Shown: positions 1-64,000 of the stretch, piece by piece | How positions within the stretch are numbered: position 1 is the first letter of the stretch | Layout of the letters: each line of letters starts with the position of its first letter | Source of the DNA: an uncultured Rhodobiaceae bacterium | GTDB taxonomy: Bacteria > Pseudomonadota > Alphaproteobacteria > Parvibaculales > Parvibaculaceae | Length of the DNA: 64,000 bases | Reading direction: 5' to 3' | Assembly: GCA_913057645.1 (NCBI GenBank) | Contig: CAJXOU010000009.1 | Location: 1 to 64,000 of the forward strand | Notes under the pieces: model-generated | What the model saw: only the letters and a program-made list of their open reading frames with translations | The model's database searches: none | Told to the model about the DNA's origin: nothing | Position numbers and translations under genes: made by a program

Positions 1-254
1 GTGCCGGAGCCGTGGTCAGCAAGGGAGAGCAGGTGTTGGCGCAGGTTGATGGCGTTGTGATCGACGCGATCTCCTCTGACCCGCCGCTTGGGGCGGGTCG
101 AGAAGTGGTGGGCGGAGCGAAACAAATTTCGGGGCGGGGGCGGTTTTGCCGCGTTCGCCTGCATTCGCTGTTGCTTCCGCTCCCCCGCCCCAAACCGCTT
201 TCAGCGGTTTGACCCTCCCCGAGGGGAGGGTGGGAGGTGAGGCCTGCTGTTTGG
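1..254. other. Left-edge segment without an assignable gene
   Basis: No recognisable gene is seen. A minus-strand frame is open from an ATG at 164 to the left edge, but its composition looks like GC-rich shadow sequence and I cannot name a product. The part nearest the first gene holds two tandem hairpins, listed separately. Confidence 0.4.
192..230. repeat. Two tandem perfect hairpins
   Basis: The first hairpin has arms 192-199 (AAACCGCT) and 203-210 with a 3-nt loop. The second has arms 213-220 (CCCTCCCC) and 223-230 with a 2-nt loop. They lie 25 bp beyond the stop codon of the minus-strand hydrolase. They may terminate transcription or belong to a dispersed intergenic repeat family. No T-run follows on either strand, so a classic terminator is not certain. 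Confidence 0.5.
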
Positions 255-1046
255 TCAGGGCTCAATCTCTTCCAGCAGCGTTTCTATCGTCTGCGTGAGG
301 CGCGCGATGTCTTCGGGCGTCGAGAGGCGGTGGTCGCCCGATTTCGACAGATTGATGGTGACGTTGCCGCTTTCCAGCGTCTCGACGAGGCGCATCGCAT
401 GTTGCCACGGCACGTCCTCGTCCTTCATGCCTTGCAGAATGCGGACGGGACAGACAAGCGGGATCGGCCGGCCGAGGATCAGATGGTTCCGGCCCTCCTC
501 GATCAGCTTCATCGTGATCTCGTAGGGCTCGTCGTCATAGTCTGACGGCTCGCGGTAGAGACCGTCGCGGCGGAGCGTCTCCTTCACCTCGTCCGAAAAT
601 CCCTTCCACATCAGTTCTTCGGTGAAGTCGGGCGCAGGCGCGATCAGGACGAGGCCTTTGACGCGCCCGGGCCGGGCGAGCGCGGCGAGTAGCGCGACCC
701 AGCCGCCCATGCTGGAGCCGATCAGAACCTGCGGGCCTTCCGCGAGCTGGTCGATGGCGGCAAGCGCATCGTCGAGCCAGCGCCCGACGGTGGCTTTGCG
801 GAAATCGCCGGTGGAGGCTCCATGCGCGTAGTAGTCGAAGCGCAGGAGATGGCGTCCCGCGCCGCGCGCCCATTCGCCGAGCGCCGTCGCCTTGGTGCCC
901 GTCATGTCGGACTTGAAGCCGCCGAGCCAGGTGAGGCCGGTCGCAGCGGACTGTGCGGGCGTCTCGACCAGGTAGGCGAGTTCCTCGCCCGCGCTGCCGT
1001 CATGGCCGGGGCGCGCGAGCTTGCGGGGAGAAGGGCTGTCGGTCAT
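255..1046 (-). CDS. Alpha/beta hydrolase (serine hydrolase/thioesterase-like)
   Basis: A 263-residue cytosolic protein of the alpha/beta hydrolase fold. The nucleophile elbow G-S-S-M-G places Ser at about residue 112. A candidate acid lies in the KDEDVPW segment near residue 208, and the catalytic His in SGDH near residue 239. The layout resembles small ABHD10/YqiA-like hydrolases acting on esters or thioesters; the substrate cannot be inferred. The ATG at 1046 is chosen because the frame upstream of it is antisense to the neighbouring glycosyltransferase. That gene starts divergently 6 bp away, so the two would share a very tight promoter region. Confidence 0.85.
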   Translation of the reverse strand: MTDSPSPRKLARPGHDGSAGEELAYLVETPAQSAATGLTWLGGFKSDMTGTKATALGEWARGAGRHLLRFDYYAHGASTGDFRKATVGRWLDDALAAIDQLAEGPQVLIGSSMGGWVALLAALARPGRVKGLVLIAPAPDFTEELMWKGFSDEVKETLRRDGLYREPSDYDDEPYEITMKLIEEGRNHLILGRPIPLVCPVRILQGMKDEDVPWQHAMRLVETLESGNVTINLSKSGDHRLSTPEDIARLTQTIETLLEEIEP

Positions 1047-1052
1047 TGTCTG

Positions 1053-2279
1053 ATGCTTCGCAATAGAAAACAGACACGCATCCAACAGGGATTCCGCCGC
1101 TTGTCCAACCCCTTCGAGACCCTTTCGCCGCGCCCGACGATCCTGCAAGTGGTGCCCGCGCTCGAAACGGGCGGCGCGGAGCGCACCACGGTCGATGTCG
1201 CGCGTGCGGTCGTGGCGGCGGGCGGGCGCGCCATCGTGGCGAGCCGGGGCGGACGGATGGTCGCGGAACTCGCGGTCTCGGGCGTCGAACATATCGATAT
1301 GGCGGTCAATTCGAAGAATCCCGTGGTGATGGGGCTCAATGTCGAACGGCTGGCGCGCGTGATCCAGCGCGAAGGCGTCGACCTCGTTCACGCGCGCTCG
1401 CGCGCGCCTGCCTGGAGCGCGCTTGCCGCGGCGCGGCGCACGAAGCGGCCGTTCGTCACGACCTATCATTCGCGCGTGCATGAAAAGCCGCGCCTCAAGG
1501 TCTTCTACAATTCGGTGATGGTGCGCGGCGACGCGGTGATCGCGAACTCGGCCTATACCGCGGGCAACATCCGCACCGTGCATGCGCCCGAGGAAGGCCG
1601 CATCTTCACCGTGCCGCGCGGCATCGACATCGAGGCTTTCGCGCAGGTAACGCCCTCGCGTCTGGAGGCGCTGGCGCGGCGCTGGGGCGTCGGCGAGGGC
1701 TCGGGCACGGTCTTCGTGCATCCGGCGCGGCTGACCCGCTGGAAGGGGCAGACGGTTTCGATCGAGGCGGCGCGGCTGCTCGCGGGCCGCGGGCTCACCG
1801 ATTTCACGCTGCTCTTTGCGGGCGATGCGCAGGGCCGCGACGGCTACGCAGCCGAACTCGAAAAGGCGATCCGCGAGGCGGGGCTGCAAGGCCGCGTGCG
1901 GCTCGTCGGGCATGGCGAGGACATGGCAGCGGCCTATGCGCTCAGCGATGCGGTGCTCTCGCCCTCGATCGAGGCCGAACCCTTCGGGCGGACGGCGGTC
2001 GAGGCGCAGGCGGCGTCACGCCCGGTCATCGTGTCGGATGCGGGCGGCCAGCAGGAAACCGTGATCGAAGGCGAGACGGGCTTTCGCGTGCCGCCGGGAG
2101 ATGCGGCGGCACTGGCGGACGCTATGGCGCGCGTGATGGAGATGGGTCCGGAAGCCCGCGCGGCGATGGGCGCGGCGGGCCATCGGAACGCCGCCAGGCA
2201 TTATTCGGTCGGCGTGATGTGTGCGGCGACGCTCGGGATCTATGCCGGGCTAATCGCGAAGAACCGGGCCGCGCGGTGA
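1053..2279 (+). CDS. Glycosyltransferase family 4
   Basis: A 408-residue GT-B glycosyltransferase that would transfer a sugar from a nucleotide-activated donor to a lipid-linked or LPS-type acceptor. The N-terminal domain begins with ILQVVPALETGGAER, typical of GT4 acceptor-side domains. The C-terminal domain has the E-x7-E donor-binding motif in EPFGRTAVEAQA near residues 308-320. ATG 1053 is the first Met. A TTG at 1101, just before the conserved domain, is an alternative that would leave more room for divergent promoters. The next gene overlaps its stop codon (GTGA), implying cotranscription. The exact sugar and acceptor are unknown. Confidence 0.85.
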   Translation: MLRNRKQTRIQQGFRRLSNPFETLSPRPTILQVVPALETGGAERTTVDVARAVVAAGGRAIVASRGGRMVAELAVSGVEHIDMAVNSKNPVVMGLNVERLARVIQREGVDLVHARSRAPAWSALAAARRTKRPFVTTYHSRVHEKPRLKVFYNSVMVRGDAVIANSAYTAGNIRTVHAPEEGRIFTVPRGIDIEAFAQVTPSRLEALARRWGVGEGSGTVFVHPARLTRWKGQTVSIEAARLLAGRGLTDFTLLFAGDAQGRDGYAAELEKAIREAGLQGRVRLVGHGEDMAAAYALSDAVLSPSIEAEPFGRTAVEAQAASRPVIVSDAGGQQETVIEGETGFRVPPGDAAALADAMARVMEMGPEARAAMGAAGHRNAARHYSVGVMCAATLGIYAGLIAKNRAAR

Positions 2280-2587
2280 ACGGGACCGTTATCGCGATCT
2301 GGCTGGGGGCGGGCGGCGTTTGCCGTGCCGAACAGGACATCAAGGCGATCCGCAGCGCGCATCCCGGTACGCGGCTCATTCTCCTGACGACACCGGATGG
2401 CAGGCGGGAAGCGGGCGATCTCGCGGATGAATGCTGGCAGGATGGCGCGGTAAAGGGCGCTTCCGCCTTTCTTGCCCGCGCCCGGCGCTTGTCCTGGGCC
2501 TCCGCGGGGCATATCTATGATCTCGAGACGAGCCGGGCGACGCGGTTCCTGCGTCTGTGTGTGTGGCCAAGGCCACAATGGCACTGA
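2276..2587 (+). CDS. Short GT9 (heptosyltransferase)-like protein, probably truncated
   Basis: A GTG start overlaps the TGA of the glycosyltransferase gene, giving a 103-residue product. The sequence reads like the N-terminal half of family 9 glycosyltransferases: a LGAGG turn after strand 1, an AIRSAHPG helix, LILLTTP, then YDLETS followed by PRPQW, where full-length relatives have YDLQTS and PRPEWSG. The whole UDP-sugar-binding C-terminal domain is missing, and I find no continuation in other frames downstream. It may be a decayed remnant or a small stand-alone domain. Family membership is inferred by motif recall. Confidence 0.55.
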   Translation: MNGTVIAIWLGAGGVCRAEQDIKAIRSAHPGTRLILLTTPDGRREAGDLADECWQDGAVKGASAFLARARRLSWASAGHIYDLETSRATRFLRLCVWPRPQWH

Positions 2588-2637
2588 AAGAGGGGCCTGC
2601 CGCTCGTCCGGGGCTCGAAAGCCGCCCGTTTCTTGAC

Positions 2638-2666
2638 TTGCGGGCGGCGGACTTCAAATCTATAGC
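2638..2666 (+). promoter_or_regulatory. Putative infC promoter
   Basis: TTGCGG at 2638-2643 and TATAGC at 2661-2666 are separated by 17 bp. This would give an infC leader of roughly 145 nt. No start site is proven. Confidence 0.4.
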
Positions 2667-2685
2667 TGTGCTGAATATCCGGCAG

Positions 2686-2704
2686 GGTGTCCGGGTCGGA
2701 CACC
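2686..2704 (+). promoter_or_regulatory. Stem-loop in infC leader
   Basis: An 8-bp perfect stem (GGTGTCCG at 2686-2693 with its complement at 2697-2704) encloses a 3-nt loop. It sits in the predicted untranslated leader of infC and is not followed by a T-run, so a role in leader structure or translation control is more likely than termination. Confidence 0.4.
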
Positions 2705-2819
2705 GTCGGGAGGCAAGAGGGAACGCAGGACGCATTGAAGCGTCATGATGTTGTGTTCCTCCGAAGCTCCCGAAACGCCTCGAAAACGGGCGGCCGGACC
2801 AACAGAAGGAGAAGTGTTC

Positions 2820-3356
2820 ATAGCTCGCAGACCGATGCAGGCGCCGCCCACGAAAGAGGGCCCGCGCATAAACGACATGATCGATGAGCCGACCGTGTTG
2901 CTCATAGACGCCGAGGGCGAAAAGCGCGGCGTCATTCCCACGGACGAAGCCATCAAGATGGCCGAGGAGGCAGGTCTTGACCTGGTCGAGGTATCGCCGA
3001 ACGCGAAGCCTCCCGTGTGCAAGCTCCTCGACTACGGCAAATTCAAGTATCAGGCCCAGAAAAAGGCCAACGAGGCGCGCAAGAAGCAGAAGACCGTCGA
3101 GGTCAAGGAAATCAAGATGCGCCCGAACATCGACGTGCATGACTACGATGTGAAGATGCGCTCCATGCTTCGATTTTTCGAGGAAGGCGACAAGGTGAAG
3201 GTGACGCTTCGCTTCCGTGGCCGCGAGATGGCGCATCAGGAACTCGGCATGCAGCTCCTGAACAGGGTCAAGGAACAGGTGGACGAGATCGCCAAGGTCG
3301 AGCTCTACCCCCGCCTCGAGGGACGGCAGATGATCATGGTGCTGGCGCCGCGCTGA
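2820..3356 (+). CDS. infC: Translation initiation factor IF-3
   Basis: IF-3 binds the 30S subunit, prevents premature 50S joining and rejects wrong start codons. The protein has the N-domain (GPRIND, then [15 protein letters not shown] around residues 60-77), a lysine-rich linker, and the C-domain ([16 protein letters not shown], then [10 protein letters not shown]). The best Shine-Dalgarno sequence, AAGGAG at 2806-2811, is 8 nt before an in-frame ATA at 2820, giving an N-terminus [11 protein letters not shown] like family members. The first in-frame ATG is 2835, with no suitable Shine-Dalgarno; a GTG at 2814 is too close to it. infC genes of other bacteria use AUU, AUC or AUA starts for autoregulation, so the ATA start (178 residues) is preferred. 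A strong terminator follows. Confidence 0.95.
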
Positions 3357-3378
3357 GGCCGCCGCACGGGAAAGGAAG

Positions 3379-3406
3379 AGGCCCGGTCCTGCGACCGGGC
3401 CTTTTT
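3379..3406 (+). terminator. Rho-independent terminator after infC
   Basis: A 10-bp perfect stem (3379-3388 with 3393-3402, loop CTGC) is followed by TTTTT. It lies 22 bp beyond the infC stop and isolates infC from downstream genes. Confidence 0.9.
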
Positions 3407-3422
3407 CATGCCGCCCTGCTTT

Positions 3423-4379
3423 TCAGGACGAAAAGAGTTTCGCGAGCCGGTCGGGCCGGTCGGTCAGGATCGCCTCGACGCCGAGAGCGGCGAGCCGTTG
3501 CATCTCCGCTTCTTCGTCGACCGTCCAGCAGGAGACCGCGAGGCCGAGTTCCGTCGCGAGCGCCGCCGTCTCCGCCGTCACGTCGCCATGCCAGGAGAAC
3601 CAGCCGTCGGCGGGCGCGGCGGCGATGGCGCGCAGCATCCGCTCGGCGAAGGTCGCGCCTTCCGCGTGCCGCCAGTCATATCCGTTCGCCCAGGGCGCGC
3701 CTTCCGCCGAAGCGCGGCGGATCGCTTCGTCCTCCGAGCCGGGCACGTCGCGCCGGGCGGAAGGATGCGCCGGGTCGATCTGGAAGAAGGGCAGTGTCGT
3801 GAAGGCATTGAGAATGTCCGGTGCCTGCTCCTTCGCCCGGGCGAGCGCGCGCCAGTCGAACGAGACGAAGGTAACGGTCTTCTCCAACTGGTGCTCGCGG
3901 GTGAGCGCGACGGCGGCGTCGGCGAGCTCCACCGGATCGGCGGATTGCGAGAGATCGAGCAGCGCCGTTTTCAGTTCCACATAGAGACGGAAGCCGGGCT
4001 TCGCCGCCTTTTTCACCAGCGCATAGACATCCGCCAGAAGCGGGATGTGCTCGTCGTCGATTGCCGTCTGTTCGGGATAGCGCGCGGCATAGCGGGCGTC
4101 CGCGCGAAGCCGGCCGATGTCGTAGGCCTGGAGTTCCGCGAAGGTGAGGTCTTTCAGGAGCGGCGTCGGGCGGACGAGCCACGCGCCGTCCGGTCCCCGC
4201 GCGATGGCGGGCTTCAGGCTCTCGTCGTGATGGACCGCGAGCTTGCCGTCGCGCGTCAGATGGACGTCGAGCTCGATCCCGTCCGCGCCTGCATCGATGG
4301 CGCGGGCGAAGGCGGCCATCGTGTTCTCCGGCCAGAGCCCCGCGCCGCCGCGATGCGCCACCTGTAACGGATATGTCAT
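3423..4379 (-). CDS. Glycerophosphodiester phosphodiesterase
   Basis: A 318-residue GDPD-family TIM barrel. It would hydrolyse glycerophosphodiesters to sn-glycerol 3-phosphate plus an alcohol, recycling phospholipid headgroups. The signature HRGG near residue 9, the metal-binding E-L-D-V-H near residue 36 and the HHDESL segment after it are all present. No signal peptide is seen, suggesting a cytosolic UgpQ-like enzyme rather than periplasmic GlpQ. It converges on infC with the terminator between them. The ATG at 4379 directly precedes the conserved first strand. Confidence 0.92.
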   Translation of the reverse strand: MTYPLQVAHRGGAGLWPENTMAAFARAIDAGADGIELDVHLTRDGKLAVHHDESLKPAIARGPDGAWLVRPTPLLKDLTFAELQAYDIGRLRADARYAARYPEQTAIDDEHIPLLADVYALVKKAAKPGFRLYVELKTALLDLSQSADPVELADAAVALTREHQLEKTVTFVSFDWRALARAKEQAPDILNAFTTLPFFQIDPAHPSARRDVPGSEDEAIRRASAEGAPWANGYDWRHAEGATFAERMLRAIAAAPADGWFSWHGDVTAETAALATELGLAVSCWTVDEEAEMQRLAALGVEAILTDRPDRLAKLFSS

Positions 4380-4696
4380 GAAAGCTCCCCCGAGAAACCG
4401 GCTGTGGGCGAGAGACTATCCGCTGCGGCGAAGCGCCGTCCATTGCCGCGTTTCGGTCTTGCGTTCTCGCTCAATGTGGCAGCCGTCCCGGCCGCGGCCA
4501 CGATCCCGTCACAGTATCGTCCAACGAAGCCGATAGATTCGTGTGAGTTGGCGATGGCGTCGAAACCGGGGTTGGTATAACCTCTGTTTCAATCGACGAA
4601 TAACAAGCCGGGGCTGTGGTCGCAAAGTCCGGCGGCGGGGTCGAGACGCCGGAGAGCGAGGGATGCTGTCACGTATCCACGACAAGGCCGGTGAAC
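4380..4696. other. 317-bp intergenic region
   Basis: The region lies between the divergent GDPD gene and a small plus-strand ORF. It must hold both promoters, but I see no convincing -35/-10 pair, hairpin or RNA gene. Confidence 0.5.
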
Positions 4697-4957
4697 ATGT
4701 CTATATCGGAAATATGGCGGCGTCTGACGACCCGCCGGAGACGCAAGAGATCCTTCTACGATACGCAGGAGGTGATGCGCCGCGCCGTCGAAGCGGCGGG
4801 GCCCGTCGACCTGCGCTTGTTTTCGGACGAGGACCTTCGCTGCGTGGTCGAAACCGACAGGAACGAGCAGCGCCGCAAGTCGGCGGAGAAGGAACTGGCA
4901 TCCCGCATGGGACGGCGGTCTCCGCACAGCGGCGAAACCGCTGCGGGCCTGCATTGA
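4697..4957 (+). CDS. Small hypothetical protein
   Basis: An 86-residue, very basic and charged ORF starting MSISEIWRRL. A run of arginines and lysines at residues 9-17 is followed by a mixed-charge, helix-prone middle (YDTQEVMRRAVE) and a polar tail. No family is recognised. A GGTGA element just before the ATG is a possible ribosome site. It ends 13 bp before the convergent MBL gene. The absence of a long competing frame over 4380-4960 supports it weakly; it may be a lineage-specific gene or chance. Confidence 0.4.
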   Translation: MSISEIWRRLTTRRRRKRSFYDTQEVMRRAVEAAGPVDLRLFSDEDLRCVVETDRNEQRRKSAEKELASRMGRRSPHSGETAAGLH

Positions 4958-4970
4958 ACGGTCCGGCCCG

Positions 4971-5861
4971 TCAGATTTCGGCGATCCCAAACCCCTCATC
5001 CGCACGCGTGACGCGCACCATGTGCTCGCCCGCGAAATGCGCGGGGATCATGACGGCGCCCATATCCGCCACGCGGGAAAGCACGGCGCGGCGCGTGACC
5101 CGCGCCTGCTCCTGATCCTCGCAGAAGATGCTGTTCCATTGCGGCTGAAGAACCTGCAGCGGGTGATGCAGGATGTCGCCGACGAAGACGGCGCTGTCGT
5201 CCCGGCCCGCGACCGTGATGGTCATGCTGCCCGGCGTATGGCCGGGAGCCGGATCGAGCACGATGCCGGGTGCGACTTCCGCCCTGCCGCTCACGAGTTC
5301 GGCCATGCCGCGCTCGAGGATCGGCCGGACGCTGTCGTCGAAAAAGCCTTCATTGACCGCTTCGCCGATCTTCTCGGGAAACTTGCTCCGGTTCTCCGGG
5401 TTCCAGTATTCGGCGTCCGCCGCCGAGAAGATGTACCGCGCCCGCGGGAAGGCCGGCACCCACGCATCGCCTTCGAGCTTCGTGTTCCAGCCGACATGAT
5501 CGACGTGGAGATGGGTGCAGATCACCATGTCGATGTCTTCCGGCGCAAACCCCGCGGCAGCGAGACGCTCGATGAAAGGCGTTTCGAGCTGACCGAAGAG
5601 CGGAATGCCGGGCCGCTCCTTGTGATTGCCCGCGCCCGTGTCGATCAGCACCTTCATGCCGTTGATGTCCACGACCCAGCTTTGCAGCTGCGCGTGGATT
5701 TCGTCATTGCCGGTGTCGAGCGTGCCCTCGGGCACTTGCGTCTTCACGCGCACGTAATCGGCTTCGTCGAAACCGGTGAAAAGCTGTTGCGGCGACAGGA
5801 AGACGCCCTGCCATTCCTCGATGCGGTGAATGCGCACATCGCCCAGAGAAAGACGGTCCAT
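4971..5861 (-). CDS. MBL-fold metallo-hydrolase
   Basis: A 296-residue metallo-beta-lactamase-fold hydrolase with the dinuclear zinc motif T-H-L-H-V-D-H at residues 116-122, a downstream metal His in PAPGHTPGS near residue 210, the bridging Asp in FVGD, and a final His in IPAHF. The pattern resembles lactonase-like and quinoprotein-relay-type hydrolases; the substrate is unknown. It is the last gene of a minus-strand run (alcohol dehydrogenase, TetR, acyl-CoA ligase, this gene), 22 bp after the ligase. This suggests hydrolysis of an ester or lactone intermediate in the same pathway. Confidence 0.85.
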   Translation of the reverse strand: MDRLSLGDVRIHRIEEWQGVFLSPQQLFTGFDEADYVRVKTQVPEGTLDTGNDEIHAQLQSWVVDINGMKVLIDTGAGNHKERPGIPLFGQLETPFIERLAAAGFAPEDIDMVICTHLHVDHVGWNTKLEGDAWVPAFPRARYIFSAADAEYWNPENRSKFPEKIGEAVNEGFFDDSVRPILERGMAELVSGRAEVAPGIVLDPAPGHTPGSMTITVAGRDDSAVFVGDILHHPLQVLQPQWNSIFCEDQEQARVTRRAVLSRVADMGAVMIPAHFAGEHMVRVTRADEGFGIAEI

Positions 5862-5883
5862 CGGTTTTCTCCCTGTTGCGGGT

Positions 5884-7509
5884 CTAGAGGCTCAGCTTTT
5901 CGCGTTTGAAGGTGATGTTCGCCGTCTCGCGGTCCCATGTGTCCGCGGTCACGCCTTCGCGGCGGAGATCGACCTTCTGCACTTTCGCGGTCGGCGTCTT
6001 CGGCAGTTCGCCGACAACGCGCACATAGCGCGGCACCATGAAATAGGGCAGGCGCTCCGCGAGGAAAGCGGTGAGCGCCGCCGGATCGATACTTCGGCCG
6101 GCGACGGGCGCGACAACGGCCATCACCTCGTCTTCGCCCAGTTCGCTCGGCACGCCGATGGCAGCCGCCTCCTGTACGTCGGGATGCGCGACGATCTCGG
6201 CCTCGACCTCAAAGGAGGAAATGTTCTCGCCGCGCCGCCGGATTGCATCCTTGATGCGGTCGACGAAAAAGAAGTTCCCCGCCTCGTCGCGGCGGAACGC
6301 GTCGCCCGTGTGGAACCAGCCGTTGCGCCAGGCGCGCGCGGTTGCCTCCGGGTTCTTGTAATAGCCATGCATCATCGCCCAGGGCCGGTCGGTGCGCACG
6401 ATCATCTCGCCGACGGTGCCTGCCGGCACCTCGCAGTCGTTCTCGTCGACGAGGCGTACATCGACATGGGGCCGCACCGTGCCGCAGGTGCCGAGCGCCG
6501 TCGGGTTCGGCTCCGAGAGGATCGGCGTCGAGATCTCCGTCATGTTGAAGATCGTGTAGATGTCGATGCCGAAGCGCGTGTGGAATTCGCCCGCGCTTTC
6601 GGTGAGCGGCACCATCAGCGCGAGCCGCAGCTTGTGGTCGCGGTCGCCGGGCGAGGCGGGCTCCTTCAGCAGGAAGGTCGCCATGACGCCGAGCAGGAAG
6701 CAGGCCGTGCATTCCGTCCGCCGCACGAAATCCCAGAATTCGTCGGTCCGGAAGTTTTCCCAGAGCGCGATCGAGCCGCCCCGCGCCAGCATGACGAAGG
6801 GAAGGCCGACGCCGCCGATATGGAAGATCGGCAGGTTGACGAGAAAGCGGTCCTCGCCCGTCACGAAGTGCCATGTCTCCGGCCCGGCATTGGAAAACAG
6901 GTGGAGATAGGACATGAGGACGCCCTTGGAGGGCCCGGTCGTGCCCGACGTATAGATGACGGCCTGCGTGTCCCACGGATCGATGGGCCGTTCGAGCGGG
7001 GCGAGCGGCCCCGCCTCCACCGTCTCGAACCGCGCCGCGTCGAGACCGGGAGGTGCCTCGGCATCCGGCCCGCAGATCACGAGACGCTTCAACTGCGCGC
7101 GCTCGATCTCGCCGAGCCGGGGCACCAGATCGCCATGCACGATCATGAGTTCGGCGTCCGTGTTCGCCACCACATGTTCGAGGATCGAACCGCGATAGGC
7201 GGTGTTGATGGGGACGAAGACGGCGCCGAGATAATTGACCGCGAAGTGGCTGAGCAGTGCTTGCGCGCCGTTCGGCAGCCATGCGGCGACGTGGTCGCCC
7301 TGTTTCACGCCGAGCGACTGCAGCGCCGCGGCGCGCGCGGCGGTGCGCTCCAGCGTCTCGCGATAGCTCCAGCTCTCGCCGTCACCGAACACGACATAGG
7401 TCTCGTCCGGCTTTTCGCGCGCGAAGCGTTCGAGCGCATAGCGCAGCACGCATGTCTCGCGCGTGGGGATGCGCGGATCGGCGAACGTGGCGGTGGCTTC
7501 ATCCTGCAT
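5884..7509 (-). CDS. Acyl-CoA synthetase (AMP-forming, class I adenylate-forming)
   Basis: A 541-residue enzyme that activates a carboxylic acid with ATP and joins it to CoA. The P-loop YTSGTTGPSKG is at residues 186-196, the A5-like IFNMTEIS lies near 325, GWFHTGD near 400, the hinge DRIKDAIRRRGENIS follows, and the catalytic A10 Lys is near residue 509 in PKTPTAKVQK. It resembles crotonobetaine/carnitine-CoA ligase-like enzymes, but the acid cannot be named. It lies 37 bp downstream of the tetR-type gene and 22 bp upstream of the MBL gene. Confidence 0.88.
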   Translation of the reverse strand: MQDEATATFADPRIPTRETCVLRYALERFAREKPDETYVVFGDGESWSYRETLERTAARAAALQSLGVKQGDHVAAWLPNGAQALLSHFAVNYLGAVFVPINTAYRGSILEHVVANTDAELMIVHGDLVPRLGEIERAQLKRLVICGPDAEAPPGLDAARFETVEAGPLAPLERPIDPWDTQAVIYTSGTTGPSKGVLMSYLHLFSNAGPETWHFVTGEDRFLVNLPIFHIGGVGLPFVMLARGGSIALWENFRTDEFWDFVRRTECTACFLLGVMATFLLKEPASPGDRDHKLRLALMVPLTESAGEFHTRFGIDIYTIFNMTEISTPILSEPNPTALGTCGTVRPHVDVRLVDENDCEVPAGTVGEMIVRTDRPWAMMHGYYKNPEATARAWRNGWFHTGDAFRRDEAGNFFFVDRIKDAIRRRGENISSFEVEAEIVAHPDVQEAAAIGVPSELGEDEVMAVVAPVAGRSIDPAALTAFLAERLPYFMVPRYVRVVGELPKTPTAKVQKVDLRREGVTADTWDRETANITFKREKLSL

Positions 7510-7546
7510 GACGGTTCTCCTCCCCGAAAACCATGCGAGCGGTTGG

Positions 7547-8182
7547 CTATCTTTCCGGCGACACCATCTTCATCACCATGTGAAGTGTCAGCACGATCAC
7601 CTCGCTGGGCGGCCGCCGCCCGCCCGGCACATACCAGTTCGCGGTCCACGACATCAGACCACTGATCGAAAGCGCGGCAAACGCCACATCCTCGACGGCG
7701 AATTCCCCTTTCGCCGCGCCCTCGGCGAGCAGCGTTTCGAGCTTCTTGTCAAAAGCCTGGCGCTGCTTGCGGATGTCGCGCGCGACGCCGGGTTCGAGGT
7801 TCTTCTCCTCGCGCTCGTAGACGACGATATATTCCTGGTTCTCGATGATGAGCTGCGTCACCCGGTCGACGGCGAGCTTCAGCCTTTCGGTCGGCGTGCC
7901 CGGCGTCTCGAGCGCCGTATCGAGCGCGGCGGTCGACAGACGGATGCCGCGCTCGGATATTTCGCGCAGGATTTCCGCCTTGTTGCGGTAGTAGCTGTAG
8001 ATGAAGGGCTTGGTGACGTTGAGCCGTTCGGCGACCGCATCGAGCGTCGCGCCTTCATAGCCCTGCGCATAGAAGAGGTGACACGCCTCTTCGAGAATGA
8101 GGCGGCGCTTGTAGGCGGATATCTCGCCCTTCACGTCGCGCCGGGCCGCCTTGGCGACGTTATCCGGTTTGCGCGCGGCCAT
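7547..8182 (-). CDS. TetR/AcrR family regulator
   Basis: A 211-residue dimeric repressor. The N-terminal helix-turn-helix spans roughly residues 27-72 (ACHLFYAQGYEGATLDAVAERLNVTKPFIYSYY split over its helices). The C-terminal ligand domain includes the EREEKNLEPG helix and a hydrophobic SGLMSWTANWY pocket typical of regulators sensing acyl-CoA-like or aromatic ligands. It starts one base after the alcohol dehydrogenase stop, so it is translated with that gene and probably autoregulates the operon. Confidence 0.88.
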   Translation of the reverse strand: MAARKPDNVAKAARRDVKGEISAYKRRLILEEACHLFYAQGYEGATLDAVAERLNVTKPFIYSYYRNKAEILREISERGIRLSTAALDTALETPGTPTERLKLAVDRVTQLIIENQEYIVVYEREEKNLEPGVARDIRKQRQAFDKKLETLLAEGAAKGEFAVEDVAFAALSISGLMSWTANWYVPGGRRPPSEVIVLTLHMVMKMVSPER

Positions 8183-9352
8183 TCAGAGCGCCGTCTTCAG
8201 AAACGAAACCACGTCGTCCGCGGTCTCGATGGGGCGCGGGTTCGTGCGGGTCCAGATGTCGTGCATGATCGCTTCCGCGAGGTGCGGAAGATCGCTCTCC
8301 TTGACGCCGACCTCGCCGAGACTGCGCGGCATGCCGAGCCCGCGAATGAGCTTGTCCGCGGCAGCGCTGGCGCTTCCCGTCGCGCCGAGCGCTGTGGCGA
8401 TCCGCTTCTGCCGCTCGCCATTGACGCTTTCATTCCAGGCAAGCGCGTAGGGCGCCATGACGCAGCTCGTATGCCCATGCGGCACGTCGAAGGTGCCGCC
8501 GAGCGCATGACCCGTCGCATGGCTGATCCCCATCGGCACGCCGGCGACGACCGGGATCATGGATTGCCAGGCGCCGATCTGGCATTTGAGGCGGCCGTCG
8601 AGATCCTTCGCATCGGCTTTCGCGCGCGGCAAGCCCTCCGCGAGGTTGCGAAGCGCATTCTCGGCGACGCCGTCGCAGAACTCGTTGGAGTGGAACGAGC
8701 CGAGCGTCTCCATCGCGTGGTCGAGGGCGCGGACGCCGGTCGAGAGCCACAGCCATTCGGGCGTGTAGACCGTCATCGCGGGGTCGAGCACCACGGCGAC
8801 GGGCGCCATCAGCCGGTGCTGGTAGCCCTGCTTCAGTTTCGCCTTCTCGTCCGTCGCGCCACTCAGCGCATTGAACTCACCGCCCGACAGCGTCGTCGGC
8901 ACGCAGACGGCACGGACATCCGGTCCCTCGAAGGCGGGGAGCACCACGGCACCGTCGCCGCCCACATACATGTGGTAGGGCTCCATGTCGTCATGGGTCT
9001 CGAGATCGTGCTTGAGGCAGAGCGTGACGATCTTCGCGGCGTCGGTGATCGAGCCGCCGCCGATGGAGACGATGAGGTCCGCCTTCGCGGCGCGCGCCTG
9101 CGCGGCCGCCTCGAGCACGGCGGCGCGCGGCGCATGCGCGGGCATGCCGTCATAGATGCCGGCATGACGCCGGCCGAGCGCCTTTGCGATCTTCGCGATC
9201 TCGTCGGTCTCGCGGTTGAGGGTGCGGCTCGCCATCACGAAGACGTGGGCCGCGCCCTGCGTTTCCGCTTCCTCGGCAATGGCCTCCGCCGCGGGCCGCC
9301 CGACAAAGACGCGCTCCGTGGCCGTCTGCGAATAGGTCGCGCCGGCGGACAT
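8183..9352 (-). CDS. Iron-containing alcohol dehydrogenase
   Basis: A 389-residue group III NAD(P)-dependent dehydrogenase. The dinucleotide-binding GGGS is at about residues 97-100 (SIGGGSITDAAK). Metal-binding His residues appear in ALDHAMET, SHATGHALGG and VPHGHTS. It would oxidise an alcohol or reduce a ketone or maleylacetate-type substrate. It is the first gene of the minus-strand operon and diverges from the luciferase-like monooxygenase across 161 bp. An oxygenase/dehydrogenase/CoA-ligase set is thus grouped around one regulatory region. Confidence 0.88.
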   Translation of the reverse strand: MSAGATYSQTATERVFVGRPAAEAIAEEAETQGAAHVFVMASRTLNRETDEIAKIAKALGRRHAGIYDGMPAHAPRAAVLEAAAQARAAKADLIVSIGGGSITDAAKIVTLCLKHDLETHDDMEPYHMYVGGDGAVVLPAFEGPDVRAVCVPTTLSGGEFNALSGATDEKAKLKQGYQHRLMAPVAVVLDPAMTVYTPEWLWLSTGVRALDHAMETLGSFHSNEFCDGVAENALRNLAEGLPRAKADAKDLDGRLKCQIGAWQSMIPVVAGVPMGISHATGHALGGTFDVPHGHTSCVMAPYALAWNESVNGERQKRIATALGATGSASAAADKLIRGLGMPRSLGEVGVKESDLPHLAEAIMHDIWTRTNPRPIETADDVVSFLKTAL

Positions 9353-9513
9353 GTTTCCTCCCCATTCTCGTTCCGCCGAGCATAGCCGCTGTGCAGATAC
9401 CCGTCAGTATATAAAATTGATGCTCGGTAAAAATCCGCTGTTCAGGCCGAACGGCAAGCGTCATACTTGGACCAAATGGAACCAGAAAAACAAAACCCCG
9501 GGGAGAAGCGTCC

Positions 9514-10764
9514 ATGAAATTCGGAGTGTTCTACGAACTGCAATTGCCGAAGCCCTGGAACGAGGGCGACGAACAGCGGCTGTTCCACGAGGCGCTGGAA
9601 CAAATCGTGCTGGCCGACAGGCTCGGCTTCGACCATGCCTGGGAAGTGGAACATCACTTCCTCGACGAATATTCGCATTCCTCCTCGCCGGAAGTGTTTC
9701 TCGCGGCGGCGGCGTCCGTCACGAAGAACATCCGCCTCGGCCACGGCATCCGCCAGGTGATCCCGAATTACAACCATCCGGCGCGAACGGCGGAAGGCCT
9801 CGCGACGCTCGACATCATGTCGAACGGGCGCGTCGAATTCGGCATCGGCGAGGGCGCGACGCGATTGGAGCTTGGCGGCTTCCACATTCCCGCGAAGGAA
9901 AAGCGTGCCATGGCCATCGAGGCGGGCGAGCAGATCGCCAACATGATGGCGCTCGACCCTTATCCCGGCTTCGAGGGGAAGTATTTCTCGATGCCCTGCC
10001 GCAACGTGCTGCCGAAGCCGGTGCAGAAGCCGCATCCGCCGATGTGGATGGCCTGCACCAACCGTGACACGATCCGCGTGGCGGCGTCGCTGGGCGTCGG
10101 CGCGCTCGCCTTCTCCTTCGTCGATCCGGAAGAGGCGAAGAACTGGTCCGACATCTATTACGGCATCATCAAGTCGGACGAATGCAGGCCGATCGGTCAT
10201 ACGGTGAATGCGAACATCGCGATGGTTTCGAACTTTTCGCTGCATGAGGACCGCGAGGAAGCGATCCGCCGTGGCCATGAGGGTTTCGAATTCTTCGGCT
10301 ATGCGCTGAACGCGCTCGTCGCGCACGACACGGTGCCGGGCCGCACCGACATGTGGGGCGACTACATCAAGGCGCGCGGTAACCGCACGCAGGAAGTGAT
10401 CGACGCGGCGAAGCGCGCCGACGCGATTGCGACGGGTATCGGCACGCCGGACGACATGCGTGCCCACCTGCGCGCCTTCCAGAATGCGGGCGTCGACCAG
10501 GTGATCTTCATGCAGCAGGCCGGCCGCAACAAGCATGCGGACATCTGCGAGTCGCTCGAACTCTTCGCGTCCGACGTCATGCCGGAATTCAAGCAGGAAG
10601 CCGCTGCCCGCGAAGCGAAGAAGCAGAAGGAACTTGCGCCCTACATCGAGGCGGCGCTGAAGCGCAAGAACTGGATGAAACCGCTGGAAGACCACGAGAT
10701 CCCCGTGGTGCAGGCCTCCGTCAAACAGGCGCAGGTGAACCAGAGCACAAGCGCGGCGGAGTAA
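9514..10764 (+). CDS. Luciferase-like flavin-dependent monooxygenase (LLM class)
   Basis: A 416-residue (beta/alpha)8 flavin monooxygenase of the bacterial luciferase superfamily. Such enzymes use FMNH2 and O2 to hydroxylate, desulfonate or insert oxygen into substrates. Visible landmarks are MKFGVFYELQLP, EHHFLDEYSHSSSPE, RLGHGIRQVIPNYNHPAR and GRVEFGIGEG. The C-terminal tail from about residue 350 is long and Lys/Glu-rich. A GGGGAGAAG ribosome site precedes the ATG. No dedicated flavin reductase gene is adjacent. The convincing substrate context is the divergent dehydrogenase/CoA-ligase operon. Confidence 0.88.
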   Translation: MKFGVFYELQLPKPWNEGDEQRLFHEALEQIVLADRLGFDHAWEVEHHFLDEYSHSSSPEVFLAAAASVTKNIRLGHGIRQVIPNYNHPARTAEGLATLDIMSNGRVEFGIGEGATRLELGGFHIPAKEKRAMAIEAGEQIANMMALDPYPGFEGKYFSMPCRNVLPKPVQKPHPPMWMACTNRDTIRVAASLGVGALAFSFVDPEEAKNWSDIYYGIIKSDECRPIGHTVNANIAMVSNFSLHEDREEAIRRGHEGFEFFGYALNALVAHDTVPGRTDMWGDYIKARGNRTQEVIDAAKRADAIATGIGTPDDMRAHLRAFQNAGVDQVIFMQQAGRNKHADICESLELFASDVMPEFKQEAAAREAKKQKELAPYIEAALKRKNWMKPLEDHEIPVVQASVKQAQVNQSTSAAE

Positions 10765-10783
10765 ATCCAGCTGAAGTTGTTGA

Positions 10784-10809
10784 GGGGCCGCGCCGGTTGC
10801 GCGGCCTTT
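10784..10809 (+). terminator. Terminator after LLM monooxygenase gene
   Basis: An 8-bp GC stem (10786-10793 with 10799-10806, loop CGGTT) is followed by TTT. It lies 20 bp beyond the stop. Confidence 0.7.
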
Positions 10810-10822
10810 CGCACATGTTTAG

Positions 10823-10836
10823 TGTGTATCTACACA
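10823..10836. promoter_or_regulatory. Putative MarR operator upstream of marR-type gene
   Basis: TGTGTA-TC-TACACA is a 14-bp palindrome 14 bp before the MarR start codon. Its core GTGTATCTACAC differs by one base from the core of the 18-bp palindrome at 12665-12682, in front of the convergent iron-sulfur gene. This suggests one regulator binds both and autoregulates. Confidence 0.65.
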
Positions 10837-10850
10837 AAACCGGGTGAAAC

Positions 10851-11285
10851 ATGAGCCAGACAGTCACCGAACAGGACGTGCGCGAGAACTGTGCTGCTCT
10901 GAGAGCGCGAATGGCGGCGCGGAAACTGACGCGGAGCTATGACAAGGCGCTGAAGCCCGCCGGTCTCAAGATTACGCAGTTCACGCTGCTGATCGCGGTC
11001 GAGGAAGGCAGCGTGAAATCGCTGACCGCGCTTGCCGACATGCTGGCGCTGGAGCGTTCGAGCCTCGTGCGCAATGTGAAGCTGCTGGAGGACGAGGGGC
11101 TGATCGAGGCGGCGCCGAGCGGCGAGGGCCGGTCGCTCGGGCTGAAGCTCACGAAAGCAGGCCGGAAGAAACTCACCCAGGCGCTGCCGCTCTGGCGCGA
11201 GGCGCAGACCCATGTGGAAACGGCGCTCGGCCAGAACTGGCCGGCGGTGAAGAAGTCGCTCCACCAGCTGATCCAGAAGACCTGA
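10851..11285 (+). CDS. MarR family transcriptional regulator
   Basis: A 144-residue winged-helix regulator. The recognition region spans about residues 50-100 (LTALADMLALERSSLVRNVKLLEDEGLIE, then the wing with GEGRS and LTKAGRK). An N-terminal Cys in ENCAALRAR and flanking helices form the dimer interface. It is convergent with the QueG-like/SCP2 gene, with only 3 bp between the stop codons. Both genes carry near-identical palindromes upstream, so this protein is likely to repress itself and that gene until a ligand binds. Confidence 0.88.
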   Translation: MSQTVTEQDVRENCAALRARMAARKLTRSYDKALKPAGLKITQFTLLIAVEEGSVKSLTALADMLALERSSLVRNVKLLEDEGLIEAAPSGEGRSLGLKLTKAGRKKLTQALPLWREAQTHVETALGQNWPAVKKSLHQLIQKT

Positions 11286-11288
11286 TCG

Positions 11289-12650
11289 TCAGGCTTCCAC
11301 CCGGTAGACCGGGAAGCAGTTCCGTATTGCCTCCGCCTTCTCCATGTCGCCGCCGAATATGGCGCCGCTTTGCGCTACTGCCTCGCCAAGCGAGAGCCCG
11401 TCGCGGAAGATCGAATGGAGCGTCTGCCAGTCGAGTGTGAGGGAGGCGTCGTTCGTCTCGGGCGCCTTGAACTCCACCTCGAGTTTTGAATTGCGCACGC
11501 GGATCGTTGCATGAAGCGGCCCGTGATCGGAAACGGAGAGCGCGAGCGTCGCATCGAGGCCGCGCGCCTTTCGCCGCTGGAAGGTGAGCGTGAGGCCGAA
11601 CAGGAAGGAGAAGGGATTGTCGGACGGGATGTTGTAGTCGACGAGCTTCACTTCCTTCGTCTTGAGGCGCTTCGGCACGCTCTCCTCCGCGTCGGAATTC
11701 TTCAGCACATAGACGGTCTCGGGCTTCGCCAGCAGCGGATCGAGAATGCGTTTGCGGTATTCGACCTTGTCTTCGATGTAGGGGCCGAGCACGTCGGAGC
11801 CCGCCGGGCAGACGCTCAGGCAATAAGCGGCCTTGTAGCCCGGCTTGAAGGAAAGGCTCTGCCACATGGAGACGCTTTCGCCGGGCGGCACGCGGGCGTC
11901 GTAGTCGTCGGCGTCCTTCGCCTCCACGACCTCGTGAACCCAGTCGACGAAGCCGCCCATGAACTCGCGGTAGTTGTGCGTGTAACAGGCGGAGAAGTTG
12001 AACGACCCGTCCATGCCGATGGCTTCGACCGGGCAGGCGGCGACACAGAGCTTGCAGTCGAGGCAGGGCGCATAGTCGAGCGGCACGGAGGGCACATCGA
12101 TTTCGCGGTCGATGACGATGGTGCCGAGCAGAATGAAGCTGCCGAAGCGCGGATGGATCACGTTGCGGTGGAGGCCCATCCTGCCGAGGCCGGCGGCTTC
12201 CGCGATCGGCTTGTGCGAGATGACGCGCATGCCGGCCGGATAGGCCTGCGCCTCCATCGGGAAGGCGGCGGCGGGATTGACCGCGCCGAAGCCCATCGCC
12301 TCGAGTTTCCTGACGGCCTTCCGCGCGACATGGTTCACATCGTCGTAGGTCTGGTGGAACTCCTCGTTCGCGACCGAGCGGACGGAAGTCCTGACCGTGT
12401 CGCGGTTCATGCGGACGACGAAACTGACAAGCGTCCTGGCGTTCGGCAGCAGCGCCGAGATCCAGGCCTGCTGGTCGGCAACCGCGGGATCGGAAACGGC
12501 GACGAAGCCGCAATCGTCCGCGCCGCATTCGAGCATGAGTTCCCGCAGGCTTTCGGATGTGATCGCTTCCGCTTCTGCGGCGCCATTCGCGCGCCAGCGC
12601 GCGACATCGGGATGCTCTCCCCCGGCGAGATCATGGGCCATGGCGTCCAT
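11289..12650 (-). CDS. QueG-like 4Fe-4S reductase fused to an SCP2-like domain
   Basis: A 453-residue protein. Residues 30-290 resemble the iron-sulfur module of epoxyqueuosine reductase/reductive dehalogenase-type proteins: C196-x2-C199-x2-C202-x3-C206, a Cys at 222, and a second group C277-x3-C281. The AAGLGRMGLHRN motif near 151-162 is typical of the family. Residues from about 345 to the end (FGLTLTFQRRKA, DWQTLHSIFRDGLS, SGAIFGGDMEKA) look like a sterol-carrier-protein-2 lipid-binding domain. No twin-arginine signal is seen, so it is cytosolic. Function is unknown: a reductase acting on a hydrophobic, carrier-bound substrate is inferred. Confidence 0.75.
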   Translation of the reverse strand: MDAMAHDLAGGEHPDVARWRANGAAEAEAITSESLRELMLECGADDCGFVAVSDPAVADQQAWISALLPNARTLVSFVVRMNRDTVRTSVRSVANEEFHQTYDDVNHVARKAVRKLEAMGFGAVNPAAAFPMEAQAYPAGMRVISHKPIAEAAGLGRMGLHRNVIHPRFGSFILLGTIVIDREIDVPSVPLDYAPCLDCKLCVAACPVEAIGMDGSFNFSACYTHNYREFMGGFVDWVHEVVEAKDADDYDARVPPGESVSMWQSLSFKPGYKAAYCLSVCPAGSDVLGPYIEDKVEYRKRILDPLLAKPETVYVLKNSDAEESVPKRLKTKEVKLVDYNIPSDNPFSFLFGLTLTFQRRKARGLDATLALSVSDHGPLHATIRVRNSKLEVEFKAPETNDASLTLDWQTLHSIFRDGLSLGEAVAQSGAIFGGDMEKAEAIRNCFPVYRVEA

Positions 12651-12664
12651 CTCCGTATTGTTGG

Positions 12665-12682
12665 ATAGTGTATATACACTAT
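12665..12682. promoter_or_regulatory. 18-bp perfect palindrome upstream of the QueG-like/SCP2 gene
   Basis: ATAGTGTAT is followed at once by its exact reverse complement. It lies 14 bp upstream of the start codon at 12650. The core GTGTATATACAC matches the MarR-gene site at 10824-10835 in 11 of 12 positions. Confidence 0.7.
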
Positions 12683-12856
12683 AAGAAGGGCCGCCGGTTC
12701 CGGCAAGAACCTTGCCCGGAGAAATTATGCGTACTTGAGATACGTAAACTGGAAATCGGGCCCCCGAAGCGTTAGGCTCGGACGAGGGCGACCCGGGGGG
12801 AGCCGGGCCGCCGAAGAGAAACCGGGCAAACCGGCGTCTGAACCAAAGGGGGAGAA

Positions 12857-13705
12857 ATGCCGAAGGGAAAGATCGACCTGGACGCGAAATACGCGGATTT
12901 CGAACGCGACGGCTATGTGATCTTCGAAAATGTGATCGAGCCGGACCTCGTCGCCGAGATCAAGGACGCGTTGCTGCGCGTCGAGCGCGACAACGATATG
13001 GGCTTTCGTGACACGGACTTCGAAGGCAAGCGCACGGTGCGCATCTACAACCTGCTGGCTCACGGGCCCACCTTCTGGAAGATACCGGTCCACGAGGCGA
13101 CGCTGCCCTTCGCCGAGAAGGTGCTCGACGAGGAACTACAGGTTTCGTCGGTGAGCTCGATCACGCTGTGTCCGGGGCAGGGCGCGCAGCCTCTTCATGC
13201 GGACGATCAGTTGATCCCGGTACCGAAGCCGCACCAGCCCTTCACTCTGAATTGCGTCTGGGCGATTTCCGATTTCACGGAAGAGAACGGCGCGACGCGG
13301 CTCGTGCCCGGCAGTCACAAGGCGAGCGGCATGCCGGACTACGATATCGATTGCGATACCGTGGCGGGCGAGATGCCGGCGGGCTCGGTGCTCTTCTGGC
13401 ATGGCAGCCTCTGGCATGCAGGCGGCACCAACCGCTCGCAGGATCGCCGCTTCTGCGTCGCGAACTATTATTGCGCGGGCTTCATGCGCCAGCAGGAGAA
13501 CCAGCAGCTCGGCATTCCGCTCGACGAGGCGCGAAAATTTCCGCGGCGGCTGCAGGAGCTCTGCGGTTACTCCGTCTATCGGGGTCTCTACGGCCATGTC
13601 GACAACGAGGACCCGATTTCGATGCTTGGCAGGCAGGACGGCTCGAAGCTGATCTGGCAGCGCAGCTACGACGAAATGTACGAGGACAAGACGGCAGCTG
13701 ATTAA
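12857..13705 (+). CDS. Phytanoyl-CoA dioxygenase (PhyH) family protein
   Basis: A 282-residue Fe(II)/2-oxoglutarate-dependent dioxygenase with a double-stranded beta-helix. The facial triad is visible as H114-A-D116 and a distal His at 187 (SLWHAGG), with an Arg-rich stretch at 193-198 for 2-oxoglutarate. It would hydroxylate a lipid, terpenoid or CoA-linked substrate. A GGGGGAGA ribosome site precedes ATG 12857. It diverges from the QueG-like/SCP2 gene across 206 bp containing the palindrome and may share its control. Confidence 0.88.
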   Translation: MPKGKIDLDAKYADFERDGYVIFENVIEPDLVAEIKDALLRVERDNDMGFRDTDFEGKRTVRIYNLLAHGPTFWKIPVHEATLPFAEKVLDEELQVSSVSSITLCPGQGAQPLHADDQLIPVPKPHQPFTLNCVWAISDFTEENGATRLVPGSHKASGMPDYDIDCDTVAGEMPAGSVLFWHGSLWHAGGTNRSQDRRFCVANYYCAGFMRQQENQQLGIPLDEARKFPRRLQELCGYSVYRGLYGHVDNEDPISMLGRQDGSKLIWQRSYDEMYEDKTAAD

Positions 13706-13725
13706 CAGGGCCGGGTCCGGACAAT

Positions 13726-13786
13726 CGGGCGGGAACGGTTATGGAGACGCTGCAGCGGCGGCTCTTCATGGAACCGTTTCCGCCCG
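13726..13786. repeat. Long inverted repeat, 15-bp arms
   Basis: Arms at 13726-13740 (CGGGCGGGAACGGTT) and 13772-13786 match as inverted repeats with one G-T-compatible mismatch around a 31-bp loop. It begins 20 bp after the PhyH stop. There is no T-run, so it could be a weak terminator, an mRNA 3'-end stabiliser or a protein-binding site. Confidence 0.5.
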
Positions 13787-13876
13787 AACGCATTTAAGAG
13801 GGAATGGTCCGGCAGCGTCATGCCGCGAAACGGGCGCGGCTGCGCCGACAAGGCCCACGATCAACGGGAGAGAGAC

Positions 13877-14422
13877 ATGAAACATTCCCCAAAATATCTG
13901 CTCGGAACAGCTGCCGTGGCGGCGCTGCTGGTGGTCGCGGCGTGCGATCAGAACGAAGAAGAGCAGACGGGTGACGCGGTCGGCGAGATGGAATCCTCGG
14001 AAACGGCGGTGCCGCTGACGAGCGAGCCGGGCGATGCGACGCCGGGCGCGATGGACGAGACAGCCGACAGCACCATGCCCGCGGGCGACATGCCGGAAAG
14101 CGAAATGCCGGCAAGCGACATGGACGAAAACGACATGTCCATGGGCGAGGAAGCGGCCGCCGAAAACACCGATGCCGAGACCATTGCCGGTACGGAGGGC
14201 GGCGAAGCCGCGGCGGACTGCCAGGCAGCGGCCGATGCGCTCGACAGCTCATGGACCGGCAAGCCCTATGCGGACGCCGAGACTGAAATTTCGGAGAATG
14301 AGGACGTCGAAACCATTCGCGTGATCCGCCCGGACGAAGCGGTCACGCAGGATTTCCGCACCGACCGGTTGAATGTCGAGCTGGACGCGGACGACAACAT
14401 TACCCGTATCTATTGCGGCTGA
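13877..14422 (+). CDS. Lipoprotein with acidic Met-rich linker and I78-type inhibitor-like domain
   Basis: A 181-residue protein. The signal peptide ends in a lipobox V-A-A-C23. Residues 24-110 are low-complexity, rich in Asp, Glu, Ala and Met, with a repeated M-P/S-D/E pattern (MPAGD, MPESE, MPASD). Residues from about 112 to 181 resemble the peptidase inhibitor I78 family: an initial Cys, WTGKPY, then VIRPDEAVTQDFR, RLNVELD and a terminal Y-C-G. The two Cys of that domain could form a disulfide. It is expected to be tethered to the outer or inner membrane facing the periplasm. The protease target is unknown; domain assignment is by motif recall. Confidence 0.7.
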   Translation: MKHSPKYLLGTAAVAALLVVAACDQNEEEQTGDAVGEMESSETAVPLTSEPGDATPGAMDETADSTMPAGDMPESEMPASDMDENDMSMGEEAAAENTDAETIAGTEGGEAAADCQAAADALDSSWTGKPYADAETEISENEDVETIRVIRPDEAVTQDFRTDRLNVELDADDNITRIYCG

Positions 14423-14447
14423 CCTGAGCGGGTGAGGTCCGTTCGCT

Positions 14448-14975
14448 CTAGCGGACGGGCCTCACTGGATTGCTGCCGTCCCAGCCGATGGCGGCCTTGC
14501 GGATGTGTTCGAAGAACGGCCCCTTCGAGCCGCTGATATCCGACATTTCGATCACGGTTCCGGGATGCGTCTCGGTGTCGAAATAGACGAAGCGGCCCGG
14601 GGCGCCGCCGATCTGCCCTTCATGGCCGACCTTGTAGCCTGCCGCAATCGCGCGGTCGTAGGCGGCCTGGTAGTCGGTCGTCCAGTAAGACATGTGCTGC
14701 AGCCCTTCGCGCCCCGCATTCAGGAAATCCAAATACATCGACGGTGCGTCGTTGCGCTGCTGGATGAGTTCGATCTGAAGGTCGCCCGTGTTGCCGAGGG
14801 CGATGCTCATCTCGACCGGCGAGGGTTTGCCCTTGTAGGTGAACCAGTCGCATGTCACGCGGTCGATGTAATAGAACGGGCCGACGCCGAGGACTTCCGT
14901 CCAGTGCTTCAGCGCCGCCTCGATGTCGCGCACGACATAGCCGTTCTGGCAGACCTTCCCGAAAAAGCGGCTCAT
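14448..14975 (-). CDS. VOC (glyoxalase/dioxygenase fold) family protein
   Basis: A 175-residue vicinal-oxygen-chelate protein with paired beta-alpha-beta-beta-beta modules. Landmarks include NGYVVRDIEAALKHW at residues 11-25, GPFYYIDR, an LGNTGDLQIELIQ strand carrying the expected Glu ligand, LQHMSYWTTD with a possible metal His, and a final VIEMSD with another Glu. Related proteins include glyoxalase I and methylmalonyl-CoA epimerase-like enzymes; the substrate is unknown. It lies 14 bp downstream of ccdB and may be read through from the toxin-antitoxin promoter. Confidence 0.82.
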   Translation of the reverse strand: MSRFFGKVCQNGYVVRDIEAALKHWTEVLGVGPFYYIDRVTCDWFTYKGKPSPVEMSIALGNTGDLQIELIQQRNDAPSMYLDFLNAGREGLQHMSYWTTDYQAAYDRAIAAGYKVGHEGQIGGAPGRFVYFDTETHPGTVIEMSDISGSKGPFFEHIRKAAIGWDGSNPVRPVR

Positions 14976-14989
14976 GTTTCCTGTCTCCG

Positions 14990-15307
14990 TCAGATGCCGG
15001 TCACGAGGAAGTCGACCGCAGCAATGATGTCGTCGCGCCGGCTTGCAAGGGACATTACGATGTCGCCGCCGAGAAAGGACGAAGAGATGCCGGCGATTTC
15101 AAGCGTGGACAGGACGAGCTTCAGTCCCTCGATATCGAAAACCGGATTGAGCCGCGAAATCGGCAGCTCTACGCGCGACAGAGGGACAAGCGGGGCGACG
15201 ACGCGCAGTGTGCGGGTTGCGATCTGGTCGTGCTGGAGAAGCAGGAAGTAGGGGATGGCCTCACGGCTGGCCGCATGTTTGTTCCGGTAGACGTCGAATT
15301 GCGCCAT
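14990..15307 (-). CDS. ccdB: CcdB family toxin
   Basis: A 105-residue protein aligning by eye with CcdB: a MxQFDVYRN start, VVAPLVPL in the second strand region, LNPVFDIEG in the middle, SLASRRDDIIAAVDFL near the C-terminus and a terminal T-G-I. CcdB of the F plasmid poisons DNA gyrase, and its last residues W-G-I are needed for that. Here the Trp position is Thr, as in several chromosomal homologues. The gene starts 10 bp after ccdA. Confidence 0.85.
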   Translation of the reverse strand: MAQFDVYRNKHAASREAIPYFLLLQHDQIATRTLRVVAPLVPLSRVELPISRLNPVFDIEGLKLVLSTLEIAGISSSFLGGDIVMSLASRRDDIIAAVDFLVTGI

Positions 15308-15317
15308 TCAAGTATCC

Positions 15318-15539
15318 TCAGAAACGGCGCAGCCCGTCGCTCCATATACCGTCCCGCTCAATCCGGCGATTGAAAGCCTCAATGGCTTCCTTGTTCTCTT
15401 CTTGCCAGCGGCGGCGCTCCTCCTCACGGGACCTTTCCCGAAGGACTTCTTCCAGCGTTGCGGACAGGTTGATTTCCATCTCCTTCGCCTTCGCGAGGAG
15501 CTCCGCATCCACCGACAGATTGACTGCTTTCTTTGCCAT
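15318..15539 (-). CDS. ccdA: CcdA family antitoxin
   Basis: A 73-residue protein. The N-terminus is a ribbon-helix-helix DNA-binding fold (KAVNLSVDAELLAKAKEME, residues 4-22). The C-terminal toxin-wrapping tail ends NRRIERDGIWSDGLRRF, matching the CcdA pattern of an acidic/basic helix followed by W/F-D-x-R-x-F. Two starts are possible, ATG 15545 (MRM-AKK) or ATG 15539; both lie within the operator repeat. It would bind CcdB and repress its own promoter, with CcdB as corepressor. Confidence 0.88.
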   Translation of the reverse strand: MAKKAVNLSVDAELLAKAKEMEINLSATLEEVLRERSREEERRRWQEENKEAIEAFNRRIERDGIWSDGLRRF

Positions 15540-15584
15540 GCGCATGATATATGCGCATATATCATGCGCATCAAGTATGCGCAT
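15538..15584. promoter_or_regulatory. ccdAB operator: four ATGCGCAT octamers at exact 13-bp spacing
   Basis: ATGCGCAT, itself palindromic, occurs at 15538, 15551, 15564 and 15577, each separated by 5 bp (GATAT, ATATC, CAAGT). The first three form a perfect 34-bp palindrome (15538-15571). The array covers the ccdA start codon and predicted promoter. Ribbon-helix-helix antitoxins bind short palindromes cooperatively along such arrays. Confidence 0.88.
15546..15574 (-). promoter_or_regulatory. Putative ccdAB promoter, possibly leaderless
   Basis: On the minus strand, TTGATG (15574-15569) and TATATC (15551-15546) are 17 bp apart. The expected start of transcription, about 7 nt further, coincides with the A of ATG at 15539. 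The mRNA may therefore be leaderless; no Shine-Dalgarno sequence precedes this ATG. Confidence 0.5.
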
Positions 15585-15607
15585 CAGCCGGAAGGGGCGG
15601 CGGATGC

Positions 15608-15635
15608 TTGACGCGCGGCCCTTTTCCCTTATAAA
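15608..15635 (+). promoter_or_regulatory. Promoter for rpmI-rplT
   Basis: TTGACG at 15608-15613 and TATAAA at 15630-15635 are 16 bp apart, the best sigma-70-like match in this region. The implied leader is about 130 nt, long enough for the L20-type autogenous control known in other bacteria. Confidence 0.65.
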
Positions 15636-15773
15636 TCCGCGCCTTCGGGGTGGCCCGGCCTGTAGGGCATGCCGTGACCGCCCGTAATGCCAAGACCCGG
15701 ACCCGCCACCTTCCGAATTCTTCAATGAATTCAAGGTCTTCAAGGGCAGGTTCTACAAAACACGGAGAGCAAA

Positions 15774-15980
15774 ATGCCCAAGCTGAAGACCAAGAGTGGC
15801 GTCAAGAAGCGTTTCAGCTTCACCGCCACCGGAAAAGTGAAGCGCGGCCAGACCGGCAAGCAGCACGGCATGATCAAACGGACCAACAAGCAGATCCGCA
15901 ACCTGCGCGGCACGACGCTCGTCGCCGAGCCCGATGCCAAGCGGATTGTGAAGATTTTCGCGCCCTACGGCCTGAAATAA
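15774..15980 (+). CDS. rpmI: 50S ribosomal protein L35
   Basis: A 68-residue basic ribosomal protein that binds 23S rRNA in the large subunit. It has the family start [14 protein letters not shown], the KHHG-like segment written here QHGMIKR, and a lysine/arginine-rich middle. A CGGAGAG ribosome site is 6 bp before the ATG. It is the first gene of rpmI-rplT. infC, often the gene directly upstream in other bacteria, is 12 kb away. Confidence 0.97.
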
Positions 15981-16016
15981 CCGCTTAGGTCCCATTTTCT
16001 TTCGAGGAGAATTCTC

Positions 16017-16373
16017 ATGTCGCGCGTCAAACGGGGCGTTACCGCCCATGCCCGGCACCGCAAAGTCATCAAGAAGGCGAAGGGCTATTACGGCCGCCGC
16101 AAGAATACCTTCCGCACGGCCAACCAGGCCGTCGAGAAGGCCGGCCAGTATGCCTATCGCGACCGCCGCACGCGCAAGCGCAACTTCCGCGCGCTCTGGA
16201 TCCAGCGCATCAACGCCGGCGTCCGCGAGCACGGCCTGACCTATTCGCGATTTATCGACGGCCTCGCCAAGGCTGGCATCGAAGTGGACCGCAAGGTGCT
16301 CTCCGATCTCGCCATCCATGAGCCCGAGGCCTTCAAGGCTCTGGTCGCCCAGGCACAGTCGGCCCTGAAGTAA
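16017..16373 (+). CDS. rplT: 50S ribosomal protein L20
   Basis: A 118-residue large-subunit assembly protein. The typical start [16 protein letters not shown], the [14 protein letters not shown] stretch and a C-terminal globular domain ([22 protein letters not shown]) are all present. In other bacteria L20 also represses its own operon at the mRNA level. A GAGGAGA ribosome site overlaps the palindrome GAGAATTCTC at 16007-16016, immediately before the ATG; this could partly mask the site. Confidence 0.97.
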
Positions 16374-16500
16374 GGCTGCCCTGTCACGACACCAGAGCCG
16401 GTCACCCGTCCGGGGCCCGCATGAGGTTTCATGCGTGCCGCTCTCGGGGGTGAGGCGGATCGCCGGTCGATAGCATCGTTCGCACGCCGTTTCCCTCAGT

Positions 16501-16534
16501 CGCCCGAGAGCCTGTAAGACACAGGCCACGGGCG
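16501..16534 (+). promoter_or_regulatory. Two-part stem-loop in pheS leader
   Basis: The outer stem CGCCCG (16501-16506) pairs with 16529-16534, and the inner stem CCTGT (16511-16515) pairs with 16521-16525. There is no T-run and no Phe-rich leader peptide, so a classical phe attenuator is not supported. It may still control pheST or end rplT transcripts. Confidence 0.45.
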
Positions 16535-16548
16535 ATTTGAGTGGACGT

Positions 16549-16560
16549 GTTTCGCGAAAC
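16549..16560. promoter_or_regulatory. 12-bp palindrome 20 bp before pheS
   Basis: GTTTCGCGAAAC is perfectly self-complementary. It may be a protein-binding site or chance; no known regulator is assigned. Confidence 0.3.
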
Positions 16561-16580
16561 GATCAGAAGCCGGTGAGAAG

Positions 16581-17672
16581 ATGACCGACAGCGCCGATCT
16601 CGAAAAACTCGAAGCGGAATTCGCCGCGGCGATTGCCGACGCGGTGGATATCGACACGCTCGAAGCCGTGCGCGTGGCCGCGCTCGGCAAGAAGGGCCGC
16701 GTCTCCGACCTGATGAAGGGCCTGGGCGGCATGTCGCCCGAAGAGCGCAAGGAGATGGGGCCGAAGCTGAACGGCCTCAAGGACCGCCTGACGGATGCGA
16801 TCGCCGCGCGCAAGGACGCGCTGCATCAGGCCGCGCTCGAAGCGCGCCTCGCGGGCGAGAAGATCGACGTGACATTGCCCGTGCGCGCGAGCGCGCTCGA
16901 AACGGGCCGCATCCATCCTCTTTCCCAGGTCTGGGACGAACTCGTCGCGATCTTCGCCGATATGGGCTTCGCGGTGGAGCAGGGCCCGGACATCGAGACG
17001 GACCACTATAATTTCGGCGCGCTGAACTTTCCCGAAGGTCACCCCGCGCGCGAGATGCACGACACCTTCTACTTCGAACCGAAGGCCGACGGATCGCGCA
17101 TGCTGCTCCGCACGCATACGAGTCCGGTCCAGGTGCGCACCATGGAAGCAGGCGAGCCGCCGTTCCGTTTCATCTGCCCCGGCCGCACCTATCGCTGCGA
17201 CAGCGACCAGACGCATACGCCACAGTTCCACCAGATCGAGGGCCTCGTGATCGACGAGACGACGCATCTGGGACACCTCAAATGGACGCTTGAGGAATTC
17301 CTGCGCGCCTTCTTCGAGGTGGAGGGCGTCGAGCTCCGCATGCGCCCGTCCTTCTTCCCGTTCACGGAACCATCGATGGAGGTCGATGTGCGCTGCGCGC
17401 GCCTCGGCAATGAAATCCGCATCGGCGAAGGCGACGACTGGCTCGAAATTCTCGGCTGCGGCATGGTTCACCCGAACGTGCTCAAGTCCGCGGGCATCGA
17501 CCCGGAAAAGTATCAGGGCTTTGCCTTCGGCGTCGGGCTCGACCGGCTCGCCATGCTGAAATACGGCATCCCGGATCTGCGCGCCTTCTTCGAAAGCGAT
17601 CTGCGCTGGCTCCGCCACTATGGCTTTGCCGCGCTCGACGTGCCGACGCTTGCGGGAGGGCTCTCGTCGTGA
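16581..17672 (+). CDS. pheS: Phenylalanyl-tRNA synthetase alpha subunit
   Basis: The 363-residue catalytic subunit of the (alpha-beta)2 enzyme that charges tRNA-Phe. The N-terminal coiled coil covers residues 1-85. Class II motif 2 is in the [15 protein letters not shown] to HQIEG region near 190-220. Motif 3, [14 protein letters not shown], starts near 313. Length and motifs are standard. The gene overlaps pheT by 4 bp (GTGA), giving coupled translation and equal subunit output. Confidence 0.97.
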
Positions 17673-20104
17673 AGTTCACACTTTCCTGGTTGAAGAACCC
17701 GCTCGAAACCGATGCGTCGCTGGATGAGATCGTCGCGAAGCTGACCATGCTCGGCCTCGAGGTCGAGGGTGTGGAAGACCCGGCGAAGAAGCTCGGCATC
17801 TTCTCCGTCGCAAAGGTGCTGGAAGCGGGTCCGCATCCCGACGCAGACAAACTGCAGGTGCTGAAGGTCGAGGCGCTTGTCGAAGGCGAAGTGAAGCAGT
17901 TGCAGGTCGTCTGCGGCGCACCGAACGCGCGCGCCGGCATGACAGGCATTTTCGCGCCGCCCGGCGCCACGATTCCCGTGAACGGCATGGTGCTGAAGCC
18001 GACCAAGATTCGCGGCGTCGAGTCGAACGGCATGATGTGTTCCGAGCGAGAGCTCGAACTCTCCGACGAACATGAAGGCATCATCGACCTGAAGGGCGAC
18101 TGGAAGGTCGGCACGCCCGCGGCGGAAGTGCTCGGCCGCGACGATCCGGTGATCGAGATCGCGATCACGCCAAACCGGCCTGATTGCCTCGGCGTTTACG
18201 GGGTCGCCCGCGACCTCGCGGCGGCGGGCCTCGGCCGTCTGCTCGAGGGAGACCTTTCGCCTGTGCCGGGCACGTTCGAAAGCCCGGTCGGCATCGAGCT
18301 CGACTTCCCGGCGGAAGCGGAGAATGCCTGTCCCGTCTTCGCGGGCCGTCTCATTCGCGGCGTGAAGAACGGCCCCTCGCCTGAGTGGTTGCAGACTTAC
18401 CTGAAGGCCGTGGGACTGCGCCCGATCAATGCGCTGGTCGATATCACGAATTTCATTTCGCTCGACCGCGCGCGCCCGTTGCACGTCTACGACGCCGCGA
18501 AGCTCAAGGGCGACATCCGCGCGCGGCTCGGCAGGAAGGGCGAGAAATTCCTCGCACTGGATGGCAAGGAGTATGAGATAGAGCCGGAATTCTGCGTCAT
18601 CGCAGATGACGCGCAGGTCCTTGGCCTCGGTGGCGTAATGGGCGGCGAAGCGAGCGGATCGACGGATGAGACCGTCGACGTCTTCGTCGAGAGCGCCTAT
18701 TTCGACCCCTATCGCACGGCACGCACGGGCCGCGACACCGGCATCGTCTCCGATGCGCGTTACCGCTTCGAGCGTGGCGTCGATCCGGAATTCGTGCTTC
18801 CGGGTCTCGAGCTCGCGACGAAGATGATCCTGAACCTCTGCGGCGGCGAGGCGTCGAACCTGGTCGTCGCCGGCAAGGTTCCGGACACGAAGAAGGTGAT
18901 CGCGTTCGATCCCGGCCGCATCGAAAAGCTCACCGGTCTCGCGCTGCCAAAATCGGAAGCGGTCACGATCCTCTCCGCGCTCGGCTTCGGCGTTTCGGAA
19001 GCGGAGGCGAAGCTTTCCGTTTCCGTGCCGTCCTGGCGGCCGGATGTGGAGGGAGAGGCGGATCTCGTGGAAGAAGTCGTGCGTGTGCACGGGCTCTCGG
19101 AAGTGAAGTCGGCAGCGTTGCCGCGCCTCCATGCGGTGGCGAAACCCGTTCTTTCGCCGCGCCAGCGCCGCGAGCGCATGGCGCGCCGCGCACTTGCCGC
19201 GCGCGGGCTGGTGGAAGCGGTCAACTGGTCCTTCATCTCCGAAGCGGAAGCGAGCCTCTTCGGCGGCGGCAATGCGGCGCCGGGCCTCAAGCTCGCAAAC
19301 CCGATCTCCGCCGAGATGAGTCATATGCGGCCAAGCCTGCTTGCGGGTCTCATTGCAGCGGCAGGACGCAACATGGCGCGGGGCCATGCCGATATCGCGA
19401 TGTTCGAGGTGGGCCAGCAGTTCGAGAATGACGAGCCTTCGGGGCAGGTACTTGCCGCGACAGGCCTTCGCCGCGGCACGGCGCGCCCGCAAGGCGCCGG
19501 GCGCCACTGGCAGGGCAAGGCCGGTGCCGTCGAGGCGATGGATGCGAAGGAAGATGCGGTGGCGCTGCTCTCCGCGCTTGGCGCACCGGTCGCGAGCTTC
19601 CAGATCGCGGCGGACGCGCCTTCCTGGTATCACCCGGGACGCTCCGGTGTTTTCCGCCTCGGCCCGAAAAACGTCATCGGCTATTTCGGTGAGCTTCATC
19701 CGCGCGTGCTGGACGAGATGGATGTTGCCGGGCCTGTGGTCGCCTTCGAGATCTTTCCCGATGCGATCCCCGAACCGAAGCGCAAACCGACGCGCGCGAA
19801 GCCGCCGCTCGATATGTCCGACCTGCAACCGCTTCGCCGCGACTTCGCTTTCGTCGTCGCGGAAAGCGTGACCGCGGATCAGGCGATCCGGGCCGCGCGC
19901 GGCGCAGACAAGAAGCTGATCGCGGATGTGTCGCTCTTCGATGTCTTCGAGGGCGGGTCGCTTGGTGAAGGGCAGAAGTCTCTCGCCATAGAAGTGACGC
20001 TGCAGCCCGTCGAGAAGACGCTGACCGATGAGGAGATCGAGGCGGTGTCGAAACGGATCGTTGCGGCGGTAGAGAAGGCGACAGGCGGTACGCTGAGAGG
20101 CTAA
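17669..20104 (+). CDS. pheT: Phenylalanyl-tRNA synthetase beta subunit
   Basis: An 811-residue subunit that binds tRNA-Phe and carries the editing domain. In order: an EMAP-type tRNA-binding OB domain at about residues 39-150 ([19 protein letters not shown]), the B3/4 editing domain (about 210-380), the B5 domain (about 405-475), a catalytic-like domain, and a C-terminal ferredoxin-fold anticodon-binding domain from about 715. GTG start at 17669 overlapping the pheS stop. Confidence 0.97.
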
Positions 20105-20134
20105 ACTGTCCGCTCTTCGCTCGGGGAGGGGTGA

Positions 20135-20938
20135 ATGGCTTTCGAGAGCTACAGCATCTCGCGAATGGACCGCGTAGGCCGCTCCATTGTGCTGACGGGC
20201 CGCAGCATCGGGCCGGAGGGTGGAAGCGAGATCGTCATGCTCGCCTCGCTCGGCCGGCCCGGAAGTGATTTCGATGAAGTGGCGGCGTCGCTCGCCGATG
20301 CGGGCTATCGCGTGACGCTGCCGGAGCCGCGTGGCATCGGCGGCAGCGACGGTCCGATGGAAGGACTGACTCTGCATGATCTGGCAGAAGACGTCGCCGC
20401 CGTGATCGACAGCAAGACGAAAGCGCCGGTGACGCTGCTTGGCCACGCCTTCGGCAACCGCCTTGCGCGGACCACCGCTGCGGATCGCCCGGAACTCGTC
20501 TCCCGGGTGATCCTGCTTGCCTGTGGCGGTCTCATCGAAATTCCGGAAAAGGCGCGACAAGCGCTCATCGGTTGCTTCGATGAAAGTCTCTCGCCTGAAG
20601 AGCACATCGAATGCGTTCGCTACGGCTTCTTCGCAAAGGGCAACAACCCGGACGTCTGGCGTGGTGGCTGGGACAGACAGGTCATGCTGATGCAGTCCTC
20701 CGCCGTGCGCACAACGCCGGTGGAAGACTGGTGGGAAGCAGGCGGCCAGCCGATCCTCGTCGTGCAGGCGCTGGAAGATGCGATCGCGCTGCCGGCGAAC
20801 GCGCATGACCTGAAGAAGCGGCTCGGTGACCGCGCGACGCTGATCGAATTGCCGAATGCTGGTCACGCCATGTTGCCGGAGCAGCCGGAACGGATCGTTT
20901 CGGCGATCCGGAGCTATATCGAGGATGCGGAGAAGTGA
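20135..20938 (+). CDS. Alpha/beta hydrolase-fold protein lacking the nucleophile Ser
   Basis: A 267-residue alpha/beta hydrolase-fold protein. The nucleophile elbow reads G103-H-A105-F-G107, so the usual Ser is Ala. An acid candidate sits in ALEDAIALP near residue 215 and the His in NAGHAML at 244. The oxyanion-side motif PRGIGGSDGP is intact. Without a nucleophile it may be a pseudoenzyme or use other chemistry, as cofactor-free dioxygenases or lyases of the fold do. It is 30 bp after pheT and 1 bp before an enoyl-CoA hydratase-like gene, so the two are probably cotranslated. Confidence 0.82.
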   Translation: MAFESYSISRMDRVGRSIVLTGRSIGPEGGSEIVMLASLGRPGSDFDEVAASLADAGYRVTLPEPRGIGGSDGPMEGLTLHDLAEDVAAVIDSKTKAPVTLLGHAFGNRLARTTAADRPELVSRVILLACGGLIEIPEKARQALIGCFDESLSPEEHIECVRYGFFAKGNNPDVWRGGWDRQVMLMQSSAVRTTPVEDWWEAGGQPILVVQALEDAIALPANAHDLKKRLGDRATLIELPNAGHAMLPEQPERIVSAIRSYIEDAEK

Positions 20939-20939
20939 G

Positions 20940-21764
20940 ATGGAACTGAAAACGATCCGCTACGAACTCGTTGATGGCATCGCAATGGTGACGCTTTCAC
21001 GCCCGAAGCGCCGCAACGCCTGGACCGGCCGTATGCACACCGAATACCGTTGGGTGCTTTCGGAGGCGGACAGGGATTCCGCCGTCCGCGTCATCGTCGT
21101 GACAGGCGACCCGGAGGGAAAGGCCTTTTGCGCCGGCGCCGACATGGCGGCCCTCGAAGGTCATTCGGAAAAGGGCCGCTACGACAGCGGCACCACGGAG
21201 GACATCGCCAAGCCAGGCTACGGCGTCATGGCAGAATTCGACGCGACATTTGCCTATCATTTCGGGCTGACGAAGCCCGTCATCGCAGCCATCAACGGCG
21301 CGGCGGCGGGCGTCGGTCTCGTGCTCGCGGCCTATGCCGATCTGCGCTTCTGCGTGCCCGGCGCGAAATTCACCGCCGCCCATGGTCGCTTCAACTTCCC
21401 GGCCGAGTTCGGCCTGTCCTGGGTGCTGCCCCGGATCGTGGGGCTGACCCACGCAAACGATATCCTGCTGTCGAGCCGCGTCTTCACCTCGGAAGAGGCG
21501 ATGGAGATGGGGTTCCTGAACAAGCTGCTGCCGGAAGCGGAACTCATGCCGCATGTCATGGGCTATGCGAGGAAGATGGCGGAGGGCGTCTCACCGGGTT
21601 CGCTCCGCGAGACGAAACGGCAGGTTTACACGGACCTCCACAGGGACGCCGCTGGCGCTGTCGTGGCCGCGGAGCGCCTGCTCGAGGAAATGATCAAGCA
21701 CCCTGACTACAAGGAAGGGGTCAAGGCCTGGATGGAGAAGCGCCGGGCTGACTGGCAGGGCTGA
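20940..21764 (+). CDS. Enoyl-CoA hydratase/isomerase family protein
   Basis: A 274-residue crotonase-fold enzyme acting on acyl-CoA thioesters. The oxyanion-hole segments [13 protein letters not shown] (near 59-71) and [19 protein letters not shown] (near 118-136) are clear. A candidate catalytic Glu lies in FPAEFGLSW near residue 157. It could hydrate or isomerise an enoyl-CoA; the exact reaction is not determinable. The ATG follows the hydrolase stop by one base. Extension to an earlier ATG at 20856 would overlap that gene and adds no conserved sequence. Confidence 0.88.
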
Positions 21765-21783
21765 GAGGCAGAAAAGGCCGCAA

Positions 21784-21812
21784 TTGGCTTGCGACCCGGC
21801 CAGTGCTATATG
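21784..21812 (+). promoter_or_regulatory. Putative lepA promoter
   Basis: TTGGCT at 21784-21789 and TATATG at 21807-21812 are 17 bp apart and would give a leader of about 20 nt before the lepA ATG at 21839. Confidence 0.4.
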
Positions 21813-21838
21813 GGCCCGTCCGCGAACCAGTAGGCCCC

Positions 21839-23641
21839 ATGACCGACCTCTCCCATATCCGCAATTTCTCGATCATCGCCCATATCGACCACGGCAAGTC
21901 GACCCTTGCCGACCGGCTGATTCAGCTTTGCGGCGGTCTGACCGTGCGCGAGATGAAGGAGCAGGTGCTCGATTCGATGGATATCGAGCGCGAGCGCGGC
22001 ATCACCATCAAGGCGCAGACGGTCCGTCTCGAATACAAGGCGAATAATGGCGAGACCTATGAGCTGAACCTCATCGACACGCCCGGCCATGTGGACTTCG
22101 CCTATGAGGTGAACCGCTCGCTCGCAGCCTGCGAGGGTTCGCTCCTCGTCGTCGATGCGAGCCAGGGTGTCGAGGCGCAGACGCTGGCGAACGTCTATCA
22201 CGCGCTTGACGTGAATCACGAAATCATACCCGTCCTGAACAAGATCGACCTGCCAGCCGCGGACCCGCAGCGCACGCGCGAGCAGATCGAGGATGTGATC
22301 GGTCTCGACGCGTCGGACGCGGTGGAGATTTCCGCGAAGAGCGGCATCGGCATTCCTGACGTGCTGGAAGCAATCGTGAACCGCTTGCCCGCGCCCAAGG
22401 GCGACCAGGCGGCTCCGTTGAAGGCGATGCTGGTCGACAGCTGGTACGACGCCTATCTCGGTGTCGTCGTGCTGGTCCGCATCATCGACGGCGAACTCAA
22501 GAAGGGCCAGCGCGTCAAGATGATGAAGACGGGCGGCACCTACACGATCGACCAGGTCGGCATCTTCAAGCCGAAGAAGGAAGCGGTCGCGAGCCTCACG
22601 CCCGGCGAGATCGGCTATTTCACGGCGTCGATCAAGGAAGTTGCCGATACGCGCGTCGGCGACACGGTGACGGAAGAAAAGCGCCCGACGGCCGCAGCGC
22701 TGCCCGGCTTCCAGCCTGCGCAACCCGTCGTCTTCTGCGGTCTCTTTCCTGTGGACGCCGCCGAGTTCGAGGATCTGCGCGATGCGATGGGCCGCCTGCG
22801 CCTCAACGATGCGAGCTTCGAATACGAGATGGAAACCTCGGCCGCGCTCGGCTTCGGTTTCCGGTGCGGCTTTCTGGGCCTGCTTCATCTCGAGATCGTG
22901 CGCGAGCGTCTCGAGCGCGAGTTCGACATCGATCTGATCACGACGGCGCCGTCCGTTATCTACCAGCTTCACATGATCGATGGCTCGATCGTCGAGATGC
23001 ACAATCCCGCCGACATGCCGGACCTCACGCGCATCGACCACATCGAGGAACCTTGGATCAAGGCGACGATTCTGGTGCCCGATGAATATCTGGGTGCGGT
23101 GCTGAAGCTCTGCGAGGATCGCCGCGGCCACCAGGTGGATCTCACCTATGCGGGTTCGCGCGCCATGCTCGTCTATCGCCTGCCGCTGAACGAAGTGGTG
23201 CTCGATTTCTACGACCGGCTGAAGTCCGTTAGCCGCGGCTATGCGAGCTTCGACTACCAGATCGAGGGTTATCAGGAAGACGACCTCGTCAAGATGTCGA
23301 TCCTGGTCAACGAGGAGCCTGTGGATGCGCTCGCGACCATCGTCCACCGCTCACGGGCCGAACAGCGCGGCCGCATGATGTGCGAAAAGCTGAAGGAACT
23401 GATCCCCAAGCATCTCTTCAAGATTCCGATCCAGGCGGCGATCGGTGGCCGCGTCATCGCGCGAGAGACGATCTCGGCCATGCGCAAGGACGTCACGGCG
23501 AAGTGCTATGGCGGCGACATTACCCGCAAGCGCAAGCTTCTGGAGAAGCAGAAGGAAGGCAAGAAGAAGATGCGGCAGTTCGGCCGCGTCGAGATTCCGC
23601 AGGACGCCTTCATCTCCGCGCTGAAGATGGATGCGAACTGA
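21839..23641 (+). CDS. lepA: Elongation factor 4 (LepA)
   Basis: A 600-residue translational GTPase that binds ribosomes and influences initiation or back-translocation. The G domain has the P-loop AHIDHGKST near residue 15, DTPGHVDF near 80 and NKIDLPAA near 135. The EF4-specific C-terminal domain ends in [24 protein letters not shown], split by the conserved GGD. The ATG at 21839 gives the usual N-terminus [18 protein letters not shown] bidirectional terminator follows. Confidence 0.97.
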
Positions 23642-23668
23642 GGCGTTCGCTGCTCAATCCAAAAACGA

Positions 23669-23697
23669 AAAAGGCCGTCCTTTGGGGACGGCCTTTT
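23669..23697. terminator. Bidirectional terminator after lepA
   Basis: Stem 23671-23680 pairs with 23686-23695 (AAGGCCGTCC), with A-rich and T-rich flanks on the two sides. It serves lepA and the convergent small membrane protein gene. Confidence 0.88.
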
Positions 23698-23715
23698 GCA
23701 TGAATTGCCGGTAGC

Positions 23716-24012
23716 TCAGTCGGCGCGGCGGAGCAGGGCGATGAGGCCCGCAAGCACGATACCGATAATGCCGAGAACGCCCCAAGCGGGGAACGACATG
23801 ACCTCGCCGATCGGGCCCTTGAGGCCTTCCGGAGCGCCGGAGTCGGTCCAGGAAACGAAAGCGTCCCGGCTTCCCTCATGCACCAACGCCCAGAATTCGC
23901 TGAACGACCGCATGGTGACTTCGCCGGCTTCCAGCGAAAGCAACGCATCCGAACCCAGCGCCATCAGGGCAGCGATAATGAAAAGAAGTCCTAGCAGCCT
24001 GAAAACGACCAT
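23716..24012 (-). CDS. Small membrane protein, unknown function
   Basis: A 98-residue protein with a hydrophobic helix at residues 3-24 (FRLLGLLFIIAALMALGSDA) and a second at 75-94 (AWGVLGIIGIVLAGLIALL). The loop between them is about 50 residues, polar and mildly acidic. The layout fits a two-pass inner-membrane protein common in alphaproteobacteria. No catalytic motif or named family is recognised. It is convergent with lepA, sharing its terminator. Confidence 0.65.
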   Translation of the reverse strand: MVVFRLLGLLFIIAALMALGSDALLSLEAGEVTMRSFSEFWALVHEGSRDAFVSWTDSGAPEGLKGPIGEVMSFPAWGVLGIIGIVLAGLIALLRRAD

Positions 24013-24080
24013 GACACGAGCCCCCCAGCCCTACGCAGTGATTATAGAAACAATGTTCCGAACGGTATCCGGATCGAGTG

Positions 24081-24116
24081 TGCCAAACAAGCACACTTCT
24101 GCGAAGAAGTTTGGCA
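24081..24116. repeat. Inverted repeat upstream of tRNA-Ser
   Basis: TGCCAAAC (24081-24088) and GTTTGGCA (24109-24116) are perfect inverted repeats 20 bp apart, and the interior contains a second small complement (CTTC/GAAG). It lies between the small membrane protein gene and the tRNA promoter. Role unknown. Confidence 0.45.
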
Positions 24117-24145
24117 GATCAAGGAGCTAAACCCCGTGATCCCGG

Positions 24146-24173
24146 TTGATTCAGGTCTTTTGTCGCGTATAGT
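24146..24173 (+). promoter_or_regulatory. Promoter of tRNA-Ser
   Basis: TTGATT at 24146-24151 and TATAGT at 24168-24173 are 16 bp apart, about 33 bp before the mature 5' end of the tRNA. Confidence 0.6.
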
Positions 24174-24206
24174 GCCGCCGCTATCGCCCGCCGCGTCGGG
24201 CGACCC

Positions 24207-24296
24207 GGAGGGGTGGCCGAGTGGCTGAAGGCGCACGCTTGGAAAGCGTGTATACGGGAAACCGTATCGAGGGTTCGAATCCCTCTCCCTCCGCCA
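24207..24296 (+). tRNA. tRNA-Ser (anticodon GGA)
   Basis: A class II tRNA of 90 nt including an encoded CCA. The acceptor stem is 24207-24213 with 24286-24292 (one G-U pair). The anticodon stem CACGC/GCGTG encloses loop TTGGAAA, with anticodon GGA at 24241-24243. There is a long serine-type variable arm around TATACGGGAAACCGTAT, and the T arm GGGTTCGAATCCC. It decodes UCC and UCU. No integrase or attachment-site duplication is seen beside it. Confidence 0.97.
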
Positions 24297-24508
24297 ACCG
24301 GATTTCTTATCCGAATCAATCAGTTAGATGTCCATGCGGATCGCCGCCGGCGCCGGATTCGCGTAATCCCTGAGGGTTTCGGCCATCGGCGCCGTTCCTC
24401 CGCCGCCGAAAATTGCCGTTACGGGAAATATCCTGAGGCAGAATTGCTACAGGGGTCCGCGAAACATGGTTAATGCGGATCCTGAAGGTCTGGGGATTGT
24501 CCGATGAA
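24297..24508. other. Intergenic region between tRNA-Ser and the Tad locus
   Basis: A short hairpin (CGGAT 24299-24303 with 24309-24313) directly follows the tRNA and may aid termination, although no T-run follows. Nothing else is recognised. Confidence 0.4.
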
Positions 24509-25084
24509 TCAGTTTGTGCGTGTGACCGAGACTGCGCGGCGCGGTTTCAGATAGGCCACTTCCTCGAAGTCGATCGAGTCCGTGATCGTTTCGCTGACTG
24601 GCGAGCTGTAGGCATAGGTCACTTCGACGAAGATCACACTCGTGCCCGCGCTGGTGAGGCCGGTGGGCAGCGTGACGTTCGAGTTGACCGTGCGCGGCGT
24701 GATGTTGTGGCCGTCGCTCCACGCAACCTTGTTCACGCCGCCGGAATTGGCGACCACGCTCGTGACACGGATTGTGAGCGGCGTCGTGCTGAGAGGGTAG
24801 AGAAGGGCGGAGCTTGCGGCGAAGACGTCGGCCATGTCGGCGTTGTTCACCGACGCGGCCTGCGCCACGAGATCGGCGGCTGTATAGGCAACGGCGCTGA
24901 CGCGCCGTCCCGCCGTCAGCATCTGCGTGGCTTCGAACGCGCCAAAATAGAATACGAGCATCAGCGGGAAGATCAGCGCGAATTCCACCGCCGCCAGGCC
25001 GCCCGCATTGCGAAGGAAGCGGCTGAGCCTGCACGTTCCGCAGCGGGGTTTCGTTTGCTTGTTCGTTCTTCCCATCGTGCCCAT
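24509..25084 (-). CDS. TadE-like minor pseudopilin
   Basis: A 191-residue TadE-family protein. The prepilin-like segment GGLAAVEFALIFPLMLVFYFG at about residues 28-48 has the conserved Glu in A-V-E-F, one hydrophobic helix, and a beta-rich extracytoplasmic domain. Such proteins are processed by the Tad prepilin peptidase and prime or tip the Flp pilus. The basic, Cys-containing leader (about 27 residues) is typical. It lies 12 bp after the other tadE-like gene on the same strand. Confidence 0.85.
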   Translation of the reverse strand: MGTMGRTNKQTKPRCGTCRLSRFLRNAGGLAAVEFALIFPLMLVFYFGAFEATQMLTAGRRVSAVAYTAADLVAQAASVNNADMADVFAASSALLYPLSTTPLTIRVTSVVANSGGVNKVAWSDGHNITPRTVNSNVTLPTGLTSAGTSVIFVEVTYAYSSPVSETITDSIDFEEVAYLKPRRAVSVTRTN

Positions 25085-25096
25085 CTTCCTTCTCCG

Positions 25097-25651
25097 TCAG
25101 CTTGCCGGCAGGAAGCTGCCAAAGGGTTCGTTACGGAATGCGGCGCTGGCGGCAACAAGATGTCCGCCCCCTTCGAGGTTCGAAAGTCCGACGAAGGAGG
25201 GGCTTATGATGCCCCAGGAGTAGTAGACGCGAACAAGAACGATGTCGCCGGCGCTGCCGGGCTGAAACACGGTGGTTTCGATGACATTGCCGTCTCCGTC
25301 GACAAGCGGGGGCGGGGTCGCGCTGCCGAAACTGCTGAACTTGCGGACGTCGACATAGACTTCGCCCGAACAATCGCTGACCAGAGCAAGCCGGTCGCAG
25401 ACATAGCTCTTGAACTGGGCTTCGGTCATGCCGCCGCTCTGGACCTGGCCGGTCCGGATAAGGCGCCCGGCATCGGCGACGACGCTATCGAGGTTGGCGT
25501 TGCTGAAATAGATGACAGAGGTTTCGATGAGCGCGAACAGGAGCGCAAAGAAGGGCAGCGCGAGCAGGCCGAATTCGATTGCCGTTGCGCCACTTTGCGA
25601 GCGGCGAAAACCGCGCAATGTCCGGCGTTCTCTTACTCTCGACTCACCCAT
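25097..25651 (-). CDS. tadE: TadE-like minor pseudopilin
   Basis: A 184-residue TadE-family protein. The motif SGATAIEFGLLALPFFALLFALIE splits into the cleavage region SGATAIEF (near residues 19-26) and the hydrophobic helix. The C-terminal domain has two Cys (VCDRLALVSDC) that may form a disulfide. ATG 25651 (MGESRV) is preferred; an extension to 25753 would add a non-conserved, low-complexity leader and fill the divergent promoter region shared with tadG. Confidence 0.87.
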   Translation of the reverse strand: MGESRVRERRTLRGFRRSQSGATAIEFGLLALPFFALLFALIETSVIYFSNANLDSVVADAGRLIRTGQVQSGGMTEAQFKSYVCDRLALVSDCSGEVYVDVRKFSSFGSATPPPLVDGDGNVIETTVFQPGSAGDIVLVRVYYSWGIISPSFVGLSNLEGGGHLVAASAAFRNEPFGSFLPAS

Positions 25652-25710
25652 GTGCTGTCCTCGCGCCCGCAAGGTTTTCGCGGCGGTCTCTCTAGATAGC
25701 GCTCCGGCGG

Positions 25711-25724
25711 TTACCAAAAGGTAA
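25711..25724. promoter_or_regulatory. Small palindrome in tadE/tadG divergent region
   Basis: TTACC-AAAA-GGTAA lies midway between the two divergent genes. A TTAAC half-site occurs at 25760-25764. It may bind a regulator; unassigned. Confidence 0.3.
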
Positions 25725-25853
25725 GTACCTCCAATTTTCCGTGTGCCGTTCACATCTTCTTAACGGCGCGGAACCTACAACGGCTGGGTGCGCAATCCCG
25801 TCTCCTGCCGCAATCCTTGTGGCCGTGGAGACCGACGAGGTGGGTTCCGGCTT

Positions 25854-27182
25854 ATGTGGCGCTTCAAGGATTTGTTCCGCCGTTTTCTAGGCGATCAGCG
25901 CGGCAACTTCGCAATCATGTTTGCCCTCGCCTCGATCCCGATCATCGTGGCAGCCGGCGCCGCCGTCGATATATCACGCGCCTATGTGGTCGAGACGCGG
26001 CTGAAGGCGGCGCTCGACGCAGCTGCCCTCGCGGTTGGCGGTACAACCGGCCAGACCAATGCGCAGCTTCAGGTCATTGCGCAGAATTATTTCAACGCGA
26101 ATTATCCGGCCGAGAAGATGGGCGTTCCCGGGACGGTCAGCGTGACGCAGAACGGGAACGTCGTTTCCCTCACCGTTGCGGCAGATCTGCCGACTACCCT
26201 CATGGGAATTGCCGGCATCGATACGATGGATATTGTTGCGAGTTCCGAAGTCACGCGCATGGGCAAGAAGCTCGAAGTGGCGCTGGTGCTGGATAACACT
26301 GGCTCCATGGGAAGCGGTGGCCGCATGACGGTGCTTAAGGCGGCCGCGAAGGACCTCATCGATACGGTGTCTACGGCCGCGTTGACGCCGGGCGACGTCA
26401 AGGTGTCGATCGTGCCGTTCAATGTCGACGTCAAGGTCGGCACGTCTTACGAGAGCGCCGACTGGATCAAGTGGAGTGAGTTCGTCCCCTCTGGCGGCGG
26501 TGGCGGTGGCCACAACGGGCCCGGAAACAGCAACAACTGCCACATCATTCTGATCATCCTCGGTCTGTGTACCCCAGGCGGTGGCTCCGGTTCGCATGCC
26601 GGCTGGAACGGCTGCATCATGGATCGGGATCAGGACTACGACGCGATGAACACTCTGCCGCCTGCGACCAGCGGTGGCAGCGATGCGACGCGCTATCCGG
26701 CGCACGAGAACACGAATTACAACAACGACTGCGACATGCAGACGATCATGCCGTTGTCCTATAACTGGTCTGCGCTCAAGACGCATATCGACAACATGGT
26801 GCCCGCCGGTCACACGAACACGACGATCGGTCTTGCCTGGGGTTGGAACATGCTGACGCCCGGTGCGCCGCTTTCGACCGCCGCTTCTCCATCCAGCAAT
26901 CTCGACAAGGTAATCGTATTTCTCACTGACGGGGACAATACGCGGAGCCGTTGGGGTAGTTCCCAGTCGACGATGGATGCGCGAACAAGCCTGGTCTGCG
27001 CCAATATCAAAGCGGCGGGTGTTCTCGTATATTCGGTTCGCGTGATCGACGGGAACGCAACGCTCATCCGCAACTGCGCGACGCAGACGAGCATGTACTA
27101 CAGTGTCAGCTCGGCCAGTGATCTTACCTCGGTTTTCGCCTCGATCGCGCAATCCTTGTCGAATCTTCGCATCAGTCAGTAG
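25854..27182 (+). CDS. tadG: TadG-like pilus assembly protein with vWA domain
   Basis: A 442-residue protein. The N-terminal TadE/G-type hydrophobic segment (RGNFAIMFALASIPIIVAAG, residues 17-36) anchors it. A von Willebrand factor A domain begins near residue 140 with the MIDAS-type DNTGSMGSGGRM, and TDGDNTRS follows near residue 360. A Gly-rich insert with an internal hydrophobic CHIILIILGLC stretch lies near residues 212-245. ATG 25854 (MWRFKD) is chosen over an upstream start that lacks conserved sequence. A strong terminator follows. Confidence 0.87.
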   Translation: MWRFKDLFRRFLGDQRGNFAIMFALASIPIIVAAGAAVDISRAYVVETRLKAALDAAALAVGGTTGQTNAQLQVIAQNYFNANYPAEKMGVPGTVSVTQNGNVVSLTVAADLPTTLMGIAGIDTMDIVASSEVTRMGKKLEVALVLDNTGSMGSGGRMTVLKAAAKDLIDTVSTAALTPGDVKVSIVPFNVDVKVGTSYESADWIKWSEFVPSGGGGGGHNGPGNSNNCHIILIILGLCTPGGGSGSHAGWNGCIMDRDQDYDAMNTLPPATSGGSDATRYPAHENTNYNNDCDMQTIMPLSYNWSALKTHIDNMVPAGHTNTTIGLAWGWNMLTPGAPLSTAASPSSNLDKVIVFLTDGDNTRSRWGSSQSTMDARTSLVCANIKAAGVLVYSVRVIDGNATLIRNCATQTSMYYSVSSASDLTSVFASIAQSLSNLRISQ

Positions 27183-27214
27183 TGTGCAGGTGCCTCTGCA
27201 AGAAGAACACTACG

Positions 27215-27243
27215 AAAAAAGGCCGCCCGAAGGCGGCCTTTTT
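27215..27243. terminator. Bidirectional terminator after tadG
   Basis: Stem GGCCGCC (27221-27227) pairs with 27232-27238, loop CGAA, flanked by six A and five T. It serves tadG and the convergent secretin-domain gene. Confidence 0.92.
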
Positions 27244-27269
27244 CTTGTTACAGGAGCGATCGCGCCGGT

Positions 27270-27779
27270 TTACTCGACGCCTTCTGAAGAAGCTGCGCCG
27301 CCGGAGTTCGCAGCAGCTCCAACACCGGCTGCTCCAGCAGTCTGCTGCATGATCGCATTGTAGGATTCGGGGTTGTCGCCGATTGCCGGAACGCGCTCGC
27401 AGCGCGGCGTACAATTGTAGGAAAGCTGTCCCGTGCCGCGCGTCAATGTCACCGCGGACGCACTCTGTGCGACGACGCTGACGTCCAGATCCATGATTGC
27501 CTTGCCTTCACTGTCCAGCGCGATGAAGTTGGTCGTGCCGTAGCTCCGCCCGACGACGTAAAGGAGCTTCGAGCCCTCTACGGTCACGTCGGCGATCGTC
27601 GGATTTCCCACAATGATCGTCGCGGCAGGCTTGGCCAGATGAAGCGCCCTGGTTTCGTTCATCGCGACCTTGAAGTCCGCAGCCTGCGCGGCGCCGGCGA
27701 GCAATGCGGCGCAACCCGCCCCCACTACCGCGGCGAAGACGCGACGGGAGGAAATCTGCCTTGTGCGATGTGTGCGCAT
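27270..27779 (-). CDS. Stand-alone secretin N-terminal (pilus assembly) domain protein
   Basis: A 169-residue exported protein. The signal peptide ends at ALLAGAAQA, near residue 33. A single domain (about residues 38-115) matches the N-terminal domain of CpaC-type secretins: LHLAKPAATIIVGNPTIADV, YVVGRSYGTTNFIALD, then DLDVSVV. CpaC encoded at 30904-32409 carries the same kind of domain. A two-Cys segment (CTPRC) and an Ala/Gly-rich tail follow. The ATG at 27779 puts the signal peptide at the N-terminus; an upstream ATG at 27860 is less likely. A periplasmic accessory role in secretin assembly is inferred. Confidence 0.78.
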   Translation of the reverse strand: MRTHRTRQISSRRVFAAVVGAGCAALLAGAAQAADFKVAMNETRALHLAKPAATIIVGNPTIADVTVEGSKLLYVVGRSYGTTNFIALDSEGKAIMDLDVSVVAQSASAVTLTRGTGQLSYNCTPRCERVPAIGDNPESYNAIMQQTAGAAGVGAAANSGGAASSEGVE

Positions 27780-27917
27780 GTCCGAGCCACTTTCGTCTGT
27801 CTCGGCGCTGGCGAGGCGCCGGTTGCGGATTGCGCCCATGGGGCGCCTTTGGTCCGACACTACCGCTCAAGAAGTAAAGGATATGTTGACCGTACTTGCT
27901 TCTCCCGCTTGTGGGCT

Positions 27918-27932
27918 TTAACGGGTGATTAA
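27918..27932. promoter_or_regulatory. Full CtrA-type box
   Basis: TTAA-CGGGTGA-TTAA matches the CtrA consensus TTAA-N7-TTAA. It sits in the divergent region between the secretin-domain gene and the Crp/Fnr gene. Confidence 0.6.
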
Positions 27933-27975
27933 AGCAGGGCGTTTAACGTCTTTCCGACGGTTCAGGGAGACATGA

Positions 27976-28722
27976 ATGGCGCATGGTGCGGGAAGCGGCC
28001 GAAACGCCACGGCTGGTGGTCATGCGCGAACGCTCGCCGGTATCGGCATTCTGGCCGGGCTGCCGCAGCGCGAACTGTCCTTGCTCGCCGTCGAATGTAT
28101 CTGGCGAGCTGTAGTGCCCAACGAAATTCTGCTGAACCTGATGCACGGAGACACGCTGGACGGTGTGACCTTTGTCGTGAGTGGCGGAGTGCGACTTGCG
28201 CGGAGCGTCGGCAATGGCGGGCGGGTCGTCTATACGGATGTGAATGCTGGTGGCCAATTTGGCGAGATGAGCACCTTCGGCGTCGCCGAAACAGATTTGA
28301 CAGTTGTGGCCAGGGAGGAGGGGCTCGTCGCGAGCCTTTCCGAAGCGCGCTTTCTGGATCTGCTGTCGCGCGAGGAATCCGTCTCCCGCTCTCTTTTGTG
28401 CCAATACGCCCGGCTGCTTAGGGACAGGGAGGTCTCCGGTTTGCGGGAAAGTGCACCTGCGATCGAAGGGACCGGAGCGCAGCGTGTCTACGGGGAACTC
28501 TTGGCGCTGGCCGAACCTCACAAGAGTGATGATGGGCGGGAAGGTCTCCGTATCGCAAGGCTGCCTCGCCATCGCGAACTCGCGGCACGTGTCGACACAA
28601 CGGAAGAGGTCGTCGCCCGCGCCATTGCGGATCTCGTCCGCGAGGGCATTGCCGTTCGCGATTATCCCGGCCTGATCGTCGGAGATCGCACCGCGCTGCT
28701 CTCCTTGTGTGAGTCCTCCTGA
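27976..28722 (+). CDS. Crp/Fnr family transcriptional regulator
   Basis: A 248-residue regulator with an N-terminal cyclic-nucleotide-type beta-roll (about residues 25-140) and a C-terminal winged helix (about 170-240, LPRHRELAARVDTTEEVVARAIADL). The phosphate-binding cassette reads FGEMSTFGVAETDLTV, with no Arg where cAMP-binding proteins have R-S/A, so cAMP binding is unlikely. FNR-type cysteine clusters are also absent. It sits inside the Tad locus between two CtrA-like boxes and probably controls pilus genes. Confidence 0.85.
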   Translation: MAHGAGSGRNATAGGHARTLAGIGILAGLPQRELSLLAVECIWRAVVPNEILLNLMHGDTLDGVTFVVSGGVRLARSVGNGGRVVYTDVNAGGQFGEMSTFGVAETDLTVVAREEGLVASLSEARFLDLLSREESVSRSLLCQYARLLRDREVSGLRESAPAIEGTGAQRVYGELLALAEPHKSDDGREGLRIARLPRHRELAARVDTTEEVVARAIADLVREGIAVRDYPGLIVGDRTALLSLCESS

Positions 28723-29102
28723 AGAATTCTGTTTCGAGACAGCGTCACCAACGGTATTCGCGAGTAGAGAGCCCGTTCGCCCGGTCGCGGGTGGGCGCTT
28801 CTCCGGTAGACCAGAAGACCATTTAACCAAAAATTAACGCTACTCTGACCGTGATGACGCGTAGAGAGAACCTGATAAACCAATACTATATTTGATATTC
28901 CATTCATGAACAGTATTCGACGAATCAATACAGGTTTTACGCTCAAAAAATGCGTACAGTGTGAGTGAAATTGATAGTAATCGTTAGCGATTGGGTAAGG
29001 GTGGTCCGCTAGGCTTGTCTCCAGTCCGAAAGGGCGCCCTGCGGCTTCATGGGCACGTATGGGTTGGTGCTGTCGACAGTCAATTGCTCAAGGAGGCTTA
29101 TC
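28723..29102. promoter_or_regulatory. AT-rich flp upstream region
   Basis: A 380-bp region upstream of the pilin gene, far richer in A and T than its surroundings. It holds a CtrA-type box (listed separately) and small inverted motifs such as ATTCGACGAAT. I see no confident -35/-10 pair and no gene. The AT-rich stretch at 28840-28985 may bind nucleoid proteins or an activator. Confidence 0.5.
28823..28838. promoter_or_regulatory. Full CtrA-type box upstream of flp
   Basis: TTAA-CCAAAAA-TTAAC matches the extended CtrA consensus TTAA-N7-TTAAC, about 265 bp upstream of the pilin start codon. Confidence 0.65.
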
Positions 29103-29279
29103 ATGAGCCAGTTTCTCAAGTCGTTTGCGAAGAATGAATCCGGCGCGACCGCCATCGAATACGGCCTGATCGCCGCGGGCATCTCGGTCGTGATCATCAC
29201 GGCCGTTGGCCTCATCGGTGGCCGCGTCCAGGCGACCTTCGAAGGTATCGCCACGTCGCTCGGTGCCGAAGTCGGCTAA
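29103..29279 (+). CDS. flp: Flp family type IVb pilin
   Basis: A 58-residue major pilin precursor. A basic leader (MSQFLKSFAKNESG) precedes the processing site G/ATAIEYG, followed by a continuous hydrophobic helix with the conserved Glu-Tyr pair. The Tad prepilin peptidase would cut after Gly14. An excellent AAGGAGG ribosome site sits before ATG 29103. The gene is monocistronic, ended by a strong terminator, which fits high pilin expression relative to the assembly genes downstream. Confidence 0.95.
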   Translation: MSQFLKSFAKNESGATAIEYGLIAAGISVVIITAVGLIGGRVQATFEGIATSLGAEVG

Positions 29280-29335
29280 GGCCGCAAAGCATCGCAGTAT
29301 GCAGGGGCTCGCGCTCCGGATGCTGATCAAGAAAA

Positions 29336-29373
29336 AGCCGTCAATGCTCAGTGGGCATTGGCGGCTCTTTTGT
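29336..29373 (+). terminator. Terminator after flp
   Basis: A 12-bp stem with one G-T pair (29336-29347 with 29355-29366, 7-nt loop) is followed by CTTTTGTTT. Confidence 0.9.
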
Positions 29374-29579
29374 TTGGGCAGCTCCCGAACAAATCCTAGG
29401 CAAGCCGGGCCAACGCCGATCGATTTGCGGTTCCAGCCGAAAACGGGCGTTTCGGTTCATTTTGAGCCTCCATTTACCTCAAATTTACGGTCCGACGCCC
29501 ACTATCCCCTTGTGCGGGAAGGCATGGTGCCCTTTCGCGCCGGGCGATTGCGCCCACGAGGAAACGGGCGTCTTCCGTG

Positions 29580-30086
29580 ATGAACATGCTTCTCCTCGCT
29601 GTCTTTCCCCTCGCCATGATCTTCGGCGCGGTGTGGGACTTGGCGACGATGACCATCCCGAACGTGCTGACCGTCGCGCTTGCCGCGATGTTCTTCGTGC
29701 TTGTGCCGTTCGCCGGTCTCGGATGGGAAGCAGTTGCACTTCATGCTGGTGCCGGTTTGCTCATGCTTATCGTGGGCATGGCGCTTTTCGGTTTCGGCTG
29801 GATCGGTGGCGGCGATGCGAAGTTTGTCGCGGCAATCGCGCTCTGGCTCGGCTGGTCCGACCTGCCTGCCTATCTGATCGTCGCCTCCGTTCTTGGCGGT
29901 GCGCTGACGTTGCTGCTGCTCTGGTTTCGCACCCTGCCGCTTCCGCTCTTCATGCTGAAGCGCGAATGGATCGCCCGTCTTCACGAAAGAAGGGGTGGCA
30001 TTCCCTATGGAGTCGCACTCGGCGCCGCGGGGCTTTTCATGTTCCAGCACAGCGTCTGGTTCGAGGCTGCGGCGCAAGCCGCATGA
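29580..30086 (+). CDS. cpaA: Prepilin peptidase CpaA (TadV-like)
   Basis: A 168-residue aspartyl prepilin peptidase of the short CpaA/TadV type, without the methylase domain of PilD. The catalytic Asp residues are in WDLATMTIPN near residue 20 and the G-x-G-D motif GGGDAK near residue 79. Several hydrophobic helices span the inner membrane. A GTG three bases upstream (29577) is an equally possible start. It would process Flp and the TadE-like proteins. Confidence 0.9.
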   Translation: MNMLLLAVFPLAMIFGAVWDLATMTIPNVLTVALAAMFFVLVPFAGLGWEAVALHAGAGLLMLIVGMALFGFGWIGGGDAKFVAAIALWLGWSDLPAYLIVASVLGGALTLLLLWFRTLPLPLFMLKREWIARLHERRGGIPYGVALGAAGLFMFQHSVWFEAAAQAA

Positions 30087-30141
30087 AGACAAATCGCGGC
30101 CGGGCGTGGAGCCCGGATCGCGCAACGAAAGGATCGGGTAA

Positions 30142-30900
30142 GTGAACGCCGCACGCATAGGAGTTCTGGTTCTGGCGATCATCGCCGCGGGCCTCGCGGC
30201 GTTTCTCGCGCGCGGGCTCGTTTCTGCCGGCAAGGAAGAAGCCGTGGCCGAGAAGGTCGTCGAGGAGCCGACGACCGAAGTCCTCGTCGCGGTCAGCAAC
30301 CTGCAGCTTGGCCAGCGGCTCACCTCTGGCGATCTGCGCTGGCAACGCTGGCCTGAGGCCTCAATGAACGCGGCCTACATTACCCGCGCGGCAAAGCCGA
30401 CCGCGATCGAGGAATATACCGACAGTGTTGCGCGCATGTCTGTGCTGAGCGGTGAACCGGTGACCGCCGAGAAACTCGTCAACCTGTCGAACGCCGGCTT
30501 CATGTCGGCCTTGATCGAGCCCGGCATGCGCGCCATCGCGGTCGAGATTACGCCGCAAACGAGCGCCGGCGGATTCATTCTCCCCAACGACCGCGTTGAT
30601 ATCGTGGACGTGAACAAGGGGCAGACCGTTCTCCGCAATGTTCGCGTACTGGCGATCGATCAGCGCTTCAACGAAGAGGGCGATCAGGTTGCGGTCGGCC
30701 GAACCGCAACGCTTGAACTGACACCCGCCCAGGTAGAACTCATATCCGTCGCCGAGACGGAAAGCCGTCTCGCCCTGTCCCTGCGCAGCATGGGTGAGCA
30801 GGATCTGGCGGGAACGGAACTGGACACTCCCGATCGCAATGGCGGGTCGGTTGTGAAGATCGTGCGTTACGGCGTCGCACAATCCGTGCGTGTGAAGTAG
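30142..30900 (+). CDS. cpaB: Flp pilus assembly protein CpaB (RcpC-like)
   Basis: A 252-residue periplasmic, membrane-tethered protein. An N-terminal helix at residues 5-27 is followed by a SAF-type domain (LVAVSNLQLGQRLTSGDLRWQRWP, residues about 48-71) and a CpaB-specific domain with GMRAIAVEIT and LPNDRVDIVDV. CpaB assists the secretin CpaC. GTG start at 30142; the next gene begins 3 bp after the stop. Confidence 0.92.
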   Translation: MNAARIGVLVLAIIAAGLAAFLARGLVSAGKEEAVAEKVVEEPTTEVLVAVSNLQLGQRLTSGDLRWQRWPEASMNAAYITRAAKPTAIEEYTDSVARMSVLSGEPVTAEKLVNLSNAGFMSALIEPGMRAIAVEITPQTSAGGFILPNDRVDIVDVNKGQTVLRNVRVLAIDQRFNEEGDQVAVGRTATLELTPAQVELISVAETESRLALSLRSMGEQDLAGTELDTPDRNGGSVVKIVRYGVAQSVRVK

Positions 30901-30903
30901 GCG

Positions 30904-32409
30904 ATGGGGTTGGGCATGAACGCTATGTGGAACAAGCTGAAATCCGGCATCGCTCACGCGGCGCCCCGTTTCACACAAAATGCAGCTGCGATCTTCTGCG
31001 CCGCGGCGCTGGCGCTGACCCCGGTCGAAGTGGCAGTGGCGGGCGATGCGCGTCTCGTCAAGATCGATCAGGGCGGCGTTGGTCAGTCTTCGCGCAGCAT
31101 CGTACTCGGCCTCAACAAGGCTGCGATCGTCGAGCTACCGGTGGCGGCGCGCGACGTTCTGGTCTCGAACCCGGAGATCGTCGACGCGGTCGTGCGTACA
31201 AACCGTCGGACCTATCTCATCGGGCTTGCGGTTGGACAGACCAATGCCTTCTTCTTCAACGAAAGCGGACAACAGATCCTCAATCTCGAAATCCGGGTCG
31301 CACGGGATCTGACGGGACTGCGGGATTCTCTCCGCCAGTATTTCCCCGACGCCCGCATCGACGTCGAGGCGATCAACGAGCATGTGGTTCTGTCGGGCAT
31401 GGTCGCGAGCGCGACACAGGCCAGCAAGGCTCAGGACCTCGCCGCTCGCTATATTGGCGTCGACAAGGAGAACGTCCTCAACATGCTCGGCATCGAGGGC
31501 AAGGAACAGGTCATGCTGAAGGTGACCGTTGCCGAAATGCAGCGCAATGTCATCAAGCAGCTTGGCGTGAACCTTTCCAGCGCCGCTGATTTTGGTGAGT
31601 TCGCGCTTCGGCTCGCCACGAGCAATCCATTCAGTGTGCAGGGAAACGCGCTCGGCGGTCTCACCACCGCTCCGGTAACCGGCGTAGGCGCAGGTCAGAC
31701 TGGTTATGCTGGTAACGACGTTTCGATCGACAGCACGATCCGCGCGCTTGAGCGCGACGGCATCCTGCGGACTCTTGCAGAGCCGAACCTGACCGCGATC
31801 TCCGGCGAATCGGCGAAGTTCCTGGCCGGCGGCGAATTTCCCGTGCCGACCTCGCGCGATCGCGACGGCAACGTTCAGCTTGAATTCAAGCCCTTCGGTG
31901 TGGGTCTCAACTTCACGCCGGTGGTGCTGAGCGAAGGTCGCATCAGCCTCAAGATCTCGACCGAAGTCAGCGAGCTCTCCTCTGACGGCGCTTTCGTGCT
32001 TCAGGGTGTGGGCGGGGACGGTGTGACAGTTCCCGGCCTCAAGGTACGGCGCGCTGAAACGACACTCGAATTGCCGAGCGGCGGATCACTGGTCATGGCG
32101 GGCCTCCTCTCGGACACCATGCGCCAGAACATCGACGGTGTCCCCGGTGTGAAGGATGTGCCCGTCCTCGGTCAGCTCTTTCGCAGCCGCGATTATCAGA
32201 AGAACGAAACCGAACTCGTCGTGATCGTGACGCCCTACCTTGTCGATCCGACGTCGCGAAAGAACCTTGCTCTGCCGACCGACGGGTTTGCGCCGGCAAG
32301 CGACATGGACACGATTCTCATGGGCCGTTTGAACGCTACATACGGTGCGCGCGGCGCAGAGCCCGGTGACAAGTCTCTTCAGGGCCCCGTTGGCTTCGTC
32401 GTGGATTGA
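30904..32409 (+). CDS. cpaC: Flp pilus secretin CpaC (RcpA)
   Basis: A 501-residue outer-membrane secretin. The signal peptide ends near residue 46 (ALTPVEVAVAG). A secretin N-terminal domain follows (LNKAAIVELPVAARDVLVSNPEIVDAV, residues about 68-95), then a BON-like segment, and the C-terminal secretin core with LAEPNLTAISGESAKFLAGGEFPVP and the closing ELVVIVTPYLV. It forms the pilus exit channel. Several Met codons occur near the start; ATG 30904 or 30916 are both possible. Confidence 0.94.
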   Translation: MGLGMNAMWNKLKSGIAHAAPRFTQNAAAIFCAAALALTPVEVAVAGDARLVKIDQGGVGQSSRSIVLGLNKAAIVELPVAARDVLVSNPEIVDAVVRTNRRTYLIGLAVGQTNAFFFNESGQQILNLEIRVARDLTGLRDSLRQYFPDARIDVEAINEHVVLSGMVASATQASKAQDLAARYIGVDKENVLNMLGIEGKEQVMLKVTVAEMQRNVIKQLGVNLSSAADFGEFALRLATSNPFSVQGNALGGLTTAPVTGVGAGQTGYAGNDVSIDSTIRALERDGILRTLAEPNLTAISGESAKFLAGGEFPVPTSRDRDGNVQLEFKPFGVGLNFTPVVLSEGRISLKISTEVSELSSDGAFVLQGVGGDGVTVPGLKVRRAETTLELPSGGSLVMAGLLSDTMRQNIDGVPGVKDVPVLGQLFRSRDYQKNETELVVIVTPYLVDPTSRKNLALPTDGFAPASDMDTILMGRLNATYGARGAEPGDKSLQGPVGFVVD

Positions 32410-32429
32410 GAGTGCGAAGGATGAATGAG

Positions 32430-33125
32430 ATGGCAAAGCTGATTGGGTTGAACGCGGTTCGGGCCGTTGCTCTCGGGGCAGCTGTTGGCCTTGCGGGTTG
32501 CAGCGGGTTCAACGGCGTCGAGGAAGCGCAGTATGGCGTGACGTACTCGCACCCGATCTCGGTGGAGACGGATGTCGCGACGCTCAATGTCGGTGTGGTG
32601 GCGGGTCAGCCCGGTGTTGCACCCTCCGACCGCGCGGCCATCGAAGGCTTTGCTGCGGCCTACCGCCAGCGGGGCCACGGGCCGCTCACCATCTCGACGC
32701 CCTCAGGTTCGCCGAACGCAGGCGCGGCGACCGTCGCGCTCAGCGATGTCCGCGACATCCTCTCCGAGAACGGCATCGGGACCGGTAGTCTTGCCTACAC
32801 GCCTTATCGCGCCTCCGGCGCCGATGCGAACGCTCCGGTTATCCTGTCCTTCAAGCGCTATGTGGCCAAGGCGACGGCGTGCGGAGACTGGTCGCAGGAC
32901 TACGCACTCGATCCCGCAAACGGCCTGATGCCCAATCACGGCTGTGCGACACAGAACAATCTGGCAGCGATGGTCGCAGATCCGGCGGATCTCATTGGCC
33001 CCCGTGACATGACGCCGGCAGATGCCGACCGCAGGAACACAGTGCTCGAGAAATACCGCGAGGGTGAGGCGACGGCGACGGTCCGTAGCGATCAGGACTC
33101 CGGCGCCGTGAGTGAGGTGGAATAA
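32430..33125 (+). CDS. cpaD: Pilus assembly lipoprotein CpaD
   Basis: A 231-residue CpaD-family lipoprotein. The signal peptide ends in the lipobox L-A-G-C near residue 23. The mature part has the family features PLTISTPSGSPN, SFKRYVAKATACGDWSQD and PNHGCATQNNLAAMVADPADLIGPR, with two Cys likely bonded. ATG 32430 is chosen because GAAGG lies 9 nt upstream; ATG 32421 would touch the ribosome site. It supports CpaC in the outer membrane. Confidence 0.92.
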   Translation: MAKLIGLNAVRAVALGAAVGLAGCSGFNGVEEAQYGVTYSHPISVETDVATLNVGVVAGQPGVAPSDRAAIEGFAAAYRQRGHGPLTISTPSGSPNAGAATVALSDVRDILSENGIGTGSLAYTPYRASGADANAPVILSFKRYVAKATACGDWSQDYALDPANGLMPNHGCATQNNLAAMVADPADLIGPRDMTPADADRRNTVLEKYREGEATATVRSDQDSGAVSEVE

Positions 33126-34441
33126 TGAGCAACCTGGCACACAAGGAACCCCCTGTGGAGGAACCCCTCGTTGAGGCACCGCCGATGCCGGGCGCCGCTG
33201 CCGCGCAGGAACCCGTCGTGGATAGTGAAACACTCGCCGTCATGAAGCCGGTGCCGCGGATCACGATCCACGCTTTCTGTGAGCAGCCGGGAACCGGCAG
33301 CGCGATACAGCGCGCGGGCGAAGACCGCCGCCTGGCGAAGGCCCATCTGACGGTACACATGGGTGGCATCCCGTCCGCAATCGAACAGTACCAGCAGGCC
33401 GCGACCCCCAATCTCATCATGGTCGAAACGCGTACTACCGGCCAGGAACTCTTTTCGCAGCTTGGCGCTCTCGCTGAGGTGTGCGATGCCGGCACCAAGG
33501 TTGTCGTCATAGGCCAGATGAACGACGTTTCGCTCTACCGCGAGATGATCCGGCAGGGTGTCAACGAGTACCTGGTCGCACCACTTCATCCGATGGGCGT
33601 CATCGAGGCGATCTCGCGTCTATATGTCGATCCAGATGCGCCACCGATCGGCCGAACGATTGCATTTATCGGCGCCAAGGGCGGTACGGGATCGAGCACC
33701 ATCGCTCACAATATCGGGTGGTGCATCTCGACCGGTATGGACGAGGACGTCATCATTACGGACCTCGATCTGCCATTCGGAACGGCCGGGCTCGACTTCA
33801 ATCAGGACCCTGCACAGGGTATCGCCGACGCGCTCACTGCGCCGGAACGCCTCGACGACGTGCTCCTCGACCGCTTGCTTGTGAAGTGCACCGACCGTCT
33901 CAGCCTCTTTGCTGCGCCTGCCGTTCTCGATCGCGACTTCGAGATGGATGGAGATAGTTGCGAGAGCGTTCTGGATATCGTCCGCGAGGGTGTTCCCTGC
34001 GTGGTCGTCGACCTGCCGCATGTCTGGGCGCCCTGGACAAAGAAGGTTCTCCTGTCTGCGGATGAGATTGTTATCACCGCAACGCCGGATCTTGCGAGCC
34101 TTCGCAATGCCAAGAATATTCTCGACATGACACGCCAGGCGCGGCCGAACGATAACTCCGCACATATCGTCATCAATCAGGTCGGCATGCCGAAACGCCC
34201 TGAAATCCCGGTGAAAGATTTTGCCGAAGCTGTTGGTGCCGAGGCAACGCTCGTTCTGCCGTTCAATCCGGGCCTCTTCGGCACCGCAGCGAACAACGGC
34301 CAGATGATCGAAGAACTCGATCCCAAGGGCAAGACCACCGAGGGGCTTCGCTTCCTCGCTCGTCAACTTTGCGGCCGCGAGATGCGCGCGTCGAAGCCGG
34401 CGAAATCGTCGATGTTCAGCTTTCTGTCCCGCAAGGGATAA
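33125..34441 (+). CDS. cpaE: Pilus localisation ATPase CpaE (TadZ)
   Basis: A 438-residue MinD/ParA-like protein. Residues 45-170 form an atypical receiver-like domain. The ATPase domain starts with IAFIGAKGGTGSST near residue 183, a deviant Walker A, followed by ITDLDLPFGTAGLDFNQDP. In other bacteria TadZ/CpaE places the Tad apparatus at the cell pole. Its ATG overlaps the cpaD stop by one base. Confidence 0.94.
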   Translation: MSNLAHKEPPVEEPLVEAPPMPGAAAAQEPVVDSETLAVMKPVPRITIHAFCEQPGTGSAIQRAGEDRRLAKAHLTVHMGGIPSAIEQYQQAATPNLIMVETRTTGQELFSQLGALAEVCDAGTKVVVIGQMNDVSLYREMIRQGVNEYLVAPLHPMGVIEAISRLYVDPDAPPIGRTIAFIGAKGGTGSSTIAHNIGWCISTGMDEDVIITDLDLPFGTAGLDFNQDPAQGIADALTAPERLDDVLLDRLLVKCTDRLSLFAAPAVLDRDFEMDGDSCESVLDIVREGVPCVVVDLPHVWAPWTKKVLLSADEIVITATPDLASLRNAKNILDMTRQARPNDNSAHIVINQVGMPKRPEIPVKDFAEAVGAEATLVLPFNPGLFGTAANNGQMIEELDPKGKTTEGLRFLARQLCGREMRASKPAKSSMFSFLSRKG

Positions 34442-34453
34442 TCGGAGGTAGTC

Positions 34454-35914
34454 GTGTTTGGAAGGCGGACCGAAGGCCAGCCAGTCCCGCGCAAGCCCGC
34501 AGCGGCGCCAGCGCCTGCCGACTCGCGCGCCAAGGCGCCGCCGGCCCCGGCAGATCCCGCCGCGGCGGCAAAGAGCCCGCAGGTCAAGCCGGTGGCAGCG
34601 CCAAAACCTGCCGCCGCGGCACGTACGGGCGATCACCGATCTGAAAACTACTACCAGATCAAAACGACGATCTTCAATGCACTGATCGACACGATCGACC
34701 TGACCCAGTTGGCTCAGCTGGACGCGGAGAGCGCGCGCGAAGAAATTCGCGACATCGTCAATGAAATTCTGTCGATCAAGAATGTCGTTATGTCGATCTC
34801 CGAGCAGGAAGCTCTCCTGCAGGACATCTGCAACGACGTCCTTGGATATGGTCCGCTGGAGCCACTCCTCGCTCGGGACGATATCGCCGACATCATGGTG
34901 AATGGCTGCGAACGCACCTTCATCGAAGTGAACGGCAAGGTCGAACTCACAGGCATCCGTTTCCGTGACAACAGTCAGCTGATGAACATCTGTCAGCGGA
35001 TCGTGAGCCAGGTCGGCCGTCGCGTCGATGAGTCGAGCCCGATCTGCGACGCGCGCCTGCCCGACGGCAGCCGTGTAAACGTGATCGTGCCGCCGCTCTC
35101 GATCGATGGTCCTGCACTCACCATCCGTAAGTTCCGCCGCGACAAGCTGACGATGGCCGACCTCGTTCAGTACGCGTCGATCTCTCAGGAAGGCGCGGAG
35201 GTTCTCGGTATCATCGGCAAGGTGCGTTGCAACGTCCTGATCTCGGGCGGTACGGGCTCGGGCAAGACGACGCTCCTGAACTGTCTCACCGGCTTCATCG
35301 ATGCGGACGAGCGCGTCATCACATGCGAAGACGCCGCCGAACTTCAGCTCCAGCAGCCCCATGTGGTCCGTCTTGAAACACGCCCGCCGAACCTCGAAGG
35401 GCAGGGTCAGGTAACGATGACCGAACTGGTGCGCAACTGTCTGCGTATGCGTCCCGAACGCATCATCGTCGGCGAAGTGCGTGGCCCGGAGGCCTTCGAT
35501 CTCCTCCAGGCCATGAACACGGGTCACGACGGTTCGATGGGTACGCTCCACGCGAACAGCCCCCGCGAAGCACTTTCGCGTCTGGAAAGCATGATCACGA
35601 TGGGAGGCTATCAGCTTCCGTCCAAGACGATCCGTGAAATGATCTGTGGATCCATTGACGTGGTGATTCAGGCCGCGCGTCTGCGCGATGGCTCTCGTCG
35701 CATCACCCACATCACCGAGGTTCTCGGCACGGAAGGTGATGTGATCATCACTCAGGACCTGTTCGTCTACGACATGGAAGGGGAAGACGAAGCAGGCAAG
35801 ATCATCGGCAAGCACAAGTCAACCGGTATTGCGCGACCATCTTTCTGGGACCGCGCCCGTTACTACAACCAGCACCATGCCCTTGCGGCCGCTCTCGACC
35901 GCGCGCAGGGCTGA
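34454..35914 (+). CDS. cpaF: Pilus assembly ATPase CpaF (TadA)
   Basis: A 486-residue type II/IV secretion hexameric ATPase. An Ala/Pro/Lys-rich leader of about 60 residues precedes the conserved region. Walker [15 protein letters not shown] lies near residue 264, the Asp-box CEDAAELQL near 290, the Walker B region [15 protein letters not shown] near 335, and the His box THGTLHAN-like [17 protein letters not shown] near 360. It powers pilin polymerisation and, lacking a separate retraction ATPase, may also drive retraction. GTG start at 34454. Confidence 0.95.
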
Positions 35915-35928
35915 GGAAGCAGTCGAGT

Positions 35929-36915
35929 ATGGACACGACAACGCTGATCATCTTCGGCATTGCTCTGCTTGCCGCCCTTTGCATCGGCGGGATTGGTCTT
36001 CTATTCGTCGGCGGAGAATCGAAGTCACAGAAACGCATGGCGCGCGTCGCGCGGGGCGGCGCGGCGCGACTGACACCTGTTGAGGGCGAGGTAGACAACA
36101 ACGAGAAGAGGCGAAAGCAAGTTCAGGAGACGTTGCGCGATCTCGAAGAAAAGCAGAAAGAACAGAAGAAGAAAATTTCTCTCCGCACGAGAATCGAGCG
36201 GGCTGGAATCGAGATGGAACCTCGCACATTCTACATCGCGAGTGTCGTCGCGGGTCTTGTTGCTGCTCTTTTTCTGAAAGTCGCCGGCCTCTCCATGCTG
36301 GTCGCGGGACTTGGCGGTTTCGTGACGGCTTTCGGTCTTCCTCGCTGGGTTCTCTCCTATCTGGTGAAGCGGCGACAGAAGGCATTTGTCGAGGAGTTCG
36401 CAAATTCGATCGACGTCATCGTGCGTGGCGTCAAGTCGGGACTTCCCGTCAACGATTGCCTCAAGCTCATTGCCACGGAAGCACCGGAACCCGTTCGCAC
36501 GGAGTTTCAGGGTATCGTGGAAGGACAACGCGTTGGTGTCACGCTCGAGCAGGGCCTTGCGAAGATCTACGAGCGAATGCCGTTGCCGGAAGTGAACTTC
36601 TTCCAGATCGTTCTCTCGATCCAGCAGAAGACGGGCGGTAATCTCTCGGAAGCGCTCAGCAATCTTTCCAGGGTTCTACGCGAACGCAAGAAGATGCGTG
36701 GCAAGATTCAGGCAATGTCCCAGGAAGCCAAGGCATCGGCAGGCATCATTGGTTCGTTGCCGCCTGCCGTCATGGCGATGATTTATTTTACCTCGCCTGA
36801 CTACATGAATGTCCTCTTCACAACGACAGCCGGCAACATGATCATCGTCGGTGGTCTGATGTGGATGGGTATCGGCGTTCTCATCATGAAGAAGATGATC
36901 GACTTCAAATTCTAG
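35929..36915 (+). CDS. tadB: Inner-membrane platform protein TadB
   Basis: A 328-residue GspF/TadC-fold membrane protein. An N-terminal helix (TLIIFGIALLAALCIGGIGLL) and a charged, probably coiled cytosolic region (NEKRRKQVQETLRDLEEKQKEQ, split by Lys/Glu runs) precede paired helices at about 100-140. The type II secretion F domain (FVEEFANSIDVIVRGVKSGLPV near residue 155) follows, then C-terminal helices. It pairs with TadC as the pilus platform. It starts 14 bp after cpaF. Confidence 0.93.
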   Translation: MDTTTLIIFGIALLAALCIGGIGLLFVGGESKSQKRMARVARGGAARLTPVEGEVDNNEKRRKQVQETLRDLEEKQKEQKKKISLRTRIERAGIEMEPRTFYIASVVAGLVAALFLKVAGLSMLVAGLGGFVTAFGLPRWVLSYLVKRRQKAFVEEFANSIDVIVRGVKSGLPVNDCLKLIATEAPEPVRTEFQGIVEGQRVGVTLEQGLAKIYERMPLPEVNFFQIVLSIQQKTGGNLSEALSNLSRVLRERKKMRGKIQAMSQEAKASAGIIGSLPPAVMAMIYFTSPDYMNVLFTTTAGNMIIVGGLMWMGIGVLIMKKMIDFKF

Positions 36916-36924
36916 GACCGGAAA

Positions 36925-37902
36925 ATGGTAGCCGTCTTCGAACTTGCCGAGGGCATGTTCAATCTGGAGAACATCGTGATGCTGCTGACAGCAGTGGCAG
37001 CCTTCGCGACGATTCTCACTTTGACGGGACCTCTTTTGTCGACCGACAAGCTGTCCACCCGGATGAAATACGTTTCGACCGAGCGCGAAGCGATGCGCGC
37101 CCGCGCCCGCGAATCTCTGGCGCAGGAAAAGACACGCCTGCGTCATACGCCCAAAGGCTTCATGAAGGAAGTGGTCGAGAAGTTCACGAGCGGTCGCGCA
37201 CTCGAGAATGCCGACGTACGGGACAAGCTCCGCCAGGCGGGTTTCCGCGGCCCTGGGCCGATGTACACATTTGTCTTCTTCCGCTTCGTGATGCCGCCAA
37301 TCCTGTTTGTTCTGACGTTGCTTTACCTGGTTTTCCTCAATGATTTCGGCCTGCCTCCGATGGCGCGCTTCGCGGCCTCCTGCGCAGCCGCATTCGTTGG
37401 CTTCTACCTGCCGAATGTCTTCGTTCAGAACGTGATCGCCCGCCGTCAGGATTCGATCCGCAAGGCCTTCCCGGATGCGCTCGACCTCTTGCTGATCTGT
37501 GTCGAATCCGGCATGTCGATTGAGGCGGCCTTCCAGAAGGTTGCGACCGAGATCGGCACTCAATCCGTCGAACTCGCCGAGGAACTCGGGCTTACCACGG
37601 CCGAGCTCTCCTATCTTCAGGAGCGCCGTCAGGCTTATGAAAACCTCTCGAAGCGCACCGGGCTGCCGGGCGTCAAGGCGGTATCGACCAGTCTTATTCA
37701 GGCGGAACGCTACGGTACGCCGCTCGGTCAGGCCCTTCGTGTCATGGCGCAGGAAAATCGCGACATCCGCATGTCGGAAGCGGAAAAGAAGGCCGCCGGC
37801 CTGCCGCCGAAGCTCACCGTGCCGATGATCGTGTTCTTTCTGCCCGTTCTCTTCGGAGTCATTCTCGGCCCGGCCATCATCAAGGTGATGGCCGAGATCT
37901 GA
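36925..37902 (+). CDS. tadC: Inner-membrane platform protein TadC
   Basis: A 325-residue T2SSF-domain membrane protein. An N-terminal helix (IVMLLTAVAAFATILTL) is followed by an amphipathic cytosolic stretch, two helices around 112-165, and the F domain (AFPDALDLLLICVESGMSIEAAFQKVA near residue 180). The C-terminus LPPKLTVPMIVFFLPVLFGVILGPAIIK gives a final helix. It completes the platform with TadB; a terminator follows directly. Confidence 0.93.
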   Translation: MVAVFELAEGMFNLENIVMLLTAVAAFATILTLTGPLLSTDKLSTRMKYVSTEREAMRARARESLAQEKTRLRHTPKGFMKEVVEKFTSGRALENADVRDKLRQAGFRGPGPMYTFVFFRFVMPPILFVLTLLYLVFLNDFGLPPMARFAASCAAAFVGFYLPNVFVQNVIARRQDSIRKAFPDALDLLLICVESGMSIEAAFQKVATEIGTQSVELAEELGLTTAELSYLQERRQAYENLSKRTGLPGVKAVSTSLIQAERYGTPLGQALRVMAQENRDIRMSEAEKKAAGLPPKLTVPMIVFFLPVLFGVILGPAIIKVMAEI

Positions 37903-37930
37903 TACTCCGCGAAGCCGGACGGGAACAAGA

Positions 37931-37966
37931 AAAAGGCGCCTGCCGAAACAGCAGGCGCCTTTTCTG
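37931..37966. terminator. Terminator after tadC
   Basis: A 13-bp stem (AAAAGGCGCCTGC, 37931-37943, with 37951-37963) has a 7-nt loop and T/A-rich flanks on both sides. It also serves the convergent tadD-like gene. Confidence 0.93.
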
Positions 37967-37987
37967 TCTGACGAAGGAGGGGGGCGA

Positions 37988-38956
37988 TTACTGGATGGAA
38001 ACCCGGGTCTCGGGTGGGAGCGACGACACGCGGTCCTCGTCCTGAGCCGCTTCGGTCTTGCTGACGGGTGCCGGAGAAACCGGTGCTTCCGCTTCCGGCT
38101 TGCGATCGAGTTCTTCCATCTGTTTCCAGAGGGCGGGCTGCGCCAGCATGGAACGGAGATAGTCCATGTTCTCGTCGGCGACGCTCTGCGGCAGGTCGGC
38201 GCGGGCAAGCCGTTCGGCTTCATCGAAATTGCCCTTCAGGCCTAGCACGATGGCGAGGTTCTGCCTCGCATAAGCGTCGGATTTGGCATTGGCGACAGCC
38301 ATGCGCAGCGTGCGCTCCGCCATGTCGAGGTCGCCGGTCAGGGCATGGGAAAGGCCTAGATTGGTGAGGACCGAGGGGTTGTCCGGCGAAAGGGCGAGGG
38401 CCTCGTTGTAGTGCCGCTTGGCTTCGTCGTACCGGCCCATCTGGTCGAGAGCGACGCCGAGCGCCGACTGGATGGTCCAGTCGCGCGGAGACTTCTTGAG
38501 CGCCGTCGAGAGCATCGCCGCTGCCTGGTCGGGACGGCCGCTTGCCGTGAGCGCCTTGCCGTATTCGGCCATGATGGCAGCATCGTCCGGATGCTTGAGC
38601 TGGCTACGCTGCATGACGATGAGCGATTGTTCGAGCGAACCGATCTGGCGCAGTGCCTTGGAATAGCTGACCGCCACATCCGTCGCATCCGGGTTGCGTT
38701 CGTAGAGGGCGCCCCAATAGGCGGCTGCCGCGACATAATCCTGCGTTTTTGTGCTTTCGACAGCGGCTTTCCTGAGCGCCGGCTCGTCGATCTGGGCTTC
38801 TGCGGCCTCTTTCGGCGTCTGCTGTGCGGTCGTTTCGGCGCCGGTTGTCGCGCAGCCTGAAAGAGCGATCACGGAACACAGGGTTGCCGCAGCAAGCCAA
38901 CGCCCGCGCCTCGTGCGAGGAACGGATTGCGGAGTCATTTCGGCAAATGAGGACAT
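37988..38956 (-). CDS. tadD: TadD-like TPR lipoprotein
   Basis: A 322-residue lipoprotein with lipobox L-S-G-C35 (Cys 29 if the second Met is used). Tandem tetratricopeptide repeats span about residues 65-260, including GRPDQAAAMLSTALKKSPRDW, ALGVALDQMGRYDEAKRHYNEAL and LTNLGLSHALTGDLDMAERTL. A Pro/Glu/Ala-rich tail ends the protein. TadD proteins help secretin or pilotin assembly. It is convergent with tadC. Confidence 0.85.
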   Translation of the reverse strand: MSSFAEMTPQSVPRTRRGRWLAAATLCSVIALSGCATTGAETTAQQTPKEAAEAQIDEPALRKAAVESTKTQDYVAAAAYWGALYERNPDATDVAVSYSKALRQIGSLEQSLIVMQRSQLKHPDDAAIMAEYGKALTASGRPDQAAAMLSTALKKSPRDWTIQSALGVALDQMGRYDEAKRHYNEALALSPDNPSVLTNLGLSHALTGDLDMAERTLRMAVANAKSDAYARQNLAIVLGLKGNFDEAERLARADLPQSVADENMDYLRSMLAQPALWKQMEELDRKPEAEAPVSPAPVSKTEAAQDEDRVSSLPPETRVSIQ

Positions 38957-39127
38957 GAGATCGGTCCCGGTGCATAAAGCGGGGTGGGCCCGTGTGGTGC
39001 ACGAGCCATATTCACTCCCGATCTTGGGACAGACCGGTCAAGAAAGGATTAATTATAAGGAAGCCGGAGATATGCGGATTTGAAGGCCGGCCAGTGATCA
39101 GCGGGCCGGCGATATTCTGGATGGATT

Positions 39128-40285
39128 ATGGAACTAAAAAGGGTTGTCGAACGCGGGAAGCGCTGGGCGGAGATGGCAATGGCCGAGCTCTCGAGGCTGT
39201 CTGCGCGGACGATTCTCATCGCGCTTGGCGGGCTCTCCGTGGCCGTCTTCGCGCTTCTGATCTATCTGCGCCCTCCCGTGAGCCTCGAGGAACCGCCTGA
39301 GGCAGTGACCTTCTTTCAGATCGGCACGGGGAGCGCGGGCGATGAATATTTCGCGGTGGGCGAGCGCCTGGCCGCCGCGATCAGCCGCCCGCCCGGCACG
39401 CCACGCTGTGAAGGTGATCTTCCGTGCGGCGTTGCCGGTCTTCTGGCGGTGGCGAAGTCTTCGGCCGGACCGGTCGCCAATGTCCGCGCGGTGAGCGCGG
39501 GTCATTTCGATTCTGCCCTCGTCGCCGCTCCGATCCTCGATCTTGCCACGAGGGCGGAGGTTCCCTTCAAAGGCGAAAGGCCGATCCGCAATCTCCGCGC
39601 GATTGCCGGGGTCTATCGCGAGGCTCTCTATCTGGTTGCGAGCCGCAATGCCAACATCTCCATGCTTGCCGAACTCAAGGGCATGCGCGTCTCGGTGGGG
39701 CCGTCGGGGTCGGGTACGCGCGAGGCGGCGCTTCCCGTTCTCGCCGTTCATGGCTTCGGCCGCCGGACGGTGCAACTCTTCGAATACGACACGGAGACGG
39801 CGATTGAACTCATGCTGCGAGGCCAGCTCGATGCATTCTTTCTCGTCGATGCATTGCCGTCGTCCGAGATCGCAAGCCTGGCTGATCGCGGCTCGATCAA
39901 TATCGTGCCGATCGACGATGAAGAGGTACAACAGCTGACCAGGCCCGGTGCCAATTTCCAATCGCTCGAAATACCGGGAGATCTCTATCGTTTCATTCCC
40001 GACACGCAGACGCTCGGAGTGTCGATGATCTGGATCGTCAACGAAAATGCCGACGCCGAAATCGTCTACAAGATCACGAAGGCTCTTTTTCTGCCCAGCA
40101 ATCGCGTCCTGTTGTCCGGGCCGACATTACCGGGGCTTCTTCCGGGCGAACCTGGCGAAGCGGAACGGCTCGCTACCGCCTCGCTTCCCGTGCCGTTGCA
40201 CGAAGGTGCCGCGCGCTACTATGGCGAACTCGGGCTCGTCGAACCCGAACCCTTGCCCCCCGGCCCCGCGCCTGAAAGACCTTAG
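39128..40285 (+). CDS. TAXI-family TRAP-type solute-binding protein, membrane-anchored
   Basis: A 385-residue protein. A helix at about residues 27-47 (RTILIALGGLSVAVFALLIYL), without a clear cleavage site, anchors the binding domain. That domain has the TAXI start FQIGTGSAGDEYFAVGERLA, an internal GHFDSALVAAPILDLA and VSVGPSGSGTREAALPVL, and the C-terminal DTQTLGVSMIWIVNENADAEIVYKI. TAXI proteins deliver substrates such as glutamate-like acids to TRAP permeases, but no dctM/dctQ gene is in the window. Its stop overlaps the convergent GST stop. Confidence 0.85.
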   Translation: MELKRVVERGKRWAEMAMAELSRLSARTILIALGGLSVAVFALLIYLRPPVSLEEPPEAVTFFQIGTGSAGDEYFAVGERLAAAISRPPGTPRCEGDLPCGVAGLLAVAKSSAGPVANVRAVSAGHFDSALVAAPILDLATRAEVPFKGERPIRNLRAIAGVYREALYLVASRNANISMLAELKGMRVSVGPSGSGTREAALPVLAVHGFGRRTVQLFEYDTETAIELMLRGQLDAFFLVDALPSSEIASLADRGSINIVPIDDEEVQQLTRPGANFQSLEIPGDLYRFIPDTQTLGVSMIWIVNENADAEIVYKITKALFLPSNRVLLSGPTLPGLLPGEPGEAERLATASLPVPLHEGAARYYGELGLVEPEPLPPGPAPERP

Positions 40286-40962
40286 CCGTCGGCTTTCGCC
40301 TTTTCCTCGGCTTTCGCGCCTGCGATCCAGTCCTGCATGGATGGCAGCGTGAACACGGCGTCCATATAGGCGCGCACGGTGCCGTCGTCGCCGAGAGAGG
40401 CGAGATCAACCCCATAGGTTTCGAAACGCGAGACCACTGGCGCGTACATGGCATCCGTGACGGAGAAACGGCCGAACAGGAACCCCTGGTCCTCTATCGC
40501 CTGCCGTCCGAAGCGGTGCCTGAGCCCGCGCCAGAGCGCTACGATGCGCCGCGCATTCGCGAGCGCCTCCTCGGTATGACCCACCCCCGGATGGCGTTCG
40601 AGCACGGCCATCGGCATGTCGCGGCGAAGGTCCCGGAAGCCCGAATGCATTTCGGCTGCCGCACTTCTGGCAAGAGCGCGCGGAATGCTGTCCGTCGGCC
40701 AGAGGTTCTTGGCCGGAAACAGATCGGCGATCGTCTCGCAGATCGCAAGGGAATCCCCGATCACGACGCCGCGCCATTTCAGGGCGGGTACGAAACCTGT
40801 CGGCGAGTGGGGAAGGATTTGCGCCTTGGTATCCTCCCGGCGCAACCGGATACGGGTCTCGGTGAAGGGAATGCCTGCTTGCCGCATCAGCAGCCATGGC
40901 CGCAGGCTCCAGCTCGACCAGTTCTTGTCGCCAATAACGAGTTCGAACTCCGGTACCGGCAT
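40282..40962 (-). CDS. Glutathione S-transferase family protein
   Basis: A 226-residue cytosolic GST. The thioredoxin-like N-domain begins ELVIGDKNWSSWSLRPWLLM, with the S-S-W-S active-site region near residues 16-19, the cis-Pro segment in SPTGFVPAL near 57, and the glutathione-binding D-S-L-A-I near 70. The helical C-domain covers about 85-215 (FLFGRFSVTDAMYAPVV). The pattern fits bacterial zeta/YfcF-like GSTs; substrate unknown. Confidence 0.88.
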   Translation of the reverse strand: MPVPEFELVIGDKNWSSWSLRPWLLMRQAGIPFTETRIRLRREDTKAQILPHSPTGFVPALKWRGVVIGDSLAICETIADLFPAKNLWPTDSIPRALARSAAAEMHSGFRDLRRDMPMAVLERHPGVGHTEEALANARRIVALWRGLRHRFGRQAIEDQGFLFGRFSVTDAMYAPVVSRFETYGVDLASLGDDGTVRAYMDAVFTLPSMQDWIAGAKAEEKAKADG

Positions 40963-41063
40963 GAATCCCCCTGATCGTCTCGCCGTTGCGGGCTTGAGGG
41001 CCTCTCTATAAGGTTTCGAGCCAGCGAAATCACCTGTTTCTTCGACGCGGACGGGACCTCACC

Positions 41064-42440
41064 TTGCTCGATATATTTATCACCCGGAAGGACGCGGCGG
41101 CGACGCCAGTCTGGCTTGTCCGCTCCGGCGAGACGGAGAACTGGTGCGAAACCCATGCTGGTCCCGGGGCCGCATGGGTTACCACCTCGGGTTTCAAGGG
41201 CGAGGCTGGCAAGGTGCTGCTGCTGCCGGATGGGTCTGGCGGCCTGGCGGGCGTTTTGCTCGGTGTTGGCGATGGAAGCGATCCCTTTGTAGCTGGCGCG
41301 CTGCCCACCGTGCTGCCGATGGGAGACTTCCGGCTCGCAGGCGAGAAACACGGCGATGTGGCGAAGGCCGCACTCGGCTACGCGCTGGGAACCTACCGTT
41401 TCACGCGCTATTCGGGCACGCCGCGGGAGTGGCCGCGGCTGGTCCTGCCGGAAAGCGTCGACGGCGAGGAAGTAAGCCGGCTTGCGCGTGCCGTCTTTCT
41501 GGCGCGCGACCTCATCAACACGCCCGCAGGCGACATGAGCCCGGCCGATCTCGCCGCAGCGGCCGAGAAGGTAGCGGCAGCGCATGAAGCAAGCTTCCGC
41601 GTTGTCGAAGGTGATGCGCTTCTTGCCGAAAACTATCCGATGATCCATGCCGTCGGCCGAGCGGCCGGCGTTGCGCCGCGCCTCATCGATATGCGCTGGG
41701 GCCGAGCGGACGCGCCGAAAGTGACGCTGGTCGGCAAGGGGGTCTGTTTCGATACCGGCGGGCTGGACCTGAAGCCGTCGAGCGCCATGCTGCTCATGAA
41801 GAAGGATATGGGCGGGGCCGCCTGCGTTCTCGCGCTGGCCCAGATGCTCATGGAAGCGAAGCTCGATATTCGTCTTCGGCTGCTGATTCCGGCGGTCGAG
41901 AACAGCGTCTCCGGAAACGCATTCCGGCCGGGGGACGTTCTGCCGAGCCGCAAGGGTATTACGGTCGAAATCGGCAACACCGACGCCGAAGGCCGGCTCG
42001 TCCTTGCCGACGCACTGGTGGAGGCCGACGAGGAGAAGCCGGACCTGATCATCGACATGGCGACGCTGACCGGAGCGGCGCGCACCGCGCTCGGCCCCGA
42101 CCTTCCGCCCTTCTACACCGATGACGAGGAGCTGGCTTCGGAGATTGCCGTTTCTTCGGAAGCGATGTCCGATCCGCTTTGGCGCATGCCCCTCTGGAAG
42201 CCCTATGATGGCTGGCTTGAGAGCAAGATCGCGGATGTGAACCACATTTCGGACGGCCCGTTCGCGGGCTCGATTACGGCGGCACTTTTTCTGCGCCGTT
42301 TTGTCGAAAAGGCGCGGTCCCACGTGCATTTCGACATTTACGGCTGGGCGCCGAAGGCGAAGCCGGGCCGCCCGGTGGGCGGCGAGGCACAGGGCATTCG
42401 CGCTCTTTATCACCTTCTCCAGCGTCGATATGGTGCCTGA
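41064..42440 (+). CDS. Leucyl aminopeptidase family protein (M17)
   Basis: A 458-residue M17 metallo-aminopeptidase that removes N-terminal residues from peptides in the cytosol. The two-metal site includes the LVGKGVCFDTGGLDLKPS region near residues 223-240, KKDMGGAA near 251, and the signature NTDAEGRL at residues 305-312. It starts with TTG at 41064. The following MarR and NlpC/P60 genes and the nearby peptide importer suggest a role in digesting imported or cell-wall peptides. Confidence 0.92.
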   Translation: MLDIFITRKDAAATPVWLVRSGETENWCETHAGPGAAWVTTSGFKGEAGKVLLLPDGSGGLAGVLLGVGDGSDPFVAGALPTVLPMGDFRLAGEKHGDVAKAALGYALGTYRFTRYSGTPREWPRLVLPESVDGEEVSRLARAVFLARDLINTPAGDMSPADLAAAAEKVAAAHEASFRVVEGDALLAENYPMIHAVGRAAGVAPRLIDMRWGRADAPKVTLVGKGVCFDTGGLDLKPSSAMLLMKKDMGGAACVLALAQMLMEAKLDIRLRLLIPAVENSVSGNAFRPGDVLPSRKGITVEIGNTDAEGRLVLADALVEADEEKPDLIIDMATLTGAARTALGPDLPPFYTDDEELASEIAVSSEAMSDPLWRMPLWKPYDGWLESKIADVNHISDGPFAGSITAALFLRRFVEKARSHVHFDIYGWAPKAKPGRPVGGEAQGIRALYHLLQRRYGA

Positions 42441-42530
42441 CACTTGCTCGCAAGAATTCGGCCGCTAGACTGATACGGTCCCGGAACGGAGGTACCGGGC
42501 GGGGGATCATGGCAGCGTTGGGGGGACGTC

Positions 42531-42902
42531 ATGCCGGAATTGTCTTTGTCTGATGCCGCCGAGTTGAAGCCGGTCCAGGCTTTGTCTCTTTGGCACGATG
42601 TTGTGCTCCAATCGGTCCGCCGTGACGGGCCGGATCTTTCGTCGAGGCAGCTCGCGATCATGTTCACCGTCTATCTCGATCCGCCGCCGCATACCGTTCG
42701 TGGCCTTGCCGCGACGCTCGGCGTATCGAAGCCGGCGATCACGCGCGCGCTCGACACGCTCGGAGGTCTCGACCTGCTGAAGCGGACGCGTGATGAGGCT
42801 GATCGGCGCAACGTGCTGGTGCAGCGAACCGTCAAGGGTGCGGCATTCATGCACGACTTCGCAGACATCATCGTCCGATCGTCGCGAGGCCTCGTGGCAT
42901 GA
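42531..42902 (+). CDS. MarR-like winged-helix regulator
   Basis: A 123-residue winged-helix protein. The helix-turn-helix lies near residues 55-90 (TVRGLAATLGVSKPAITRALDTLGGLDLLKR) and the wing in RDEADRRNVLVQRT. It is shorter than most MarR proteins. Its stop overlaps the ATG of the NlpC/P60 gene (ATGA), so regulator and peptidase are translationally coupled. Confidence 0.85.
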   Translation: MPELSLSDAAELKPVQALSLWHDVVLQSVRRDGPDLSSRQLAIMFTVYLDPPPHTVRGLAATLGVSKPAITRALDTLGGLDLLKRTRDEADRRNVLVQRTVKGAAFMHDFADIIVRSSRGLVA

Positions 42903-43768
42903 GCCGCGAGCGCGGACCCGATCATCGTCTGAATGCCTATCGCGAAGATCTTGCGGCGGCTCATCTGCGCGGCGAGGTGCGCGCGGAGCGCTTCGCGGAA
43001 GGTGTGGACCGGCGTGTGGTTGCGCCTGTCCTGCCGCTGCTGCGGCGGCCCGAGAGCGGCGCACCGATGGATACGCAGCTGCTCTACGGCGAAACCTTTC
43101 GCGTCTACGAGGAAAAGAACGGATGGGCCTGGGGGCAGGCCGTTCTCGACGACTACGTCGGCTATGTCGAGGCGAAGGAACTTGTCTCGCGCCCGGCAAA
43201 GCCGACCCACATCGTGGCGGCGCTACGCACCTTCATTTATCCCAAACCCGATCTGAAGACGCGGCCCGCTGTTCCCCTGTCCATGAACGCCAAGCTGAAG
43301 GTTGTCGGCGCACGCGGCAATTTCAGCGAGATCGAAGGCGGCGGCTGGGTCTTCACCGCTCATCTGGCGTCGGTCGGGTCATATGTGCGGGACTTCGTCT
43401 CGGTCGCCGAGGAATTCGCGGGTGTGCCCTATCTGTGGGGCGGTCGCGACAGTCTGGGCCTCGACTGCTCGGGCCTTGTCCAGATGGCGCTGGAACGCGC
43501 CGGGATATCGTCGCTGCGCGACACCGATATGCAGGAAACGGCCCTGGGAGAACCGCTGCCGGAGCCGATCGACTTTACGTCTCTCCGGCGTGGCGATCTC
43601 GTCTTCTGGAAGGGGCATGTCGGTATCATGGTCGATGCCGAACGGATGATCCACGCAAACGGATTCCATATGTCTGTCGCCGTGGAACGGCTCGACATCG
43701 CCATGTCGCGCATCGCTCGTTCGGACGCCGGTCACGTCACCAGCATCAAGCGCCTGCCGCGCCGATGA
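42899..43768 (+). CDS. NlpC/P60 (C40) peptidase with SH3-like domains
   Basis: A 289-residue protein. Two bacterial SH3-like segments occupy about residues 30-155 (LLYGETFRVYEEKNGWAWGQA; YVGYVEAKEL). The NlpC/P60 domain spans about 160-289 with catalytic C190 in LDCSGL, His in KGHVGIMV near 240 and a third polar residue (H) in IHANGF near 252. No signal peptide is seen, pointing to cytosolic cleavage of cell-wall peptides, as in murein-peptide recycling D-Glu/diaminoacid endopeptidases. Confidence 0.9.
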   Translation: MSRERGPDHRLNAYREDLAAAHLRGEVRAERFAEGVDRRVVAPVLPLLRRPESGAPMDTQLLYGETFRVYEEKNGWAWGQAVLDDYVGYVEAKELVSRPAKPTHIVAALRTFIYPKPDLKTRPAVPLSMNAKLKVVGARGNFSEIEGGGWVFTAHLASVGSYVRDFVSVAEEFAGVPYLWGGRDSLGLDCSGLVQMALERAGISSLRDTDMQETALGEPLPEPIDFTSLRRGDLVFWKGHVGIMVDAERMIHANGFHMSVAVERLDIAMSRIARSDAGHVTSIKRLPRR

Positions 43769-43769
43769 C

Positions 43770-45398
43770 CTATTCCGAGACGACGCCTTCGGGGGCCGCT
43801 TCGAGATCGAACGCCGCCGCCATCAACGCCTTCGTGTAATCCGTCCTCGGCCGGTCGAAGATTTCCTCGGCCGTTCCCGCTTCCACGACTTTTCCGTTTT
43901 TCATCACGATAATGTCGTCGGCGAGCGCCCTGACCACCTTCAGGTCATGGCTGATGAAGAGGTAGGCGAGAGAGTGCCGCCGCTGCAGATCGCGGAGCAG
44001 ATCGACGATCTGAGCCTGCACGGACATGTCGAGCGCGCTTGTCGGCTCGTCCAGCATCACGAAGCGCGGTTTAAGGGCCATCGCACGCGCTATGGCGATG
44101 CGCTGGCGCTGGCCGCCGGAAAATTCGTGCGGATAGCGGTCCTGCATCTCGGGATCGAGCCCGACTTCCTTGAGCGCTTCTGAAACGCGCTGCCGCCGTT
44201 CCTCTGCGCTCATTTCCGGCTGCTGGATCTGCAGCCCTTCACCCACGATCTGCGAAACGGACATGCGGGGAGAAAGAGAGCCGAACGGATCCTGGAAGAC
44301 AATCTGCATGTCGCGGCGAAGCGGACGCATTTCCTTCGACTGAAGGCCCTGTATTTCCCGTCCGTCGAACCGTATGTCGCCATCGCTCGACAGGAGCCGC
44401 ATCATCGCAAGACCGAGGGTGGTCTTGCCTGATCCTGATTCGCCGACGACGCCGAGCGTTCGTCCCCGCCGAAGCTTGAGCGAAATGCCGTCGACAGCCT
44501 TCACATGACCGACTGTCCGGCGGAGAAGACCCCGCTTGATGGGGAACCAGACCTTGAGGTCGTCGGCTTCCATGACGATCGGCCCGTCCTTCGGTGCTCC
44601 GAGCGAACGTCCACGGGGCTCGGAGGCGAGAAGGTGTTGCGTATAGGCATGCTTCGGTGCGGAAAAGATTTCTTCGGTCGGCCCGTGTTCCACGGCCTTG
44701 CCCTTGGTCATCACATAGACGCGGTCGGCCATCTTTCGCACCACACCGAGGTCGTGGGTGATGAGAAGAAGAGCCATCCCCATTTCACGCTTGAGATCCG
44801 CCAGAAGGTGCAGGATCTGCGCCTGAACGGTCACATCGAGCGCCGTCGTCGGTTCGTCGGCAATGAGCAGATCCGGTTCGTTTGCCAGCGCCATGGCGAT
44901 GATGACGCGCTGGCGCTGCCCGCCGGACAGCTGATGCGGATAGGCGCCAAGTCTTTCCTCGGCATTCGGGATGCCGACCCGATTGAGGAGATCGAGAACA
45001 CGGGCCTTCACCGCCGGCCCGCGAAGTCCCTTGTGCTCGACCAGAACCTCGCCCACTTGCTGCTCGATCGTGTGCAGAGGATTGAGCGACGTCAGGGGCT
45101 CCTGAAAGACCATCGTGATCTTGTTGCCGCGGATCCGGCGCATCGTCTTCTCGTCCGCGCCGATGAGGTTTTGTCCTTCGAAGAGGACTTCACCCGAGGG
45201 ATGGAAGGCTTGCGGATAGGAAAGAAGCTGCATGATCGACAGCGCAGAGACGGATTTTCCGGATCCGGATTCCCCGACCAGCGCAACGGTCTCTCCAGGC
45301 TTTATATCGAAGGAGATACGGTCGACCGCAATCGTCTCCTGCCCGTCCATACGGAAACCGACCGAAAGGTCCTTTACGTCGACGAGGGGCGCACTCAT
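43770..45398 (-). CDS. yejF: Peptide ABC transporter, fused double ATPase (YejF-like)
   Basis: A 542-residue protein with two ATP-binding cassettes. The first has Walker [10 protein letters not shown] near residue 38 and signature LSGGQRQR near 155. The second has [11 protein letters not shown] near 315 and [15 protein letters not shown] near 430. This is the fused YejF/GsiA arrangement of oligopeptide importers. The ATG at 45398 overlaps the yejE stop (ATGA). It energises uptake through the adjacent YejB/YejE permease. Confidence 0.93.
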
Positions 45399-46468
45399 CT
45401 CAGCACCTTTCGCGGGTCGAAGGCATCGCGCACGGCTTCGCCGACGAAAATGAGGAGGCTCAGCATGACGGCGATGGCGAAGAAGCCGGTGAGTCCCAGC
45501 CACGGCGCCTGCAGGTTCGCCTTGCCTTGCTGCAGCAATTCACCAAGCGAGGGCGAGCCGGGCGGTAGCCCGAAGCCCAGAAAATCGAGCGAGGTGAGAG
45601 TGGTGATGGAAGCATTGAGAATGAATGGCATGAAGGTAAGCGTTGCGACCATCGCGTTTGGCAATAGATGCCGGAACATGATTTTCGAGTTGGACAGGCC
45701 CATCGCGCGGGCGGCGTTCACATACTCGAAATTGCGCGCGCGCAGGAACTCCGCTCTCACCACGCCGACAAGCGCTACCCATGAGAAGAGCAGCATGATG
45801 CCGAGCAATATCCAGAAACTGGGCTCGATGATCGAGGCGATGATGATGAGGAGATAGAGTTGCGGCACGCTGGTCCATATTTCGATGAATCGCTGGAAGA
45901 GAAGATCCGTCCAGCCGCCGAAATACCCTTGTACAGCTCCCGCCGTGACACCGATCACGGAGGAAAGGACCGTCAATGTGAGGCCGAAGAGAACGGAAAT
46001 CCGGAACCCGTAGATGAGGCGTGCCGTCACATCGCGGCCCTGGTCGTCTGTGCCGAGCCAGTTCTCGGCAGAGGGCGGCGCAGGGGCGGGCACGGGAAGA
46101 TCGAGATTGATCGTCCGGTAGGAATATTCGATGAGCGGCCAGACCATGAAGCCGCCGGCGTCGTGGATGAGGTCCTTCACGAAGGGGTCCCGGTAATCCG
46201 CTTCCGTTTCGAAGTCGCCACCGAAGGCCGTTTCCGGATAGGAAACGAGCACGGGGAAGTAGAGGCCGCCTTCATAGGTGAGCATCAGTGGCTTGTCGTT
46301 CGCAATGAACTCCGCGAAGAGCGAAAGAAAAAACAGCACGCCGAAAACCCAAAGGCTCCAGTAGCCGCGCTTGTTTGCCTTGAAATTGCGCCAGCGCCGC
46401 TGATTGATCGGGCTCATGGGCCTGGAGCGGAAGCCGGGGAAGGGCAGGGAGAGGAACGACATCCTCAT
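45395..46468 (-). CDS. yejE: Peptide ABC transporter permease (YejE-like)
   Basis: A 357-residue inner-membrane permease of the DppC/OppC type. The first helix is near residues 38-55. A long periplasmic loop carries the YejE-type NWLGTDDQGRDVTARLIYG, and the EAA-like cytosolic loop is AARAMGLSNSKIMFRHLLPNA near 255. Five to six further helices follow. It starts 1 bp after the yejB stop. Confidence 0.93.
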   Translation of the reverse strand: MRMSFLSLPFPGFRSRPMSPINQRRWRNFKANKRGYWSLWVFGVLFFLSLFAEFIANDKPLMLTYEGGLYFPVLVSYPETAFGGDFETEADYRDPFVKDLIHDAGGFMVWPLIEYSYRTINLDLPVPAPAPPSAENWLGTDDQGRDVTARLIYGFRISVLFGLTLTVLSSVIGVTAGAVQGYFGGWTDLLFQRFIEIWTSVPQLYLLIIIASIIEPSFWILLGIMLLFSWVALVGVVRAEFLRARNFEYVNAARAMGLSNSKIMFRHLLPNAMVATLTFMPFILNASITTLTSLDFLGFGLPPGSPSLGELLQQGKANLQAPWLGLTGFFAIAVMLSLLIFVGEAVRDAFDPRKVLR

Positions 46469-46469
46469 T

Positions 46470-47579
46470 TCAGACCTCCCTCGTCTCGAAGTCGATTCGC
46501 GGATCGACCCAGGTATAGGTGAGGTCGGAGATGAGCGTCATCACGAGGCCGAGAAGACCGAAGATGTAGAGCGTCGCGAAGACAACGGGATAGTCGCGGT
46601 TGACGATCGACTCGAACGAGAGAAGCCCGAGCCCGTCCAGCGAGAATATCTGCTCTATGAGAAGCGAACCGGTGAAGAAGGCACCGATGAAGGCGCCGGG
46701 GAATCCCGCGATGATGATCAGCATGGCGTTGCGAAAGACGTGTCCGTAGAGCACCTGATTCTCGGACAGGCCCTTCGCGCGGGCGGTCATCACATATTGT
46801 TTCTTGATCTCGTCCAGAAAGGAATTCTTCGTGAGAAGGCTCGTCGTCGCGAACGCACCGATCACCATCGCCGTTACCGGCAGGATGATGTGCCAGAGGT
46901 AGTCCACTACCTTGTGTGCAACGCTGTAGGTTTCCCAGCCGTCGGAAGTCAGACCACGCAGCGGGAAGATCGACCAGTACGACCCGCCCGCAAAAAGAAC
47001 GATCAGGAACACGGCGAACAGGAACCCCGGCACCGCATAGCCGATAATGATCGCGCCGCTCGTCCATGTGTCGAATGGTGTTCCGTCGCGGATGGCTTTC
47101 TTGATACCGAGCGGGATCGAGATGAGATAGGTGATGAGCGTGGTCCAGAGGCCCAGCGAGATGGAAACCGGGAGCTTCTCCGCGATGAGACTGAGAACGC
47201 TCACATCCCGGAAATAGCTCTCTCCGAAATCGAAGCGCGCATAGTCCCATATCATCTTCGCGAACCGCTCATGTGCGGGTTTGTCGAAGCCGAACTGCTT
47301 TTCGAGCGATTTGATGAATTCGGGGTCGAGACCTTGCGCGCCACGATACTTGCTGTTGATCGAACTGTCCGCGCCAGACATCTGCGCCTGCGTCGCGAAA
47401 TCGCCGCTCCCCGAGCCGCCGATCCGGGCCGTAGCCGACACCTCCGTGCCCTGCAACTGCGCGATGATCCTCTCGACCGGACCACCCGGCGCAAACTGGA
47501 TGAGAACGAAGCTGACGATCATGATCCCGAGAATCGTCGGGATCATCAGCAGCAGACGGCGCAGGATATAGGCGGACAT
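46470..47579 (-). CDS. yejB: Peptide ABC transporter permease (YejB-like)
   Basis: A 369-residue DppB/OppB-type permease. It begins [21 protein letters not shown] long periplasmic insert between helices 1 and 2 includes [23 protein letters not shown], typical of YejB. The EAA loop [21 protein letters not shown] lies near 275. The ATG 47579 fits the family N-terminus; the longer upstream frame overlaps the binding-protein gene. Confidence 0.93.
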
Positions 47580-47586
47580 GGGCTCG

Positions 47587-49461
47587 TCAGTCCTTCGGGC
47601 CGGTGGTCTTTGTCTTCTCCGCGTCGGCCCACCATGTCGTGACGACGCCGCGGTGATACTTGGGCTTGGTCTCCGGCCAGGCGAACCGGTCCCAGAACGC
47701 GAGATGATGCACATTCTTGTGCCACTGCGGAATCCAGTAATGTCCCGCGCGCAGCACCCTGTCGAGTGCCCGTGCGGCCACTTCCTGGTATTCCCGTGTG
47801 GGTGCGGCGATCACCTTCTCGACGAGATCGTCAATGGCAGGGTTCGCAATGCCCGAAAGGTTGCGGCTGCCCGGAAGAGCGGCGAACTCGCTTGTCCAGT
47901 AGCTCCGCATCTCGATCCCGGGTGTCAGCCCCAGCGAATAGCGTTGCATCACCACATCGAAATCGTAACTGTCGCGACGCTGTTGATATTGTGCGGAGTC
48001 GATCTGTCGCATCGTTGCTTCTATGCCGAGCAGCTCGAGGTTCTTCACGAGGGGGGCTGTGAGCCTTTCGATCATCGGGTCGTTGTCGAGAAACTCGACG
48101 GAGAGAACTTCGCCGTTCCCGTTGCGCCGCGCCCCGTTCTGGATCGTCCAGCCTGCTTCCTCGAGAAGTGTCGCGGCTCTCCGGAGCAGCCGGCGATCCT
48201 GTCCGGAACCATCGCTTTCGGGTGGCGTCACGGCAGGGCCGAAGACCTCCTCGGGCAGTTCGCTTCGCCACGGCTCCAGCAGTTCGAGTTCGGCTTCGCT
48301 GGGAAGACCTTGCGCCTTCATCGGTGAGTTCTCGAAATAGCTCTCCGTCCGTTTGTAGATGCCATAGAAGATATTCTTGTTCGTCCACTTGAAGTCGAAG
48401 GCGAGACCAAGCGATTCGCGCACGCGCCTGTCCTTGAACTTCTCGCGCCGCGTATTGAGGAACCAGCCCTGCGCGCCCGAGGGGGTGTCGTCGGGCAGCG
48501 TCTGCAGCTTCACGCGTCCATCGTTCACCGCCGGGAAATTGTATTCGGTTGCCCAGACCTTCGAGGTGAACTCCTCGCGGAAGAGATAGCCGCCCGCCTT
48601 GAACGATTCGAATTGCGCCGTACGGTCGCGGAAGTACTCAAACCGGACGCGATCGAAGTTCCAGTGACCGACATTGACCGGCAGGTCCTTCGCCCAATAG
48701 TCCGTTACGCGCTCATAGGTGATGGAACGCGCGGCGCGAAAGGCGCCGATCCGATAAGGGCCGCTGCCGAGCGGCGGGGTCAGTGAGGCGTCGAAGTCGT
48801 TCGCGGTGTAGAAGGCTTTCGAGAAGATCGGCAGTACTTGCGCAATGAAGAGGGGCAGGTCCCGTGTCTGCTTGCCGGTGAATCGGATATCGAGTGTTGC
48901 CGCATCGCGCGCCTCGACGGCTTCCAGTTCACGAAGGTTCTGGGAAATGAGGGGGTGCCCCTTTTCCTTCAGCAGAGCGAAGGAAAAGGCGACGTCCTCG
49001 GCGGTCAGCGGCGAGCCGTCATGGAAGCGCGGGCGGCTGCGGAGGTGGAAGGTAAGTGCATTGCCGTCGTCGCTTGCCTCGACGCTTTCCGCGACCAGCC
49101 CGTAAACCGCGTCGGGCTCGTCGAAGGCGCGCGCCATCAGCGTGTCGAAAACAAGATCGAGGCCCTGCGGCGCGGTGCCTTTCAATATGTATCCGTTCAG
49201 CGTGTCGAACGTATAGAACGAAGCATTGAAAGCCGCCTGAGGACCAATCTGTGAAAAGGTGCCGCCTTTCGGCGCTTGCGGATTTACATAGTCGAAATGC
49301 GCGAAATCCGGCCCGTATTTCAGTTCGCCGAAGATGGACATGCCATGTCGGCGCTCCCCGGGGTTTGCGCGCGCATTGCGCAGTGAACCGAAGCTGGCGG
49401 CCAGCGCGCCACCGCCAAGCGCGAGCACCTCTCGCCGCGAGAAACGGGAGAACGGCGTCAT
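47587..49461 (-). CDS. yejA: Extracellular peptide-binding protein, Tat-type signal (YejA-like)
   Basis: A 624-residue SBP_bac_5 family binding protein. The N-terminus [19 protein letters not shown] carries a twin-arginine motif and hydrophobic segment, so Tat export is likely. The mature protein has the YejA marker [11 protein letters not shown] followed by [22 protein letters not shown] and [17 protein letters not shown]. It overlaps the upstream paralogue by 4 bp (ATGA). It probably captures oligopeptides for YejB/E/F. Confidence 0.93.
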
Positions 49462-51452
49462 TCCGCCTCGTCCGGCTTGGGCGCCGGTGCGGGCGCGTCC
49501 TTGTCCATCCACCAGATCGTGGGAAAGCCGGTCGAGTAGGGCGGCATGTTTTCGGGATGCCTTAGCCGCGACCAGTAGGCGAGCCGGTGATAGGACAGGT
49601 GCCATTGCGGCACGACGTAGTGTCCGGCGAGGAGAACGCGGTCGAGCGCGCGCGTCGCCGCGACGAGTTCCTCCCGGCTTGCTGCATAAATCACGCGGTC
49701 GATCAGTTTCTCGACGACGGGATCGCAAATGCCGATCACATTGCGGCTGCCGGGAGCTTCAGCCGCATCGCAGCCCCAGAAGTCCCTTTGTTCATTGCCC
49801 GGCGACAGCGATTGCGGGAAGGTCTGGACGATGATGTCGAAGTCGCGGTTGTCGACGCGGTTCTGGTATTGCGCGGTATCCACGGGCCGGATCGTCGCTT
49901 CGATGCCGAGCTTTTTCAGCGATTGTATGTAGGGCGCCACCACGCGCTCGAAGGTTGGCTGACCGATCAGGAATTCGACGGTCATGACTTCGCCCTCGCT
50001 GTTGGTCAGTTTGCCGTCCTTCACGGTCCAGCCCGCTTCCTCAAGGAGGCGGATGGCCTGGCGCAGGTTCGCGCGGTTGTTCCCGCTGCCATCCGTTTTG
50101 GGAACGTCGTATTGTTCGGTGAAGATTTCCGGCGGCAGACTTTCTTCATGCTCCTTGAGGATGGTGAGTTCGCGCCCTTCCGGCAGGCCGCTCGAGGCGA
50201 GTTCCGAATTGGCAAAATAGCTATCGGTACGCTGATACTGGCCGTAGAACAGGTTCTTGTTCAGCCATTCGAAATCGAACGCCCAGTTGAAGGCTTCGCG
50301 CACACGCGGGTCCTGAAACTTCCCGCGCCGGATATTGAAGGCGAAGCTCTGCATTCCTGCCGCATTTTCGTCCGGGATCTCCGCTTTTATGAGATTGCCC
50401 TTCCGAACGGAGGCGACATCGTATTCCGTCGCCCAGTCTTTCGCGCTGTTCTCCATGCGGAAGTCGACGCGATCGCCTTTCAGCGCCTGCAGCGCCACGG
50501 TGGTGTCCCGGTAATACTCGAAGCGCACCTTCTCGAAATTGTTCGTGCCCACATTTACCGGCAGATCCTTCGCCCAGTAGTCCGCCACGCGTTCATAGGT
50601 GACGGAGCGGCCCGGAGAGACATCGGCAATACGGTAGGGCCCGCTGCCAAGCGGCGGCTCGAGCGTCGTCTCGGAAAAAACACGCTGCTCGCCCTTCGCG
50701 GTCTCGCCTGTCCAGTAGTGTTCCGGCAGCACGGGCAACTGGCCGACGATCATCGGCAGCTCGCGGTTGCCGGTCTGGTTGAAGGTGAACGTCACTTCAT
50801 GTTCGGCTGTCTTCTCCGCCTTCACCACATTCGCGTAGTAGGCATTGTAGAAGGGGTGATTCTTTTTCAGCGTTTCGAACGTCCAGATGACATCGTCGGG
50901 GGTGATCTTCTCACCGTCGTGCCAGCGCGCCTGCGGACGGAGCGTGTAGGTGACGGATGAATAATCTTTCGGATGACGAACGCTTTCGGCGACGAGGCCG
51001 TATTCGCTTGCCGGTTCGTCGAGGCTAGACGTCATCAGCGTATCGTAGATCAGGCTGATACCTGCGGCGGCCTGACCCTTTACGATGAAGCCATTCAGGC
51101 TGTCGAAGCTGCCAAAGGCGCCATATCGGACTTCGCCGCCTTTCGGTGCGTCGGGGTTCACATAGTCGAAATGGCGAAAGTCGGGGCCGTATTTCAGCTC
51201 GCCGAAAAGCGACGATCCGTGGCGGGGAATCTCGGGGTCGAAATCGTCCGCCGCGTCCGCCGCAGCAATGACCTCCGTCGGCCGCTCCGCCCTGTCCGCG
51301 GTTTCGGGCGGCAGGGCTGCTTGCGGGCCAGCGGCTTCGCTCTGACGAGCCGTCACGGCTGACGTCTCGGGATCGGAATCTGCCGTGAAGTAGAGGATTG
51401 CCGCTGCTGCCGCGATCAGGACGGCCACTGTGCCAAGCACAGGCTTGGTCAT
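49458..51452 (-). CDS. Second peptide-binding protein, N-terminally anchored or Sec-exported
   Basis: A 664-residue paralogue of the next gene. The N-terminus MTKPVLGTVAVLIAAAAAILYF is a hydrophobic helix without an obvious cleavage site or lipobox. It is followed by an Ala/Glu/Asp-rich linker of about 55 residues and then the same core ([38 protein letters not shown]). It may be membrane-tethered. It is the first gene of the five-gene operon; its stop overlaps the start of the second binding-protein gene. Confidence 0.92.
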   Translation of the reverse strand: MTKPVLGTVAVLIAAAAAILYFTADSDPETSAVTARQSEAAGPQAALPPETADRAERPTEVIAAADAADDFDPEIPRHGSSLFGELKYGPDFRHFDYVNPDAPKGGEVRYGAFGSFDSLNGFIVKGQAAAGISLIYDTLMTSSLDEPASEYGLVAESVRHPKDYSSVTYTLRPQARWHDGEKITPDDVIWTFETLKKNHPFYNAYYANVVKAEKTAEHEVTFTFNQTGNRELPMIVGQLPVLPEHYWTGETAKGEQRVFSETTLEPPLGSGPYRIADVSPGRSVTYERVADYWAKDLPVNVGTNNFEKVRFEYYRDTTVALQALKGDRVDFRMENSAKDWATEYDVASVRKGNLIKAEIPDENAAGMQSFAFNIRRGKFQDPRVREAFNWAFDFEWLNKNLFYGQYQRTDSYFANSELASSGLPEGRELTILKEHEESLPPEIFTEQYDVPKTDGSGNNRANLRQAIRLLEEAGWTVKDGKLTNSEGEVMTVEFLIGQPTFERVVAPYIQSLKKLGIEATIRPVDTAQYQNRVDNRDFDIIVQTFPQSLSPGNEQRDFWGCDAAEAPGSRNVIGICDPVVEKLIDRVIYAASREELVAATRALDRVLLAGHYVVPQWHLSYHRLAYWSRLRHPENMPPYSTGFPTIWWMDKDAPAPAPKPDEAE

Positions 51453-51619
51453 GAACCCACGCACACTCTCTCTCCCTCTTGTCCGGCCGACGAGACGACA
51501 CCGGACATGTCGGGCCGCCGTGCCGCGTCCCCTCAATTCGCCCCTTATTGTGCCCTGTTTTATCCGTTTATGCGCGTTAAAACAAAGTCATCGGAATGAG
51601 CTGGCCGCACTTGTCCCCG

Positions 51620-51655
51620 CAAAAGCAAAACGCGCCCGGATTTCTCCGGACGCGT
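51620..51655 (-). terminator. Terminator of the cytochrome c gene
   Basis: On the minus strand, a stem of 5+5 bp with one mismatch (51651-51655 and 51645-51649 with 51630-51634 and 51636-51640, loop GAAA) is followed by TTTTGCTTTTG. Confidence 0.75.
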
Positions 51656-51678
51656 TCCAGTTTCGTTTTTCGGAGTGT

Positions 51679-52314
51679 CTATTCGCTCGTCGCGGCTTCG
51701 CCTTCTTCAGCCGCGGGGGCTTCTTCCCCTCCGGCGGATGCGCCTTCGTCACCGCTCTCGGAGGCTTCCTCGGCTGGCGGCTCGGGCAGCGGCTTGTTGG
51801 AGCCGAGCGTATTCAGGTAGACGAGCAGGTCGGCGCGCTCCTGCGGCTTCTTGATGCCGGCAAAACTCATCGCCGTTCCCGGCAGGTAGCCGCGCGGATC
51901 CTCGATGAAGTGGAAGAGCTCCTCGAAGTTCCAGGGTTCGCCGCTCTTTTCCTGCATGGCGGAGGAATAGCTGAAACCCTCCATGTGCGCGTGAGACGCA
52001 CCCACGATCCCGTAGAGATTCGGGCCGATGCGCGCGGCACCGCCCTGTTCGAAGGTGTGGCAGGCGGTGCACTTCTTTGCCGCCTTTTCGCCGCGCGCCG
52101 GGTCGGCCTGCGCGAGCAGCGTCGCCAGCGGCACTTCCTTTTCGGGTTCCGCCGCTGCGCCGCCTTCACCCGCTTCCATCTCCGCGACGGGATAGGCCTG
52201 CGGATCGGCTTTTTCGGGGTGATAGAACGTGTCGGCCAAGATCGACACAGACAGCACAAAGAGGACGGAACCGAGCACCGCGCCTGCAAACTTGTTGAAT
52301 TCGAATGAGTCCAT
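51679..52314 (-). CDS. Membrane-anchored cytochrome c (CycM-like)
   Basis: A 211-residue class I cytochrome c. The N-terminal anchor helix is near residues 10-28 (GAVLGSVLFVLSVSILADT). The haem motif C-T-A-C-H lies near residues 81-85. The axial Met is in PGTAMSFAG near 145, with the GPNLYGIVG loop between. A Glu/Ala/Ser-rich acidic tail of about 35 residues ends the protein. Such cytochromes pass electrons from the bc1 complex to a terminal oxidase. Divergent from kdsB, as I recall for other alphaproteobacteria. Confidence 0.92.
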   Translation of the reverse strand: MDSFEFNKFAGAVLGSVLFVLSVSILADTFYHPEKADPQAYPVAEMEAGEGGAAAEPEKEVPLATLLAQADPARGEKAAKKCTACHTFEQGGAARIGPNLYGIVGASHAHMEGFSYSSAMQEKSGEPWNFEELFHFIEDPRGYLPGTAMSFAGIKKPQERADLLVYLNTLGSNKPLPEPPAEEASESGDEGASAGGEEAPAAEEGEAATSE

Positions 52315-52625
52315 TGGCTCCTGCTCCGGCCGGTTCGTTAAGAGATCGGCGGGGCGCGGCCTCTATGTAAACGAGACCGCACAAAAACGTGCGTTCCGCC
52401 CTTAAGCAAGGCCCCCGCGGAATTGGCGCGGAGATTAGCCGCTTCCGCCGCCGTGCCGCAAGCCGTATAAGAGCGCCAAATCCGCGTGTATCAAGGAAAA
52501 ATGTCCAGTGTGGACGAAGCGTTGCGCTCACTTTACCTAAGCCAGAGAAAACGCATGTTCCGGTTGCGGCGATCCGCCGCACCGTGGTCTGGTGACGCCG
52601 GGGCGGTCCAGAGGGGTGAGAACAG
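52315..52625. other. 311-bp divergent intergenic region
   Basis: The region lies between the cytochrome c gene and kdsB. It must contain both promoters. I see no confident promoter pair, hairpin or small gene. Confidence 0.45.
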
Positions 52626-53402
52626 ATGACCGATCCGGCCAGAAATTCGGCAAGGGATCCTGCCGGGCATCCGATCGTGGTGATTCCCGCCCGCATGGCG
52701 TCCACGCGCCTCCCCGGCAAACCGCTTGCCGACATTTGTGGGGCGCCGATGATTGTTCAGGTCTGGCGCCGCGCCATGGAGGCGGAGATCGGCCGGGTTG
52801 TCGTTGCCGCGGCAGAGGCTGAAATAGCCGAAGCCGTGCGGGCGGCCGGGGGCGAGGCCGTCCTCACCGATCCGGACCTTCCTTCCGGGTCCGATCGCGT
52901 CTGGCAGGCCGTTTGCGAGGTGGACCCGGACGGGCATCATTCGATTGTCCTCAATGTTCAGGGCGACCTGCCCACGCTCGACCCGGCTCTCATCCGCACC
53001 GCTTACGAAGCCCTCATTCGACCGGGCGCCGATATCTCGACGCTCGCCGCCGCAATCTCCGTGGAAGAAGAACGCACCAGTCCGAACGTCGTGAAGGCTG
53101 TCTGCGCATTCGACGGCGCCCCTCTCGCTCGCGCGCTTTATTTCACCCGCGCCACCGCGCCCTGGGGTGAGGGCCCGCTCTATCACCATATCGGTCTCTA
53201 TGGTTATCGCCGCGAGGCTCTCGCGCGTTTCGTTTCGCTGCCGCCTTCGCCGCTCGAAAAGCGCGAAAAGCTTGAGCAGCTGCGCGCGCTGGAGGCGGGG
53301 ATGGCGATAGAGGTTGCACTCGTTGACACTGTTCCCCTCGGTGTCGATACTCCCGCCGACCTTGAAAAGGCCCGAGCGGCGCTTTCCCGGAGATCCGTGT
53401 AA
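52626..53402 (+). CDS. kdsB: 3-deoxy-manno-octulosonate cytidylyltransferase
   Basis: A 258-residue CMP-Kdo synthetase that activates Kdo with CTP for LPS core synthesis. The nucleotide-binding start is [18 protein letters not shown] near residue 20. [11 protein letters not shown] near 115 contains the metal Asp (family NVQGDEP), and the [15 protein letters not shown] segment near 180 is diagnostic. Its stop codon overlaps the pheA ATG by one base, so the two are cotranslated. Confidence 0.95.
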
Positions 53403-54277
53403 TGACGAAGGACGCCGCGAGTCCTGACAAGACGATCGCTTTCCAGGGCGAACCGGGAGCCAATTCGCATATCGCATGCCGCGAAGCCTTTCCGGACATG
53501 ACGGATCTGCCCTGTGACACGTTCGAAGACGTGTTTGCGGCGGTAAACGAAGGGCGAGCGCGCCTTGCCATGATCGCGATCGAGAATTCCCTTGCCGGCC
53601 GCGTGGCGGATGTGCACCACCTGATCCCCGGCGCCGGGCTCTATATCGTGGGCGAACATTTCCTGCCCGTGCGCCATCAGCTTCTGGGTCTCAAGGGCTC
53701 CAGGATCGAGGATATCAGGACGGTGCACAGCCATGTGCATGCGCTCGGCCAGTGCCGGCGGGCGATTCGCGAGCTGGGGCTGAAAGCGGTCGTGGCCGCC
53801 GATACGGCTGGCGCCGCTCGTCAGGTTGTTGAGGCGGCTGACAAGACCCGCGCCGCCATCGCATCGAACCTCGCCGCCGATATTTACGGTCTCGATGTCC
53901 TGCGCGCCGACATCGAGGACGAGACGCACAATACGACCCGCTTCCTCGTCATGGCAAAGGAACCGAATGACGCCGAGCCGGAGGAAGAGCCGGTCGTCAC
54001 GAGTTTCATTTTCCGTGTAAGGAACGTTCCGGCCGCTCTCTACAAGGCGCTTGGCGGTTTCGCGACAAACGGCGTCAACATGACCAAGCTTGAAAGCTAT
54101 CAGCTCGAAGGCACCTTCAACGCGAGCCAGTTCTACGCCGATATCGAAGGCCACCCGGCGTCCCGCAATGTGCGCCTCGCGCTGGAGGAGCTGGAGTTCT
54201 TCACGAGCGAGTTGCGCATTCTCGGCGTGTACAAGGCGCATCCCTACCGGGCCGCGCTCGCCGCTGGAAACAGTTAA
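53402..54277 (+). CDS. pheA: Prephenate dehydratase
   Basis: A 291-residue monofunctional enzyme converting prephenate to phenylpyruvate in Phe biosynthesis. The catalytic domain (about residues 10-190) has IAFQGEPGANSH, AMIAIENSLAGRV and the THNTTRFLV motif with the catalytic Thr. The ACT domain (about 200-285) gives feedback control; its usual ESRP motif reads E-S-Y-Q here (TKLESYQL), as I recall from other alphaproteobacterial PheA proteins. No chorismate mutase domain is fused. Confidence 0.95.
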   Translation: MTKDAASPDKTIAFQGEPGANSHIACREAFPDMTDLPCDTFEDVFAAVNEGRARLAMIAIENSLAGRVADVHHLIPGAGLYIVGEHFLPVRHQLLGLKGSRIEDIRTVHSHVHALGQCRRAIRELGLKAVVAADTAGAARQVVEAADKTRAAIASNLAADIYGLDVLRADIEDETHNTTRFLVMAKEPNDAEPEEEPVVTSFIFRVRNVPAALYKALGGFATNGVNMTKLESYQLEGTFNASQFYADIEGHPASRNVRLALEELEFFTSELRILGVYKAHPYRAALAAGNS

Positions 54278-54408
54278 CGGCCGCGCCCCCTTTCTGGTCA
54301 CAAAATTGTCACTTATCCGTCGAAAAACGGTATTATCGGCATGTACTTGCCCGTTCGGCTTTGCCAAACGGCTCCAGTGGGCAATAGGGACTTGTCGAGG
54401 GATAGCGG

Positions 54409-55107
54409 TTGAGTATCGAAAAAGGTCTTTGGGAATCGGATACAGTTCCCGGCTCTCCTGGATTTGATTCCGCGGCATTCGCCCGCGTGCCGGACTTGCG
54501 CCATGCCGGTGACTGGGGCGTCGGCGTAACCATTATGGCTGTGCTGGCGGCGCCCATACTTTGTCTCGGCGACGTCCGCTATTTCGAGGAGAACGCGCTG
54601 ATCGAGCTCACCCAGTGTGCGCTCGCTTGGACGGCGGGGGTCCTCTTCATGGTAGCGGCGATGCGGGCGCCGGACCGGCTGTCGGTCTTGTCGTTGCTGT
54701 GGCTGTCCCTTTTCAGCCTCACCCTGCTGGTGCGCGAGATCGAGTTCGACGGTACCCGCTTCGAACCATGGCTCGACCGCGCAATGGATATGGATCTCGA
54801 CTATGCGGTTCTCGGCATTGTCATGATTGCCCTTTTCCTGCTTTCGCTCGGATATGTCCGCGCCATGGCCCGCGCGACGATCGCCTGGATGTGGAAGGGG
54901 ACAGGCCGCCTGCTGATCTTGGGAACGGTCTTCTATCTGCTCGGCGATGTCGGAGAGAAAGGCCTTCTGTCGGATGACGACGCCTTCAACCGCATCTTCG
55001 AAGAGAGCTTCGAGTTGCTGGGCACGCTTTGCCTCTTCGTTTGCGCGCATGCCACGTTGCGCCGCCGCGCGGCCTTCTCGCCTGCTACTGCTCGGCAAAC
55101 GCCTTGA
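54409..55107 (+). CDS. Multi-pass membrane protein, unknown function
   Basis: A 232-residue protein with about six predicted helices: near 40-58, 66-84, 90-110, 130-150, 162-182 and 200-216. A TTG start at 54409 follows GAGGGA with good spacing. A polar acidic loop near the C-terminus (LSDDDAFNRIFEESFELLG) contains two Glu typical of a family of small bacterial membrane proteins, whose function I do not know. The last bases overlap the 3' end of the convergent nudC gene by 23 bp. Confidence 0.72.
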   Translation: MSIEKGLWESDTVPGSPGFDSAAFARVPDLRHAGDWGVGVTIMAVLAAPILCLGDVRYFEENALIELTQCALAWTAGVLFMVAAMRAPDRLSVLSLLWLSLFSLTLLVREIEFDGTRFEPWLDRAMDMDLDYAVLGIVMIALFLLSLGYVRAMARATIAWMWKGTGRLLILGTVFYLLGDVGEKGLLSDDDAFNRIFEESFELLGTLCLFVCAHATLRRRAAFSPATARQTP

Positions 55108-56026
55108 TGAGCTGATGGGCGATCGCGAAAGGCGGCGGGAACCACACGGTTCCGTCTCCCTTCCCCGCCAGCACGGCCTGCGTCTCCTCGCGCGTAAACC
55201 AGCGCCCCTCGGAAAGCTCGATGCCATCGACCGTGAAGTCTTCCGAATCCGCGATCGCGTGACAGCCGATCATCAGCGATGAAGGGTACGGCCAGGGCTG
55301 CGTCGAATGATAGCTGACGGAGCCGACGCTGAGGCCTGCCTCCTCGTTCAACTCGCGCGCGACCGCTTCCTCGATCGATTCGCCTGGTTCCACGAAGCCA
55401 GCCAGCGCAGAGTGCATGCCCTTCGGCCAGATCTTCTGGCGTCCGAGGAAGCACTTGCCGTCATGGATTGCCAGCATGATGACGACCGGGTCTGTTCGCG
55501 GGAAATGCTCCGCCTTGCAGGAAGGGCACTGGCGCTTGTAGCCCGCCTCTGCCATTTCGCTCCGCTGACCGCAGACCGAGCAGAATCCGTGCCGGTTGTG
55601 CCAGTCGATCATGGATTTCGCCTGCGCCATGATCGCAAGTTCCGTCGGGGTGATCTCGCCCGCCATTGCCACCGCGCGCAAATCCTCGAACGAGCCTAGC
55701 CCCTTCAGGGAGGGATGATTCTCCGGGTCTTTCAGCCCGCTCACATCGGCCGCGAAAAGCGCCTTGCCGCGTTTGTTGATGCCGAGAAAGACGACCGCGC
55801 CGTCTCCCGCCAGCTCAGGGATCAGCGCCGTGCGCATCCAGCCGATATCCTTCCCCTCGCCGGGCCCTGCTTCCGGCAGCACGAAGGGCTGCAGCTTCCA
55901 CATCGGCACGAAGAGGCTTGTCGGGGCCTGAATTTGCTCCTCGATCCAGCCCTTGTCGGTCCGGCGGTAGCTCGCGCGGTCGAGCGGATTGTTGGCGAAA
56001 ATATTGGGATTTTCGGGCAGGGCCAT
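55085..56026 (-). CDS. nudC: NAD(+)/NADH diphosphatase (NudC)
   Basis: A 313-residue Nudix hydrolase that splits NADH to NMNH and AMP and can remove NAD caps from RNA. An N-terminal domain is followed by a zinc ribbon (CSVCGQR and CPSCK near residues 148-168) and the Nudix box GFVEPGESIEEAVARELNEEAG, split as G-x5-E-x7-R-E-L-x2-E-E-x-G near 213-234. SYHSTQPWPYPSSLM after it is the NudC-specific SQPWPxPxS motif. ATG 56026 gives a normal N-terminus. Confidence 0.94.
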   Translation of the reverse strand: MALPENPNIFANNPLDRASYRRTDKGWIEEQIQAPTSLFVPMWKLQPFVLPEAGPGEGKDIGWMRTALIPELAGDGAVVFLGINKRGKALFAADVSGLKDPENHPSLKGLGSFEDLRAVAMAGEITPTELAIMAQAKSMIDWHNRHGFCSVCGQRSEMAEAGYKRQCPSCKAEHFPRTDPVVIMLAIHDGKCFLGRQKIWPKGMHSALAGFVEPGESIEEAVARELNEEAGLSVGSVSYHSTQPWPYPSSLMIGCHAIADSEDFTVDGIELSEGRWFTREETQAVLAGKGDGTVWFPPPFAIAHQLIKAFAEQ

Positions 56027-56131
56027 CGGTGTTTCCGGATTGTTTTGTTGAATGGCGGGGTGGCGCAGACTGGCACAGCCCGCCGAACCGCTCAATCTCT
56101 CTTGGCAGAGGGATGAATCGGTCTCCAAGCC

Positions 56132-56162
56132 TTGCATCGCCCGCCCATTCCCCTGATATAGT
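56132..56162 (+). promoter_or_regulatory. Putative ffs promoter
   Basis: TTGCAT at 56132-56137 precedes GATATAGT at 56155-56162 (17-19 bp spacing depending on the -10 chosen). The predicted start matches the 5' end of the SRP RNA. Confidence 0.55.
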
Positions 56163-56168
56163 TCTCTC

Positions 56169-56262
56169 GGGAGGCTGGCGCGGACGAGTCCCTCGCCAAC
56201 CCGGTCAGATCCGGAAGGAAGCAGCCGTAACGAGTTTCGCTCGGGTCGCTGTCCAGTCTCCC
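56169..56262 (+). ncRNA. ffs: Signal recognition particle RNA (4.5S type)
   Basis: The domain IV core is unmistakable: CCCGGTCAGATCCGGAAGG with the following AAGCAGCCGTAACGAG (about 56199-56234), including the GGAA tetraloop and the asymmetric loop that binds Ffh. The ends GGGAGGCTGG (56169-56178) and CCAGTCTCCC (56253-56262) pair over 10 bp with one G-U. The 94-nt length fits the small bacterial form. It lies just upstream of dnaX. Confidence 0.95.
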
Positions 56263-56318
56263 ACCCGTTTCCAGCCATCCAGGCCTTGCCGGCAACCCTG
56301 AAGGAGCGCGCGATTTCC

Positions 56319-58184
56319 ATGAATGACGGCGTGGAAAATCTCGCTGCCGAGGAAGGCGCTGACGATGAGCATAAGCCGGACCCGGCAACGGAACCCGGCT
56401 TCGATCTCGGCGATGAACCTGCTCCGGCTCGTCCGGCCTCGTCCGGCTATCAGGTTCTGGCCCGCAAGTATCGCCCGACCGTCTTCGAGGACCTGGTCGG
56501 CCAGGAAGCGATGGTCCGCACGCTCCGCAATGCCTTCGACACCGATCGCGTGGCCCATGCCTTCATGCTGACCGGCGTCCGCGGCGTCGGCAAGACGACG
56601 ACGGCCCGCATCCTCGCCCGTGCCTTGAACTACGAAAAGCCGGGCGTCGACCGGCCGACCATCCACATGGATGAACCCGGCGTTCATTGCGAAGCGATCA
56701 TGGAATCGCGCCATGTCGACGTGATGGAGATGGACGCGGCCTCGCGCACCGGTATCGACGATATCCGGGAGATCATCGACAGCGTGCGCTACCTGCCGGT
56801 TTCCGCACGCTACAAGGTCTACATCATCGACGAAGTGCACATGCTCTCCAAGCAGGCCTTCAATGGCCTGCTGAAAACGCTGGAAGAGCCGCCCGCGCAT
56901 GTGAAGTTCATCTTCGCGACGACGGAAATCCGGAAGGTTCCGGTGACGGTACTGTCGCGCTGCCAGCGCTTCGATCTGCGCCGTCTTTCGGTCGAGGAGC
57001 TGACGGGCTTGCTCGGCAGCGTGTCGAGAAAGGAAAATGTCGAGGCGGAAGAGCCCGCGCTCAAGCTCATTGCCCGCGCGGCGGACGGCTCCGCCCGCGA
57101 TGGGCTCTCGCTGCTCGACCGCGCCATCGCGCATGGCACGGACGGCGTCGTGGAAGCCGATGTCCGCGACATGCTGGGCCTCGCCGACCGTGCCCGCATC
57201 TTCGACCTCTTCGACTTGCTGATGAAGGGCGACATCGGCGGCGCGCTGAGCGAGCTGCGCGCGCAATACGATGTCGGCGCGGATCCGGCGGTTGTGCTCT
57301 CCGATCTTGCCGAGCTCACGCACTGGCTGACGCGGCTGAAACTTGTCGATAGCGCAAGCGACGATGTCGCCATGTCCGAAACCGAGCGCCAGCGCGGCAG
57401 CGATATGGCGAAGAACCTGCCGATCCGCGTGCTTTCGCGGACATGGTCGATGCTGCTGAAGGGGCTTGCCGAAGTGCAGGGCGCCGCGCGGCCCATCGCG
57501 GCGGCGGAAATGGTGCTGGTGCGCATCGCTTATGTTGCGGATGGCCCGGCTCCCGAAGAGCTTGTTGAACAACTGAAGAGCGGCGGCAGCGCCGGCCCGG
57601 CGCCATCGCGCGCCACCACGCCTCCGCCGGATGGCCCGCGGGCTCAGCTCCGTTCCGTTTCGTCGGTGCGTTCCGAGCCGCGTCCGGCGCCTGCACGCGC
57701 CGCGCCCGCCATCGTTCTGTCGAGCATCGAGGACGTTCTGTCCCTTCTCGCGGAGCGCCGCGAAGTGAAACTGAAGGGCATCCTGGAAGCGGGCGTCCGC
57801 GTCGTGAGCTTCGAACCTGGCCGCATCGAGATCAGCCCGCTGGAGGGAACGCCAAACGCGGTCGCGAGCGAGCTTTCCGAGGCGCTGTCGAAGGCAACCG
57901 GCGCGCGATGGTTCGTGTCCATTGCGCGAGGGGGCGCCGCGCCAGCGCCGACATTGCGCGAACAGGCGAAGACGCGGGAAGAACAGGCGAAGGAGCGCGC
58001 CCGCAACGACCCGCTTGTAAAGGCCGCGCTCGCCGTTTTCCCCGGCGCCGAAATCGTCGATGTGCGCGAGCCCGGGCTCGTTCTGCCGGAAGGCGAGGAG
58101 TTGATGCCGGCGGATCCCGACGATCCGGGCATCGATCCCGACGCCTTCGCCGCTGATTTCGACAACAGGGAGCCCGACGCGTGA
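56319..58184 (+). CDS. dnaX: DNA polymerase III subunit gamma/tau
   Basis: A 621-residue clamp-loader ATPase. It has an N-terminal extension of about 45 residues, Walker [11 protein letters not shown] near residue 87, Walker [11 protein letters not shown] near 168, and the SRC box LSRCQRF near 212. The Cys4 zinc module normally between Walker A and B is missing; only one Cys remains (VHCEAIM). A proline/alanine linker and tau-type C-terminal region (about 400-621) follow. ATG 56319 with AAGGAG upstream is preferred over TTG 56286. No A-rich slippery heptamer for a gamma frameshift is seen. Confidence 0.95.
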
Positions 58185-58498
58185 AGAACCTCACAGACAT
58201 CATGAAGCAGGCGCAGCAGCTTCAGTCCCGCATGGCCGATCTGCAAACGGAACTCGATGGTGCCGAAGTCGAAGGCCGCGCGGGCGGCGGGCTTGTCTCC
58301 GTCGTCATGTCGGGCAAGGGCGAGGTGAAGAAGGTGTCGATCGACCCCTCCCTGATGAAGGAAGACGAGCGCGAAATCCTCGAGGACCTGATCGTCGCAG
58401 CCTCCGCGGACGCGAAGACGAAAGCCGAGGCCCTTGCGGCGGAGAAGATGAAGTCCATCACCGGCGGCATGACCCTTCCGCCCGGCCTCGGGCTCTGA
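58181..58498 (+). CDS. ybaB: YbaB/EbfC nucleoid-associated protein
   Basis: A 105-residue dimeric DNA-binding protein. [18 protein letters not shown] forms the first helix, [26 protein letters not shown] the beta-hairpin, and [17 protein letters not shown] the second helix, ending in a Gly/Pro-rich tail. GTG start at 58181 overlaps the dnaX stop (GTGA). In other bacteria it is linked to dnaX and recR. Confidence 0.95.
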
Positions 58499-58503
58499 CA
58501 CGC

Positions 58504-59103
58504 ATGGCCGTCACCGGTCCGGAGATCGAGCGCCTGATCGCGCTCCTTGCGAAGCTGCCCGGCCTCGGCCCCCGCTCCGCGCGCCGCGCCGTCCTCCAGC
58601 TCATCAAGAAGAAGGAAACGCTGCTCGCGCCGCTCGCCGCCGCCATGGCCGATGCGGCGGAGAAGGCGCGCATCTGCTCCACCTGTGGCAATGTCGACAC
58701 GCAGGACCCATGCGCGATCTGCACGGATACCGTTCGGGATCCCAATGTCCTCTGCATCGTGGAGGAGGTGGGCGATCTCTGGGCGCTGGAACGCGCCGGT
58801 GCACACAAGGGTCGCTATCACGTGCTCGGCGGCGTGCTCTCGGCGCTCGACGGCGTCGGCCCCGACGATCTCAACATCGGCAGGCTGGTCGAACGGCTGT
58901 CCGGCGGCGAAATCTCCGAAATTGTGCTCGCGATGAACGCCACCGTCGACGGCCAGACGACCGCGCATTACATCACCGATCGCATCTCCGGCCTCGGCAT
59001 CGCCGTCTCCCGGCTCGCGCATGGTGTGCCGGTCGGTGGCGAACTCGACTATCTGGACGACGGCACGCTGGCCGCCGCCATGAAGTCTCGCCGCCCGTTC
59101 TGA
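58504..59103 (+). CDS. recR: Recombination protein RecR
   Basis: A 199-residue ring-forming DNA clamp of the RecFOR gap-repair pathway. It has an N-terminal helix-hairpin-helix ([14 protein letters not shown] near 15-28), a Cys4 zinc finger (ICSTC and DPCAIC near 57-72), a Toprim domain ([17 protein letters not shown] near 82-98) and a Walker-like C-terminus. Length and order are standard. It ends the dnaX-ybaB-recR operon. Confidence 0.96.
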
Positions 59104-59181
59104 GCGTTTTCAGGTGAAGTGCCTCCTTTGAACAAACGGGGGCGGTTCGCCGTCCGCAAACGCGACAAACAAGACCTGCCC

Positions 59182-60525
59182 CTATTCCTTCTTCGGCCAG
59201 TAGTTCCGCGTCATCGCGAAGACGGCAGGCGAGAGGATCAGAAGCGCGATCAGGTTCGGTATCGCCATCATGGCGTTGAGCGCATCCGCCAGCAGCCAGA
59301 CGAAATCGAGGCTCGTGATCGCACCGATCGGGATCGCCAGAACCCAGACGATGCGATAGGGCACGATCGCCTTGATGCCGAACAGGAACTCCACCGCCCG
59401 CTCGCCGTAGTAGCTCCAGCCGAGCAGCGTGGTGAAGGCGAACAGCGCGAGCGATATGGCGACGATCACGCCGCCATAGGGAAGGGTGCTGTCAAAGGCC
59501 GCGCTCGTCAGCGCGACGCCGTTCGCGCCGCTGGTCCAGAGCCCCGATGTGATGATGACGAGGCCGGTCACGGTGCAGACGACAAGCGTGTCGATGAAGG
59601 TGCCGAGCATGCCGACAAGGCCCTGCTGGATCGGGTCGTCCGTCTTCGCCGCCGCATGGGCGATGGCGGCACTGCCGAGGCCAGCCTCGTTGGAGAAGAT
59701 GCCGCGCGCAAAACCCCAGCGCACCGCCATCATCACCGTTGCCCCGAGGAAGCCGCCCTCCGCCGCTGTCGGCGTGAAGGCCGAGGTGAAGATGAGCGCG
59801 AGCGCATCGGGGATCGCCGCGAAGTTGATTGCAAGGACGATGAGGCCGGCACCCATGTAGAGCACGATCATCGAAGGCACGAGCATGCTCGCCACGTCGG
59901 CGATGCGCTTGATGCCGCCGATCAGCACGAGGCCGACCACGACCATCAGCAGCAGCCCGGTGATCTCGACGGGAATGGCGAAATTCTCGTTCAGTGCGTG
60001 CGCTACGGAGTTTGCCTGCACGCCGTTGCCGATGCCGAAGCCCGCCAGCGCGGTGAAGATTGCAAAGGCGGGCGCGAGCACCAGCGCGACTTTCGGGAAT
60101 TTCGCGCCGACGCCGTTCTTGATGTAGTACATCGGCCCGCCGACGTGATTGCCGAGTTCGTCCACCTCGCGATAGGCGATGGCGCAGACGGCTTCCGAAT
60201 ATTTCGTCGCCATGCCGACAAGGGCGATCACCCACATGTAGAAGAGTGCGCCCGGCCCGCCGAAATAGATGGCGGTAGCGACGCCCGCGATGTTGCCGGT
60301 GCCGACGGTGGCGGAAAGCGCGGTCATCAGCGCCTGGAAGGGAGAGATATCGCCCGCGCCCCTGGAGGGCTGCACGGCGAGCTTGAAAGCTTCGGGCAGC
60401 TTCCGCCAGGGAATGAAGCGCAGGCCCACTGTGAGAAATGCGCCGGTCAGCGCGAGCGCCGCCAGCATCCACGGTCCCCAGAGGTACTCGTCGGCTGTCG
60501 CCACGAAATCGTGAATCGCCTGCAT
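59182..60525 (-). CDS. Sodium:alanine/glycine symporter (AGCS family)
   Basis: A 447-residue inner-membrane carrier coupling Na+ to uptake of small neutral amino acids. It has about ten helices. The family signature is in ATVGTGNIAGVATAIYFGGPGALFYMW near residues 78-104; NEAGLGSAAIAHAAAKT lies near 283. ATG 60525 (MQAIHDF) is chosen; an earlier ATG at 60576 would add a non-conserved basic leader. No riboswitch is seen upstream. Confidence 0.92.
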   Translation of the reverse strand: MQAIHDFVATADEYLWGPWMLAALALTGAFLTVGLRFIPWRKLPEAFKLAVQPSRGAGDISPFQALMTALSATVGTGNIAGVATAIYFGGPGALFYMWVIALVGMATKYSEAVCAIAYREVDELGNHVGGPMYYIKNGVGAKFPKVALVLAPAFAIFTALAGFGIGNGVQANSVAHALNENFAIPVEITGLLLMVVVGLVLIGGIKRIADVASMLVPSMIVLYMGAGLIVLAINFAAIPDALALIFTSAFTPTAAEGGFLGATVMMAVRWGFARGIFSNEAGLGSAAIAHAAAKTDDPIQQGLVGMLGTFIDTLVVCTVTGLVIITSGLWTSGANGVALTSAAFDSTLPYGGVIVAISLALFAFTTLLGWSYYGERAVEFLFGIKAIVPYRIVWVLAIPIGAITSLDFVWLLADALNAMMAIPNLIALLILSPAVFAMTRNYWPKKE

Positions 60526-60655
60526 GCTGCTGCCCCGTTTTGCCGGTGCCGCTCCCCGCGGCGCCGCTATCCCCATAAGACGGGGCCGAGCCTAGCAAAG
60601 AAAACGCGCACGGCGACCGCTTTTTTGGCGAATTGTCCTTGGCCAGAGAGTGAAA

Positions 60656-61759
60656 TCAGCCGGTCAGGAGATCGCGCTTGGGCGCGGGCGGGTCGAGCGC
60701 GTCTGCGGCGCCATCGTCCCCGACTTCCACTTCACGGATTTTCTCGCCGCGCCGCGAAATCGCGTCGGTGGATTTCGTGATCTCCACGATGTCTTTCTCT
60801 GCCTGCTCGAAGTGCCGCTGGAGATTGCCGACGCGCCCGTTGAGCCGGCCGACATCTTCCATCAGCAGGCCGACATATTTCTGTATGACGCCCGCCTGCT
60901 TGCGCATCTCGACATCCTTCAGCACCGCGCGCACGGTGTTGAGCGTCGCCATCAGCGTGGTCGGCGAAACGATCCAGACGCGCGCCTGATAGGATTTCGT
61001 GACGACATCGCCGAAATTCGCGTGGAGTTCGGCATAGACCGCTTCCGAAGGCATGAACATCAGCGCCGATTCCGCCGTCTCGCCCGGTACGATATATCGC
61101 TCGGCGATGTCGGCGACATGCTTGGAAATATCCGTCCTGAATTGCCGCGCGGCGACGGTCCTCTCGGTTTCGTCCTTCGCGTTCCGGAGCGCGTGATAGG
61201 CGTCGAGCGCGAACTTGGCGTCGATCACGATGGAGCCCGGCGGGTTCGGCAGGTGGATCAGGCAGTCTGCGCGCTTGCCGTTGCCGAGCGTCGCCTGAAA
61301 GGCATAGGCCGAGGGTGGCAGCGCATTGGTCACGATGTCCTGAAGCTGCACCTCGCCGAAGGCGCCGCGCGCTTGCCGGTTCGCGAGAATGTCCTGCAGC
61401 CCGACCACCTGCCCGGAAAGCTGCGTGATGTTCTTCTGCGCTTCGTCGATGACGCTGAGTCGCGTCGTCAGCGTCCCCAGCGTTTCGGCGGTCTTCTGTG
61501 CATTGGCTTCGAGGCTCTGCCCCATTCTCTGGCTGACATTCTCCAGCCGCTCGTTCAGCGTCTGCGTCAGCTCGACCCGGGTCTGCGTCTGTGTCTCGGC
61601 CATGGCGGCGATCCGGCCCATCAGCTCCGTCTGCTGCCGGGCAAGTGCCGCCACCTGCTCTTCTGCGCCGCCTTGCCGCCCGCGCAGCAGGAAGACCAGG
61701 AGCGCGCCGATGGCCGCCGCCGCAAGCGCCACGATGATGGTTATGAGAGTTTCACTCAT
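60656..61759 (-). CDS. rmuC: DNA recombination protein RmuC homologue
   Basis: A 367-residue protein. It has an N-terminal membrane helix (LITIIVALAAAAIGALLVFLL), a coiled coil at about 32-120, and the RmuC nuclease-like domain with RGAFGEVQLQDIVTNALP near 128, RADCLIHLP, IVIDAKFALDAY near 185, and FMPSEAVYAEL near 240. RmuC limits DNA inversion at short inverted repeats in Escherichia coli. It diverges from def. Confidence 0.92.
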   Translation of the reverse strand: MSETLITIIVALAAAAIGALLVFLLRGRQGGAEEQVAALARQQTELMGRIAAMAETQTQTRVELTQTLNERLENVSQRMGQSLEANAQKTAETLGTLTTRLSVIDEAQKNITQLSGQVVGLQDILANRQARGAFGEVQLQDIVTNALPPSAYAFQATLGNGKRADCLIHLPNPPGSIVIDAKFALDAYHALRNAKDETERTVAARQFRTDISKHVADIAERYIVPGETAESALMFMPSEAVYAELHANFGDVVTKSYQARVWIVSPTTLMATLNTVRAVLKDVEMRKQAGVIQKYVGLLMEDVGRLNGRVGNLQRHFEQAEKDIVEITKSTDAISRRGEKIREVEVGDDGAADALDPPAPKRDLLTG

Positions 61760-61863
61760 CTTTTTCTCCCGTTGAAACAGGACTATAGCCGATTCCCGGC
61801 TCTTTCGGCCTCCCGGCTGGCTGCGGCTTGACCGGGCGCGGCCCCGGGCTTATCTCAAGGCAC

Positions 61864-62385
61864 ATGGCCATACGCGAAATCATCACCGCGCCGGACCCCC
61901 GGCTGAAACAGGTCTCGACGCCCGTCGAACGGGTGGACGATGAGCTGCGCGCTCTGATGGACGACATGCTGGAGACCATGTACGACGCGCCGGGCATCGG
62001 CCTGGCGGCCGTTCAGGTCGGCGTGCCGAAGCAGGTCATCGTCATGGACCTCGCCCGCGAGGGTGAAGAGCCCGAGCCGCGCTATTTCATCAATCCGGAG
62101 ATTCTCTCGACCTCGGACGATCTCGCCGTCTACGAGGAGGGTTGCCTCTCCGTGCCCGACTTCTACGAAGAGGTCGAGCGCCCCGCCCGTTGCCGTGTGC
62201 GCTATCTCGACTACCAGGGCGAGATTCGCGAGGAGGAATGCGACGAGATGCTCGCCACCTGTCTCCAGCACGAGATGGACCATCTGAAGGGCATCCTCTT
62301 CATCGACCATCTCTCGCGCGTGAAGCGCGACATGATGCTGAAGAAGCTCATGAAGCAGAAGAAACTCCAGAAGGAACCGGCTTGA
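61864..62385 (+). CDS. def: Peptide deformylase
   Basis: A 173-residue metalloenzyme removing the formyl group from nascent N-termini. All three motifs are present: [10 protein letters not shown] near residue 45, EGCLSVP near 90 with the metal Cys, and HEMDHLKG near 137 with the two metal His and catalytic Glu. ATG 61864 gives the usual MAIREI start. The stop overlaps the fmt TTG by 3 bases. Confidence 0.96.
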
Positions 62386-63323
62386 GCACCTTGAAGCTCG
62401 CCTTCATGGGAACGCCGGACTTCTCCGTTCCCGTCCTCGCCGAAATTCTCGCCGCCGGCCATGATGTCGTCGCCGTCTATTCCCAGCCGCCCCGCAAGGC
62501 TGGCCGAGGCATGGCCGAGCAGCCCTCACCCGTTCACCGTTTTGCCGAAGAACATGGCATCCCTGTCTTCACGCCCGTCTCGCTCAAGGGCGAGGCCGAA
62601 CAGGAAGCCTTCGCGAGCCTCGACCTCGACGCCGCCATCGTCGTCGCCTACGGCCTCTTGCTGCCTAAGCCGGTGCTCGACGCGCCGTGTCTCGGCTGCC
62701 TCAATCTCCATGCCTCGCTCCTGCCGCGTTGGCGCGGCGCCGCGCCCATCCAGCGCGCCATCATGGCGGGCGACAGGGAAACCGGCGTCATGGTGATGCA
62801 GATGGAAGAGGGGCTCGATATCGGCCCCGTTCTTCTCGCCGAGCGTGTCGCCATCGTGCCGGACGACACGGCGGGCGCATTGCATGACCGCCTCTCCCAT
62901 ATCGGTGCGTCTCTCATGGTCCGCGCGCTCGCCGCGCTTTCGCGTGGCGGCCTCCAGCCGACGCCGCAGCCCGAAGAAGGCGTCACCTACGCGAAGAAGA
63001 TCGAGAAGGCGGAAGCCCGCATCGACTGGTCGCGCCCCGCGAAGGAAGTGGATTGCCACATCCGCGGCCTCACGCCCTTTCCCGGCGCCTTCTTCGAAGC
63101 CGGAGAGGGCAGGAACGTAACGCGCATCAAGGTGCTGCGCGCCAAGCCTGTGCCGAAATCGGGCAAGCCCGGCGAAGTGCTTTCCGCGCTCGACACCATT
63201 GTCGTCGCCTGCGGCGAGGGCGCTCTCGAAATTTCCGAGCTGCAGCGCGCCGGCAAGTCGCCCATGTTTGCACGCGATTTCCTGCGCGGTTTCCCGCTTG
63301 CGGCGGGCGAGGTTCTCGGCTGA
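62382..63323 (+). CDS. fmt: Methionyl-tRNA formyltransferase
   Basis: A 313-residue enzyme that formylates initiator Met-tRNA from 10-formyl-THF. [15 protein letters not shown] opens the formyltransferase domain, the catalytic region [20 protein letters not shown] lies near residue 108, and the C-terminal OB domain from about 205. The TTG start at 62382 has AAGGA 7 nt upstream and overlaps the def stop (TTGA). Paired with def as is usual. Confidence 0.95.
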
Positions 63324-64000
63324 TGCCGCGCTACAAGCTCACCATCGAGTATGACGGCTCGCCCTTCGTCGGCTGGCAGGCGCAGACGAACGGTCTGTCT
63401 GTCCAGCAGGTACTGCAGGACGGCATCAAGGGCTTCTGCGGGCAGGATGTGAAGGTGAACGGCGCGGGCCGCACCGACGCAGGCGTTCATGCGCTGGGAC
63501 AGGTCGCCCATATCGACCTCGAAACCGAAGTTGCCTGCGACACGCTGCGCGATGCGGTGAACGCGCATCTGCGCCCCCATCCCGTCGCCATTGTCGAAGC
63601 GGAGCAGGTGCCCGACGCCTTCGAGGCGCGTTTCTCCGCCGTGAAGCGGCACTACATGTACCGCATCGTCAACCGCCGCGCACCGCTGACGCTCGATCGT
63701 GGCCAGGCCTGGCTCGTGCACAAGCCGCTCGATGCGGACGCCATGCACGCCGCCGCGCAGGCCCTTGTCGGCCGCCACGACTTCACCACCTTCCGCTCCG
63801 TCCAGTGCCAGGCGAAATCGCCGGTGAAAACCGTCGATGAAATCTCCGTCGCGCGCTATGCCGATGAAATCGAGATCGTCTGCCGTGCGCGGAGTTTCCT
63901 CCACAATCAGGTGCGCTCCTTCGTCGGCACGCTGAGGCAGGTGGGCGAGGGCAAGTGGACGAAGCGCGACGTCGAAAAGGCGCTCGCCGCGAAGGATCGT
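63323..64000 (+). CDS. truA: tRNA pseudouridine synthase A (3' end cut by window)
   Basis: The first 226 codons of TruA, which makes pseudouridine at positions 38-40 of tRNAs. The catalytic Asp is D52 in [28 protein letters not shown] opens the protein, RHYMYRI lies near 110, and [15 protein letters not shown] near 192 is the second conserved region. The ATG overlaps the fmt stop (TGATG). The frame is open to the end of the window; about 20-30 residues are missing. Confidence 0.95.

Follow-up and report, generated by a model that had tools for sequence, protein, structure and literature searches.

To our knowledge, the only class III cobalamin enzymes to have been characterised are epoxyqueuosine reductase (QueG) and the reductive dehalogenases. 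The alkylsulfatases provide an earlier example of an SCP2-like domain joined to an enzyme for greasy substrates. In QueG of S. thermophilus (StQueG), the B12-distant cluster is ligated by Cys184, 187, 190 and 243 and the B12-proximal cluster by Cys194, 210, 236 and 239, and the authors of that study expected further families to exist, although no motif gives them away (PMC4646009). Reductive dehalogenases of the catabolic type reside in the cytosol and are known from aerobic alphaproteobacteria (PMC10463259), and the MarR-family repressor MosR acts as an oxidation sensor via a Cys10-Cys12 disulfide (PMC5823404).

Here we describe P0001, a previously undescribed relative of the vitamin-B12-dependent reductases QueG and reductive dehalogenases. 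It is encoded in a 64,000-nucleotide stretch of DNA from an uncultured Rhodobiaceae bacterium (contig CAJXOU010000009.1 of assembly GCA_913057645.1), referred to as the window, and the features of the locus are collected in Table 1.

Table 1. Features of the P0001 locus, with their positions in the window.
Feature	Position	Strand	Basis
QueG/RdhA-like + SCP2 fusion protein P0001, 453 aa	11289..12650	(-)	ORF; conserved family
Class III cobalamin-enzyme-like N-terminal domain, residues ~31-190	12081..12560	(-)	hhalign, Foldseek
Two-cluster ferredoxin module, residues ~191-290	11781..12080	(-)	Fer4 families 37/37; QueG alignment
Cys196/199/202/206 motif (C-x2-C-x2-C-x3-CP)	12033..12065	(-)	invariant 37/37
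Cys222, equivalent to StQueG Cys210, B12-proximal cluster ligand	11985..11987	(-)	alignment to QueG
Ala274, at StQueG Cys236 (B12-proximal ligand)	11829..11831	(-)	Ala/Ser 36/37
Cys277, equivalent to StQueG Cys239	11820..11822	(-)	invariant
Cys281, equivalent to StQueG Cys243, distal cluster	11808..11810	(-)	invariant
SCP2-like lipid-carrier domain, residues ~346-445	11316..11615	(-)	profiles, predicted fold
Cys445, at end of SCP2-like domain	11316..11318	(-)	invariant 36/36 members reaching it
MarR-family repressor, invariant Cys14, MosR-like, convergent with enzyme gene	10851..11285	(+)	Pfam MarR_2 E 3e-7
Sigma-70-like promoter TTGCCG-17-TATAGT	12678..12706	(-)	consensus match only
Perfect 18-bp palindrome ATAGTGTATATACACTAT, predicted MarR operator, overlaps -10	12665..12682	.	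sequence scan
Second predicted operator copy GTGTGTATCTACACAA, core 10824-10835, just upstream of marR	10822..10837	.	sequence scan

Distribution of the P0001 family

About 37 family members were assembled (up to about 40 relatives), at 33-92% identity to P0001 and with the full architecture kept down to about 33% identity; some 40 conserved relatives rule out a chance ORF at this position. The genome collection held 16 family loci, and the gene was found in 19 of the 40 genomes of the host's order. The hosts comprise Alphaproteobacteria (members of this order and scattered others of the class), Nannocystis (Myxococcota), Geothrix (Acidobacteriota) and one contig assigned to the thaumarchaeal genus Nitrosarchaeum. 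Family genes also reside on plasmids, one in Nostoc and two in Priestia megaterium; as plasmid members were confined to Nostoc and Priestia, plasmid cargo was rejected as the nature of the family. PADLOC gave no match for the enzyme as a defence system, and that role was rejected accordingly. The Nitrosarchaeum MAG contig (4068 bp) carries a member with Ser at position 274, flanked by what inspection by eye suggests are archaeal genes (for a TrmB-like regulator and a flavin/PNPOx-like protein), and could represent either transfer to Thaumarchaeota or mis-binning.

The only RefSeq name for the family is 'SCP2 sterol-binding domain-containing protein'. In the open-access papers covered by the search, none was found that connects SCP2 to reductive dehalogenase or sterol carrier protein to epoxyqueuosine reductase, and among the papers listed for SCP2 together with iron-sulfur or cobalamin, none dealt with the P0001 family.

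Relationship to QueG and reductive dehalogenases

A kinship with QueG and reductive dehalogenases, proposed in a previous sequence-only reading of the locus, was borne out by profile and structure comparisons. The family profile aligned with 20 QueG sequences in hhalign over residues 31-341 (probability 99.4, E 9e-22), and a Foldseek search with the AlphaFold model of P0001 (five models, pLDDT 77, pTM 0.70) returned QueG 5d6s at the top (E 1.7e-9) along with the membrane-bound reductive dehalogenase 8q4h, PceA and NpRdhA, as well as a match to the SCP2-like domain of Pisa1. Whole-length TM-scores were low (0.3-0.4) because the domains and loops shift, and the model was weak (pLDDT <50) in loops 129-142, 227-232 and 257-275, which would form the active site and the surroundings of Ala274. 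By both methods P0001 has the fold of the cobalamin domain and ferredoxin module of the class III cobalamin/[4Fe-4S] superfamily, and the N-terminal domain carries the motif HKPIAEAAGLGxMGxHRxVIHPxFGxFxLL, whose AGLGxMGxHR...GxFxLL block is common to QueG and highly conserved in the family. The scores of P0001 against the two named models were nevertheless well below the curated cut-offs, at 52.7 bits for QueG (TIGR00276, cut-off 200) and 33.3 bits for reductive dehalogenases (TIGR02486, cut-off 160.35). By fold P0001 lies within the superfamily, and by its scores, ligand set and C-terminal domain it lies outside both QueG and the reductive dehalogenases.

While TIGR00276 is the closest named model, which could be taken to indicate a QueG variant acting on tRNA, such a variant is extremely improbable. 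The same genome encodes a separate, genuine QueG that scores 456.7 bits with this model, the C-terminus of P0001 has an SCP2-like fold in place of the HEAT-like helical repeat domain of QueG, and the gene seems to have a dedicated repressor. The sub-threshold score, the missing HEAT tail and the second QueG led us to reject QueG identity, in line with the earlier proposal that P0001 is not the tRNA-modifying enzyme.

We also regard it as rather unlikely that P0001 is a cytosolic reductive dehalogenase proper, which would dehalogenate a hydrophobic organohalide with the SCP2-like domain as its substrate collector. Its fold and sequence kinship to PceA and NpRdhA, the xenobiotic-type regulators adjoining family genes and the presence of cytosolic catabolic RdhAs in aerobic alphaproteobacteria (PMC10463259) would all be in keeping with this activity. 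However, in addition to the low dehalogenase score, P0001 has neither the PDOR domain nor the duplicated B12 domain usual in catabolic RdhAs, the flanks examined showed no gene for rdhB or a ferredoxin, and Phe occupies the likely Tyr position. In a motif-level match within a region that hhalign aligns loosely, invariant Phe98-His99 falls on the Tyr-His of QueG (the Tyr101/Asp130 site), and Phe98 of P0001 probably takes the place of the catalytic Tyr common to QueG and RdhA; with Phe at this likely position, the chemistry may differ from that of QueG and RdhA. The missing Tat signal had been taken to set P0001 apart from the respiratory dehalogenases. Inspection of the N-terminus by eye indeed showed no signal peptide, RR/twin-arginine motif or hydrophobic stretch, but this feature does not discriminate P0001 from dehalogenases, since the catabolic enzymes, which are cytosolic, have no such signal either (PMC10463259).

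Loss of one ligand position of the QueG B12-proximal cluster

The sequence-only reading had placed two Cys clusters at residues 196-206 and 222-281. While Cys196, 199, 202 and 206 and Cys222, 277 and 281 were confirmed, the second set proved to be one Cys short, the first Cys of QueG's C-x2-C-x3-CP being replaced by Ala274. In the hhalign alignment, YKAAYC of P0001 lies ungapped on YGCDDC of QueG, and the distal ligands map to C196, C199, C202 and C281 and the proximal positions to C206, C222, A274 and C277. P0001 thus has seven of the eight ferredoxin Cys that hold two [4Fe-4S] clusters in QueG, and these seven are invariant in all 37 members. At position 274, 35 of 37 members have Ala, the one on the Nitrosarchaeum-assigned contig has Ser, and L079 alone has Cys; as this state is family-wide, a sequencing error was rejected as the source of Ala274. 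A QueG-rooted tree placed L079 beside all the others (support 82) on a long branch, so that its placement is tentative; as it stands, it would be consistent with a single loss of Cys274.

Beyond the seven core Cys, only Cys445 is invariant (29/29 in a separate count), and the very divergent SCP2-like domain has no more than one further invariant position. A role as compensating ligand for Ala274 found no support, since L079 carries both Cys274 and Cys445 and the residue is therefore not simply a compensation. The proximal cluster may be a [3Fe-4S] cluster, a [4Fe-4S] cluster with an open site, or a cluster ligated in some other way.

These findings bear on the possibility that P0001 is a B12-free iron-sulfur enzyme that has lost cobalamin and converts a hydrophobic substrate at the open iron of a three-Cys proximal cluster. 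In its favour are the lost ligand, which belongs to the cluster on the cobalamin side in QueG, and the family-specific invariant residues that are unlike QueG (RSxAN-EFH, FPME, WQSL and HNYRE). It is unlikely, however, given the strong conservation of the block shared with QueG in the N-terminal domain and the fact that Foldseek still puts cobalamin enzymes first.

The C-terminal SCP2-like domain

Structure prediction of residues 330-453 and profile searches recovered the SCP2 fold that had been postulated for the C-terminus, as the check suggested with the sequence-only reading required, and the fusion is confirmed. Pfam SCP2 matched 27 of the 37 members (best E 2.2e-12), while P0001 itself, at 18.1 bits (E 0.0036), remained under the gathering score of 21.3. 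The family profile matched rat and rabbit SCP2 and the SCP2-like domains of alkylsulfatases in the PDB (E 9e-4 to 3e-3). The AlphaFold model of residues 330-453 (pLDDT 84.9) found its best structural match in the SCP2-like domain of Pisa1 (E 1.4e-7, TMq 0.75, rmsd 2.1), and also matched UbiJ-SCP2 and human and rabbit SCP2.

A MarR repressor and paired palindromes

Control by MarR had been proposed on the basis of adjacency only. The two genes are convergent, with 3 nt between the end of marR and the stop of the enzyme gene, and this tail-to-tail adjacency alone therefore proves nothing on control. The proposal is now supported by a predicted palindromic operator common to both genes. Just two copies of its core, GTGTATNTACAC, exist in the 3.75-Mb genome, one ahead of the enzyme gene and one ahead of the adjacent marR, hence at both the presumed target and the repressor's own promoter, and a two-gene regulon is therefore predicted. 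The palindrome at the enzyme gene lies 15 nt ahead of the start codon, and the -10 beneath it is the only sigma-70-like -10 in the scanned stretch 10700-12950. The view that convergent orientation precludes MarR control was dropped once the paired palindromes had been found.

The predicted operator was present ~10-45 nt upstream of the enzyme gene in all 11 Parvibaculum loci, with 0-2 mismatches, and a second one ahead of marR in several of them. A degenerate core preceded 21 of the 26 members tested against ~0.3 expected, although the members are related and these are not 21 independent events. The enzyme gene thus seems to be under the control of the repressor encoded next to it. Across the family, marR adjoins the enzyme gene in three arrangements (convergent, as upstream operon partner, and downstream), and some members are found beside TetR or HxlR regulators, not MarR. 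In one Parvibaculum genome, all that is left of the enzyme is a remnant of ~36 residues, and marR persists with its own predicted operator (G017:C7:174000-189000, at ~6790-7410 of that locus).

The nearest solved structure to the window MarR is MosR (4fx0/4fx4, E 1e-22). Its N-terminal Cys14 is invariant among the MarR proteins of the family loci (24/24) and corresponds to the first sensing Cys of MosR; Ala stands at the position of MosR Cys12, which precludes a disulfide of the MosR kind in the window MarR.

A linked repressor of the oxidation-sensor type, together with the missing proximal ligand and an invariant Cys in the lipid domain, could also point to a protein that is no catalyst but binds lipid and senses redox state or carries electrons: its SCP2-like domain would take up an oxidised lipid, and its Fe-S chain would pass electrons on to a partner protein. 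We consider this improbable, as a mere carrier would have no need of a conserved B12-like domain with many invariant polar residues.

Genome context and cobalamin supply

Use of B12 by the organism is supported by its genuine QueG and by a cobalamin riboswitch (G000:C18:6397-6635) ahead of a TonB receptor gene. The host genome gave no match to CobN, so that B12 probably has to be imported, suggesting a B12 importer and not an aerobic-pathway producer.

No conserved neighbour pointing to a substrate or redox partner was found across the family loci. Genes for PhyH, LLM and acyl-CoA ligase proteins were rejected as partners and attributed to local synteny, since PhyH adjoins the enzyme gene in three close Parvibaculum loci only and the LLM gene is retained in a genome without the enzyme. 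On the two Priestia megaterium plasmids, the family gene is followed by genes for an ABC permease, an SDR, a FabF-like KAS II and MaoC, an order suggesting a lipid-related cluster. A gene for an NmrA-like NAD(P)-binding protein, a possible partner of the family enzyme, lies near the family gene in two distantly related bacteria, an alphaproteobacterium (L075) and Geothrix (L017). Elsewhere in the window, positions 4971-9352 (-) encode a metallo-beta-lactamase fold protein, an acyl-CoA ligase, a TetR_C_24 regulator and an Fe-containing alcohol dehydrogenase, a cluster resembling a unit for the breakdown of fatty acids or xenobiotics.

Proposed function

Our main reading, for which we put the probability of the whole mechanism at about one half, is that P0001 is a cytosolic redox enzyme of the QueG/reductive dehalogenase superfamily that acts on a hydrophobic electrophile held in cis and is controlled by MarR. 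The enzyme would probably reduce a greasy reactive compound on demand, and is probably cobalamin-dependent. Electrons would enter via the distal four-Cys [4Fe-4S] cluster (C196/C199/C202/C281) and pass to the proximal cluster on three Cys (C206/C222/C277), with Ala at the fourth position, and from there to a base-off cobalamin bound by the N-terminal domain. The electrophilic group would be reduced by cob(I)alamin or, possibly, directly by the open iron site, while the C-terminal SCP2 domain would grip the substrate by its greasy part and offer it to the active site. The redox chemistry on a hydrophobic ligand suggested by the sequence-only reading would fit this scheme. The Cys-containing MarR would bind the palindromes ahead of the enzyme gene and its own gene and let go on oxidation or attack by an electrophile, so that the enzyme would be made when substrate or stress appears. 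Its role may be reductive detoxification or catabolism. Several observations weigh against this reading, namely the Phe that probably stands in for the catalytic Tyr, the low confidence of the model in the presumptive active-site loops, the absence of a conserved neighbour indicating substrate or redox partner, the missing second Cys in the window MarR, the TetR or HxlR regulators beside some members and the lack of a CobN match in the genome.

More tentatively, the family might constitute a third functional branch of cobalamin/iron-sulfur reductases, spread over several bacterial phyla, in which the cluster touching cobalamin has one protein ligand fewer and a lipid-like electrophile is carried in cis by SCP2. 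The cluster would then be a site-differentiated [4Fe-4S] or a [3Fe-4S] cluster, or would draw a ligand from the substrate or from Cys445.

The family is a concrete candidate for a further class III family, available in cultured Parvibaculum, Priestia and Nostoc, and offers a naturally occurring form of the B12-proximal cluster with three Cys. Its lipid-carrier domain hints at a new substrate class, and the inducer of the predicted self-contained regulon would point to the substrate of the enzyme. Neither the incomplete ligation of the proximal cluster nor the Phe at what is likely the catalytic Tyr position had been recognised in the sequence-only reading, which also overlooked invariant C445 and the multi-phylum family; the family-wide loss of a proximal-cluster Cys and the paired palindromes at the enzyme gene and marR are new beyond it.

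Comparison with known systems

P0001 shares with QueG (StQueG 5d6s, BsQueG 5d08) the N-terminal class III cobalamin domain and the two-cluster ferredoxin module, alignable over residues 31-341. Unlike QueG, it has SCP2 for the HEAT tail, Ala at one proximal-cluster Cys and Phe at the likely Tyr101, falls under the family cut-off and coexists with a true QueG. The same fold core is found in the reductive dehalogenases, both respiratory (PceA) and catabolic (NpRdhA, JtRdhA, BhbA), and P0001 resembles the catabolic enzymes in having no Tat signal. In contrast to these dehalogenases, it has no RDH-level score, carries an SCP2 fusion and has seven core Cys as against eight, and unlike the catabolic enzymes it is without a PDOR reductase or duplicated B12 domain. 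The alkylsulfatases Pisa1 (2yhe) and SdsA1 (2cfu) likewise bear a C-terminal SCP2-like fold on an enzyme for greasy substrates, while their enzyme part has a metallo-beta-lactamase fold. Finally, the window MarR is like the oxidation-sensing MarR repressors MosR (Rv1049) and OhrR in keeping the first sensing Cys, and differs from them in having no second Cys and in its predicted target, a QueG-like enzyme.

Follow-up and report, generated by a model that had tools for sequence, protein, structure and literature searches.

The locus described here raises the question of what a run of four identical octamers is doing between two divergent sets of genes. Within the window, by which we mean the whole 64-kb stretch of DNA analyzed, a chromosomal ccdAB operon lies on the minus strand and diverges from genes that, judged by their reading frames, appear to be rpmI-rplT; the ATGCGCAT array is situated between the genes (Table 1). 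The first-pass annotation had taken the array for the ccdAB operator, and the recurrence of both the octamer and its pitch upstream of ccdA favors this assignment. Indeed, sequence comparison strongly supports the operator reading. The explanation as a whole, bridging and leaderless start included, is that the array very probably represents the autoregulatory operator of chromosomal ccdAB, fused to its promoter.

Table 1 Features of the ccdAB-rpmI intergenic region and the flanking genes
Feature	Position	Strand	Basis or remark
ccdB, 105 aa, toxin of the gyrase-poison family (by family inference)	14990..15307	-	PF01845, E 2.6e-26, 92.2 bits
ccdA, 73 aa, antitoxin	15318..15539	-	PF07362, E 3.9e-28, 98.1 bits
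ATGCGCAT array, four octamers, exact 13-bp pitch	15538..15584	.	Proposed CcdA dimer sites, predicted
Predicted ccdAB -10, TATATC (5-bp spacer preceded by the final T of an octamer)	15546..15551	-	17 bp from -35
Predicted ccdAB -35, TTGATG (ATG shared with an octamer)	15569..15574	-	TTGA[TC]G in 11/13, TGGATG in 1/13 genus loci
Predicted divergent rpmI-rplT promoter, TTGACG-N16-TATAAA	15608..15635	+	23 bp beyond the array

Adjacent genes of the CcdA and CcdB families, antitoxin first and both scoring above the curated cut-offs, constitute a CcdAB type II toxin-antitoxin module. The monomer model of CcdA (pLDDT 87.5) contained helices at 12-20 and 25-48, with the N-terminal strand not assigned. 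A fold search against solved ribbon-helix-helix (RHH) repressors gave weak matches (CopG, E 2.2; Arc, E 8.7), and an F-type CcdA of known structure was retrieved by sequence (E 1.4e-4). In MetJ, Arc and CopG, tandem RHH dimers read short palindromes by a beta-strand; these proteins are not known as antitoxins, and their sites and pitches are different. For the F-plasmid CcdA, residues 4, 6 and 8 touch DNA and the core site is GTATAC.

The octamers occupy positions 15538-15545, 15551-15558, 15564-15571 and 15577-15584, exactly at the 13-bp intervals given by the first-pass annotation, and they are the sole four copies of ATGCGCAT in the window. Their number is unremarkable (mean of 2.2 in dinucleotide shuffles, with four or more in 18 of 100). 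The three overlapping 13-bp pairs, however, had no counterpart in 100 shuffles, so that it is the 13-bp register, not the octamer number, that makes the array unusual. No further exact 13-bp pair was found in the rest of the 3.75-Mb genome. Three copies had also been described as a perfect 34-bp palindrome, which we recovered at 15538-15571. This palindrome requires two complementary spacers (GATAT/ATATC on the plus strand) that the congener loci do not have; since the 5-bp spacers drift among congeners, it belongs to this genome and not to the system, and the long palindrome was ruled out as a functional unit. This lack of conservation was not part of the first-pass annotation, nor were the proposed bracketing of the -10 by octamers and the start codon position that would imply a leaderless mRNA. 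The palindrome had further been said to swallow the ccdA start codon. This is true of the A and T of the ATG (15539-15537, minus strand), which fall within the first octamer, but the G lies just outside; a second in-frame ATG (15545-15543) is located entirely within the octamer.

A search of related genomes for the octamer and its spacing, as the annotation had proposed, bore out the association with ccdA. CcdA was present in 13 of the 27 genomes searched from the window's genus, its own included. In 12 of the 13 loci octamers were found at positions -6, -19 and -32 relative to the ATG, none of them with more than one mismatch, while a fourth at -45 was exact in two of these 12, carried one mismatch in seven and two to six mismatches in three. 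Thus three or four sites with at most one mismatch were retained in 12 of 13 genus loci, counting the window. The remaining locus, L007 of congener G008, had intact ccdA and ccdB genes, and the whole array and the promoter were gone in this single assembly; the same gap also deletes the usual rpmI -35. In a scan of the genus, pairs with no or one mismatch were restricted to ccdA-bearing genomes among the matches listed (14 of 27 genomes). The same array and start were encountered in the Parvibaculum records L100, L141 and L167, which makes it probable that the window belongs to Parvibaculum.

To look beyond the genus, we searched for the pattern ATGCGCAT-N5-ATGCGCAT without regard to genes. 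It occurred in 7 of 337 genomes of the class, the reversed control giving none; two of the seven belonged to the window's genus, and in the other five the pair directly adjoined a CcdA-like frame, which in one case contained a stop. When spacers of 0-14 bp were compared in 318 genomes, spacer 5 yielded eight pairs in six genomes, all known ccdA loci, and the other 14 lengths gave 15 pairs altogether with at most three each (reversed control, three over all spacers). When about 85,000 species genomes were scanned, at least 119 stretches with the pattern emerged. Among the 119 matches listed, 85 were positioned just upstream of ccdA, as called by an HMM built here (E 1e-3 or better, pair 1-99 bp from the domain start). 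These 85 were assigned to Alpha- (46), Gamma- (19) and Betaproteobacteria (7), the former Deltaproteobacteria (6) and Myxococcia (1), with six unranked; one phylum-ranked record among the listed ccdA matches was an Acidobacterium. The annotation's proposal was hence borne out across several classes as well.

The 34 listed matches away from ccdA include nine Streptomyces-type loci (L081, L095, L096, L107, L113, L123, L145, L166, L173), where the pair precedes an apparent LacI-type gene. In these loci a VSQ[AT]TVSLVL motif follows the pair at a distance of 111-164 nt, the LacI-type regulator being named by eye, and in several the pair is extended to TAATGCGCATTA. They point to independent use of ATGCGCAT, so that another protein family is probably able to use the octamer. 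Such loci, together with the capacity of the 34-bp palindrome to fold, could be taken to mean that the array acts as a structural or RNA element, such as a hairpin or attenuator, or as the site of an unrelated regulator, found at ccdA by chance. We consider this highly improbable because most of the listed gene-blind matches are at ccdA, because it is the octamers and not the long palindrome that are conserved, and because the array, given the predicted start site, would not be transcribed with ccdA. Consistently, an RNA element was ruled against, no Rfam match at gathering scores being present in 14900-16400. In two gammaproteobacterial MAGs (L088 and L103), tandem runs of several octamers were noticed inside reading frames or at their ends, away from ccdA; the rest of the 34 were scattered sites. 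Of 19 viral contigs with the pattern, L281 was the sole CcdA-adjacent one, and the single viral ACACGTGT pair (L265) was not at CcdA.

Approaching the operator assignment from the protein side, we compiled 136 ccdA loci from protein and family searches alone; loci found through the DNA pattern were left out, and some weak family matches are absent from the set. Removal of four duplicates, three loci without recognition strand and two with fewer than 100 upstream bases (L014 and L016) left 127, and the octamer was sought in 195 bases per locus. The loci were classified by the strand residue that corresponds to the Thr of F-plasmid CcdA. Asn was found in 104 of them (11 being congeners), which had an exact octamer in 74 cases, a one-mismatch octamer in 17 and neither in 13, L007 included; a site with at most one mismatch was thus present in 91 of 104. 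Loci with Ser (14) had no exact octamer and one with a single mismatch, and those with other residues (9) had two of each. In Asn-class loci with an exact octamer, a partner with at most one mismatch lay at 13 bp in 48 loci, at 26 bp in 13 and at 39 bp in seven, any other distance reaching no more than four. Within the protein-chosen set, four in-register copies were confined to the window's genus; the 93 non-congener Asn-class loci carried three exact octamers in 11 cases, two in 39, one in 14 and none in 29. Furthermore, an order-wide search with a Ser-class query uncovered eight new Asn-class loci, all with the octamer (four exact, four with one mismatch). As in a CcdA operator, the repeats are palindromes that lie in the ccdA promoter and are conserved with the gene.

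The array is interleaved with the predicted ccdAB promoter. The -10 takes the form TAnnnT in 11 other genus loci. In the 83 non-duplicate loci among the pattern matches listed, TTG starts 16 bp before octamer 1 in 40 and at any other place in at most seven; the first spacer position is A in 75% and the fifth is T in 70%, and in the bases flanking the pair outside no letter exceeds 34%. These frequencies point to a consensus TTGnnn-N17-TAnnnT. In this consensus the spacer, preceded by the final T of octamer 1, would make up the -10, which would thus be bracketed by two octamers. A generic promoter scan reported neither the minus-strand ccdAB promoter nor the rpmI promoter; our claim for the former is based on conservation, not on the scan. 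The rpmI promoter elements were likewise present in 10 of 13 genus loci, the misses being L007 (deletion) as well as L014 and L016 (contig ends). As the array ends so close to the predicted rpmI -35, and as the same rpmI-side sequence adjoins ccdAB in congeners, the array might instead serve rpmI-rplT, or both promoters, with CcdAB occupancy tuning the expression of ribosomal-protein genes and pheST. This appears improbable: elsewhere the octamer unit accompanies ccdA in other surroundings, congeners without ccdA had no pair with zero or one mismatch among the matches listed, and the predicted rpmI core promoter lies clear of the array.

For the operator of ccdAB we propose the following mechanism. 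One CcdA RHH dimer would bind each ATGCGCAT and read it via the N-terminal beta-strand KKAVNLSV. At a pitch of 13 bp the dimers would step by about 90 degrees round the helix, with CcdB bridging them; at 10.4-10.5 bp per turn, the four sites span about five helical turns by arithmetic. The first-pass annotation had argued that 13 bp is not a full turn and that successive dimers would be rotated, in line with the arithmetic (about 1.25 turns) and with the spiral model for F as outlined in an excerpt of a review (PMC3920265). The bridged CcdA-CcdB chain would cover the -35 and -10 elements together with the transcription start, closing the array, and repression would show conditional cooperativity, being relieved by excess CcdB. 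Only 23 bp separate this putative operator from the rpmI promoter, and cross-talk between toxin-antitoxin occupancy and the ribosomal-protein genes is possible.

The start of ccdA is tied to the same geometry. The ATG follows the predicted -10 by 6 nt and coincides with the last octamer in 12 of 13 genus loci, and no ribosome-binding site was visible in the 20 bases before the ATG in genus loci. Because transcription is predicted to begin at the start codon and a ribosome site is not visible, the ccdA mRNA of the Parvibaculum group is probably leaderless. Considering that start sites are predicted only and that an in-frame ATG lies upstream in the same octamer, the mRNA may nonetheless possess a leader, or translation may start elsewhere, in which case the start-in-octamer geometry would be meaningless for translation. 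We judge this to be unlikely in view of the constant distance between -10 and ATG, the missing ribosome-binding site and the loci L010 and L016, which lost the first in-frame octamer ATG and kept the second. Among the 85 listed pattern ccdA loci, an octamer ATG is in frame in 23, and in 12 of the 85 no other ATG or GTG is available in frame ahead of the RHH. Of these 12, four have the sequence of the window's genus; the eight with a different sequence include Oricola, Sphingobium and Quisquiliibacterium.

The recognition strand varies along with the site. Asn7 was invariant across an alignment of 57 CcdAs, picked for completeness and difference from the 85 listed pattern loci plus the window, and Asn occurred in all 84 listed pattern-locus CcdAs with a readable strand. 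Over 132 loci, an octamer with at most one mismatch was detected in 94 of 107 Asn-class loci versus 6 of 25 others (Fisher p 7e-10). On a tree, five independent pairs on supported branches were available, the octamer agreeing with Asn in an average of 1.1 of them and disagreeing in 0.7; fewer than six informative pairs cannot reach significance, and the residue code is thus inseparable from shared ancestry. Other strands went with other palindromes: CACGTG was found in seven of eight Thr-Val-Ser-(Val/Leu)-Thr loci, five of which had it paired at 12 or 13 bp; all three KHRVSVTV loci carried GTATATAC. Among Asn-class loci either palindrome was present in 2 of 107, compared with 11 of 25 among the others. 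Exceptions were L227 (same site as L303), with Asn, no octamer and a one-mismatch GTATATAC, and L039, with Thr, two exact octamers and a ccdA containing an internal stop. The data suggest a residue-to-octamer recognition code, strong in raw counts and to be treated as a lead. On a broader reading, possible though rather doubtful, proteobacterial CcdAs would have in common a 13-bp (sometimes 12-bp) ladder of palindromes through the promoter; a few beta-strand residues would set the palindrome, and the start codon would have moved into the last octamer in several lineages. Asn plus Ser/Thr would then read ATGCGCAT, Thr-Val-Ser-Val-Thr would read CACGTG, and the F-like Arg-x-Ser/Thr-Val-Thr would read GTATATAC-like sites. 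If so, exchanging one to three residues would redirect the antitoxin, and one 8-bp word would be operator, transcription start and start codon simultaneously.

Most of what is known about the ccdAB operator comes from one plasmid. In F, ccdAB is autoregulated and CcdA-CcdB spirals along about 120 bp, as summarized in the review excerpt (PMC3920265); an excerpt of a second paper quotes eight sites in the operator and describes bridging by CcdB with release at high toxin (PMC3757116), and CcdA alone binds weakly according to part of a third (PMC10135005). As in F, a CcdA family antitoxin is combined here with several sites in the promoter-operator. Unlike the F-type CcdA with its Thr, the window-type CcdAs have Asn; the F-type strand is KQRITVTV compared to KKAVNLSV here, the array does not classify as an F-type operator, and the F-type locus L202 lacks ATGCGCAT even at one mismatch. 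In the review's account (PMC3920265) the F hexamer is located downstream of the -10, whereas octamers bracket the predicted -10 here, and in contrast to F so described, our sites are exact and strictly 13 bp apart, with the start codon inside in this group. Another geometric parallel is YefM-YoeB, for which excerpts of PMC3920265 and PMC4803016 describe two short palindromes whose centres are a fixed 12 bp apart and one of which covers the -10; this spacing is required for cooperative binding and conserved among genomes. YefM-YoeB differs in its antitoxin fold, its TGTACA core and its two sites.

Among the matches listed for ATGCGCAT in the open-licence full-text literature, no paper by its title tied the octamer to ccd or another toxin-antitoxin operon, and one paper alone, on insertion sequences and CRISPR by title, combined TGCGCA with antitoxin palindromes. 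Searches of the same literature for CcdA together with GTATAC gave none, and those for ccd operators, leaderless antitoxins and RHH specificity gave no title naming such an operator among the matches listed. While ccdAB autoregulation is already known in F, the octamer word, its pitch, the promoter interleaving, the embedded start and their spread are new as far as seen in that literature. A short exact word with a fixed pitch in several bacterial classes offers a general, searchable operator for the CcdA family, and indicates that repressor sites and promoter elements are able to share identical bases. With it, two questions can be put to the test, namely which amino acids determine the specificity of RHH proteins and whether an antitoxin mRNA begins at its own operator, and the clean natural variants with one to four sites are suited to studies of cooperative toxin-antitoxin assembly on DNA.

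Finally, the congeners revealed two types of CcdB at the same rpmI-side site, alike at 35 to 45 of 105 positions (ungapped). The loci L008 and L009 match at 53 of the 60 bp upstream and share the first 19 CcdA residues; the toxin-binding C-terminal half of CcdA is alike at 17 of 37 residues and CcdB at 38 of 105. Cassette exchange of the toxin type at one rpmI-side site (window 14990-15539, L005-L016) is the probable explanation, with operator and DNA-reading strand staying coupled while the toxin specificity probably changes.
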